Positions 1 to 64,000 of a stretch of DNA of 64,000 nt are shown here, in pieces (the first letter of the stretch is position 1; each line of letters opens with the position of its first letter). This DNA comes from Clavelina lepadiformis. Its lineage: Eukaryota > Chordata > Ascidiacea > Aplousobranchia > Clavelinidae. The notes under the pieces are model-generated. The model was given only the letters and a program-made list of their open reading frames with translations, ran no database searches and was not told the DNA's origin. Location of the stretch: NCBI RefSeq assembly GCF_947623445.1, contig NC_135246.1, positions 20,084,288 to 20,148,287 of the forward strand, in the 5' to 3' direction. The position numbers and the translations under genes are program-made.

Positions 1-142
1 AAATGGGGCTGAAATTGGAAGATAAATAAGTTTCAGTAACTGGTAGCCGCGGTGTAAAAACACAAAAGCTTCTGTTCAATATTAACGTTTATTGGAGACG
101 AGAACCTGAAACTTTTAATCAGCACGACTTGATCACAATCAC

Positions 143-820
143 CTCTGTTGTAGTTCATCCTGGCCAGCCAACCCATCGGCATGTTCCAACCTGCTGTCTT
201 CCCTATCGAAGTATGACACGATTTGTAACCAATCAAATTGTGCAGGGACAGATTGTCGTCTGCCCCTTTGTGCACAACCGCCACCGCGAAATAACTGGCG
301 TCTGCAACAAACGGCAGTGTTGTGACTTGTCTTTTTTAAGGCACCTTGGCACATATAGACGCCACTTACCATCCACGCCACGATTCTCAGCAGCCGCCAA
401 TACGATGTCATTTTTATAACGGAAAACGTCACCACCGTCTATGTCAATGACGTCAGCAACTCCATTCTGCGCATGCGAAAATGACGTGCGTAATAGTTTG
501 CGTCACGTTTATTAAAACATTCAATATCGGGAAAATACCTTTAACGCTCTCATGCAGCCTTCGACGCCGTCCTTGATGACGCAATCAAAATCGAAGTAAG
601 GTGTTCCTGCCTCGTCACTGGCTTGACGAAGATGTCTGCATTTTCTCAGCTCATTGATCGACTTGCAGCACCATCTCAAGGAATGAACACAGCCCACACC
701 TGGAGTTGGGCAGAGTTAAGACAGCGGCGAAACGATGTGAACAGAAAGATGTAGTTAGGCCTCGCACTTACCGCATGAGATGATGATGGAGATGAATAAC
801 CAACTCGGCAGATATTTCAT
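143..820 (-). CDS. Transferrin-family protein, N-terminal part (partial gene)
   Basis: Four in-phase exons on the minus strand: 820-772 (start ATG and signal peptide), 699-539, 466-370 and 301-143. All have GT donors and AG acceptors. The gene continues past the left edge of the window. The encoded start is [16 protein letters not shown], a secretion signal, followed by the transferrin N-lobe opening (SLRWCCKS, where human has VRWCAVS-type sequence), the IDGG iron-aspartate strand, a [11 protein letters not shown] strand and the anion loop [19 protein letters not shown]. Transferrins bind ferric iron with a synergistic carbonate in extracellular fluid. Two positions look altered by eye. The anion-binding Arg of the CHTxxGR loop is Lys. 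The ligand Tyr of the AEFYG-type loop is Arg (AENRG). Family assignment is strong. Whether this is a serum transferrin, melanotransferrin or other type cannot be told from this fragment. Confidence 0.85.
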
Positions 821-2028
821 CTTGTTGAAGATTTCTTGAACTTGGATCTCTTGATGAACTTAAACTTGCATCTAGCTGCACTCTTTCCCCTGCTTGCTTT
901 TATACTTTCCCGTGTTTATTTTAAAAATAGCTTTGAGGAAATGCCGATCTATCGTTGGTTTCGAAAGCCTCGCCGACGCTTGTTTACGTGGAGTCAAATC
1001 CATTGAATTTCTTGTTTTGCAGCCGTCATTCCAGACCAACTGAAGCAAAAATAACTTCAATTGGGCAATAATATGATCGAAAACAACTTAATCACGGTTT
1101 CAATAGTTCCCTAAAGTTTTCTCTCCAGTTCCTGTTGAAATGCCTTCTATGGTTTGCTGACTGCAAGTTGCTGCACTTTGCGGCAACGATTGTTCGCTTT
1201 TCGGCGGCAACCAAGTCGGCTGCTTCGAGTAAATTTGGCTAATTTGCTGATGTGAAACTGGTTTTGTTGCGTGACAATTTGATGTTTATGAATGCGACTC
1301 CAAATTCATTTTTATTTCCTTAAAAAAGTTATTGGGGCAAAAGTTGAGAGCAGGCCTTGAAATTATGAATGAACTTTCAGGTTAAGTTGATCGCGACGAT
1401 CTTTCTCACTGGGGTCGTTCTTGGTAAAATTCCTTTGAAAGCTTTTCTTTTCACACTTTGGCTTGCTTATGAAAGTTATGACGTAACAGATCAGAAAACG
1501 TTTCGCTGCTAATATGGCGCAGGACTGACCAAGCAAAGTGTTAAAACGAAAATTTTTGAAACTTTTATGACGCCACAGAGATGATACATTAACATTGTTC
1601 CATCATAAATTGATTCCAACTCTACCACAACAATGCGAAATAAATGAAAATATTTCACCATAAAACGAGTCTTTTTGAACAAATAGAAAAGGTGCAAAAG
1701 AAGCACAGACAAAAAAACTGGAATACATTATAATTCTTCAAACATGGAACAGGGGATGCCAATAAAACCTTAATTGCAACATTCAACAAGTCCTGTGAAG
1801 CATGACATGATTTTCTTGTGGCCGTGAGCTGGCGCTTTGAAAAGCTTTGTTCAAAAAAGCAGCGGAAAAACAAATAAATAAATAAAATTTCAGCCCTCCC
1901 CAAACCTTCGACCAATCAATAAGCGTTGACGGCGAAAGCTAGCTGTTCTGTGCTGTCACTCAGTGGCCTGTGCTTATAAACGAGGAAATACGTCATCAGG
2001 GAAACTTTTTTAAAGGTTGAAAGAGAAA
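821..2028. other. Intergenic region between transferrin-like gene and Wnt 3' end
   Basis: About 1.2 kb with no convincing coding exon on either strand. It should hold the promoter of the transferrin-like gene next to position 820, and the Wnt 3' UTR next to 2028. AT-rich toward 1500-1900. I see no recognisable regulatory motif beyond scattered CRE-like half sites. Confidence 0.5.
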
Positions 2029-5000
2029 CTACTGGAGCCAAAATTTAAAATAATCTAAAACGTTTCGCCACCACGAGCTAATTGGATTAGCCGCGTATTT
2101 CGTTTTAAGTGCGGTTTTTTGGCGAATCGCGCGCCACTCGTTATAAAGTTTTAGAATTTCTTCGTTTAATCGCGGTCGCCCATTTATGACCGACACCTTG
2201 CTTTGTTCTGGCCACCAGGTGGTCTCGTCGTTATTTTCCGCTCTTGATTCGTGGGGATCCCCGTCCATCCAGCGGTCAAGGTCAAAATCTTCTTCGACGA
2301 AGACGCTCCGTTTGGTCCGTAACACTTCTTTTGGCTTCCTCCGCCTTCCTCTCCGCTTCCTGCCTCTTCCTTTGCGTCCTCTTCCTTTCCGTTCTTTACC
2401 CTTCTCCGTCTTGCACGTGTGCACGTCCGAGGTCACCTCACATCTCTCGCATCGCACCTCGCAGCACCAATGGAACTTGCACTTGCATTGGAACACTCGG
2501 GTCACCCGGGTCGTGTCGTAGCCCCTCCCACAGCACAGGTTCTCGCAACTGTCCGCCCCCGTCGACGTCTTGTTGCACTCACGCCCACTAGTGCCCAAAG
2601 AACCTATTCCATAAAATCGCAAAAGAAATTTTCATGTCGTTTTGAGGAGGAAGTTTTTCAATCAACGCACGTCTGGCCACATTACGTAACAATAGAATTT
2701 CCTTCTAACCTGTTTCATTATTTTTGACGCAATAATTCGGCGATGACGTCAGGAAGACAAGTTCGTTTTTTCCCAACCGCTTGTTGGCGCCCTTGACCGG
2801 AATCAGTGACATCTCCGAGCCTTCCTGACGAACTGTGACGTGGACTGCTTTGTTGTACTGCTCCTTGAGGTAGCTCCCCGCCTCGCGGAAGTCCAGCAGC
2901 TGCTGCCAGCAGGTCCGGGTCGGGCAAGACTGAGTCGGGCCGTGGCATTTACAATGGGGCTTCAGGATTCGCTTCACCGCCTAAACATAGATATCTTATG
3001 ATCAAAGCAACATAGAAATCTCCAAGACAATCGCTGATTAACAAGGCACTGGTTTAGAAGTATTTTTGAAAAGACGTTTGCCGTGGTGAGTTCGATTATG
3101 CAACTCTGTTTGATTTCTGTTGAGCATAAATAGTCAACATTTTCAAAGAAACTTTTCTGCTCGATTTTCGAAACGCATTCACTGAAAATATTTTCGGCAC
3201 AAAAACTTTTCGGCAAACGCAAGACGTCGCTGCAGAGCTATCTTAACTTGATTGGTGGGAATACGCTAAACAAATGCTGGTAATTGTTGAATTTTGATTC
3301 ATCTCGAACTTACTTTTTATAATTCGCCCAACCAGTTCAACTGACAACTGGCAATTGGCTTGATGGCGCGCAAGTGAAGGTCACAGCCAGATAATTCCGG
3401 TTTAAGCCGGTTTCATAGCTGCCGCTCATGTTTTCAAATGTTGATGCCGCAAAGGCCAGCATACACAACTGACCTTTCAACCCAAGTCTACTAAACTAAT
3501 TATTATGCATTATGACGTCACTTATTTTATCATTGTGTTCTGATTACGTCGTGTGAAATAAGTCATGTTTTTCATGGTGTAAGGTGGCGGTAAAAATCAT
3601 GAATTTTTACCCACAAATCTATGATTCGACGTCACGCGCAACCCATTGTTTTGCGGCAACGTCACAGAGCTTAAAGGGCGAGATGCGATCGATCATCGAC
3701 GAAAGCTCATGTTAATTTCAATCAGATCGAGAAATTGATGCATCTGTCACGTCACAATAAAGGACCTCGTGAAAATCAAAGTGCGACTCGTTAAAAACAA
3801 ACAAAGGGAATAAAAAAGCGCAAATAAAATAATAGAACGGCGACGAATAGATCGAGACCGCGAAGTTTATTTTGCGCGTGGCATTCGAATGACGTCAGAA
3901 CTGACAAAACTTGAGCACAAATATCAGTGCAATTCCATCGAAATCTAATAAACACCCTTTAATGGGATTTGGGGGGTCCCTGTGATCTCTAAATTGCACA
4001 CCGCTGCGCCAGCGTCTTACTGGCGCTTTACAATGCTTACTTTTACGTCACAATGATGCTGAAGTTACTGGAATTTAAATCGCGAAGAATCTTAAAACCT
4101 GGAATTGGATCCCACCCAAATCGCTGCAGAAGACGCGAAACAAGAAGCGTTTCAGTCGATGAAAGAAGCTTAGTGGGAAGATCTCTCATTTACAGAATCA
4201 ATTTTCGCTTTTCCTTTCATCTCGCCGACTTGCAGCTTCCAGCGCTCGAAGTCGAAACTGGATTTTTTTATAATTTATTCGCGTCCCACGATCCCTCACC
4301 CCCACTTTTCCCATAATCCGACCCCAGACCCGCCCAGGTGGTCGCGGTGTTCGATGTCGCGCGATCTATTCAGCCTTTAATCGTCATCTAATCGCGCTGT
4401 AGCGCTCGATGCTTGGCATCGCACCGATGAAGCGTCAGCGATTTTATGAGCTACATGTGTGAGTTTTAGGGTCGGTGTTTAGGGGTAAACAAGTCGACAG
4501 CGATGACGAGTAATTCTTAATCCGAAGCCGGCGGAGAAAACGGGACAGAGAAATCCAATTTGCGGACCGGCCTGCTCCGTCTTTGCTTTGATCCGCGGAA
4601 ATGCGAATTTCATTTCCAAAAAGCTGAAGAAGTCGTCTCACTGAGGGAATATTTTAAAAACAATCCATTTTTACGACATAAAAGCTCACATTGTGACGAT
4701 TTAAATGGGAAGAAAATTGCGTCACGTTCACGACGAAATGGTCCAGACGAAAGTAATAAAACGCGATTTTTGTTCAAATGATCTCGAATTTGAACCTTTC
4801 TCGACGCTCGTTCGCAAAGAAGAAGCTTTTAACTTTACAGCCACATCTAAATATTCTCTCACGTTTCAACTTTAACGGACAGAACATTAACAAAGAGCTG
4901 CGGTCAAACAGTCTCAAGCATAAGCAGCTCTTATTCCCACGCTTTGTGACGACATAACGATGATAAATTTTCCCTAATAATTCACTTCGTATTACTTTGC

Positions 5001-8000
5001 TACATCGCTCCTGGTTGGTCATGAACTAATAGACAAAGATTGGCTTATTATGACGTCACCGTTTGTTTGTCTGACAATTGTGGCGTAACAAGCGAAGTGA
5101 TTCAAAATTTTCGATAGTCTCAAATAATAAAATTTTCTTTTAAGATTGCTCCCGATAAGTTCACCGCGTCTTCGCGATGAAGAAATTTTTGCGATTTCGA
5201 TGAATCCCAAGTTGGTTGAAATCACCAAGGTCATAGGTCAGGGTCAGATGTCGCACGAAAGCAAGTTACATGCGGGGCTAATTGTGATGTGGTGTTTGCG
5301 CAATAAAGCAAATAAACTTTTGCTCTTTTATCGGCGCCGCCTCTTCTGTTATTTTAACCTTAAAACCGCGAGAAGCGTCTTAACTACGAATAAGTTTATT
5401 TATTTATTGATCACCGAAATATCGAGTTGGTTATTTTTAACCGTAGGCGGCACGACAATCCACTCGCTACAGCGATTTCTGTCAGAATGAAACCAAGGCC
5501 AAGTTCATAAAAGTCACAAATCCAAGTTCAAGTTTATCACAAACTGCAAATACCCAGTCTTTCATCGTCGTCTTTAAAACGTTCCAGAATGCACAACAAG
5601 GGTTTTGAAACTACGTCATTAAACAGCAGGAAATGAGCATGAATGACGTAACAGGATTGCGCTTTCTGGGTTCGGGATGCTGTGCTGTGGGAGGGATTCA
5701 GCGGATCTTGTTAACGTCTGAAGATTTCTTTCATCAGGAAGCGGATAAACACAAACACGTCACAATTGACATTCGAGAAAAATGAAGACGAATCGCGGTT
5801 TTGCGCAAATTTCTCGCCAGTCTCTGCGCTACGAGCTTGTTTTCAGGAAATTTACGGAAACAGCTGTTTTGGGAGCTAAATTTCGGGACCACTGAAGCAT
5901 GATAAAGTTGAATGTTGCCACATTATGACGTAACAAAGACAGTAAGTGCTCCACAAATGGCGTAGCAGCTTCCGACGAAAACATTTCAAGCTAGTCTGTT
6001 TCGATTTCCGCGCAGCAGAAGAATAAATCCGCCTAAATAAGCGCTCCATAGCCCGGCCAGCAATTTTTTGGCTTCCCGGGGGCACAAAGGGCAAAGTTGG
6101 ACGGAAAGAAATCAATAGAACACATACAGCTGATGACGTAGAGCAGGGGTGTCAAACTCAATCGCACCAGGGGCCAAAACTCAAAACTTATTTAACGCCG
6201 CGGGCCGTAAGGATAAAACTTGATTGAACGTTTCGTGACACGAGTATATGAATTGGAACAGTCAGCGAAAGAGCACCAAATTTTTGTTTTTTTTGACGGT
6301 TTTGGCTGGGAATAAATCGATTTATTCTATCGTATGATGAGGCAACTGTTGTGCTGCTTTATTGTGCGATTTGTTATAATCTTGTTTTTGCTTGAAAAAA
6401 GTAAGTTATACTGCACAATGATCTCGCGGGCCGGAAATAGTTTAATGTATAAAATAGCATTGCGGGCCAAGTTTTATTGTAAAGCGGGCCGGATGTGGCC
6501 CGCGGGCCGGGAGTTTGACACCTATGACGTAGATGAATGTGAGTCGAGATGAGCAACAAAATTTTAGGATTGCTTTTTGTTAACGTTGTCATGCCTTTTG
6601 GTTCTAACAGTGGAATATTATTATGACGTCATAATAATATTAATGACGCGTTGGAATAGTAATTCACTTAGGCCAGCCCAGGAAAATAATGACGTCATCT
6701 CTGCAGTGTTTGCTGATCTACATCATCTACTAGCGTATTTATGACGTAATTAACACGATTCTCCAATTTGTTACTGCAAGAGCAGATTTATTTGACGTCA
6801 CAATCAACGACGGGATGACGAAGACAGGCTGTGGCAAAAATCCTTCAATTCAAAGTAAAGACGGCGATGGAAGACAAAAGGCGTTGAAAAAGCAAAGAAC
6901 GATTTCCCAAGAATCTCTCAAAGTCAAGTTTACTTCGAATATTGCGGCTTTCAACCTCGTAAAATCGCTTTGGCGGTTTTCAATTATTTTTCCACGTTTG
7001 ATTAATTCTAAAATCGCGTTTTAAAACACGATTTATGTTCCATATAAGGGCCTTCCCTCCCCAAATTATCCGCGCAAATACATGAGCGATTTGGCGCGCG
7101 GGCTGCTCAATCCGAGCTTACATGCGCGAAGGAAGCGATTAAGCGACCTTGGCCGCCGCAGAAGCGTGTCGGCGCAGTGCCGCCGTTTATTGCTCTTATC
7201 GTGGTCGCCGCCGAGGACACAGAACATGAAACCCGGACACACCCGAGTCGCTTTCGAGAAAAGATCAATTAACAGCTGCTTCGAAGACGAAATATTCGAG
7301 CTGAAACGCGAGACGCTCATCTACTGTGACATCACAATGTAATCAAATCATACACCAGAACTCTTCGCCAATGGCAGGAATTTGAACCTGCTCCTTATGT
7401 AATGCACGTGACAACGAACGACTTCCTTGAAGGAAATTTATTTTCCAGAATTTGACCCAAAAAACATTTTTTGCCAAACACGAGATCGGCGCTTGAGTGG
7501 AAACATGAAGTGAAAGCTGTCAATCAAGGGTCTGATTTCGTGCGATTTAAATCGAGTTTAGCGTCGTCTTTCACGTGATTGCTCTCAGCTAAGTTTGCTG
7601 CAGGGACTGGCTTGTTTGCTGCGTTCGTAAAAACAATTTGATCCTTGCAAGTCACAGCCACCGCGGCAGCATCGCGATACGAGCAGCTGTCACTCCTAAT
7701 TTTGCTCATTTGAGACCAAATTTCAAGTTGACTTTTCAACCAAATAAATTTTCCTTCGTTTGACGATTCGGACAATTTCAGCGGAAAATGCCAAAGTTTG
7801 CGACTTATGAGAGAAAGTGTCATAACTTTGATTGGATGCGTTAAACCTCGAACAGATCAAAAACCTCATCAAACTACGCCTTTGTTTGTGCTGTCTCGCG
7901 CCATAACACGCGCCACCGCCCAATATTTACATCAGATACCGGCTTGTTCCCTCTGATAAACCGGCTTCATTCTTTTGTTTTAAACCAATTGTCCGGTTGC

Positions 8001-10045
8001 GCTACTGTTCTGCGAAACTATTTAAAGCTTGTTATAAATTCTTCCAACTTTATTGCTAATTTAAGTAGTTTTGACAACCGTTTACCTTCTGTTTGTTTGC
8101 TTTTTCGAGCATCGACCCACATGAATCAGTCGGCGGGAGAAAAGAGCTTCCGCGCTCGCCATAAACGTTTGATTTACGATGTTGTTTCAATCAGCGTTAC
8201 CGAATGTAAATATTATACTGTATTTAGATTAAATAACCAACGGCGCAGCCAAGTGACAAATAAAGACTCGCAGTTGAGCACGTATCGAGCTCGAATATCG
8301 GCCAAATCCTCTTGCAAATATGCGGACACCAAATGGCGGAAGTTGGTTTCATGCTAAAAACATGGCAAAAGATGTGAAAATAGCCAAAACCCGCGCGGTT
8401 GGCGCGATTGGAATATGTCATAAGCGAATTATTCGAGTTCGCGCGCGGCTTAATTACCAATCATGACCTTGATTGATGATAGACTTCGAAATCATTGCAA
8501 CGAATTATCGACTAAGATCAGTGGATGACTTGTCCGCAAATAAACAAACAACAATAATTGCCTCTAATCGAGTTGGGTGGCGCGGCCTTTACAGAGAAAG
8601 AAAGTTCTTTTCCGAGATGCCACCAACGCGCCAAAGCTTCTTGACAATAATTTCGCATGTTTTGGGTTTGTTGGACGCGTCTGGTCTCAATTTATCAAGA
8701 TCGTCGACGTCATTGGCCAATTAACACTGTAATTAATGTTTGGCGCTTTTTATCGCTCTTACTACGCCGCGCGATTATATTATGACAACGATTTCTGTGG
8801 AAACCGACAAACATAAATCGCCATCATGACCTCGCGGGGCAGCTGGATACTTGTTCTTCAAAGAACGTCATTTTGCCTTTCAAGAAGCCAACCACGTGAC
8901 CAAACGCAGCGGGTTAGCGCGTCGTGTTACCCCATTTTATGGGGCTCGCTCTATGAGCCCCTCCGAGGTTCCAATATTTAATGAATTCTCATAATTTTCT
9001 CACCCTCCTCCCCGCCCGGTTGTTGTGGCGGTTCATGTTGGCGCGCGCGTCGTGTCGCCCGATCTCGACCGCGTCGATGAAATTTTGCGCGAACTCCATT
9101 CCGTATTTGACGTCATCACTGCAGCCTCCCCATTCAAAGGAACCTGTGGAGTTTATTTGAGGTCAAGTTGAAATGCATGGTAATGTGACGTGAAATTAAT
9201 TTGTGATGTCACAAAGGAAAATCGACATACCATCCGGACCCTTTCCGACTTTTTTCCGGTCACACGAACAATCTGGGAGGACCCCTAAGCTGCATGCTTG
9301 CGTCACAGCGTACGTCACTCCCGCTGACGTAATAGCGTGGACGAAGGCTGCCTCTCTGCTGCCTAAAAAATTAAAGTCACGTGATACACTCAATGTTTGT
9401 TCTGGAATAAAAATTGTTGTTGCGTCATAAATAGATCGATTTGAGGAGGTTCATAGAAATAGGTCGAGTGGTAAAAGGGGTCGATGAGTGGCGACCAAAC
9501 CATGAGAGCTGATGGGGCGTTATTGCTTCAAGTGGAGAAACCAAAACTCGACTTCAGAAAAAGTTGTCGTGCACGAGCAACGAAGTTATGACGTGAGCGG
9601 CTGTTTGGGCTTAATTCGCGTGACGGTGTGGGTCAGCATTGTGATGTCACTATCTCAGTTACAAATTTAATAAATTTCTTTCAACTTTCAACTTTCAACT
9701 CTGACCTCTCTGCATGACCTTCCCAAACACGTGTTGCCATTTTCCGGTCGTCGAACAATTCCACCTCTCATTCCGGAACTGATATTTGCATTCATCAATC
9801 CCTTTCACAGCTCCGTCGCGGATGCTCGCCATTACACGAGGACTCCTGACAATGCAAACTATGACGTCATAATGTAAAAAGCCACAACACTACATGCAGA
9901 TACTTTAACAGTAATGTCCGCAACTTTGTGGTCGTCTTAAATCGCGTTCTACCTTTCGCAAAGAATTCTCTGTTCGGGCGATAGCGGCATGTTGGGGCAG
10001 ATGTGGGGTTCAAACGCGGACAAAGCTTGGAGCTCACCCAGAAGC
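2029..10045 (-). CDS. Wnt2: Wnt2-like secreted signalling protein (first exon not found)
   Basis: Six phase-consistent exons: 10045-9953, 9845-9706, 9362-9231, 9143-9004, 2980-2710 and 2603-2029 (stop). They encode the Wnt core in order: the [11 protein letters not shown] segment, the [14 protein letters not shown] motif, [40 protein letters not shown], the lipidated hairpin [16 protein letters not shown], and the cysteine-rich C-terminal domain ending DVHTCK. The C-terminal domain ([29 protein letters not shown]) fits Wnt2 best among Wnts I know. Wnt5 and Wnt7 are alternatives. Wnts are acylated on the hairpin Ser and signal through Frizzled receptors. The exon with start codon and signal peptide was not found; the exon at 10045 opens in phase 2, so it lies upstream. 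Odd features are a 6-kb intron (2981-9003) and a 127-residue tail after the last conserved Cys. Confidence 0.88.
2032..2412 (-). other. Basic C-terminal tail extension of the Wnt2-like protein
   Basis: Coding part of the last Wnt exon after the final conserved Cys (codon at 2415-2413). It encodes about 127 extra residues. A Lys/Arg/Gly block ([18 protein letters not shown] and on) is followed by RTKR-S at about 2319-2305, which fits the furin R-x-K/R-R rule. Then comes an acidic Trp-containing segment and a Trp-rich end ([16 protein letters not shown]). Typical Wnts stop a few residues after this Cys. The plus strand over the basic block (about 2338-2400) is a long pyrimidine run. The role is unknown; heparan-sulphate binding and furin trimming are inferences. 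Confidence 0.75.
2981..9003. other. Long Wnt2-like intron
   Basis: Intron between the HNNRAGRR exon and the [14 protein letters not shown] exon. No coding signal was found. It contains the hAT MITE at 6144-6526 and many TGACGTCA or TGACGTAA sites. A small hairpin lies near its 5' end at about 8941-8961. Enhancers are plausible in an intron this long but none can be recognised by eye. Confidence 0.55.
6144..6526. mobile_element. hAT-type MITE (CAGGGGTGTCAAACTC termini)
   Basis: A 383-bp element with terminal inverted repeats: left CAGGGGTGTCAAACTC, right complement CATAGGTGTCAAACTC. Flanking 8-bp target duplications are ACGTAGAG at 6136-6143 and ACGTAGAT at 6527-6534 (7 of 8 match). It has GC-rich 'gggccgg' blocks near both ends and no transposase ORF. 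An 8-bp duplication and CAG-G termini are hAT hallmarks. It lies inside the Wnt intron. Confidence 0.85.
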
Positions 10046-13000
10046 CTGAAACAGAAAAATTATTCTCAATTTTGCTTGTTGGGATCGGAAAAACCCTAAA
10101 GCGAAACCTGTTGGGAGCTTCCACCCATCTATGACGTCAGTTTTAATTTAAAGCTAAAAATTTTTCCGAATCTATGAGACGAGTGGCCGTTCACGACCAA
10201 TTTTATGAAAGTTTCTACCAAAGTTTCTAACTTCCACGTATTAATTTCTGTGACGTCATTGTCGAAATTTGTTCCGGTTGACTTATTTGTAAGTTGTTAC
10301 GTAAGAAACACTTCGCGATCTGATCAGTGAACGTCACAAGTTGGAGAGAAATTAGAAAGGATGAAATATAAACCGGAATATCTTATCGGCTTCGGCCTAA
10401 TAAGCGTGACAACGATTTAAATACGTTTTCTATGAACTTTGTCGCTTCAAACCGAATATGAAAGGCACCATATGGAGCTCGTTCCTAGAGGTACCACCTA
10501 TAAAAAGTCCAGGAATTAAAAGTTAACAAAAACGTTTGCAAATTTTCTTTTGAACAAACTTGGCTGGTAATCAAAGTGGCAGCAACGACGAGTCTGGGGA
10601 GATACCCGCCTTAACGTGGCGTTAGGAGAAAAGCTTCCACGAAAGTTACCAAACTCTCATTTGCTTTGATCATTTTGACAAATTGCTCTGAAGATGGTTT
10701 CCATCGCTGTTTGATCGAAACACAAAACAACGCTTCTGGAATTCAATAACTTTTCTTCATTTCTTTATTATCACGTCAAAGAGCCATTTCTTTCAACAGG
10801 TGTAATGTGGGATTGTATGACGTCACGTTACAGTCACCCGCAATCGACGAGAGAGCAATTTTTCGAAGCAGGCCGCGATTGAAAGCGACTTCGCTTTCCC
10901 GACAGACAAAACTGATTAAACACGGCTTAAAATGAAAAATCAACAGCAGAGACAAAAGAATCGCGTTTTGCTTCGTTCCTATTTACCTTGGCGGTAAAGC
11001 GTAGGTTGCGACCACGAATAATTCTTACAATTCTTCTCAAAGACGTTTCTTCATCTCCCCTCTCTCTGTTTTTAGCCGTCGTCAACATTTTCAGCCCCAC
11101 GTCCCGGCTTTGATAAATGGGGGTTTGAAAAGAAGATGTCTTGAGCGTCATAATTTCTTCTGTTACCGAACAAAGCAACAACAATCTCAAGCACTTCACT
11201 TTCAATTAATGTCGAAGCCTACTTTAGCGATCTCCCGCCCAGCCTGCCCTGATGGGGCCTGGTAGCATTTTTGTTTCTGTTTGAAGTCGTGTTAGTGCCA
11301 AGCCTTGTTGGCAAACCCTAATTATTTAATGTTTTGATGGTGACGTGGCGGCAAACAAGCCATGCATTTAAAAGCGCGCCCACGCCATGAATGAAATCTG
11401 TGTCTTATTTCATCAAATCTATAGAGTTAAGTTTGTCAAGTCACAACTCAGAGTCACATGAGGTGGGAAAGATCATTAATAACAGAACAAAAATCACGTC
11501 GCGACTTTCCGTTATTTCTGCAAAATCATTTCACAACTTTTTAATCTGCTTTTGGTGTCGGGCGGATGTTTCTGGCCCCTAATTTGATTAGAGGCGCAGC
11601 TGGCACCTTTAACGAGCCCTTGGACGAGGTCCCAGCAGCAATTGACGCCCCAATTTGTGCAGGGAGCCCTGACGAAGCCCAGATGTGCCCGGGTAAGCTT
11701 GTGTGCAGCGATGCGTGTCCCGATGCTCACAGTAATTGCTCCCCCCCACCATCGCGCCAAAACACACAAAACCGACCCGGGTTGAAATAATCTCGCAACG
11801 CCCCTCATCGCCCAGCCAGACCCTTAATCCAATTGTAGGGGCACATCGCTTCATCGGTCCCCGTCGTATTCACGCTCGCTTTGATCGGGCCCGATTATTA
11901 CGTAGAGCGCCAGAACTAATCCCTATTCCTGACCGCAAGTTGATCTCATTTTGCAACTAGCCGCCGAAAGAACAAAAGAAAATATCTTCCGCTTCTCATG
12001 ATTCGATCCAATTCTAAGACAAGAAGCTTCTTTTTCTCAACTTGAAAAAAATTAAAAAATATCCAACAATACTCACCACCAGGAGGCGTACGCTCTCGTA
12101 CCGAGGAAAAAGTTGAATAGAACTACGATTATGACGTGTAGATAACAAAGGGAAGACATTGTGACGACATAATGACGAAAACTAAAATCCATTGACAAGA
12201 AATAGAAGTTCTGTTGATCTCAGCTTCGTGCGAAAAGTTTGAAGGAAAATCGAAAAATTTCCTGGTCGCTTCACGGCCTTTTGAAATCTTATTCAAACGT
12301 CCCTTTGCCGAAGAATTCCAGAAGTGAAAATTGTTATTCCGCCGTCTGCGTCTGCCTGGGCGTGCAAATAAATTTCCTCAAACAGTGCTGATGATATTCA
12401 GCCACAAACAAGCGATAATCCGATTTAAATCAAGTCATTCCAAACAAACTCGGACGCGAGTTGGTTCTGTCTTTGACCTCCGAAGTTATTTGAGCAGCGA
12501 TGAAACTTTCATTGTCTCATTCTGACGTCACGCAAGAAATTTTGCTCTATAAAGCTCCTAAATTGTCTACAGAGATGTAAAAAAGTCGGATTAATAATTT
12601 GCTGGTTTCAAAGATAAAAACATTCTAGTTAGCCGCCGCCATCTCTCTGTCAACCAATCACTCGATGAAATAAGTCGTCTGGGCTGGCCTCTCTCTATAA
12701 ATATCTGGAATCATCAGAAAACTTTTTTCTTCGACTGCACAATGAAACGAACGTGGCACAACGTGAAAACGAGAAGCGATTTTTGCGCAGAGAGGAAAGG
12801 CGATTGGCTCGATTTGTTACTGTTTGACGTAAGAATTAAATTTCTCTTCTCACGCTTTCGACTGCCTTTGTTCATCGATCGATTTAAGCTAAAATAATTC
12901 GAAAGTTGAATCTTTTATTCGTAACTTCACGTCCAATTTGCTAAATTTCTATTTAGTTGTTCTTCGTGCGATAATTCACTTTAATTGCGGAACTGGAGTA

Positions 13001-13731
13001 GTTTCCAGGTCTCGCTTATGTTGGACAGATGGAGATTCAAAACACAAAACAACGCCTTCAAGACGTGGTTGTTTGATCGACGCAGAAACTGCTAAGAAAT
13101 CGCCCCCCGCCCTCTCTCAGCGGTTTGTTGATAATTTTGAGGCGCGAGAACAAACCTGCAATCAACCTTCCGTTGACATGTTGGTCCAACCAATATGGCC
13201 GACACTTAATGACAATTTGTGGCCTTGAAGAATGATGTAGCGACAGCAGCGGGCATTAGAGCGGGCATTTGATGGGTTGATATGCAATTAAGTACGAGTT
13301 GTCAATAATTCATTTAATGGTGCTTTGCTGCTGCTCGCTCCAACGCAATAATATCAAATGTAATGGCAATTGAGACAAGTCATAGAAGGCCAAATCAAGT
13401 AATTGAGCTCTCGATATGAGCGCGTGCGGCCATTATGACGTTGACAAATTGCTTTTAACTCGGCTAATTGCACTTGTATGGTAATACACGCACTTGAGAG
13501 CGAGGTTTATGTGCAAGCCCAGATCGAATTGATCGGTTTTAATTCGAAATCCCTCAAAATCCGGTGATGGCGACAAAAAGCGACTTTTAAAATTTACTTC
13601 CAAGTATTGCGTAATCCGCGCGAAGGGTCTTATGGCGCGATGTATTTAGCGGATTATCTCCTCCTCAGCCGCTAATCGCGATGTCCTTCTCGGCTCGATT
13701 CGAGATTAATTCTCGGTCTAACATGCACTCG

Positions 13732-13748
13732 CCCCCCCCCCCCCCCCC
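13732..13748. repeat. Poly-C homopolymer run (17 C)
   Basis: Seventeen consecutive C on the plus strand. It is the longest G/C homopolymer noticed in the window and prone to slippage and sequencing length error. Confidence 0.9.
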
Positions 13749-14133
13749 ATAACATCTGCTCTTATATTCACAAAGCTTCAAGCCTTCGACGACAAGATTT
13801 CGCAGAACATTCCAAAGTTATTAGTGACGTAGTAGTGGTCTGTAGAGAAGCGGTCAAGCGGTCAGCTGACGCTTGTTTTCTTAAAGGATTAGTTTAAGGT
13901 TTCGAAACCAATCAGAGGAAGACACTTCAATTTGAATAACCTTTGACCCCAGTGGGCAGATTTGCGTCAAAATTCATGAATAAATCTCTGACTCGGAGCT
14001 GAAGTGGTCAGCTGACCTGGGACCATTGTGAGATCATAAAAATTAACCCGGCCCCAGAACAAAAACATTATGATGGCTGTTTTCCTTTCATAAATTAAAA
14101 GCTTTAAACCACATTCATCTGATGCGTGTAGGC

Positions 14134-14184
14134 CTGATGATGCAAGGAACCTGATAATGCGAGGAACCTGATGCAGCAAGGAAC
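14134..14184. repeat. Tandem repeat, 3 copies of 17 bp
   Basis: Three adjacent 17-bp units starting CTGAT and ending GGAAC (ctgatgatgcaaggaac, ctgataatgcgaggaac, ctgatgcagcaaggaac). Units differ at two to four positions. No function is evident. Confidence 0.85.
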
Positions 14185-17100
14185 GGGAATTTTTTTTATT
14201 TGCAGACAACTTCCCATAACCTGCTGAGATTTAAAGAGAAAATTGCTGCGTCGTATTTCGATGATATAAGTTTTCAAGCAAACCAAAAAAGACAGTTTTT
14301 GCATGAAATGAGAAATTAATTTGAACATTTTAAGGAAAAAAATTAATAAAATAACTTGAAAGCGCTGAGAACGATGAGAAAATAAACAAATTAGAAAAAA
14401 ATGCTCAAACAGAGTCCCCGGCATAAAACGTAGCCAACGAACCAAGGCCCAGCCGGCCATTATGAAGTCAAAATGCGCAATTATGGAAAATCGGGCGATC
14501 TCATCGATTTATCGCGACAGACAATCTTGTGAAAACAGCAGAAGAGCTCGAGTCAACCGCGGCAGAATCGCGATTCAGCGATTTTTTTGCCCAATTTAAA
14601 AGGTTATTAGATTTGTTTGAAGTTCAAAATGTCATTATAAAAGTTATTACATCACAAAGTAAAAACCGACCTGTAATTTATGACGTAACATATACTCTTG
14701 TCTCTGGTCACGTAATCTAAATATGTCTTCCGCCACATCTATTGTCACGCCATAATGTCCTCAATTAGGCGCTGATCGCGACAGGTGAATCGGTTTAATT
14801 ATTTCCGCCGTGATAAGGAATCGCATCCTGAAAGTGACGTCATCACCTTAATCTGAGGACTTCCGAAGTTCTAGATCTCGGCCAAGAACTTCCGCGCTTA
14901 TCATCCCGCGCTTTATCGCTCTCTCGGAACAGAAACAAAATGTTAAAACTTTGTCTCGAAAAGATCACCACGCCGATTCATCGAATCTGACGTCACTTCC
15001 GATCTATGTTGGTCGATTATTGCAAGAAATTGCTTCTTTTATGAGTGGCGCGATCTGTCAAGTTCAAGGTCAAGGCGATGATCAATTCATTTAAATCGAG
15101 AATTCCATCGCAACGATTAAAAACTTTTTAACTGTGCGCCAGTGCAGGTGATGATGTCATAAAAAGTGTGCGCTAGACGGTGATGTCATTCACTTCATTA
15201 TTGACACCTCGTCTAGGCGTGAACTTTGACCTCTTACGTCGATCACAAAAGGTTTTAGGAAATTAGCGAAGTTTATGACGTAAGAAAGTTTGCATCGTTA
15301 GTTCAAGGTCGAAGGTCGAGGTCGGGCTTTCGAAGACGAGACCTGGGTGACAAGTGATGAAAGAATGGGAGCAATCGCGCGATGCAAAATCGGCTTTGTT
15401 CGAGGGGGAAGGTGGAAAAACCGCGTTTCGATGACGGAGAGGCCGGGAAAGTGGATCTGCATCCACCGGCGCTGAACAAACTCTGCGCTGAAGATCCCAT
15501 CAGAGTTGGTCGAGCTTTTGAAGTCGACATTTCCTTTTATGATAAATTATAAATGTGATAGGAAGTGTCTTGTGGTGTCCTTGAATTGAGCTGGCGACTT
15601 ATTTTAATAAATTCCAGTTTATTTTAACTTCCGAAGACATTTTATTGTAAATTATGCCATCACCATACTTGTTGCAAGTTGGAACAGAAAGAGAGCGTCT
15701 CTGTTCTAAAACTATATGGAAAGAAATCTGATTGGACATAAGTACCAATCACCGTTTTCTGCGTCGTACAGCAATTCTTTAGCGGTTAATTTCGAAAATA
15801 AACTCGGAAAATTTTCAAAATCTTCTTCAAACATTTTCGGTTTGTTGATTTAAGATGTCTATCGGGTCATGGCTGTGAAAAACACCAGAACATTCTGTTA
15901 CGAGTTTGAAATATTTGAGCGCTGAAGACAAAATTTCACTACGTCATCAATCAACAGGTCGACAAGGAATGTAACATCATTCTCATTTTATCAAACTTTA
16001 GACAAACTTCCTTCTACGGAACTGACGCAGCGACGTTTTCCTGTCACGGTAAGCTTAGCTTATCAGAAAAGATTTACCCAAAATTAAATTTAGTGACAAA
16101 AACCGACAAATTTTCTTACCAAGCTAGGTTGTTGCAACAAGAAGCCTTCTTGAATTTGGCGCATATCGTTGTATTACCGACACCATGCGGTAGCAAAATC
16201 TTATAAAAGCAACCGCCAAAAGATAAAATTGTTTAAGCTGATAGTGGTGTTGTCACGCTAAATTCCATTGGTTTGAATCTTCCCGCTCATAAAGCCACGT
16301 CAGCATCTTCATAGACATCAGACAGGAGCGAAGCAACCAGCTTTTCGTGATTTATATCAAAGCTTTTCATGCTCTTGTCGCCCCATCCATCTAATCATCA
16401 TATAACCACACAACATCACAGATTGTCCTTGGCAGTCACCATGGCATCAGCTTTTATGTTACAATTAATGTTGCCTTCTTGTAGCGACCAACCAGTTTGC
16501 TGCAACCCTATTTAAAGCTGTTGGAAAATTATATCTTGTCAATTTCTTGTTGCTATTGTCAGAGAAATATCTTTTATTCGGACAAGTTGCTCTTAATTGC
16601 AAATCCCTTATATTTCATGAAACGCTTTGAAACAAATTATTGATGGTAAATCATAGTATGGAAACGACTGATTAATTAAAGGTAAAAAAAAAGTTTACAA
16701 AATTAACTTTCTAGCATTATGATTTATAACCAAAAGCACAATGATACAAAACAAATAACGACAAATTGATGAAGGATAATTCATAGAAGTTCAGAAACAT
16801 TGAAGAAAACCAGCACACACGATCAAGCAGTAACTATGATACAGTAACAGCAAATGATAACTTGATATTTACAACGATAACTTGCAAGGACATCTGCTCA
16901 ATACAAGAATAACACAATGGCACCTCCTAAAACAAAACAAACTTGCGCAAAATGAATATATGGTGCGATACGGCCAGATTGTTGTACTTGCTACTGTGCA
17001 AATGCTGTATCAGTGCAAAGTAAGTTCGTTATCAAAATAAGGGCGGAAAGTGACAAACTGCGCTGGAAATGTGGAAAGTGAAGTCGGGAGCTGGAAAGAA

Positions 17101-18110
17101 ATAATTGGCAACTGCATGGGACGTTTTATGAAGCAACTAATCTCTAAAGCACGGCATGATTCTATCAAGTGTTAATGACGGCAACATTTGGAACATTGGG
17201 AATATTTGAAGACTGCAAAATATTAAACTTTGCTCCAAGTCAGAAAACACGGCAAATGAAAACACTGCAAATAGCTAAACAATTTCTTGAAGTATTCGGA
17301 TAAAAGGCTGAAGCGCAGACCAGGAATGAAAGTTGCACCAAAGATTAAAAACACCGCTTGAAGATTTCATCAAAAGTCATCGAATTGAAGATATTCTCTT
17401 ACACGGGCTATAAGCAGCATAGAGGCAACAACTTGGGCAAAGTATGGACGACACTTGCTGCTCTTCAATGGAGCAGCTCCAAATTTTGACAAGGTCACAA
17501 AAACTTTAGAAAACAAATAAAAATGCACCGACAATATCGCTGTTACCGGGCTCGAGCGATGAGAATTTACCACCCAGTGTAAGCGGCCATGTTCCACTTT
17601 TTTAAAAAACAAAAGTCGATTTCAACCTTCCTTGTCCAATATGACGTCATATACATTTTAACAAGGGCAACGATACAAAATGACGAATGATGATTATGAC
17701 GTGACAGACGACAACAGTAAACACTGCAAAGTATTAGCAACAGGTTGCAAAGCAGTCCAGGCCAGTAACAGCTGACTGATAAAAACACTAAAACAGCAAA
17801 GGTCGCTATGATATGAAGACACAGGTTTTGCAACGTCATAAGCACCCATTAGCAGGATTGTGCACTAATTTGATATGTCGCTGTGATAAAAAGATTAATC
17901 AGCAACGATGAATCGCTTAAAAAAGAAATTGCACGCAAAGTTTTCAACTGAAGTGAGACTGCAACTTAAATTTGCCAACAGCGAACACATTAAAAACTTA
18001 ACTTGAATTACTGCACCAGGATACAACGACGAGATTTATTAACGATAGCTGAAGTTTTTAGCAAGTTCCAGCAGCTGAAGGTACCGCGTATAGATTTGTA
18101 GAAGCGACGA

Positions 18111-21100
18111 TCAGACACCGGTGGTGACAGGCTGAAGCAGAACGCTTTCATAGTCGGTCACAGATTTCTGTGTAGAAAGATATTAACAATGGCGCCGAGA
18201 TATTGAACTTGGGTAAAATCAATTTCGAATCAAATTTAATCAGATCTCGTCGATAGAAACGCAAATAGGCGAGCACAGACCTTTCCAAAGAGTCGTGCCT
18301 TCTTCTTCTGGAAGATAACCTCGTCAGAATGATCTTCAAAGTCCGACTCACTGTCCGAGATCGCGCAACTATCGGCAGCGGGTAATTCCCCACTCGCTCC
18401 CCCCTTCCCGTCCAAGACGAGGCGGTGATATTTGTACTCGAGCCTAAACCACAATGAGATGGCTTTATGCTCCGGTGTATAATTAAGTTTTCTCACAAGA
18501 TTAAATCACAAAATGACATCATCATCATCGACATCATCCGCAAAATGACTTGAACCTAAGTGCATCCAAGCTTAATGTACCAGGGCTTGTGCCCACTGTG
18601 CCGGCTGCGACAGTTGATGAACCACTGATCACGCCATCAGCAGACGACAGAACATGCAAACACGTTTTCATACATTCATGGTAATGTCAATTGTTACATA
18701 ACAAAAGCAGAGACATTGGGGTAATTATTGCACATAATTAGAGCACATTGTTGGCCCAGTGGTCTCACTTATATCAAGCTGAGGCCGATATGCATGAATG
18801 ATTGCCACGACTGTGCATGCTTCCACGTGACTGCACAGAATGACAACCATTGCGTTAAAAAAGTTGTAGCAATCTAAATTCGAGGCTGCACCAGAACCTA
18901 CTTTTTGCTCTTCTTCCAGAGGCAACACACGGCAGCGCACATGATGAAGAGCAGAGACACTCCTCCCACTATCCCGATCTGGATGTAGAAGGTGTAGTCG
19001 TGGCATTTCTCGACTTTTTCATCAGGAAGATCGACTCCGGAACGACACTTGCGCGGGTAACTCTTCCAGATGTACTTGGTCACCTTCCAGAAGACATTGC
19101 TTATGTCGCTCCCACCACTAATCGCATCAACATCACATAACTCCATCAATCAACTCACGATCTTCCCGCTTTCGCATCCTCCGACAACTTCGATGAAATC
19201 TTCCTTGATGCAGATCGGGCACGCCTCGTATGATCGCCAGAGGTAGTAGAAGTCGCATCCATCGCACGTACCATCCGGACATTTCCTTCAATGCAGCGGA
19301 ATTATTAACTCACCAGACTGGACACCATTATGATGATACTCGTGTTATTGAGGAAGGATGTGGTGGCACGGGGTTAAAGTGCCAGTTGCACGAGCTCAAA
19401 TTATTAAGCACGAGGTGAACAATCTGAGTACGTCATCTACGCAGACCATGATGCGGTTAATGGCACTCACTTTGGCATCTCGAGCCTTCCGTTTCCATCA
19501 GTGAGCCGCGGATCGCAACGAAGATGAACAAAAGTCTGGCGGCCGTCCGGGCAGTCGTCCGACCCATCCCAGTCCATGCTAACCGTGAATATTGGTTAAT
19601 TTTAATTTTAAGTGTAAAGTTTAATGAGGAGAATGACTTAATTAAGCAGGAATAAACTTTGTGACACCTCAGTACCTGGAGCATTATAAGCAACTATTCC
19701 AAGCCTGGGGCAATACTAGGGATGGGATATAACTCATAATGTGGACAACTAATACGTAACAGTTTCTATGCAGAAACAAACAAAACTCATTCACGGGGAT
19801 TTGAGCTGAGGTTGTCGATGTATCAGAACATGTAGAACATTAATTCACTTTCTTCTTAAAACGGATTCAACGAAAATTCCTGTAACGTCTACTTTTCAAG
19901 AACGATACCTCATAAAATAAACAACGTCGTTGTAATCAGTGGCGCCATCTTTTGGAAATATTTCATCAGTTGTGTTCAACACCGGCTCCTGCGACACCGA
20001 CTCGAGTCTGGAGGCGAGGATGATGGGTTGGGAATGGACGGACATTCGCTCTCCTGCAAGTCGTGCTCAGTTGAGTAATTGTACAAAGAGCCACGGTATT
20101 TAAGACCATAGATATCTCACAAAACAAGAAATATGAAACCTGTAGAAGAGTCGAGATTGACAGCGGTCGACCTGCAAACCATCCCAGACAACTTCTTCAA
20201 ACTTTGTCCACTGAAAAGTCCACTGTGAGCAAATGTGACATTGTCGATGCATTCGGCTCTTCCCTTCCCCTGCATTGACATCAAATATCATGATGCTACA
20301 AACTCACATAACTTCATAAGATCTGTCTTATCTTGTCTTTGTGCACCAGCATTGATAAGTTTTGTCACTTAATTGTCGATGCTTCAAGAAAGTTCTTAAA
20401 ATCTTAAGTTGAATTTAATGAGCCGACTGTCCAAGCATCACCTCGTTCCCACAGAGGCTGATGTTGTACATGTGGTTGTACTTCTTCCCCGTGCTCGTGA
20501 AGCTCGGAGGTGTCATAACAGACATTGACCCGGATAAAGCACTGAAGTTGTAATGTCGTCCGACCTGGGAGAGTTGAAAGATGTTTTAGAAAATAAAAAA
20601 GAACAATTTAGAAAAATAAAATAGAATTGACAGAAAACTAAAAAACAACAACAAAAGAATAGAATCTTTGCAGCAAAACTGTCAACTTGCATCTTGAAAG
20701 CGAGTTAAGTCAAAGACACTTGCTCACCTTATCTGAGAGAAAATGACAATTGTTGTTGCATCTTGTGTTGTCGCCGACCGCCCTGGTGCCCTCCCCGCAC
20801 TCTTCGCATCCGTTCTTGCCTGCGTTCAACCTCGTGTTGCCGGTGCACGCCTTGCACGTCCGCGCATCATCGTCCAGGTAGTTGCCCACTGGACACGGTA
20901 TGCATCTGGTGTCTGGTCAATGAACATCACTGGTAAGAAAGTGATGAGTAATAATGACAAAGCTAAACTTGAAGCAGCAACTTTTCAAATCAAGCCATCA
21001 TTTGCTACACAAATAAAATGCAAATGTTTCATTCATTCTCATGTCATCATGATAATTGATGTCAGGATCTCGTTGTAGTTAAGGTTGGTTTTGATGATTG

Positions 21101-24100
21101 CGAGTATTTTCAAAGAAAATCAAAGTTTGCAAATCACAGATTCGAAGGCTTGGTTGCTACTGTCATGTTAGCGACAACATCTTCATCAGTCTGATGACAC
21201 GCAATCCACCTACCTTGTACATTGGCAGCAGCGCAGGGCGTGCACGAGTCAGCCGGTGAGCCAATGACGTTTGTGGCATTCACCAGGAAGATGCCTGCTC
21301 TGTCTGACGCGCTCTACTCACATCAACACAACATAAACAACATAAAGTATAATTTCCCAATAAATAACAACTTCGTCGTTTCTAAACTTTGTCATTCAAA
21401 AAACCGTGCCAGCTCCAACATGCAATTCTCAAACAATATGAATCAAAGAGACGATACCTTTTTCTGGAAGGCCCACGTGAATGATAGAGCTGTGTCGTTC
21501 TTCATGACATTGTAAGAGTATGTTTGTTTCTTTTGGTTGCCCCGCCAACTATCCACCACTGTTGTCTCTTTCTTTTTAACATCCTGGATAAAAAGTATGT
21601 ATTCTGACATCACAATGCGCTTTTAACAACAGAATAGCATCACAATGATATAACAATGTGAATGCAGGTGGAGAGACGAAGACGCAACATCAAAACTCTA
21701 CGACAATTCAACAGCACATCCAAAATGCTCTTATCATTATGTGATAAGTTAGACGTGACAGTTTTCCTGCAAAACTGGTTTTGGAGGTGCCAAAGCCATT
21801 AACAGCACACATGTAGCAACTATAGTTATCAAACCAACTAGAAGTGTTTTCTTTACTTTATGGAGTTCCAAAGTGAAGCGTCAGATAAAAATGAATGACC
21901 CGATGCAAATTCACATGTTTATGCAATCAGTGAGACAGTTGCGAGATGGCACCAAAATACCACTTGGCTTCCTGCCAGAGTTAGTGCAGGTGCTCATCGA
22001 AACCCCCCACACCACTCACCTTCATGAAGTAGAGTTGACAATCATCTTCACATTCAAGTTCAAAGACGAAGGTGATGGTGCCGTACACTTCAAAATCATC
22101 CGGCTCCATGAAACCAGACGCGATGGAGAGGATGAGGACCAGGTAAGCTTCCCCAGAGTCCACGTTGGTCGTGCGCACCTGGTCCCCCACAACCTCCCAG
22201 CCCTGCGATGCATTATTAGTCAAGCCACTGTCAAGCAAGTTTGTCGTGACTCGTAAGTAGGGATATCCCAGATATAATTCTGTTTATTTCATGATTAATA
22301 ATGACAAGTTGTTCGACATGAGCGGCAGGTACCAGGTCCTGGTCGCAATCGGTCTGTGACAAGCTGATGCAAGAAGTCTTCATCAGGTCGGGAAGGTGAT
22401 CCCACCAGAGGTAGAAGAACCCATATTGTGGGGAGGTGCTGGCCGGACACTGGAGACAATCTGCGGAAACGAGCCACAACAACGTTTATGAGGAACCAGT
22501 GAACCGTGTCATGCTGCAGCTGCTGAGTCACAGTTGCAGCATAAGATTTTCTTCTAATAATTCACGTCTAAACATACGATGTGTGCCGTTGGAGTAGCTG
22601 TTTGACTTGCACGGTTCACACCCCATCTCAGTCGGGTGAAATCCGGGGTTGCACGGGGAACAAGGCTTCTCCTCACCAGAGGGCGGCAGTTTAACTGAAT
22701 CCTCGAGCGTGTCGAGACAGATTTTGGGTTCAGCCCACCGGTACATTATCATTGTCTGCAAGTAGAATCATGAGAGATATTGAACAGGGCTTGATATTGT
22801 AACGCACGAGATCATTTCTTGAGCAACTCACTGTTTTGTTCTCGTTACAAGCTGTGTGTGTTGCAAAGTAGTCCTTCTCCATACAAGGCGGCTTCTCAAG
22901 GCATTCCTGGTTAGCAGCGGGGGCATATTGCGTCTCTGGGTCACAGGGTTCACATATTGACGCCCCAGGCAAGCTATGGGTGTTGGGGGGACATGGGGTG
23001 CACCAGTGCGAGCCCCGCGACGAAGCAAAGAACCCCGCCTGACACTTCACACACTCGGTGGTGTATGACACACCTGGAAACATAAAACAGGGATCGATCA
23101 GTGACAGGTTTTAATCAGTATGAAAGGTGACATGAGAGAAATTATTTTGACAAAGCGGAAACCTTCCAACCTGTTATTTCGATGTCACGGATCAGCACGG
23201 GGCTCAGTTTCGTTTTATCTCCGAGCAGAATGCCGGTTGTCTTCCAGTACAGGACGTTGGGACCCTTCTTCAAGGTTGCCTGCTCAAGTTTGAATCAAAT
23301 CTAAGTGTTAGAAGACTCGCATAACAAAGCCCACGTTATCAATGGCTGGATATACTACCAAGGGAAGAACACCACAGATGATGATGAAGCTTTTAAGCGC
23401 ATCACCGTCAGCAATTACGCAGACAAAAACCAGCAAAATAAAAGTCACTAAACACAGAGTACTGCGTTGTAAGTAAGTGTCAATACATGAATAATTGGCA
23501 GTGGAAGGGCATAGGCGGCCGTGTTCCGTGATGAATCGGACATTAAATTGCATTGAACAGAAGAGGTTAAATTTCAATGCAGATCTCAGGTTACGAAACA
23601 CACTTCCTCATAGTTTTGACGTCATAGACACCAAGACAATGGCGTGATATGGAAAATGTTTGTGGGATTTTTCAAACAGGGATCCAATATGCGTAATTTT
23701 GCACAACCATATCATGACTGAGTCATTCCATGTTTAATCAACCAATTTTTTTAAATTTTGTAACCATTAGTCACAGATTTTGATGGTTTTGATACATGTT
23801 GCATATATGGATATATGTATATACAGTGAGAACTCGTTAATCCGGACCACTTTGTTTCGTCATAAAATGTTGGTTTAGCGGGGTATCAGGATTATATCGG
23901 AAAGCGAAAAATCAATCAATCTTGCAAATGCAGTCACCGTGTTAACCGTGTATATGAAAATACTTTAACCATTCTACAAAAAATTTCAAAAATTTTGTTT
24001 CGGTGATCATTGGTATTTTTCTAATTGCGTCATCAACTTGACCTTTGATCTTTATTCAAAAAACCTAATTTATTACGTGAAGGAGATGTTTTAGAGACTC

Positions 24101-25963
24101 TTCAACTGCTGAAATGAATTCCCTGACTCCAAAAATGGAAAAAATGACATTTGTTTTGTTATTCTGCCTTCAGAAATAAAGATATTGAAGAAAATCACTA
24201 AGCGTGACCAGTGCCCACCAACGTGATATCCCTCAAGTGGTGGAAGGTTCAAAACGCAATAACGGCTGGAGATAATTAAAACATATCTTTTTTAAATCTC
24301 AAGTTTTTTGAAGCTCTACGACATAAATCCAAACCATCAAAATCTATGACTAGTGGCTACAGGACCTGGTTGATTATACATGAAATGACTCTACTAAGAG
24401 TCAAAGGATTGTTACATCATACCTACTACACAATCAGGCTTTCATATGGGCACATAATTCTTTACTTATTTTATAGAAACCATAATACTAGAATTGATAA
24501 ATCATGGACTCACTCTCCACTGCTTCCAGCCAGTTCCCGTAGTGTTTAGAAATACGTCTGTGTTTTGCTCATGGACAGTCTCACATTGACCATTCTGCAC
24601 CTGCAACACATCAACGATGCCTGGGTTGTAACTATCACATCATGAACGAAAAAATTATGCCCCCGGAGGACAGCGTTGGGCAGAGAAAGTAATTTGAAGA
24701 ATAAACAAAGAAGCCAAGAAACTAGAAATTATTTCGTTTCCCGATGTTTAAAGTTATGCTCAACTCATTTTCAGTGGAAATTCAGACATCTGCAAATGAA
24801 ATCATTTCTAGTTTTTCGGCTCTAATATCGATTTTCAACAAAACAATTTAAAAAAAGTGAAATTCTGGATGAAATAATTTCACGAGCCATAATTAATTCC
24901 TCACATAGAAATGAAATATGACATCATCATCGGGGTACTGGTAGCTGAATGAAACAGCGCCGGCTTGTCGCAATTCTACAACGTAAGATAACGAACTTGT
25001 GCAGTCGTCGTCGTTGGAGACGACATAATGGCCAGCGGGTGACCACTTTGATCTGAATGAACAAGAACATTCGAGTTGGCATGAAGTGTTGGCAGCACAC
25101 AGATCAGTAATCTGAGATTCAACGAGCTAAACAGCAAGTAAGCGCCCATAAATGTGGTTAGAAATGTTCAAGTAGTTAAGGACACCTGCCAGTATATAGA
25201 TAACTGCATACAGAACAACCTAACAATTCTTCACTGTTGTATTTGTTGGGTTTATTGTTAATGTGCCTGGTGGTGCCACAGTATGTTAATATCTATACAA
25301 TTACTATGTTAAACCACTATCTGTAGACAAAGAAAAACAATGATTTTAACTGACAAGGAGCAGTTGTGGACTTTGGAGTGGTAGCCGTATGGAGAGAAGT
25401 GGATTGATTCTGAGCTTGAAGTGAATCTGTCGGGGAGCTCCTCCCAGTTATCAAACCTTATCCCGCTCCCGAGCGAATATGTCCCAACGGGACACTCCTT
25501 GCATTGCTGGGTTTTGAGGTCGAGGAATTGGCCGGCAATGCACGAGAAATCTACAGATAACGCAAAATGTTAATTGTCAAACAACTTCAGAATGTCGAGT
25601 GTAATTCATTCATCTCCAGTCAGGCAGAGTAAACACGTGAAAATAACATCAACATCTTACCACAATTTTTTCCTCGGACGGGTGCTGTAGGGTTCTTAAT
25701 TTCACAATGGTCAGGGTTCTTAGGAACTTGAACTCTCCACCTGCCATTACGGCTGTCACACTCAGTGTAAGTGAAAACAGTTTCGTGCTGCGTGAAGAAG
25801 TAAAAAATTTTTGCTACGACGCCTCTGACGAATCTTTAACTAGATAAGATATTTTTAATTACAATTTGAAACCCACCTCTACACATGGTGGCACATCGGC
25901 AGCGAAGACACAAGACGTTGATAAACAAATGGTCAAGATTTGCAGAACCAGATGCTTGTCCAT
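18111..25963 (-). CDS. ELAPOR: Endosome/lysosome-associated apoptosis and autophagy regulator (ELAPOR1/2, EIG121 family)
   Basis: Complete 21-exon gene. Exons: 25963-25877, 25787-25661, 25550-25355, 25052-24905, 24600-24514, 23279-23171, 23073-22832, 22755-22578, 22460-22333, 22202-22020, 21583-21458, 21313-21214, 20912-20728, 20564-20442, 20269-20140, 20053-19909, 19578-19471, 19285-19159, 19083-18902, 18443-18281, 18167-18111. Their lengths sum to 2931, giving 976 residues (human paralogues about 1010-1030). It has a signal peptide (residues 1 to about 22, MDKHLVLQILTICLSTS), Cys-rich GCC2/GCC3-type repeats (CKECPVGTYSLGSGIRF, TPCPPNTHSLPGASICEPC), a mannose-6-phosphate-receptor-like region (GWEVVGDQV; CHFLSDK to CDGCDFYYLW), one membrane helix (about 875-899) and a tail with the diagnostic LPAADSCAI and LFGK motifs. 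Family members are type I membrane proteins of the endosome-lysosome system linked to autophagy. It is pre-duplication or one of two copies; this cannot be decided here. Confidence 0.95.
23824..23900. mobile_element. Remnant with Tigger-like terminal repeat
   Basis: A sequence starting CAGTGAGAACTCGTTAATCC directly after a TA dinucleotide resembles mariner/Tigger (pogo) terminal repeats, which are of CAGT...TTATCCGGAC type. The right-hand partner was not found nearby and there is no ORF, so this is a one-ended fragment inside an ELAPOR intron. The right boundary given is arbitrary. Confidence 0.4.
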
Positions 25964-26411
25964 GCTGCTTACAGTGATGTCACAATGCTACTTGTTCTTC
26001 TACAGCTACCCTAACCTAACTATCTACCGGTTGTGCAGATTATTTAGTGCAAGATCTTTGATCTTAAATGGGCAAAATAAACATAACTGTGTGTGCCTGA
26101 AAAAATTACCCTGAATGCAATTATTGCTTCATATTATATCAGTATAGGCTATAGGCCTTTTTCAACTATGACGGACTACATAGTACGGCCGTTTTCAGCA
26201 AGATCTTAAGTTCGCCAAACAATCAAAAACGACAAGTGCTGAGCGCAAAAATGCTCAGACGCAGTGAAAGTGCGTAATTACACAGTAATATTAACAGTTT
26301 AAGGCACACTAAACGCTTGAAATTTAAAATACAGTGTCCCCAACAATGCAGTTCACTTCAGCAAACAACGAGTTACATGCAGGTGCAGCAGCTGTATATA
26401 AGCTAAACCTA

Positions 26412-27699
26412 CCGTCAACCGGGGCTACTTTGATTTTGGGGGCTACTATGGTAATAACTATGGTAATACTACTATGGCGGACTGAGACGTGTAGAAAGGA
26501 AAATAGCCTCGTCCAAACAGGCTATAAGCGTAATGTTTTGCGGAAATGGTGCAGGGCAGTTTTTGCCACCAATGACTGTTTATAAGTCAAAGAATCTTTA
26601 TGCAGAGTGGACTCGAAATGGACCCCAAAATGCTTTATACGACCATTCCGTGAGTGGTTGGTTTGACGCTTCTTTGTTTGAAAAATGGTTTTTTGGTTTG
26701 TTTCTGGAAGTTGTCAAGGACACTCCAGGTACCAAGATTATGCTGGGTGACAACTTGGCCTCTCATTTTAGTGAAACAGTCTTGAAGGCTTGTGAGGAAA
26801 ATGACATTAAGTTTGTTAGCCTGCTTCCGAATGCGACGCATCTCCTTCAACCATTGGACGTCAGTGTCTTTGGGCCAGGTAAACGAATGTGGCGTCGAAT
26901 TTTAGCAGAATGGAGGAAAGAGAGTCGTTCCAAAAACTCCATTCCGAAGAATATTTTTCCTATGTTGCTCAAAAGACTCTGTGATGGGTTGAACGAAAAG
27001 CAGCAAAATTTGGTCGCAGGGTTTAAAGCCTGTGGAATTTTCCCAAAAGACCGAGAGCAAGTGCTGAAGCGACTGCCACCTGCCAATTCTCAGCCAGTTC
27101 AAGAAGTGCTTGGTAATGCAGTCGCCACAATGCTTGAGGAATATATTTCACCAAGACAAACAGCATCAAGAAAACGTGGTCCCAAGATAACTCCAGGAGC
27201 AGCAATTTCATCATGAAGTTTGCGTCATCTGCAACCTCTTGGACCCTCCACGAGGTAGAAGCAGAGATGTGGATTGGGAGGGATGTGACAATTGTGATTT
27301 GTGGTATCACAAAATCTGCCTCAGAGACAATGGTGGATTGAGTGCCTCCGATTATTGCAGCTGTGCTTAACAATGTTTTTTTGACACTTATGTTTTTTAT
27401 TGCTGTGATGTTTTGTTTAATGCAAAAAACTATTAAAAAAGCCCCAAGGGAGGGCTACAATGAACATTTTAGGTATTTACAATGTATTATTGTAGTAGCC
27501 CCAACCCAGGGGCTACTACGATAATTTTTTAAAGTTGAATAAAAAAAGTGTGAAAACATAAAAATGAATTTTTTCTATTTTTTTGAGAAGCTTAGGACCA
27601 AAGTGTTACTCATTCAAGAAACAGACCCTTTTTGAGCAACATGTGAGAGAGGAGGCAAAGAAATGTCCTGAATCTTATCATAGTAACCCCGGTTGACGG
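26412..27699 (+). mobile_element. Pogo/Tigger-type DNA transposon, internally deleted
   Basis: A 1288-bp element bounded by terminal inverted repeats: left CCGTCAACCGGGGCTACTTT, right complement CCGTCAACCGGGGTTACTAT. It is flanked on both sides by TA (26410-26411 and 27700-27701), the target duplication of the Tc1/mariner/pogo superfamily. Subterminal 'ggggctact' motifs recur at about 26440-26475 and 27490-27520. It carries the 3' part of a transposase gene only. It sits upstream of the ELAPOR start codon. Confidence 0.9.
26533..27216 (+). pseudogene. DDE_1 (pogo/jerky-like) transposase, 3' half
   Basis: An open frame of 227 residues, the only convincing plus-strand coding sequence in the window. 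It matches the C-terminal half of the DDE_1 endonuclease fold. The second catalytic Asp is in MLGDNLASHF, the third in LLQPLDVSVFGP 35 residues later, and the WRRILAEWRKES helix follows. The N-terminal helix-turn-helix DNA-binding region and the first catalytic Asp are missing; only about 120 bp separate the TIR from the ATG. It is therefore not an autonomous transposase. The remaining frame is intact, which implies recent truncation or a short time since activity. Origin: same family as Tigger, JRK and TIGD genes. Confidence 0.85.
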
Positions 27700-28112
27700 T
27701 ACTATAGGCAGATATCCGATATTATTGGCAAGCAGCCTTCCTATACTATACTGATATAGGCTACGTGCTGATGTTTGAATAGAACTCTGGATCACACGAG
27801 TTTGACTTTTTCGGGTCGAGTACAGCAAGTGCAATGAATATTATCTAACACAAGAACGCCTGCACTATAAATGGTGTTTCCGAGCTAACTTTACTAAAGC
27901 TTTGTTCAGACTTTTTTCATGGTCAGTGAACCATATTACCCCTATTACGTTCCCATTTCATCCATTTTAAATTCTTTGCAAAGGAACCAATTGACCATAA
28001 AATGAATATTCTTCAGATTATACCTGGTGACGTCATTCGTTTATGGTCATACGTCATAACTAGCTAAAACTTGACATCGGCAATATATCGCTGTTGGTTT
28101 AGAAATTTTGCT

Positions 28113-28218
28113 TAATTTCAGTTGTAAAAGAAGTGTTTTTAAATCGAAGAAATTTAACTAATTTCAATTGTAAAAGAAGTGTTTTTAATTTGAAGAAATT
28201 TAACTAAATCCAGTTGTA
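28113..28218. repeat. Tandem repeat, 46-bp unit (2.3 copies)
   Basis: Two full 46-bp units (28113-28158 and 28159-28204) both begin taatttca and end gaagaaatttaac. A partial third, taaatccagttgtaaag, follows. Units differ at a few positions. It lies in the repeat-rich gap between the pogo element and LONP2. Confidence 0.85.
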
Positions 28219-28360
28219 AAGATGCATATTTTAAGTTAAATGTTGGGGTTTTTCAAGCACAATTGTTTTATCTTGGTGACGCCTGGTGAGCCCGGTCATA
28301 AACGGTATTCGTATTTAACCAGTCGTGGTCTGTACACTAATGTTGGTTTTCATCATAGGA

Positions 28361-28803
28361 CATAGGTGGGCAGTACCGGTACCGCGGTACTTTTTCAATA
28401 CCGGTACCGTCGGTACTTTTGAAAAAAAAAAGTACCGAATTACCTTTTTTAAGAAATTTCAGTCGATCCCGGTACTCGCTACTTTTCACGTGATTATTAC
28501 AAAATTTTAAAAAGTATGTTTTCAAAAATACATGTCAATTAATCCTTAATACAAATTTTAGTATCTGCTGATCTTCATTGATTTAGAAATGTCAAGTAAA
28601 ATTTCAAACGAGTTACGTCAAATATGTTTTGACCTAGCGGCAAACATTGCATTTAGAGCAGCATCTTTTACACAAAAAGTACCGAGTACCGACAAAGCAC
28701 CAAGCTACTTTTTAAAATAGTACCAAATACCGGAACCGTCGGTACAATTTTTACCAAGTACCGATACCGACGGTACTTTCAAGGTACCGACTGCCCACCT
28801 CTG
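28361..28803. mobile_element. hAT-like MITE, GGTACCG-rich family (copy 1)
   Basis: A 443-bp element with ends CATAGGTGGGCAGT and (complement) CAGAGGTGGGCAGT. Many copies of the 'ggtaccg/cggtacc' motif lie just inside both ends. Same family as the element at 41655-42158, in opposite orientation. No clear 8-bp target duplication was seen at this copy. No ORF of its own. Confidence 0.75.
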
Positions 28804-29444
28804 GCTGTAATACCTGATTCTATACCATTCTATCGACTTACGCTCAGTTTTCTAAAAAAAAATTACACTGAACTCCAAATCTTTTGTAGCCTTTGCATCC
28901 AAAACCACGAAATTAAAGGCCAGTTACTACACACTTCAGCCTGAAGTTTTTAGTAAAATAAGTGTATTTTATTCTCGCCGTGGTGCCAGATAAGTTCGTT
29001 CCAGGCAGGTGTGCTAAGATCAACATCCAAACAACACAGTGAAATATTTGCAGGTTTTATTGCACGAAATTAAGCGCAAAAAGCATTATGACAGAAGAAA
29101 ATGATTTCGCAAATTTCTTGTGACGTATATACATTATACAAGGCTTCAAATTGCATGAAAGTATTTTGCAAAGTGTCGCAGCAGAGTTTAAAAGCACCAA
29201 GTCAGGCGAAGATAGAAAAACTTGTGAATGGGGGATCACTGAAACAACTGAGACGCCAACAATGATCAAAATTAACGCCCAAAGATAACCACCAGAATGA
29301 TTTGCAACGCTTAGCTGCGTGTTAGCTCCCTGGATTGTTCAAAAGTGTCGAGATTATGTCGCAAGATCACAAACATGGAAGAAATTAATAAATTCACAAG
29401 GAATCGAATAAATGAACATAAATCATAGAAGCGATTTGAACAAC

Positions 29445-32400
29445 TTATAACTTGGATGTTGGTGGAGCTTTCAATCCATCCTTGGAGCCGAGGATGCCGC
29501 TAGTGGTGAAGAAATCGTCGTTGTCGGCTTCGAAAGCTTCCGCCAGAACATCTTCCAACGTAGACACAAACGTAATGCTCAACGTCTTTCTTATGTCATC
29601 GCTGATGTCAGCGTTTACGTCACGTTCGTTACGCTTGGGTAGTAAGATCCGCTTCATGCCGGCGCGGTGGGCTGCTAGGACCTTTTCCTTGATGCCGCCG
29701 ACCTGTGCGGGAAACAAGGGTTTTATGACATAAGTCGTTGCCTAGAGACGAGGTGAGATGCAAATTATCACTGACGTCACATTCAAGCTTCAAAATTTAT
29801 CGACGCGGGACTAACCGGCAGCACCAGGCCGCGTAGAGTGATCTCGCCCGTCATGGCGAGGTCGGAGCGAACCAGCTTCCCGCTGAAGAGGGACACCAGG
29901 GCGGTTACTATGGTTACACCGGCGGAGGGGCCGTCCTTGCCCACAGCCCCGGCGGGGAAGTGCAGGTGAAGGTCGGTGCCTTCGATGATGCTCTTCTCTG
30001 TGCGAGAAGATCACGTCATGAGTGTCGCGCAAAATATTTTCATTTTATCATATTTTTATGGAAAACAAAACAAAAACGTGCGCAATGTGACGCACGTACG
30101 AGCGCCCACTGGTGATAGATGGCATGTTAAAAAATAATTTACTGAAGACCCATCGACACTTCATTTAAATTTTATATCATTATCTTTATGGAGTCGTCAA
30201 GCCACTGACCTCCATGGGAAATCCCCAGCATATCGGCGTTGCTTCGGAGCCAGCTTATCGCTAACTGCGCTGATTCCTTCATGACGTCACCCAGCTGCCC
30301 CGTAAGGGTCATCCGACCAGTGCCAGCCCCTCCGTCACCTCCTGCTTTCATCCTGGAGGCTTCCACGTACAAAATCTCACCTCCAGTCCGCGTCCAAGCC
30401 AGGCCAGCCGCCACGCCAGGCCTGGTCAGGTGTTGGGCGTTTTCTTGATCGAACTTGGGTGGTCCTGACACAATAATAATTCACTATATGACGTCACCAC
30501 AATGTCATCTATGAGCAAATAAAGCCAGGTGCCAGAGCAAAAGTGATTTATCGATCATACCGAGAATATCTTTGAGGTCGGTCTCGTCGACAAATATCTC
30601 CAGCTTGCCCGCTCGCTTGCCTTGTTGCTTGGCAACCTGAAAGTAATACGTCACATCAAGTTCAAAGTAAATCCTATCAAGTATGACCAGGGTGATGATG
30701 TAACTGAAACTCGAATTCTGTTACGCAACCACCATTGTTAAACTTCCTACAGCGATTGTGTTATTATGACGTAGCGCAACGACATCTTATTACGCAGTCA
30801 CGTGACGCACATTGAGGGCTACTGCGCGACACAGAGCGGCCAGCTTCCGGTCGAGGTCACGAACTCCGGCCTCGCGAGTGTAAGACGCGATCGTGTTTGT
30901 GAGGGCGTTGTCGGTGACTCCGACGCAGATGCCGGAGTCTTCCTCATCGCTGGATGGGAGTCCGTGAGCCGAGAGCTGCTTGGGGAGGAGATGTCTCTTG
31001 GCGATGGTTAACTTCTCCTCCTGACTGTACCCGGGAACCTATGAGGAGATGAGCAGTTGAATGGCTGAGGATCGTCGTCAACGATTACGTTATTACGTCA
31101 CAATGCTCACCTCTATGACCTCCATTCTATCGAGGAGGGCTGGGGGAATGGTGGATGCGGTGTTGGCGGTTGCTATGAACAACACCGACGAGAGGTCAAA
31201 GGGCACGTTCAGGTAGTGGTCGACGAAGGTGTGGTTCTGTTCGGGGTCCAGCACCTCCAACAGAGCTGCCCCAGGGTCACCCTGAAGCCCCTTCCCTGCG
31301 ACACACAAGATTTGAATTACTTAGAGTGAGGAATTAAACTCCCCAGCGCGTTAAAATCTTATTTGGGGCAAAATTGGCGGCGAGAGTCAAATTAAAAGCA
31401 GGCGCAGCTTGGTGGGGATTCCCCGGCATACCGAGCTTGTCGACTTCATCGAGTAAGAAGACGGGATTGTTGACTCCGACAGTTTTCAACCCGCTGACGA
31501 TTCTTCCCGGCATGCTGCCAACATATGTCCTTCGATGACCTCTGATATCGGACTGGTCGCACACCCCCCCTTAGTGCAGAGTTTAAAGTTAAATTTACAG
31601 AGCTGGAGATTCTCAGAACAAAAAAGCGAAGCACCGCAACATTAAATCATTGAAGCAGCCGGACACGCACCGAGCGATATTCGATGGAACTTTCTCCCCA
31701 GAGTTCTCGCGATCGATCGCCCCACACTCGTCTTCCCGACCCCGGGGGGACCCACGAAGCAGAGGATCGGACTTCTGACGTTTTGGGACTTTCCCTTCAC
31801 GTGACTTTGCAGTTGGCGAACGGCCAGATATTCTAGAACCCGCTTTTTAAGTTTGTCCATCGAGTAATGATCTTCATCGAGGTCAAGTTTGGCCTTCTCA
31901 AGGTCGAGTCTGAAAGGACCGAGTTCAGGTTCAAGTTTTAGTCAAACATGAGCATCGATAAATTATCGAGCAAGGTCACAGAGGTCAGAGGTCAGAGGTC
32001 ACCTGTCCTTGGTCGAGTTGTTCCAGGGCAGCTCGGTGAGTAGCTCCAGGTAGTTCCGCGTGAGGGCGTGGTCTGGGAGGGCGCTTGGCATCTTCCGCAA
32101 CCTCTTCATCTCTCTGTTCGCCACCTGACGTCATAATAGGAAGAGTTAGGTCGCGATAAATCAAAGAAACACAAAAGTCATCCTTTTACGTCATTTATCG
32201 AGGCCGAGGTTTACGTTCGATGACTCGAATAAATAGGCGGTGAATATGACGTCACAAAGTTGAGATAAACAAACGTGACGTTACCTTGAGAACTTCGTTC
32301 GGCAATCCTGACGAGTTTAACTTTCTTTCCAAAGTCTGAAGTTCGTCTAAAAAACAACAGATATAAGCCCCATGCCCCTGTGTACAAGACTAACATAATC

Positions 32401-34846
32401 CTGCCGCCGTTGAACTTGACATCGACCGCTGACGTCACCGACGTGTCTATTGCGTCATAACCGCGTTAATTTCTTTGCCAATCCAGGATAAGTTTACTGG
32501 TTTTAATCAAGTAGAAAGTGACGTGGCATCTTTCGTCTATTTAATTAAAATTGATCATGAAAGACCATTGTGACGAGTCACTGAGCTCATAGACTGCGAT
32601 GAGTCAGCATATTCACTCGCGATTGTCTCGGTTAGAATGAGAGCAGTGAACCAGAGAAAGGTTTTTAGAAGGGAAGTGCAATAAGTGACGTCACAGACCG
32701 AACAATGGGTCGGGCTCAAGTGTAAGTTCTAGGAGAATTAAGTCTGAGAAAAAATTTGATTTTTATCTGGCACCTTCGTCGTCTGTGTCGTCATCCTTCG
32801 TCATAATTGCCGGGAAGCGACGACCTTTGTTGACCTGGTTGCCTCTTCGTTCATTATTACGTGGAACAATCAAGTCCTGTATGTCGTCAGTTAATCCACT
32901 GTCCTGGTTAGCTGGTCGGTTTCTTTGTTTGCCTGAGTTTACAAAAATATTTAGTCAACTACTGATTGTGTTGATGCAGAAAATATCGAGAAAATGGACC
33001 AAAAATGACGACAAAAATCCAACAACAAGAATCAAAAAGAAGACGTCACTCGCCATTTCCCTTCACGAGTTTGATGCTCTCCAACTGGCGCAGAATGAGC
33101 GGCAAAGTTCGACGAAGTCTTTCTTCTAAATCCATGGCATCAAGTATCTGGGAAAATAAAATTTCCCCGATTTAAAGTCGATTTTGTAAAATTTAATCGA
33201 CTTGTTCAGGTGGTAATCTCTTCAAAACCGCAGAAACCAGATTTCAAAAATAGAAAAACTCGAGTGAATTCCCATTATAAAGGTTTAATGATGACTCATC
33301 ACAAGTAACAGCGGATTAGAGATGACGTCAACAACCTTTAACTTCTCCTCGGGGGACGATCGCACGATGGCGGCGATGACGTCAGGCAGAGTGTGGTCGG
33401 GCAATCTGCCGAGGAGAGATCGCAGCTTGGAGACAATCGGCGCCGACATGTCGAGAGCATTGACAAGCAGGAGTGCATCGTTCCGGAGCTGGGATGCGAG
33501 GTCAGACACCGCCTCCTCCTCGATGCCGTCTGGATCAGTCGGCCACTTCCCCATCCTGGTCACCTGCGCGAGATCAAGATCTTGTTTTGATCAATGAAAC
33601 TCGAAGACAAGGATTTGGTTTTTGTGAAGTAGGACCTTCAGCAATGACTTTTAATAGGCAGTAAAATTGGTTCATTTAGTAAAATTTTGTGCTTCATCGA
33701 TATTGAACTTGGCAAATGTATTTCATAGATTAACAACATGCTACAGCATGACGTTGTAATTTACACTCGTAACTTTGCATACCTCGTTCAAGCAAACACA
33801 AAGTTAGTCAAAGATTAACCAAGACAATGTATTACATAATACATGGACGTTTAAAGGCATTCCTACTCGTCAATCACATGAAAGATTCTTTTGTTTTTGA
33901 AGCCATTTCTTTGCAACCTTCTTAAGGTCGTAACAAATTGAACAATATATCAAGATTATTGATGATAATTATGTAACTACTCGGATGGAAACAAATGTGT
34001 TTTCACCTTCGCGGTCATGAACGGTGAGTCTCTCATGATGTTGTCGACACTGAACCTGCACAAGCCATGAGCAAGCAGAGTGTAATGAGCTCGCGGCCAG
34101 TTGGAGCCGACCACCTGCACCACCATGGCAGCGGTGCCGATGCGATGGACGTTGTCGGGACTCTCATCTGTGTGAAGACAACACACACATTCACACAAGT
34201 GATAAATAATCAAATGAGAAAACACAACACTTGCTTATGAGGAGACTTCACAGAACCATGTTCTGTAGCGAACATCAAGCCCATTATTTCTACAGGTGGC
34301 GCCATCTTCAGTGGACCAATATAACGACGATGTTAAACAGAAACAGGTGATTGTTAAATTATAGAGTCACAAAGTCTTACCAGCAACATCGGGGTCAACA
34401 GTTTCAGGAATAACACCAATAATCGTATTTCGAAGTGATGCGCTTCGAAGAAGGTATTCCTTCACCAAGCTCACGTTACGAGGGGTGTCCACTGTAATTC
34501 AGAGAAATTTCAGTCCAGTCAAAAAGCAGCAATTCGCCAAGGCATTAAAGTGTTTACAACAAAATCTAACTTGGAACCAATATATGCCACTGCATGGCGT
34601 GTAAAATACATGTACGGCAGGTTTACAAAGAAAACATAACAGATATCAGACTTTTGAAACACACATCCATAGACCATACCAGATATACTGTATATAGTAA
34701 TAACACGTATAGATAATATCAGCCCAATAATAGTGTCAGCTCATCGGCCAACCTTTTATTCTTCTTGACGATCCAGGCATGAGAACGTTATCTCCAACCA
34801 GTAAGAGTGGAAGTCTCGCTGGCAGCTGCATGTTCTTTGATGACAT
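29445..34846 (-). CDS. LONP2: Peroxisomal ATP-dependent Lon protease
   Basis: Sixteen exons: 34846-34753, 34491-34381, 34167-34007, 33563-33336, 33147-33050, about 32922-32774, 32346-32285, 32124-32003, 31909-31671, 31569-31432, 31295-31111, 31038-30811, 30636-30561, 30464-30210, 29997-29816, 29702-29445. With these edges the total is in frame and gives 861 residues (human 852). The 5' edge of exon 6 is the least certain. The start [16 protein letters not shown] matches LONP2. Domains in order: N-terminal substrate-binding region ([20 protein letters not shown]), AAA+ module with Walker [10 protein letters not shown] (about 395-402) and Walker [11 protein letters not shown], then the protease domain with Ser in GPSAGVT (about 740) and Lys in VGGIKEK (about 781). 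The C terminus is SKL, a PTS1 signal. It degrades damaged or processed proteins in the peroxisome matrix and takes part in matrix-enzyme processing. Confidence 0.96.
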
Positions 34847-35443
34847 CTTGCAAATCTAAACTAAACCTACAAGTTTTCAAGTTTAAAGTTGCCTGAACAA
34901 TTCCTGAAAGTAGAAGAATACACAGACAGCAGTGAGAGACAAGTCCTGAGACCAGGCAAAACACCCTGCATAGGTCACCTACTTCTAAAAACAAATGAAT
35001 ATTTCTGACAAACACAACAAGCCCAGCCTCAGGCAAGATGACTAAGCACTTCAAACATGTTGATGACAAGACACTATGCATGGTTGCTGAACACAAGCAA
35101 CATTGACTCATATGACTCATGTAACCAGGGCAACCATTGGACCATGAATTAAAGGATTCTACAAAAAGTTTTCCACTAAACTAGCAACATAACACAGCAT
35201 AACACGGAGCAGGCTTAAAAACTATTCAACATTCTGCGAAAATGTTTTTGTCTGTACCAGTTATGAAATATCAGAGAAATATTGACTAAATTTTGCTGCG
35301 ACATAAAAGTGCATTATACACAGCTTCAGCATATTGCCAAAACATTAAGTTAAGTAGAAAGGAATCCAACTGAACACAAAATGCATTTTATCTAACACGT
35401 GATTTCTATGGTATCATCTCATCCCTCACTTTGTCAATGTCAT
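34847..35443. other. Gap between RBM19 stop and LONP2 start
   Basis: About 600 bp, no coding signal. On the minus strand the LONP2 ATG is closely preceded by possible splice acceptors (gtttag and tttgcaag). These could be a 5' UTR acceptor or a spliced-leader trans-splice site. Confidence 0.4.
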
Positions 35444-37795
35444 TCATTCTACCTCAGCAGGTGTCGTTGTCAGTTCTTCTTCGATTAAATTCACGCTTTT
35501 ATGCTTCTTTGCATCTCCGTGGTAATGTTCCGAGGTTTTCCTTCTCAGTCCTTCCACAGTGTCATTTTCTGAATCTGCCCATTCAAGGACAAGTCGTCGC
35601 CCGTACAAGTGAGTCGAGTGGCACAAGGTCTCGAAAGCAGATTTTGCGTCCTGCTTTGTGACAAAATCAACAAAAGCGAAACCTCTGTGATGGCCGCTTT
35701 GCCCGAGATCAGCGCTCAGTTTTTTTGGCAGTCGAACTGACTTAAGTTCTCCGAAAGATTTAAATAAACTTCTAATCTCAGACACATTTGCTTGAAAAGG
35801 AATATTTCGTATCAAGATTTTTGAGGAAACCTGTTTCTTATCTTCCTGTCGTTTTCGATCTTGCCCAACATTAACAGGTTTTTTCCGTTCAGACAATTTC
35901 AATTCGAGTTTATGTCCATCTAAACACAAATTTTGAAGAGTTTTTAATGCTTTTTGCCCATCTGATTTATTTTTAAAAGTCACAAAACCATATCCCATAG
36001 ATAGAAGAATGTTTCTTTTGTGGGTTTTCTTCTTGCTGATGGCACATGACAACAGAGGACCACATTTTTCAAAATGGCCACGGAAAGCTTCATCTGTGGT
36101 TTCGAAGTTTAAATTTTTCACAAACAACGTCAGTGAAGATGCTCCATCCTGCTCATTGTCAGCTTCAACATCCTTCATCACTTCTTCAACTTTGTTCTTA
36201 TTTTCTTGAGGTTTCGGTTCCACAAAAGTTTCCATGGGAGCCCATTCAAGGTATAAAGGTTTGTGGTGGAACTTGCGATAAGCGAGCTTCATGAAAGCAT
36301 TCCTCGCCTCCGATGGTTCGAGGCACTCAACTATGGCGGTCACCCCGGATGGAGAGAGCAGCAATCGGCCAAGCCTGGCGTGTTTCTCGAACATCTCCCT
36401 CAGTTCGGAAGAAGTGGCACCGACCGATAAGTTCTTGGCGATGATGACAGTTTTGCTTCTCTCTGCATTGGGCTGGCTGAAAGCATCGAGGGAGACGCCG
36501 TTATCAATCAAGAAATCTCTCGTTTCTTTAATAATCTGGGTTTCCCCCAGCGCCACTCGAACAGCCGCGCTGTGCTTGTCGGTGGAGGAGAGAATCACGT
36601 TCTTGTCCTCGTTGTATTTCTCTGAAAGCGCATCAGCCACTGAATTTGTTCCAACAAACAATGAGTTCCAATTATGAGAGCTCTGGGATGACTTCTTCTC
36701 CACGGACGCCTTATTCTTCTTGAAAGATGATTTGGCATCAGGATTATTGCTCTCAGATTGTTCAGTCTTAGCTTTTGCTGGCAGGATATGCAGCATGCGA
36801 CCTTGAAATGCCGATCCATCGAGCTCATTGAATGCTTTCAACCCATGCTCTGGCATCATGAAAGTGACGAAACCAAAGCCGACACTTTTATGAGTCAAGT
36901 TATCCAGAGGGATGTTGACTTCCGACAATGGGCCAAATTTTTCGAAATGTTTTTCTAAATCTGACTCAGTGCAAGTGTACGATAAATTACGAACAAAAAG
37001 TCGACCCGTCTCTGAAATATCTTCAATTTCGCAATTGTCATGATCTTCGACGACTTTCTTCATCCACGGCTTGTCTGAGGGTCTCAAACTAACTGGACTC
37101 TGCTTGTCCTTCACTCTGAAAAGCTCGATGTATCTTCCACTGAGGTAATCGCCATCGTGCTTCAGCGATTGTTCTACGTCTTCCTTGTTTGTAAAGCTGA
37201 CAAAGACGGTCCCTGTCCTGTTGCCGTGCTCACTCTTCTGGATGCTGATGCGCGTGATGAGGAGGGGGTAAAAAAATTCTCTAACTTGCTTCTCCTTCAA
37301 ATTGAATGGGCAACCCCGCATCCGGATGTGGTGTCTTACAAAAGGCTCATCATTCTCAGCTGTCACATTATCGAGTTGGTCTTCATCATCACTCAGTGTC
37401 GTTTTGCTCTTCATGAACTCCAAGTCGGAAATTTCAGACTTTGGATGAATGTTTTCATCATCGCTGTTTCTCGAAGACAATTTCTTGTTATTTTCATTTT
37501 CAGCTTCATCATTTTCGTTCTCTTTTTGGAGTTTTTTTGCTTTCTCCTGAACACCGAAGTCTCTACAATTTTCAACGATCATTCGCTGATTGTTCAGCAA
37601 ACTTTTGTGTAAATTATTTCTTGCATTCTCAGCTTCCTCGTTGGCACGATAACCAACAAAAGCAAAACGTCGAAATTTCCCAGATTTGGTGAAGACAAGT
37701 TTGACGTCGGTGACGACTCCATACTGGGAAAACTTCTCCCGGAGTTTATCATCAGTTATCTTAGAAGGTAAATTTTTAACAATTAGCCGAGACAT
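35444..37795 (-). CDS. RBM19: RBM19/Mrd1, six-RRM pre-rRNA processing factor
   Basis: A single coding exon of 783 residues. The start MSRLIVKNLPSK matches the RBM19 start; in-frame codons further upstream are not used because a splice acceptor (ttatttttcag) lies 3 bp before this ATG. Six RRMs at about residues 2-75, 155-230, 263-342, 448-520, 553-635 and 658-738, with RNP motifs such as GRLFVRNLSY/GFGFVTF and SKILIRNIPF/GFAFVDF. Acidic/basic linkers separate them. The family (human RBM19, yeast Mrd1) is nucleolar and needed for 18S rRNA processing and small-subunit assembly. It is somewhat shorter than human (about 960) through shorter linkers. The coding region has no introns although neighbouring genes have many. 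Confidence 0.95.
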   Translation of the reverse strand: MSRLIVKNLPSKITDDKLREKFSQYGVVTDVKLVFTKSGKFRRFAFVGYRANEEAENARNNLHKSLLNNQRMIVENCRDFGVQEKAKKLQKENENDEAENENNKKLSSRNSDDENIHPKSEISDLEFMKSKTTLSDDEDQLDNVTAENDEPFVRHHIRMRGCPFNLKEKQVREFFYPLLITRISIQKSEHGNRTGTVFVSFTNKEDVEQSLKHDGDYLSGRYIELFRVKDKQSPVSLRPSDKPWMKKVVEDHDNCEIEDISETGRLFVRNLSYTCTESDLEKHFEKFGPLSEVNIPLDNLTHKSVGFGFVTFMMPEHGLKAFNELDGSAFQGRMLHILPAKAKTEQSESNNPDAKSSFKKNKASVEKKSSQSSHNWNSLFVGTNSVADALSEKYNEDKNVILSSTDKHSAAVRVALGETQIIKETRDFLIDNGVSLDAFSQPNAERSKTVIIAKNLSVGATSSELREMFEKHARLGRLLLSPSGVTAIVECLEPSEARNAFMKLAYRKFHHKPLYLEWAPMETFVEPKPQENKNKVEEVMKDVEADNEQDGASSLTLFVKNLNFETTDEAFRGHFEKCGPLLSCAISKKKTHKRNILLSMGYGFVTFKNKSDGQKALKTLQNLCLDGHKLELKLSERKKPVNVGQDRKRQEDKKQVSSKILIRNIPFQANVSEIRSLFKSFGELKSVRLPKKLSADLGQSGHHRGFAFVDFVTKQDAKSAFETLCHSTHLYGRRLVLEWADSENDTVEGLRRKTSEHYHGDAKKHKSVNLIEEELTTTPAEVE

Positions 37796-38226
37796 TGCCT
37801 GAAAAATAATAGTAATGTTAAACTCACTTTGCATTGCATCTAAGCAGTGCATGGAATAATTACAACAAGACGAACACAGTGACAGTGGCAATAAATAGAG
37901 AACAAACAATCATCACATTTGAATAAAGCTGTTTGTGTACAACAATGAAGCAAGTTACAATTAGTTATACAATACAGTTATTCTAGTTACAGAACAGTTA
38001 TACACACATTTTGTCCATAAACACACAGCAACAATAAATCAAACAAAAGAAACTTAAGAAAAAGTGCTGGGTTAAAACTTCTTTTTATTTGACTAAACCA
38101 ACACACAAATTCTGTGCTATCCGCTTTAAACGGCCGACTAATTTCTTAGATTTCTCATCAACACAAACATAGCCAGCCATTAACACTGTTTTCAAGGTAT
38201 CACGTCGGCCATGATAGATGCTGCCA
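37796..38226. other. Gap between BORCS8 stop and RBM19 start
   Basis: 431 bp without coding signal. It contains the acceptor just upstream of the RBM19 ATG and the BORCS8 3' UTR. No convincing donor for a local RBM19 5' exon could be identified by eye. Confidence 0.4.
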
Positions 38227-38863
38227 TCAAGACTGGTTTAACTTTGATTGGCTTTTTATATTGAGCAGGGCAGTTGTTGTTGCACATTTGTGCAAGAGTT
38301 CTTCAATTTGTGTAAATGTCTTGTCACTTTCAGCGATGGTCTTCACGACATCAAGAGCAGCACTCGTGTCGTACACCAAACCCTAAGAACAGAGACAAGT
38401 AATAAGGTTAACACCAATAACTTTCTATAAACAGCATCATAGAAGTTAAATGTTAAACATCATATTCCATAACAATGGAAATTTATCATTGCATCGTTAG
38501 AAATAACAATATATATGATATAAACTTATATACTGTATAATATATATTATATATATATATTCATATGTGTGCGTTGAATAAAATGTATAAAAAAATCAAC
38601 AGTTTGAAGTTAAAATATAACAAGATGTGAAATAAATCAATTAAGTTATCTCAACTTACTTCTAGTTGTTTCTCTGCTTCTTTCATTTGGTCGTCACTGG
38701 CAACCACTTTTGGTAAAGTCTTTCGAGCGTGTTGCTGGATCCGATACAAACCCAGAGACGGTTCGTTTGCGATGATGTGCACGGATTTGTTTATTCCATC
38801 ACAACCACGTTTCGCCTTTACGTCCAATTCTCTGTGAGGGATGCTAACAGTTGCAGAAGTCAT
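38227..38863 (-). CDS. BORCS8: BORC complex subunit 8
   Basis: Two exons, 38863-38660 and 38382-38227, joined in phase, 119 residues, the same length as the human protein. Conserved segments are KSVHIIANEPSLGLYRIQQH (human ESVYVLANEPSVALYRLQEH), LPKV, and the helical GLVYDTSAALDVVKTIAES. BORC sits on the lysosome surface and recruits ARL8, which couples lysosomes to kinesins for outward movement. An in-frame ATG at 38884 would add 7 residues. I prefer 38863 because a possible acceptor (cttcag) lies 4 bp upstream of it. The next gene downstream on the same strand is RBM19. Confidence 0.9.
38526..38561. repeat. AT dinucleotide-rich microsatellite
   Basis: Imperfect (TA)n stretch in the BORCS8 intron. 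Confidence 0.8.
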
Positions 38864-39096
38864 TTGACTGAAGTCATTCAGCATGACATGAACCAACGTG
38901 AATCTACGGAGTGGTTCCTACATATATTGCCAACATATACAAGCATAGAAAGAAGTTGAAGTTTAGATCAGTATTTACTTATTGTTTAGACAGTTGAATA
39001 ATATATCTTTGAAAACTTTCATGTTTACCATTAGCCTACATGCATGCATGGCTGTGTGATGGTTGCAAGTTGTTACTTTGTCTCACTTTCATGAAT

Positions 39097-39978
39097 GCTA
39101 TTTTGTATCATATTGTTTATTTTTCGCCATTAACTGTGCGGAGCAAAAGTCAGGATACTAACCGTTGGAGTTATAACACAATAAAACACATGCTCACCAG
39201 CAATTAATGAGCAGAAAAAAGTGACAAAACCCAGGAACTTAAAACATGCAAGATAGCAATAACGCAGTTGTGCTATAACAGGGGTGGCCAAACTGCGGCT
39301 CTTTAATGAATTAGTATTGTTGAATTAGACATGCATTTTCCCGGTCTAGACGAGTTGTTTGATCAGATTATGAAACAATGCGTTCTATCACACATAGTAA
39401 CAATGGACTCATTGTTAGTAATAATCAAATTACACTCCAAAAAGTACATTATTGTACAGAAGTGTGCTAACTTGTACACTGTAGTTAAGTAAACTGTCAG
39501 TTTGAAGCTGTACCTCAGGGCTGACCTAGTTTTAAGTCTCGGTTACGGTTACACTAATAATTGCAAAAAGAGTTGGTGAAGCCCAGGTGGAGACTCATAG
39601 TATCACCACGCAGCACTAATGTTTATCAATAGCTACACTTCGTTGCGAGTGAATAAATTCGTATTTTTTATTGTGTTTGTGTTGCGGCTCTTTTAAAGCT
39701 CGAATTGGTAATATGCGGCTCGAGCATGAAGCAGGTCTGGCCACCCCTGTGCTATAAGATGGTAGGTTAGCATGGCCACCAAACCCACAAAACAATTCCT
39801 AAATTTAAGTGAATTAAGGCCAACCTAACACAAACAACGAAACAACTACACTGTTGGAAGATGTAGAGGACATGTTCTCTAACATTAAAAACAACGACAT
39901 TAACAGCCGAAATAAATATATGGAGTAACATGGTTTGATTAAAATGACAATGATTAGGCCTAGGCCCATACACCTTAG
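39097..39978 (-). repeat. Unknown interspersed repeat, copy A (split by a hAT MITE)
   Basis: This segment, minus the hAT insertion at 39279-39749, is similar to the reverse complement of 44861-45285. Shared blocks include 'catgctaacctaccat', 'gtcctctacatcttccaaca', 'aacaatatg' and 'gctatcttgcatgttttaa'. Similarity is patchy at the outer ends. No ORF of known family and no clear terminal repeats, so the type is unassigned. Confidence 0.75.
39279..39749. mobile_element. hAT-type MITE (CAGGGGTGGCCAAAC termini)
   Basis: A 471-bp element with ends CAGGGGTGGCCAAAC and (complement) CAGGGGTGGCCAGACC. It is flanked by perfect 8-bp target duplications TGCTATAA at 39271-39278 and 39750-39757. Internal 'gcggctc' motifs lie near both ends. 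No ORF. It is nested in the unknown repeat; the matching copy at 45.1 kb has the uninterrupted site. Confidence 0.93.
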
Positions 39979-41000
39979 TTTCCGTAAGCTGCTGCTAAGC
40001 ATTAGGACTAACTGTTATACTACAAGGTTAAGTGCTGTTAATAGTAAGTTAAATTACACTTATTTTAAAGCTAGGTGACATTACATTACATCACATTACC
40101 CTCCTAAGCGGCAAGCCGCAAACACCGGCAACATCACTTCCAACCCACGCAAAGTTTGCTGTCAGAAGCACACCATGCAGTTCTCTACCGCCACCGTGCG
40201 TGATGCAGAAAAATAATCGTTTACCACTGAAAATGAATAAACATCTTTTTTTTATTGAATAACTTTTATGAATACTGTACATGGACCTACCAATGTACTG
40301 CAGCGCAGTCAAACAACGGTTGTATTTTTATAAACCTAAGATATGCAGGTAGCAGCAGGATGTCCAGGATTAACTATGCAAAGCTTCAACACAATCAATG
40401 AAAACCAGGTAGTAGTGTTGACGAACCATCGTAGTCGAATAAAACGTTTTCTTCCAGTTGAATATGCAGATTGCAGAAGCAAAGACCACACAGACAAATG
40501 GTTGTGCTCAACTTTATTGTATAAAACTTGCTTGCGGCGATGGAGTTTTGAATAAAATGCTAGCACTGCACAAGTTTGTGACAAAAACTTTTATCTCAAC
40601 CAGCAGGACGCGAGGTTGGTCAATTGTCGTCAATGCTTAATCATTATAAGCAACACGAAAGCACCGTCAAGAGGTGAAAATGCACTTTCTAAAACTTTGA
40701 CCAAATCAGAACATTAACTTTAAACACGACGAACAAACACAACCAATCACATGGAGACGGCATGGATAGGTCACTGAAACACCACAACAACAGCATCAAG
40801 GCAAAGGTCAGCACTTTTTGAACAACTATAATAGGCCTTTATGCTTTAAATTCCACTAAATAATATACACAAGAGTCTTGTAGTAGCTGAGCGCAGTGTT
40901 ATACACAGAAGCTCTGTATGTATTGTGACGTCAGCGTGACGTACATCGTTGCTGGAAAGTCACAACGGGATGTAAACAGTGTAACTAAGCGTGGCGCCAT
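39979..41000. other. Non-coding gap 5' of copy A and 3' of PP2A gene
   Basis: No coding exon seen. It holds the PP2A 3' UTR at the right. One TGACGTCA site lies near 40925. Confidence 0.45.
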
Positions 41001-43699
<2,699 letters not shown>

Positions 43700-44185
43700 T
43701 TTAAATAATTTATTTAACCTATTTTAGAACAAACCTAGAAATGGAGCATAATTGGTTTAAAGTTAATTTTCCAGGATTAATTTAAATAAGAAAGTATGCC
43801 CTGGGCTTTACTCCACTTCGAAAATAAATACACTTTTTAACCCCTTCAGAAACCAACCAAACAACTATGTTCCATACACAGTTGGGCGTGTTCCAGTTTT
43901 CTCAACTTTCAATTAAAAAACATGGTTTTGAAGGAAATCTTACTTTTAAGACAAATTAAGCATCGTATTTAAAATGTATATAAGCTATAATCATTATCCA
44001 TAGTAGAAGGTTGGGCACCTGCACAGACGAGGCTCATTAGCACGCACGTCGAATATTTTATTCATCACGTCAATTTATAATAAACAAACAGACAATTGAG
44101 GCTTCAATGCACTTATGCACTCAATTACAACAAAACTTTGATTTCTCGTCATAAACTGCCGTACCGGTACTTTCCAACTTTGGGA

Positions 44186-44267
44186 TTACCAGTTTCTCGG
44201 GGCGTTAGCCACTTTGGGTTGCAGGCCTTCAAAGTATGGATGCCGCATCAGTAGACCTACGCCTACT
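44186..44267 (-). other. Orphan terminal exon with protein-kinase-like tail
   Basis: After a good acceptor (ctcttgtcag) an open frame reads VGVGLLMRHPYFEGLQPKVA and ends six residues later. 'RHPYFEG' is typical of the last helix of CMGC-type kinase domains. No other kinase exon was recognised upstream. It may be the last exon of a gene I failed to see, a pseudogene fragment, or chance. Confidence 0.25.
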
Positions 44268-44860
44268 CTGACAAGAGAACTACAGAGCATAAGAAACAAA
44301 CAAAGCCTGCTGCATTTTGTCTGGCTATACAACCGGTCAATCGACCTTAAGCTGCCCCTTTCTGCCATTCATTCAACAAACTTTTCTCCTTCCCATCAAT
44401 ACACTTACCCAACCAGATCTAGTCTAACTTGTGATACCTTAACACCTACTTTCATTTCATAACACCAATAATAAGATATGCTTGTTGCGCAACGATATTT
44501 TAAAGGCACAGGAACCGAAAAAAGCAGAAATATCTTCAAATGAAACCTTTCTTCACTTCGACAGTTCGACTCCTAAATTGGAACAAAGTAGTTATTGTGC
44601 GAATACCAGAAAAAAATAAAATCATGTTGCCCACTACTTTTCAAAAATTAGGAATCTTTAGCATTTAATATCAACACAGGCAAGAAAAGTTTTATATAAA
44701 TTAAAAATTTTGTTTTAAAGTCAATGAAAATAATCATCTGATTTATATTAACAAACTTTGTTTATTTATTATTTACCACTTACAATAGGTTGTTGTTTTG
44801 TTTACTAAATACTGTAATTTCAAAACCAACTTTTAAAGGACGGATACCAGATAGCTTTCT

Positions 44861-45285
44861 CCCGCAGTTGAGTTTCTTAGTGAAGGTGACATCTATGATG
44901 TTTATTGTCATTTTAATCAAACCATGTTACGTTATATATTTATTTCGGCTATTAATATACGTGCTTTTATCGTTGGAGAACGTGTCCTCTACATCTTCCA
45001 ACAGTGTACTTGTTTATGTTATGTTGGCCTTAAGTTCGTTAAACTTAGGAACTATTTTGTGGGTTTGGTGGCCATGCTAACCTACCATCATATAGCACAA
45101 TCGCATTATTGCTATCTTGCATGTTTTAAGCCCTTGCGGGCTTTACCACTTTTTCCTGCTCATTAAATGTTCGTGAGCATGTGTCTTATTGTGTACAACG
45201 GTTATAACTATAACTACAACGGTTAGCATCGTAACTTTTGCTTCGCACAGTTAATGTCGAAAAATAAACAATATGGTACTATACC
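44861..45285 (+). repeat. Unknown interspersed repeat, copy B
   Basis: Inverted relative to copy A at 39097-39978 and lacking the hAT insertion. The uninterrupted site reads 'atatagcacaatcgc', complement of the TGCTATA target. Similarity to copy A covers most of its length. Family unknown. Confidence 0.75.
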
Positions 45286-45885
45286 GTTTATTTGCTGTTG
45301 TTTGTGGGGTAAGTACTTCCATGCAAGCGCTGCAGTCATTCCGGGTTTCCTACGCTCTTTATCGCCATCAATTCGGTTGCGGCGTAGCCTGCGAACTGGT
45401 GCATGGTAGACCCTAGAACAGTGTGTAGCGTTCACCACCCTGTCCGCTAGAGAGCGGCAGGACACAACGTTCATTTGCCAAAAAAATTACTGTGTTTTTA
45501 CCAACTAATTGACACAAACGGTGATTATATAAATTTTGACAAGGTGATAAGGCACAAACGGTGATGATCTTATGATTGACCATGAATTTGTTCCTAACAA
45601 TCAGCTATTCTTATGTCAAATCTGCAATCCCAGATGACTGGAACCAAACTTCGCGACAAAACGACCACAACAGAAACCCATTAGAATTTCTAAAACAATG
45701 CGTTTTACTCCATAATAAAACTTCAAACCGCAGCTACGAGTTCATTCTTCAGCGAAAAGATGCGACTGTCAATATTATACAAAAAAATAGGAAAAAGAAC
45801 TAGAAATTGACATACTCAATACAACATGGAAAACATTAGGTATTCAGCAAATAGAAAAAATAAGTTCAGATTTCATTATAATAAA

Positions 45886-46160
45886 TGGGGGCTGTGTCTA
45901 CCATGCTTTTGATTTGCATTTTTTTAATTGGGCTTTGCCATTTATTTTATACTATTGTTTATTTGTTATTTGTTGTTGTTGTGGTAAAATAAAAAACAAA
46001 TATTGTGTTTTTTCTCTTTATTGCCTGTTATTTGCCAATAAAATAATACGAAGTTAGCCGCAGTGGTAGATCAGGAACAGTTCAACAACATATATACAGC
46101 GCAATGTCCTTTCGTTGCGTCATATATTTTGGTGACCCCGACGTGATTGAAACGCATCCT
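45886..46160 (+). mobile_element. LTR-retrotransposon remnant with tRNA-Trp-type primer binding site
   Basis: At 46130-46147 the sequence TGGTGACCCCGACGTGAT is an 18-nt primer-binding-site type that pairs with the 3' end of tRNA-Trp, used by many LTR elements and retroviruses. It follows a stretch that looks like an LTR end: an AATAAA signal at about 46040, then ...gcgtca, then a short spacer. The LTR 5' edge is a guess. No gag or pol frame follows, so it is a decayed fragment. Confidence 0.55.
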
Positions 46161-46682
46161 TTGATTGGGGTCAATAATGGAGTCAGCTTAGCAAAGTAAC
46201 CGTGCAGTTTGAATGATAGACGATTACTCAAATGATAGACTGCACGATCGTGTTCAGGAGGATGTGCGAGGGAATGTGCAGCTTTCGACGTGTTGCACTA
46301 GCCTACGTGTCACCACTGAAATTTTGTCTTAACTAAATATTTCCTCCAAACTCTAATACAAATTTTAAGTCAAATACTTGAATACGCAAAACTTAAACAT
46401 TTGTGACATGAGCAAAGCTTGGGCTGCACTTTTTAGCCACCCGCCTATACCGCTGTTATCTTATTATATTGCAATCTGACTCTTAAGAACAATTAGAAGG
46501 TTGCGAATTCTGTCTAGAAATTCACAAACTTCAGTTGAATGGATTGTAATATTAAATACTGAGAATTTGATTAATTTCACTTTTAATGCTCTTCATTATT
46601 ACTTCAGACAAACACGAGAATATTACTGTTCATAAAAAGTATTTTAAGAACCCTTTAGCAATCAAAGCGCAACTCTCTACAT

Positions 46683-47097
46683 CAGGGGTTCTCAAACTTT
46701 TTTCGACTATGGCACACCAAAACATTCTGGATTCTACCGCGACACACCGACTTACTATGCCTATGATATTATCTTTTTACAAACTTTTCGACCGATGCCG
46801 CTACGTTAACAACTATACACGGTAGAAGTCACTTCAAGTCAGCTTTGTTTTGATCAATGCATACCAGTAAAATCCGTTATTTTTACTGCAATGTGAAGGG
46901 TGGGCTTGCTTTTGTGCGGAAATAGTCTTGACTCAGGGCTTAAAATCAGACAAGCACACCCTTAAGTTCTGATCTTTGTTTGTTCTTGATCAGCGTCAGT
47001 GAAGAAAATGCCGATTCACACAAGTTAGTTGTGGCAAAAGGTGATATAATGCGGCACACTTGCGACTTCCTGGCGGCACACAGTTTGAGAAACCCTG
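46683..47097. mobile_element. hAT-type MITE (CAGGGGTTCTCAAACT termini)
   Basis: A 415-bp element with ends CAGGGGTTCTCAAACT and (complement) CAGGGTTTCTCAAACTG. Flanking 8-mers CTCTACAT and CTTCACAT match at 6 of 8 positions, a decayed target duplication. 'ggcacac' motifs occur near both ends. No ORF. Confidence 0.8.
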
Positions 47098-48105
47098 CTT
47101 CACATTTCACGATCTCTTAAATATGTTGTTCTCAGGGTTGTTATGATCTATCTCTTGTCATTCATTCAAACTCTCTCTAATCCAAAACTCTAAATCCAAA
47201 ACTCAAAGCTCAATACTGAAAAACTGAAATCATAGCATGCATCGGTGCATCGTACAGATATACACTGAAGGAAAGAATAAAAGAAACAGAATTTCAAGTT
47301 GTGGCGCAATTGCGCTTAACAAAACAGGAAATGATTTGGACTTTTAGGCTCGAAGATTTACAGGTTGACAAGTGTGAGGTTATCTTAGTACAATAAGTTC
47401 AAAAGTGTAGGGTAGATCACATGTTTACGGACCAGATTGTCAATCAACTATTCTTCAATGGGTTAACAATTATGTCGTGAACCGAGAATGAACTTACGGC
47501 AAGTATGACGTCATGTAATAACAGAGCGGTAGACAGCAGATACATAATTATAACGTCACAACTTGGAAGACAATGGAAACAGCTGAAGTAACACAAATAT
47601 CAGTTCGGCAAAAAGCGATTAACAACGCGGCTTAGAGCGTAAAAAACTGCAGGTTACGTTTAGAACGTCCCTGACATGGAATGAGATTTAGGCAGACGAC
47701 AGAGGAGGAATTTTGCAGGATTTTGTGCTCAGCTTACAGCCATGTATGTGGTTTCACAGTGGCGCTATAAAATATGTTATTGTGTATGATGAGATTTTTC
47801 AGGAAAAATGTAAAGCAGTTGGCTAAGCTGTGAAAAATGTACAGATACAGTTACACTACTGGGGAAAAGCAATAACATCTTCATCTACATCTTTTACGTA
47901 TAAACAACCAGGTGCGTACAAATTCTACTAAATTATTGGAACTTTATGGAATGTAGAATTGGGTTCAGAACCCGTTGTAATACGACAACTATCCGGTGAC
48001 AAATCTTTAAGACTTATTCTTTTCTCAAGTAAATTCTTGCCGGGTCTGCATCTTGATCGTATTCAATTTCAACCTTCAACTCCTAAACATCAGTTAGTAA
48101 GTTAA

Positions 48106-51100
48106 TTAGAAGTGGATGTCGCCATAGAACAAGGCGCTTACTGGCTGTCGGGATGAATTGTTCTTAAATAGCACTTCTGTGACGTCACTTACAGTTTTGC
48201 CAAGAGAATTGAGAGCTCTTTGAAGATCTTTTTTCTCATCATCGCTGACATTCCTGTAATTTCCCTCACAGCGGCCGGCAAAGGCGAACCACAGATCCAA
48301 TTCCTTCTCGACCTTGCTAAGGATCCCGCACAGTTTGCTGACGTCATTATTTTGGAAGTTGTTCACGCCAATGTGCAATTTATCAATCTGGTATTGTGAC
48401 ATCATAGTTTACATAAGCTGGCCTCAAATTAATTGAATAACTGGATAAACTATTCGCAGTTAGAATCACCTTCCCCGGCATTTCATTGATGGCTTTGCAT
48501 ATGTTGTTCAGGGCGTGGCTGTCAAGTTTGCATTCTCGTAAGTTCAGTTGTCTGACATGCTTGTCCACACGCTTCAGCACAGAGCACAGAACATAGACAT
48601 TGCTCGCAGTGAGAGGAAAGTACGACAATGACGTCTCCACCGGGAAGTATTCCGCTGCAGCTTTCAACATTTCCTCATCGTTGCATTCCAGAATATCGTT
48701 CCAGAGATCAAGCAGCATGTATTTGCCGAAGGACGCTTCTAAACATAAAAAAAAAACAATCAAAGACTATTACAGTGTCTCATAACGTTGACAATTTTTA
48801 CGTCAAATTTACCGATTGGTCCTTTGTCATCAGCTTGGTTGTCCCCTTTAAGCGCGCTGTTAACCAAACAATGATGGTGATTATTATAAAACAATTAAAA
48901 TTGATTCTAAGCAAAAATCAATTGTTTCACCACAATTTTAATTAAAACGAACTTAAAAATCAGCATTCAAATCTTTCACAAACAGAGAACAGTGCTTATG
49001 ACATCACTGAAGTGACCTGCACTGGGGGAAGAACCTCCGATGTTCTTCATCTGCTGCGTCTCCTTTCTTCCAGAAGCGAACAGCGCCACCACACTTGTAG
49101 CATTGCACGCGGTCTCCATCTCCGAGGTAGAAATAACCCGTCTTTGCCAAGTCTTCGCCCCTCATTGCCTGGTTGGTCCATTTCCCAAAAGTTGAGCTGA
49201 AATCGGTCAAATTTCTTGTTAGGTCGAAAGCCACAGAGATATGCTTCCAGGTCAACTCACACTCTGTCTTCTTCTTTACTAAGATCCAAGCTCTCAAGCA
49301 AGGTTTTGTGATCAGGTTCCTTTATAATCGACTTTCTCAAAATCTGTTTCATGCAAAACACAAAGAACAGCCGTGTTATTAATATATCTCTTCAGCAGCA
49401 CAATATCCGAGGTAATACAGTCACTTGCTATAGCAGCGAGTGTCCACTCACTCGAATACCTGTTGTTTAGGATCCATGTCAGAATCATCATTCTCAGGAG
49501 TGAAGTTGTTGTAAAATGAGCCGTCACCTGCAGTGAATTTACATCAATCATTTGCTTTGTTCGCATTATGCTTGGGTACTTACCCATGCTATCTAGCACT
49601 TTGAGAAACTTTTCCTTGTACATTGCTCTCTTCTTGCCGACATCACCTCCTAAAAATGTAACTGGTTACGGTAAATCGTCGATAGAGAAGTGCTGTGGTG
49701 AAATATCTATACCAGTTTCCTCTTAAAAAATTCACCTTCAGCTTTTCCAGTATCCAGCAGGAGTCCAGCCAAGAATTTTCTCACCATGGACCAATGAGGA
49801 AGAAAAAGTTTTTCCTTTAAAAACGAGCCGAATTCTTCCAGAGACATCATATAAACGATGTAATAGGCACAATAATATTCTTGCAAGTTTTGGTGAAAGA
49901 AATACAATTCTCTCTCCCCTTCCCACATCCTGCTGTCCTTTGCGTTAATTTCACTGAACACTACCATGATGTCTTGCATTTCTTCGACTTTGATTTTAAA
50001 GTCCTTGAGTTGCTTCTCATTGATAACTAGAACACGCCTCTTTGTGATGTCAAACGCAATTTTCGCAAGTTGTTTGGTAATTTTATCCAGATCTATTTTA
50101 CTGTTTTTGGAATGTCGGATTTTATGGAGAACGGTGCAAAACATGCGCGTCATTGAGGAAATTTTGCCAATTTCTTTTAATGGCTCAAGACAAGCTTCCA
50201 CACAAAACCTGAGCATCAGAGGATTGAGGCATAAGTCAATCATGTGAGGAGAACTTTGCTTCAGGTGTCTCCACAACTTGTCAAACTCGTCACGCGCAAA
50301 AACCTGGAAGAGCCGCTTCATATCTTTGTAAGCTAGACCCTGAAGAAAGTAGGTGACCTTTGGCCTCATTGGTACAGGTAGAGTGAACATACTGTGGGGC
50401 CTGGAGGTGAAAATAAGCCACGACTTTGGCAAAAACGTCCTGCCACAGAGGTTGGCAACAAGCTGGGAAATGTGAAATTTAGTTTTGTATCCACCTCGGA
50501 GACAGTTTTCAGGCAAGTTCCAGTTTTTTTGGTCGTAACCGTCCATCACAATCATGCACTTCTCGCTGTTCTTTGTCACCCACTCAAACACTTTGCTGCG
50601 AACACTCTCATCCAAATCTGGATGGAAATAGTTGATCAGCAAATCTTGTAACGTCAATTTTTCTTCGTTTGGGTAATTTAATTCCATAAATGGGAGGAAA
50701 AAACATAAAACAATGTTTAAAAATTCGTCAGATCTGGCAATTCGTTTGGCCAAAGTGGTTTTGCCAGTACCAGCAGCTCCAACAAAAGCAGTAAATTCAT
50801 GAGGTGGACATTTCTTTGTCAGATCTTCAAATTTCAGTTCGTTTGAAAGATCTTTCTCGTAAGTGTCTTCCTTTCCATCAGACGGCCGGTACTTGTCTCT
50901 CATGTCGTGTTGATTGGCTTCGTAAAGATTAAACTTGGACATTTTCGGATGAACGACCGGCACCTGAACGCCTTCACAGCCCTTGATTGCCGGTATTTCA
51001 AGGTCATTTCCACGTTCACGTTTTTGAGCTTCCTTAAATATTTTTAGAGCATCTTCCACTGAAATTTCTACAAAATGTCAATCGAATGAGAAATTATGTT

Positions 51101-53377
51101 AAAAGCGTCAGGTGCTTGAGGATTTCAAATCTTTATCAACATCAAAACCCAACCAAAAAGTTGCCAAGGAGAGTATGTTCTACCCAGTTGCCAGCGCATA
51201 TATTGTTAACATGCTGAAGCCAACTAAGGAAAGAGGTTTCAATCAGCAGCAGCAAAGGTTGGGAACACACGATGAAGCGTCATTATATGGGATTGAATGC
51301 TTTTGTAATTATCTCAACAAAACTAAATAATCAATAAGAGAAAAAATTCACCAGGTCTTCGCCTCTTCGCAGATGGGGGATGATCTTCTAAAATAAATAA
51401 AATTTTGATCACATGATGCAGTGGCTAAACAAAGACAGTGAAGATACAGCAATGTTTGTAATAAACTTTAGCAGCCATCTTGTCATGCCCATCCAAACTA
51501 ACTACTGCAATACAACATGGTAATACATAAAGCTCTATAAATAGCTTGATTAGTTGTGGGTGCATTTAGATCAGTTAATGGCTTATTCAGAAAATTCTAT
51601 TCATCGTGCAATATCTATTTAATCGAAGAGGTTGTTTCCAAAAGTAACGTTTACTCATTCTGGGCACATTCAAACACAATTGTGGGCATATTTGGTATCT
51701 CCTGTTCAACACAATGGCTTGCGGTGAAAGCATAGCACAGGCGCCTCTATCAAACAGGAAGTGGTAGGAAGCATACATGGCTGGAAAATGCCACTGCTGC
51801 CCTTACACAAACACACGCCATGAACAACAGACAAAAATTGAGATGGTGTTTAAATGCTGGAGGTTTTATCAAACTCTTTCTGTGCACACTTAAATGACCC
51901 GACACAATGCATTAATGTTTTCATACAAAAATATTTCCGGGTATTAATACAGAGAGATGCTGTTAATTTCCTGGTTTTGCGTTCTGGTTTCTTTTGTAGG
52001 TCGTGGATTTGTAGGACACGTGACATGCGATGCATTGTATGCAAAATGTGAGCATGGTGTAGTGCTTATGCCTTGCCACATCTGCAATTCAAATTAATTT
52101 TCACGCCAAGACTGGACGTTAATTACGGGAATACGGACGATTTCTCTAGCACGTCAACGCTTTGATGCAATCACAAAACTTTAAAAAAACACAAGTTCTT
52201 CACACCCTGCTGTATAATGTGTATAAACCTCGTATGGTGCATTGGTGAAGTCCACATCATAGAAAGCTAACTTACCATTACGTTGCTTACGGCTATTGTA
52301 TTCAAAAAATAAACTTTATCTGTGTTCGGTATTCCACTACTCTAAGTGGGATCTTTTGGTGCGCATCATGCAATCGTGGTTTGAAGAGTCTGCAGCGGCG
52401 GTGCCATTTCTTTATCGTTTGTGGTTTGTGCATTTACTGGAGTTGGTCGCCACAAAACAAATTCCATCATCACGCTTAGAAACTTTTTACAAAGGTGCTT
52501 TCCCCATTTCATAAACCCACGCTGACGTCGTTAAGCTATTTCACAGTTTTCCACCAGGTTCACATTTGCTTACAGTTGCACAATTAATCATAATTTCGAG
52601 GAAATACAGATCCAACCAAGCAAAAAATTCAAATCTTGGTCCGGAAAATAAAAAACATTTTCATCGTCTGTTGAAAGTAAATCAAATATATGGGGATGAC
52701 TTGGACAAAGCAATAAACACAAAAGGGAACCAACACACTTTGATAACAAACACTCCATATAATACTAGGCGGTTGACGAAGCCTGCCTTATACAAATAGC
52801 TCAAATAAGTTGTATTGTGATGGCACAGTGGCCAACAAATAGTCACGCATAAGAATGTTTCTATTGTCACAACTAACTGAGTCCGGAAAAACTCGATAGT
52901 GACCAGATATAAAACACAAAGCCCTACACTAGTTATTTTTATCGACTTAAAAACTTCTTTTGCTAAATCAAACTTATAATGATACAATAGAAGGCCTAAG
53001 AAGGCTCCAAACACGCGGCATAGAAACAAACAGTATCGAGTTAGACGCTGTCACAGCAAATCCCACACAAGCGGTCACGCATCAAGTTTCAAAATATCAA
53101 AAGTAGATCGCACCTGTATCGTCGGACTGGAGTGTCTGGAAGGTGTCTATGATCTGCACGTTGCTCCCATCAATGTGAAAGTGGTTTGTGACGTTGGAAG
53201 GTGCTGCTGAAATTATTATTTGAGAACAGAATAAAAATTCAAAAAGCAGGTAAAAATCTTCATATGTCGTTCGCTACAGTCAATTGAAATGAAACGTGGC
53301 ACAACACAGCCAGGCGCCAACTTACCTGCCGGGTTCTGAGAACTTCCTTCTTCGTCGCTGCTAGAATCGGAACTCAT
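48106..53377 (-). CDS. NLR protein with NACHT, BIR and LRR domains in that order
   Basis: Eleven exons: 53377-53326, 53206-53114, 51387-51352, 51067-49736, 49649-49584, 49527-49460, 49343-49261, 49196-49017, 48856-48813, 48738-48470, 48387-48106. Phase agrees at every junction and the sum (2505) gives 834 residues. Order: a Ser/Asp/Glu-rich start, a short SNVQIID motif (exon 2), a basic SAKRRRP patch, then NACHT with Walker A GAAGTGKTT (about 157-165), Walker B MDGYDQ (235-240), sensor FTSRP, and an FHQNLQEYYCAYY helix. A linker leads to a full BIR (about 573-637): TGYFYLGDGDRVQCYKCGG, W619, GD, zinc ligands C609, C612, H629, C636. Two RNase-inhibitor-type LRRs follow (VRQLNLRECKLDSHALNNIC and IDKLHIGVNNFQNNDVSKLC). 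NLRs are cytosolic sensors that oligomerise through NACHT. NAIP has NACHT, BIR and LRR but with BIRs first. Not an orthologue of any gene I can name. Intron 3 lacks recognisable exons. Confidence 0.9.
49017..49261 (-). other. BIR domain exon region of the NLR
   Basis: Part of exon 8 (49196-49017), with the preceding EEDRV coming from exon 7. All BIR zinc ligands are present. By alignment with XIAP BIR3, the pocket positions are Trp (FWKK), Asp in place of the Glu, and Phe in place of the second Trp, so an IAP-binding-motif groove is plausible but modified. The 49205-49260 part is the intron between the two exons. Confidence 0.85.
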
Positions 53378-55321
53378 TCTGCTTAAACGATCGGTCGGTC
53401 TTTACAAGCAAAAGCAGAGCCGCCCTATCTGTGGGTCGGCGGTAAAAGCAATTCCTACGTTGAAAATGAGACACTGTCTTGCTGAAGAAATGTACAATAA
53501 GATGAGCTGGCGATTGGATAACTAATCAAATGACAAATATTTCCTTTCATGTCTATTCATAGAACTAAAACCAAACATTACACGACCGCATCGCAGCAGC
53601 CAGTAAAATTCCTGAAAGCTGCGGTTAGTGATTTAAAAACGTGAACATGTTTTGAAGACTCAAATCACGAATCTACCCAGAGCGTACTTCCGTGTTTCAA
53701 AGTGGCTTGACCCCACACACACTGCATTTATACATTTCGTCTCTTGCGGTTATTCACATCGCGTCGCATTTGACGCTTCCCCGACACAATCAAATCCCCT
53801 CTGACGACTGGAATCGGCGTTTGTCTTGTTTACAATCGCGCGCTTGCTTCGAACCAATACAAAAAAAGAAAAAGGGAACCGAAACTGAATGCTTTACTTC
53901 GAGCGGGTTGAGATGAAATTACTCATCGTCACTGGCTTCCTGATGTGAAAGTTTCCTTCAATAAGCTCGCTCACTGCAACTCACGACACAATAATTGCTT
54001 ATTACAACATAAGTACGTCACAATGCAACCGATGCGGTAAAGTACCAGAAGCAGAGCAAAGAGCGCACGAAAGGTCGACCCTTTTGCATGAATATTTACT
54101 CAAATATTTTCCGTTTGTTTTATTCTTATTTGCATGTTCGGTTTAGTTCTCACCATTGATCGTCTTCATCTCGTGTTAACATCATTTTCGTTCGTTTTAA
54201 GACGTTAGGCTTTGCTGCTTTTTCCAGTCATTGTCTGCGGACTGAACTGTGACGTTACTACCTTGTAGTGGTTCGCATTTTGTCGTTCGTTCCCCCCTGG
54301 TGATGACATAAACGATACGACCCGAGGTGAGCGATCGAGCCAAAACCACTCAAAATCCCTTCCACGAAACAAATTTACATTCCGCGATTTTAAACCTTGC
54401 ATTATAGTTTGGAGATTTCGTTTATGCCAGCCATAAAACCCTCAACAAATATTGGAGGGATTCTGGATTTTTCCCTTCATTACGTCATCGGTCTAAATAC
54501 TATGCGGGTGTGTAGGCGCAGCACAGCTATTTCTAGATATGACGTCACATAAACGTGTTAAATTGTAAATATTATTCTGCTACAAGTGACGGTTGAAATC
54601 TTTCCAACAAACTGTCCCAATTGGTAATTAAAGTTTGCATTCCTCTAACATCGTCATAATATTTGCTTATTGACAACAATCTGTCGCAAGAATCGAATTG
54701 TCCTATGAGGTCACAATGCAAGCAATAACAAAAAATAAAATTGAATTGATATTAATAAATCAATTGAACAAATACCAAATTTTCAAAAAAAGCTAAAAAT
54801 TTAAAGCGCTTTAAACATTTCATAAACCCACAAAATGAGCCCAGCTGGCAGATGTGCGCTCACAAAGTCGTATTTAGCTCATCACCACCAACAAAGCGGA
54901 TGACATTGGGTGACCTCTGTGCTAACCTCACGTGCCAGCGCAGACTATTTACTTCAGCACTTTGTCTTTCTTGACTGGACACGGTTCGTTTCAGTCGACA
55001 CGCGAAGATTCATTCATAAAAAGCGTTTTAAATTCGACTGCAAACATCGGAACTAACAATAACAGAAATACTGCGGTTGCCATCAGGCACACAACAGCAA
55101 ATAGAAATGCTGTTTGAACGTGGGGTGGAAATTTATTTCTTGGATACGAGATTGACTGAGAAATGAGCAGGTCCCTTGCCTTGATGAAGCTCACCCGAAC
55201 AGGTTAACAAAACGTTGACAGAAACAAATTTCCATATTGCACCAGTTGTGTTTATATTTGTCGTTGATGGCCTACAAAGAACAAAGCGATCGAAGATTTA
55301 TAAAATTTTTTGATTGTTTAC
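53378..55321. other. Region between NLR start and small unrecognised exons
   Basis: About 1.9 kb including the NLR promoter. One minus-strand frame at about 55194-54991 has a hydrophobic stretch (TAFLFAVVCLMATAVFLLLL) followed by a stop, like a single-pass membrane segment. I could not join it in phase to the exons just upstream. Confidence 0.35.
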
Positions 55322-55619
55322 CGAATCGATGAAGATCCACAAATTTCGCGATTAAAGATGAACTGAGACGTCGATCAACCAAACCCAGACCCGCATTTGT
55401 GTTGCGACAGATCTGTTAAAAACGACAACATATGAAATTTATCTCAAACATAATTTAACGTAGGCAGGTCCAATGCCGCCATTACTGTGATTATTTTGCG
55501 AATATCACCAACTTGACCTCTCTTGTCTGGGCACGAACTTGACGATGGAGCGACCACCTCAGACGCATTTCCACTGGAATGTTCTCTCCCGTGATTAAGC
55601 AGTCGTCAGTGCTGGACAT
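55322..55619 (-). CDS. Unrecognised small protein, two candidate exons
   Basis: Exon 55619-55518 starts with ATG (MSSTDDCLITGENIPVEMRL) and has a GT donor. Exon 55412-55322 follows in frame after a good acceptor (ttttaacag), reads ICRNTNAGLGLVDRRLSSSL, and ends at a GT donor. Joining to the next acceptor near 55271 gives a stop after a few residues, for a protein of about 69 residues. Alternatively it connects to the hydrophobic segment near 55.1 kb by a splice I could not define. No family recognised. It could also be a 3'-truncated model. Confidence 0.35.
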
Positions 55620-55991
55620 ATTTCGAACTAATTTTGCCCTAACTCATCTACAAGCTCATAGCTAATGGAATGTCGTAGATTAAAGACGGGAAATCAAGCT
55701 CACAGAGATTAACGTTTTCCAGAAAAGTTTAAATTTAGCTCCAACCGAGAAGTGGTGATCTTGTGTTAAGGTGAGACCGCACAAAGCACGATGGAATATA
55801 TCACAGGCATTTAATCGAAAGATGGAAATGAATCAATAAATATTCATAACAACACAATTTAATGAAGTGTCTGTGTGTAACGATTTAATATTTCATGAAT
55901 GATGTTGGTAAAGTTATGTTGTGAACAAAAGGTTTGCTCATTCCCAACATTCCGACCTTTCTCCTAAATATATTTTACCAAGCTCATATTT

Positions 55992-58900
55992 TCAGGCAGA
56001 TGACGTCATGTTTAGCTTCTCCAATGATGTTTTTTCCATTGAGAGGTTACTGGAGTCACGTGAGTTGCAACAAAATTTCTTTTTCTTGAAAATTTGTTGA
56101 ATTTCAACAAAAGACCGATCTTTAGTTTCTGGGACGGCGAAATAGACAAAAACGGCGACGGCGAAAGCGATCGATGAAAATATCAAGAAAGTGAACCCTC
56201 TTAATGCAGCCTGGACAAATAATTGACAAAATTTCATAAAAACATTGTGGTTAAGATTCATCTTTCTTTACGCAGAAAAACCAAGACGGTCTCACATGAC
56301 CCCAATATCGATCGAAGACTCACCAGGGCGTAGGGCAACGAAATCACAACAAGGGAATATGCTGTCCACACGAGTGCGCTAGTGGTCATAAGCGCTGCAG
56401 TACGAGCAGACTGAGAAAAGAATTCTGAAACTACGAGGAAGGTGGTGGCGGCAGGTCCAATGATAAATCCCATCGTGAAAGCTGTAAAATTTAAACATAT
56501 TCCAAGAACAAATAAAAATAATTAGGCTACATTAAGAATTTCATAATTATGACGTTTCAACCAAACCCCTAATTCCTCCTTCCCAAAGAAGAACCACAGT
56601 CTAATGTGAAGCAATCAACTAAACTAAAGCGGAATACGCACTTGTGGAAAACAAGATAGACAAATAGGGAATCCAATATACCAGGTCACCTATCTCGATG
56701 GTAATAGTCAGAAGCAAAAAGGAAATCCCCTCAATGAGATATCCGATAAAGAGAAGTTTTTTTCTTCCAACACGTTTGATTGTTAATGACTGAAATATAC
56801 ATTGAAGTATAGTTGGTGCAATTTGGGGTTAAAAAAGATTCAAGACTGGAAACATGAGACCGTTTTCATGAAGTTTGACAACACTTAACTAAAAATCCTA
56901 TTGTTAAGCACTACACATACACAAGTATGGGAGACACCACGAAAGTGTTCAAAATAAACAACATATCAACTGCACATTACATAAAAGCAATAAATCCTTA
57001 CAGTTAGGCAAGCGGTGACAATCATGACAGCTGTGGTTATGATGCTGCCATAAGCTGAAATGTCTGACGAGATCCCGGCTTTCATGAAAAGTTGATTCAA
57101 GTACGACATGATCCCGGACAGACCAGTTAGTTGGTAGGCAAACCCCAAGACAATTGTGGAAACCAACTGGAATCGCAATGTCCGAGAGCGAAACAACTGA
57201 AACACATTTTCACAATAAAACTGCAATAAGCGAAATATCAGTAAAACAAGAATCAATGCAATTCACAAAATCTATCTATCTGTGAAAAGAAAGTAGAATC
57301 CATGAGCACGAAGACGAGAAAATGATCACACATTCAAAATAACCACAATGACTCCTCCAACCTGAACAAGACTCATTTGCTTGGACGATGCTTGAGATTG
57401 AAGTTCAGTTTCCATTTTATCGAGTTCATCGGAAACGTCTTCACACTTCCTCAGCTTTGTGAGCAACTTCCTCGCTTCTTCCTTCCTCCCTTCTGTGATG
57501 TATAAATGCCTGGATTGTGATGAAACAATGCACAATTGTAGATCAAGAAATTTAATGGATTGCTTAAATAAAGACATTTTGAGCACAGAAAAAGTTAAAT
57601 TGCCAGAAGAGCAAATTTTTTCCAACTAATTTAATAATTTAATTAATCAGCAAATGCTTTATGTCTTGTGCATCCTGTTATTGCATTAATTTGTAAAGAA
57701 TTTTAATTAAAATGGAACCTACCACAACATCACATTGCAATGTACCTTGGGCTCTCCGGCATGAAGTAAAAGAGAGAAAAGAAAACAAGTGATGGGAGCC
57801 CGGTAAGTGCGAGCATCACCGGCCACAATTCATCTCCTCCTAGAATCTAAAGTCACAATTATAACGTTCAAGCAATGATTACCGCAATTAGTGGTTGTTG
57901 ACAAATTAACTTGAAAATATTGTTAAACCTTTTTGCATGGCTGCTTTGACGTACTTTTCTCTCGCTTCGAAAATTAAAAAACAAACTGAGTTCAAACATC
58001 AGTCTGTCAAGTCAACCAAATCAATCAATCGAGTCAAAGGATATAGATTGGCTGACAAGCTCAGCAGCAGGTTCAAACATTTTACAGCGTTGTTCAAATT
58101 AATTGAAACTAGGAATAAAATCCTGAAATACCCTTTTCTACCTGGTTCCAAAAGACACTTACAAACAGTGCTAGAGCTTATTTGCACTCCTGCTCAAACC
58201 AAATCCTTCAATAACTGTCACAAGTCTTTCTTGGGTTAACCTTACTCTGTCTCAATAAAACTGCATCATCTCGAAGAGACGTAAACCTTTTACGGCCACA
58301 TTTACCATTGAGCATTGAACTGTTGAATGATTCTGAAGCTGTTGCTCTGCTTACTCTGGGAGACTCTTTTGAGGAAGTTCAGATAATTGTTGCAAACTAA
58401 TGATGCTAGTTCGTTTTCTTGTAGTAGCATCTGTCATGCTAACATACTAGATTGTGCACTGTGTGTAAGCGTAGTTTAAGCTTTATCTGTAACTTTGATT
58501 TATAAGCTCAAATTGTGACGTAATAAAATCTTTGATGACGTCGTTATAACCTGTGTCTCACAAATTGTATTAGTTTATGTAATATCTACAACCAAGCTAT
58601 CATAAAGATAATCCCCATGAAACATGCATATTAAACTCTCAACTATGTCACAGAATATTGCCAGTTAAATTTTTATACAAATAGGCAAACATGCAGACAC
58701 TCTCTTGAGCTAAGCTTCTTTACACAAGCTGTAGAAGGAATCATGCTTTGCTACTATTTGGTCCTGTTGTAGATATAACCGGTGGCTAATTTTACTAAAA
58801 ATAAGAATTTTGGACTTTGAAAAGTGTTACCAAAAACTTTTATTTTCATCCCAACTGCTCAAGAGACTCCACCAAACTGTTCGACTCCTTCAGAAACAGT

Positions 58901-61396
58901 CACCTGCATGCGTTACACTTCACTGGTTTATCTCGACTTGCCTGAACTCACTCATGTAAAAAGGTTGTTCAACTACGCAGACATGATAAGAATGAAATTA
59001 TAAAAAATTAATCAGTTCAAATAAGTTTAGGATAAGCAATAATTAACAAAAAGGATATTGGTGCAAAATTATAAATGACTTAAATTTTAATCCATTGTAT
59101 AAAAATTAGATCACAAAAAACAAGTTGGCCTGAAATTAAAGAATTTCCAAAATTTCCTTCTCTGGTAAATTTATTGACAATTATTTCTTGATTGAAGGTC
59201 AAATTGTTTTAGCATTTGCTCCTAACTTTAAGAAATCCACAACCATCGCGCTTTCCACATCGCACAAACCTCTGGCAAGCCAAGAACATTTGCGATAAAA
59301 ACTCCAAACGTGATGAAAAAAGCAGACATGCTGCTAAACACTCCTCTCCACTTGGTGGGGTTGATTTCAACGATGTACGTCGGAGTGATGCCTTTGAAAA
59401 TAAATGGAAACTTTGTAAATAGATGGCAGTGTGAGGTAATAATTGGAATCAAAGCAGTGGAAGTGCAACAACATCAAATTTAAGTTTAAGCAGATGATGG
59501 CCAAGCTAATGTACAGTGCTGGCTGCCTTATGACATAAACGGTCAAATGACGAAGGGAGTTATGCAATATTTGGTCGAGAAACGTCAACTAACTTGTTCC
59601 AACACTGGAGCCACAAACACCAATCACAGCTCTCGCAATGACGACAACTTCAAATGACTTGAACAGAGAAGTGAGTCCGAGAAACACGCTTGCTATGACC
59701 ACGACCACGTGCCCGTATAACATTGATCGCTGAAGAAAATTAAGACTCCATAAATCTTATGAAGCCGTGAAAACATAGTTAACAATGCTATGATGCTTTA
59801 CATTCAACTTAATACAAAATCGTACGTTTGAGAAAGATTCGAAGAAACAAAGTCAATGCATTACTTACCAATTGACCAAAATTTTTCACAAAAAAGTTGG
59901 GGATAAAACACCCCACCAACCCTCCAATGGGATGCGCCATGGCTGTAACTGTCCAAATCAAATTCAAACCGTCTTCGCTCAGGGTGGTGTTGTGACGAAT
60001 CTAGCCAAAGTTTCAAAACAAGAAATATGCAATTTGGGAAGCGGACTCTGTTAAATGAAACCGCAAAAATAAAATTCATCAACTCATTGAATTCATTTAA
60101 CATTGGTTTGGAATTTTTACATGGAAAATATGCTGTTTGATAAACTCCAATCTCATTTTCAAACAACATAATTGTGAACATTTGTAAGAAAGAAAAAGCC
60201 ATCTGTGAAAAGACAATGAAATCTGCGGTTATGCAAGTTTCCAAACGTTTGTGATTGTGAGCAAACAGTAATCTGGCATGGTATGATATTATAATTTTTA
60301 CCTGCGGACTGAGGAAAGTCTTTACGCAACTTAAACCTGGTGATGGTTCCTCACGAGCTTGTCTTTGTGCAAGATCAGATTGTCACACATTCTTTATTTT
60401 GATTTTTTAATTTTTTATATGGTATTGCATGAATTTAAAATTGTCCACCAGGTACACTGAACAGGAGCAAGTTTCATTAATGCCTTGCCCAAGAGAATTA
60501 CAACAGTACGGCACCACTGGGTATCAAGCACAGAACCTGAGCAACATTTATTGCGGGTTCAGCGCTCGAACCACTCGGTTCCCCAGCAAACGATGATCTC
60601 TGTCCACCTCCCTCCCCACTTCCATTCTTTTTCTCTCATTATTGCACATTTTGCTCTCGTGTCATCTTGGCGACTTAACGGGTCAGCCATTTAATGTTTG
60701 CAAACCACGATTTAATGCTTCTATATTTCTTTAGTGCAAAATATATCTATTAAGCTACTCTGAATTGTTTGGATTTTTGCTTTAACTTTTCTTCCATATT
60801 TACAGTGCATCCACTTATTTATTGACTAAACTCAACGTCAGCAGAAACTGAAGTGAATTCTAATCCAACACCGATACTGCGATGTCCTTCGCCTGAGAGA
60901 GATTTGTTCAAATGCTGGTCTATGAGGTCTATGGATGTTGGCAGATTTCTGATCAATGCAACTCGTTACCTTCAAATACCCAGTGACCAATGAGCAAGCA
61001 ACAATGTTTTTATCAACCTGATAATATTCTTGGAAAGCTTTCCGGGCTGGCACCGCCACTGAGTTGATTGATCCGATTGGATAGCCATAAGGGAAACCCC
61101 CAGCAAAGAGAGCAATCAAGCTTGACCAGACCACCCAGCAGGTCAGTTTCTGTGATAAACAGGACAACGATTGGTCGATAGATGAAACTTCACACTTAAG
61201 ATTAATAATCAGCAACTGGTCAACGACATAATTTTAACGCAAGTTAAGACATAACAGTGACCTCATTAGCGGCTTTGTTTTTATTTGTGACGTGGTCAGA
61301 AGCATCGTCTCCATTTTCTACCAGGGGACTTTCAACAGCAACATTTCCATTTTGAACACAGCTAGATGGCAGCACAGCTCCATGACACTCTGACAT
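55992..61396 (-). CDS. SLC2A/GLUT-family facilitative sugar transporter
   Basis: Eleven exons: 61396-61262, 61149-61018, 60000-59869, 59729-59594, 59391-59270, 57846-57746, 57509-57362, 57196-57002, 56789-56642, 56481-56324, 56210-55992. Total 1626 bp, 541 residues, all phases consistent. MFS signatures: ARAVIGV-x7-TPTYIVEINP-xx-WRG (TM4-5), LWPVMLALTGLPS and MPESPR (end of TM6), RVGRKK (TM8-9 loop) and VPETKDRSFVEIQQIF (after TM12). About twelve hydrophobic helices. The start ATG gives a 45-residue polar N tail (MSECHGAVLPSSC). Closest to class I/II GLUTs (GLUT1-5 type). The TM7 motif is YQLTGLSG rather than QQLSGIN, so the first Gln and the Asn of the sugar site are changed. Substrate cannot be stated; glucose or fructose are the family norm. 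Confidence 0.93.
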
Positions 61397-64000
61397 CTCT
61401 CGATCAATTAAATTAGATTGTAGACTCACAACGGTAGTTCTATGTGGTGTCGTTTATCAGTAAACTATCCAACCTAGCCCATACCAGAAAGTAAGACTCA
61501 TGGTTTCCTGAAAAAATGAAATATTAGGCACAAAACACTTTCATTGAGTTGCTGGTCACGCGAGTAATTGGATGTAAACGAACCGACAGCAAGTCTATCC
61601 GGTGGTTTTGAGAAAAATCAACAAAAGTGCAGCACACTGTGTTTGAGAGCTTACTCGGGTTTTCCTATTAAATGATGAGGGCTGTTTACGACACAGAAGT
61701 GGGTTTGTAAGAAGCATTCACATAAGTTTCGACATCAGCTTGTTAATGTTCTTATTTTCTGTATTTACTGCACATTCTTGGCCCTAGTCAGAGTTTAGAA
61801 AAAAAATGGTTGTTTTTTGCTGTTTGACTTCGCCCACCTTGGAGCCAAACATGCGTCGCCAAAATTCAAGCTGCTCCCGTGGACAGTTTACTCCACTACA
61901 TGAACCAATGGTCTATGAAGCAGGTTTTACTTGACAAAAACTACTTTTTATAATTATAAATGTTAAACTAAAGCTCTAAAACGTTTTTGGGCTTCTTAAA
62001 TAAGTTTTTCAACAGACAACATCTCTTGGAAATCGTGAAGCAACAAAAAATATTTTGGTGACCAAATGTGAAGAAAACTTGTAAGAATTTGCCAGGTATT
62101 TACACCAAGCTCGTTGCGTCACTTTCTTGTTGTCTTCATCACAAAGTGTCTCGGTGTTCTATAAAAGTTTACAGGTTGCTCAATTGCCATTCCAAATTGG
62201 GGCAACGCTGCCGAATATAAAAATCTAAAAAAACAAAAAACGACTGCGTGTGTCTCCCGAGAACTACAAGTAGACCAGTCTGCAGAAAACATCATTAACC
62301 ATTGGTGTGTAAAATGGTATGTTGGTCACCAAACTTTCAACTTTACCTTCAGAATTTCAGACTTTCTAGACCAAAATCCTGGTAAGATGGATTAACCTGA
62401 ATAATTTCAAGTTTAAATCGAGAAATTTTCCTTTAGAATTCTTTTGATTAAAGAATTTGAGCCACCACATACTATATTTTGCATGAAGATTCGAACCGAA
62501 TTACCTTGCCAAATGAAAAATAATTTTCATTTGTTTTAATATGTTTTGAAATTAATCAAAAATTTTTAGATGGGGCTTTTTGAAAGTTTGCCTAGGAGCT
62601 ACCTCAAGCTGGAACATGGCTACAATTACATATCTCCAACTGCAGTTAATGTTACATAGGCCTAGGCCAAAAGTTAAAAACAGAATTTTGGTCTAACAAT
62701 GCACCTTTTACCTACATTTGTGCCAGTTTTGAAAAATATTCTGTATATGACTCAGGACTTTTAAACTCGCCGACTGCTAGGGTAATTCCCACACTAATAC
62801 AGCAAGCACCACGCAGCCAAAACAAGTGACCTTCCAGTCAGCAATGCTGTACGCCAATCAAACTATCTTAAGTGAGCATGAGTATAGTTGAGTACGTGCC
62901 AACGATGACGTAAACACATAACGAAGATCACGCGGATGTTACTGAATCATATCACTAGTTACACTAGTTATTCGGGGTACATGTTACGGAGGACGCTAGG
63001 AACATGTCCCGAGACAGGTGGTAGGCTATCACTGCTGTTGGGTCAAGATTGAAAACACAGAAAGCGAAAAAATTAAATGAATGGGCTAGATTCTAGCCCA
63101 TAGAATCAATAGATGGAAAAGATCGGTCAAGATCAACTTAGGTTATTCCCCAAAGAAAGGACAAACCACTGACAAAATTGAATTTTTTTACGGGAATATA
63201 CGCCAGAAAATAAGGAAATTGTGTTAAGCTAAAGGCGTTCATGAACTTGTATTTGAACCCAAACACCTAAACAATACATAGATTTAAAGCACATGATTAA
63301 AACTGAGTCAACAAACAACTATAATTGAGCCAATGGTTTTGCTACCATCTACATGGATCAGGCAGCGAATAGCGTAGGCTACTTGCCGCAGCCAAGAAGT
63401 CTTATAGCAGGTTCCTGTAATATGGCATATTCGCAAGTACCATTGAGCAGCCAATTAAATCGGTTTTGACAATGGTATGATGGATCAAAGCAAGCGAGAC
63501 AGTTTGCTTATTTATTGTGTTGTTGACCAACTAACTCAAATCACTGCCGAGTTTTGTTGCCATCAAAAATGATCACGAATGCTTGATATTGCTTCTGTCT
63601 GATATTATTGCGTTTCCTTCGGTAAAAGTATTAGTATGACGCATTGAGGTAAAGTACGACAACATACTATTCATCGCACTGAGTTCTCTAGAATGATTGA
63701 AGTCGTTAACACAAAGACTGCTGTGTTTTTGATTTTGCCAATTTTTGTGTCAATGTAATTGTTCAAAGAAGCTTCAATATAATCAGTATATACAGTTGTC
63801 ATTCCTGTCTAACCATTGTTGAATACAATTTGAAGAAGTTCAGTGCTAATATAGACAACTTTATTGTCATCTTCAAAAGACAATAAGCCGTCAAGGTGAA
63901 CAATTAAATCTGTGGGTGAGAAAAGCAGACAATGACCTTATGAGACTCATATATCAACATATACTTATTGTAGTGAAGTGGGTCAACCTCTCAAGTTTAG
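61397..64000. other. Right-hand region without recognised genes
   Basis: About 2.6 kb, AT-rich, with no coding exon, repeat family or RNA gene I can support. It should hold the GLUT promoter and 5' UTR at its left end. Confidence 0.5.

Follow-up and report, generated by a model that had tools for sequence, protein, structure and literature searches.

Gene structure

The window, that is, the whole stretch of 64,000 nucleotides that was analysed, lies on contig C7 of the 209 Mb genome of Clavelina lepadiformis, an ascidian tunicate known as the light-bulb sea squirt. Its minus strand carries one intact NLR gene of the large ascidian NACHT-HD2-LRR family. The predicted gene extends from 53377 to 48014 and consists of 12 exons with AG/GT borders that join into one frame of 828 residues:

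53326..53377, minus strand: exon 1, ATG at 53377; N-terminal stretch with no confident structure
53114..53206, minus strand: exon 2, phase 1 to 1; its CAG/CAG acceptor accounts for a one-Ala difference from the NCBI isoform
51352..51387, minus strand: exon 3, phase 1 to 1
49736..51067, minus strand: exon 4, phase 1 to 1; NACHT with Walker A GAAGTGKT, Walker B MDGYDQ, TSR, the FFHQNLQEY motif and the start of HD2
49584..49649, minus strand: exon 5, phase 1 to 1; HD2 helix KKRAMYKEKFLKVLDSM, last exon upstream of the inserted block
49460..49527, minus strand: exon 6, phase 1 to 0, 68 nt; first exon of the inserted block
49261..49343, minus strand: exon 7, phase 0 to 2, 83 nt; similar to the pre-BIR exon of the IAP P0013 and of locus L020
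49017..49196, minus strand: exon 8, phase 2 to 2, 180 nt; BIR, CX2CX16HX6C
48813..48856, minus strand: exon 9, phase 2 to 1, 44 nt; last exon of the inserted block
48470..48738, minus strand: exon 10, phase 1 to 0; final HD2 helices (LLDLWNDILECNDEEM) and first LRR-like unit
48193..48387, minus strand: exon 11, phase 0 to 0; LRR-like units
48014..48082, minus strand: exon 12, contains the stop codon

The preliminary description placed the NACHT exon at 51067-49736 and the BIR exons at 49343-49261 and 49196-49017; these positions, those of the exons that follow and the single frame joining them were confirmed. Its counts of eleven exons and 834 residues, however, did not hold: that frame was read through the last intron, overrunning the donor at 48192 and ending with a stop at 48106, and missed exon 12. 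The NCBI model LOC143465733, isoform X2, represents the same protein with 827 aa, one Ala fewer at the CAG/CAG acceptor.

Three neighbouring genes were recognized in the window:

35447-37909, minus strand: multi-RRM protein
30175-30480, minus strand: Lon protease exon
21984-22283, minus strand: ELAPOR1-like exon

In addition, a DDE_1 transposase-like ORF (E 5.9e-19) is found at 26467-27213 on the plus strand.

Domain composition and predicted fold

Pfam matches place NACHT (PF05729, E 7.9e-16) at residues 154-319 of the protein, followed by BIR (PF00653, E 2.7e-16, profile positions 1-69 of 70) at residues 576-639. The BIR, a domain typical of cell-death inhibitors, is zinc-complete, as previously claimed, with three Cys and one His in the arrangement CX2CX16HX6C. 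It is the only one, being represented by a single stretch in the protein and a single BIR match in the window, and is flanked on both sides by long linkers; the groove position that is H in XIAP BIR2 is F in the Clavelina domain. No RING family is among the 14 Pfam matches of the protein, and a search against NCBIfam yielded P-loop matches only, all of them weak.

The Pfam search proposed in the preliminary description thus recovered two of the three domains but not the LRR, for which the single sequence has no Pfam family match even at E up to 10. The family profile matches ribonuclease inhibitor (E 6.7e-15), and strands and helices alternate in an LRR-like manner at residues 685-826 of the full-length model. 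Judging by the family profile and the model, and not by single-sequence Pfam matches, a short C-terminal LRR is present. The winged helix and HD2 that follow NACHT are covered by a match of the family profile to NLRP3 (profile positions 168-610, E 8.8e-28). In the fold search, the NOD2 match spans residues 61-820; the closest folds are NOD2, tied with NLRP proteins, with the NAIP5 structures ranking lower, and NAIP is absent among the family-profile matches listed.

The structure prediction was not confident where the BIR lies: residues 529-652, comprising the BIR and its linkers, have pLDDT below 50 in the full-length model. Modelled in isolation from the single sequence, the BIR reached a pLDDT of 70.6, and this model was set aside given that no PDB structure matched it at E <= 0.001, with no BIR among the 50 matches listed. 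For these reasons, the models do not fix the placement of the BIR in the protein, and its assignment rests on sequence.

By eye, we also observed NVQI/NVNI-type segments in the short N-termini preceding NACHT in the window gene (53114-53377) and in the relatives P0021, P0033 and P0042. These segments are a possible candidate for an amyloid-type signalling motif.

The insertion site in HD2

The BIR is located within the HD2 helical region. The preliminary description had put it at the superhelical/LRR junction, and it does lie between NACHT and the LRR-like end; the comparison with relatives refines this position to the interior of HD2. In the relatives, the helix matching KKRAMYKEKFLKVL is joined to the helix matching LLDLWNDILECNDEE by a short linker. 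Intron phase was worked out in three of the eight paralog loci taken (L071, L073 and L075), and each of the three is interrupted there by one phase-1 intron. Between the same two flanking exons, the window gene has exons 6-9, which total 375 nt and run from phase 1 to phase 1. This comparison shows that the four-exon block occupies the place of the single phase-1 intron of the paralogs in HD2.

Origin of the BIR block

In the BIR exon, the first conserved Phe is preceded by one base and two codons; the exon ends two bases past the last Cys and has phase 2-2. The same borders and phase were found in the loci L019, L020, L034, L050, L051 and L054, and in the second BIR of the Clavelina IAP-like protein P0013; the third BIR of P0013 deviates, as do L038, L043, L048 and, at the 3' border, L037. 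The second BIR of P0013 is also preceded by a similar exon of phase 0 to 2. Exon 7 resembles the pre-BIR exons of P0013 and L020 with p 0.0002 and 0.0004, respectively (5000 shuffles), and was the only one to stand out in 15 comparisons of exons 6, 7 and 9 with five exons around the BIRs of P0013, L020 and L038; exons 6 and 9 showed no IAP likeness in these comparisons. The start of the pre-BIR exon of P0013 is provisional, as GT/AG borders would give one Ala extra relative to the P0013 protein; phase 0 agrees with either reading. When the C-terminal 308 residues were used as the query, only the protein itself and P0013 were retrieved at E <= 0.01 (2077 candidates).

Because the borders of the BIR exon and of the preceding exon match those of Clavelina IAP-type genes, the BIR was likely captured by exon shuffling. 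In clams, according to one report (PMC7831173), BIR exon borders are conserved as well and BIRs are considered mobile as modules of several exons, although most clam BIRs span two exons. The second BIR of P0013 is 41% identical to the window BIR, less than the BIRs of some other genes in the genome; given that even the nearest of the BIRs compared show 49% identity, no gene among them stands out as the donor, and the event is hardly recent. Taken together, these observations make the NACHT-BIR-LRR architecture and the capture of the BIR block highly probable.

Occurrence in the genome and among relatives

A same-strand BIR within 100 kb was found at three of the 107 NACHT sites collected. In one case, the window gene, it lies behind NACHT, and in the other two, L019 and L020 on contig C5, in front of it. 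The 107 sites, 97 from one search and 10 from another, include many near-copies and are not independent. The genome counts of BIR and NACHT are lower bounds, with 150 and 97 scored of 183 and 137 candidates, respectively. From at least 149 BIR matches in the genome, 35 short regions were taken, some with two BIRs, and larger regions for a few; L078-L080 were left out of the analysis.

None of the 15 relatives read through the junction has a BIR there. These comprise ten from Clavelina (P0015, P0017, P0020, P0021, P0022, P0025, P0027, P0042, P0050 and P0052), P0005 from Ciona, P0033 from Phallusia and P0009-P0011 from Styela. The absence of a BIR was established from the Pfam column and by reading for P0020, P0025, P0052 and the three Styela proteins, and by domain scans for the others; P0038, whose end diverges before the junction, the Clavelina proteins P0054 and P0057, and unnamed short ORFs were not counted. 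In the Pfam column, PF00653 appears for the window protein alone among the 63 proteins listed, many of the others being short ORFs that stop close to the NACHT exon and would miss a BIR encoded further downstream. We see no sign that this domain order is already common: with one occurrence among 107 NACHT sites, NACHT-BIR-LRR is a real but so far single architecture.

The two loci with the BIR in front, L019 (3380-9634) and L020 (332-7908), lie at C5:16.36-16.39 Mb, are mutually inverted and contain BIR, NACHT and LRR exons in the NAIP order. A pre-BIR exon is present in L020, where the exon phases fit one predicted BIR-NACHT-LRR gene; the best match of the L019 NACHT among solved structures is NLRP3. 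At several other places in the genome, BIR pairs of equal score and opposite orientation occur 5-11 kb apart (for example, C3:5407222/5414191, C6:15111751/15117286, C7:16685746/16692640 and C9:4983296/4994315) and might belong to a repeated mobile element whose inverted arms encode BIRs. A dense cluster of BIR matches at C7:10.68-10.94 Mb lies more than 100 kb from every NACHT site collected.

Possible roles of the BIR

The motifs and the fold suggest that the receptor would be switched by ADP/ATP like other NLRs. Both roles suggested in the preliminary description, recruitment of caspases or IBM peptides and direct ligand sensing, would fit the anatomy. In such a receptor, the captured BIR may be a built-in module for sensing or gating at the hinge between HD2 and LRR. 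It would hold a peptide or protein, perhaps via an IBM-type groove, and the ligand so held would shift HD2 and LRR apart, so that NACHT would oligomerise. A BIR in HD2 could serve in this manner because, in a structural precedent, the ligand of NAIP5 is held by BIR1, HD1, HD2 and an insertion domain (PMC5752844; for human NAIP, see PMC10803261). Taken as a whole, with architecture and capture included, we offer this scheme tentatively, as a serious possibility that falls somewhat short of being probable; the F at the groove position counts against it, and the long flanking linkers would suit a passively tethered domain equally well.

A less likely alternative is that the BIR provides the output, such that BIRs at the rim of the oligomer gather caspases or IBM proteins and replace the missing N-terminal CARD, PYD or TIR. 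The complete set of zinc ligands is compatible with this role, and Pfam detects no effector domain before NACHT, residues 1-57 having no confident structure in the model. However, the lack of an effector is not special to the window gene. Of ten members of the family that were scanned, those without a BIR lack it too, except for the Clavelina paralogs P0027 and P0038, which have a TIR before NACHT (TIR_2, E 2.1e-24 and 6.7e-22), and hence this lack does not decide the role of the BIR.

Slightly less likely again, in our assessment, is that a permissive HD2 loop tolerates the BIR as a passenger, functionless or mostly spliced out. The loop is indeed variable, with a repeated segment at the HD2 junction of P0042 and a long extension just before the junction in P0027, and skipping of exon 8 (768 aa) or of exons 6-9 (703 aa) preserves the frame. 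Nevertheless, no shorter form of the protein is among the protein matches listed, in searches that scored only word-sharing candidates. Moreover, the near-full similarity to the Pfam profile and the zinc ligands are kept even though the closest compared BIRs are so divergent, which suggests that the BIR evolves under purifying selection.

We assign a small probability to the reading that the relatives have lost an ancestral BIR block. The NACHT tree, in which the window protein forms a long branch of an unresolved polytomy, would allow it, as would P0002, P0003, P0004 and P0014, short single ORFs with 41-43% identity whose downstream exons are out of view. Because of this polytomy, gain of the BIR is favoured not by topology but by its absence elsewhere, namely in the Ciona, Phallusia and Styela proteins and the ten Clavelina paralogs, and the undisturbed phase-1 intron in three paralogs also argues against this reading. 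Finally, two adjacent genes or an annotation artefact are very unlikely, given that every exon join keeps the frame and has AG/GT borders, the NCBI model agrees, and Ciona P0005, which has both flanks in one protein, is colinear across the junction, as are the Clavelina paralogs.

Comparison with known systems

Ciona intestinalis LOC100175027 (P0005) and the Clavelina paralog P0015 are NACHT-HD2-LRR-like and colinear with the window protein on both sides of the junction, without a BIR; in the P0015-type gene (L073), one phase-1 intron is found at the BIR site. For the NACHT-BIR-LRR gene, this empty intron marks the entry point of the BIR block. A zinc-complete BIR is common to the Clavelina protein and IAPs. 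Most, although not all, IAPs have a C-terminal RING, which the Clavelina protein lacks. Conversely, the IAP-like P0013, with three BIRs (by reading) and a RING (Pfam column), has neither NACHT nor LRR.

In NOD2 and the NLRP/NLRC receptors, HD2 contains no BIR according to PMC2323615, whereas the Clavelina protein has a BIR there, a short LRR and no recognisable CARD or PYD. NAIP (NLRB1, BIRC1) likewise combines BIR and NACHT-LRR in one protein, in the order BIR-NACHT-WH-SH-LRR in human (PMC2323615); it has, however, three BIRs, all N-terminal to NACHT, as opposed to one behind NACHT. NAIP entries lead the PDB sequence matches of the Clavelina BIR, with scores summed over their BIRs. Identification of the gene as a NAIP ortholog was rejected on the order and number of BIRs. 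The different place in the protein, the NOD2/NLRP folds as the closest, the empty paralog intron and the IAP-type borders of the BIR exon all support an origin of this BIR-NLR fusion apart from NAIP, as the preliminary description had surmised. Its contrast with a BIR-first NAIP stands too, with the addition that the same genome has BIR-first loci of its own: like the window gene, L019 and L020 have a phase 2-2 BIR exon together with NACHT and LRR exons, but the BIR comes before NACHT. The 71 matches listed for the window protein (55 of 372 candidates scored) do not include the NACHT of these loci.

It is conceivable, although doubtful, that ascidians fused BIR to NLR more than once and independently of vertebrates, with an IAP exon block captured into HD2 as a sensing or decoy module whose logic would be comparable to that of the integrated domains of plant NLRs. 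According to a paper of 2025, BIR domains do not occur in invertebrate NLRs (PMC11797021). The NACHT-BIR-LRR order does not appear in the titles and abstract starts of the publications among the matches listed, a sample that leaves closed journals and preprints outside and is no proof of absence. Among known NLRs, fusion to BIR is represented by NAIP, and the Clavelina genome joins BIR to NACHT-LRR in apparently two orders. If these fusions are independent, the reason for the pairing of BIR with NLR, sensing as in the scheme proposed here or output, becomes testable.
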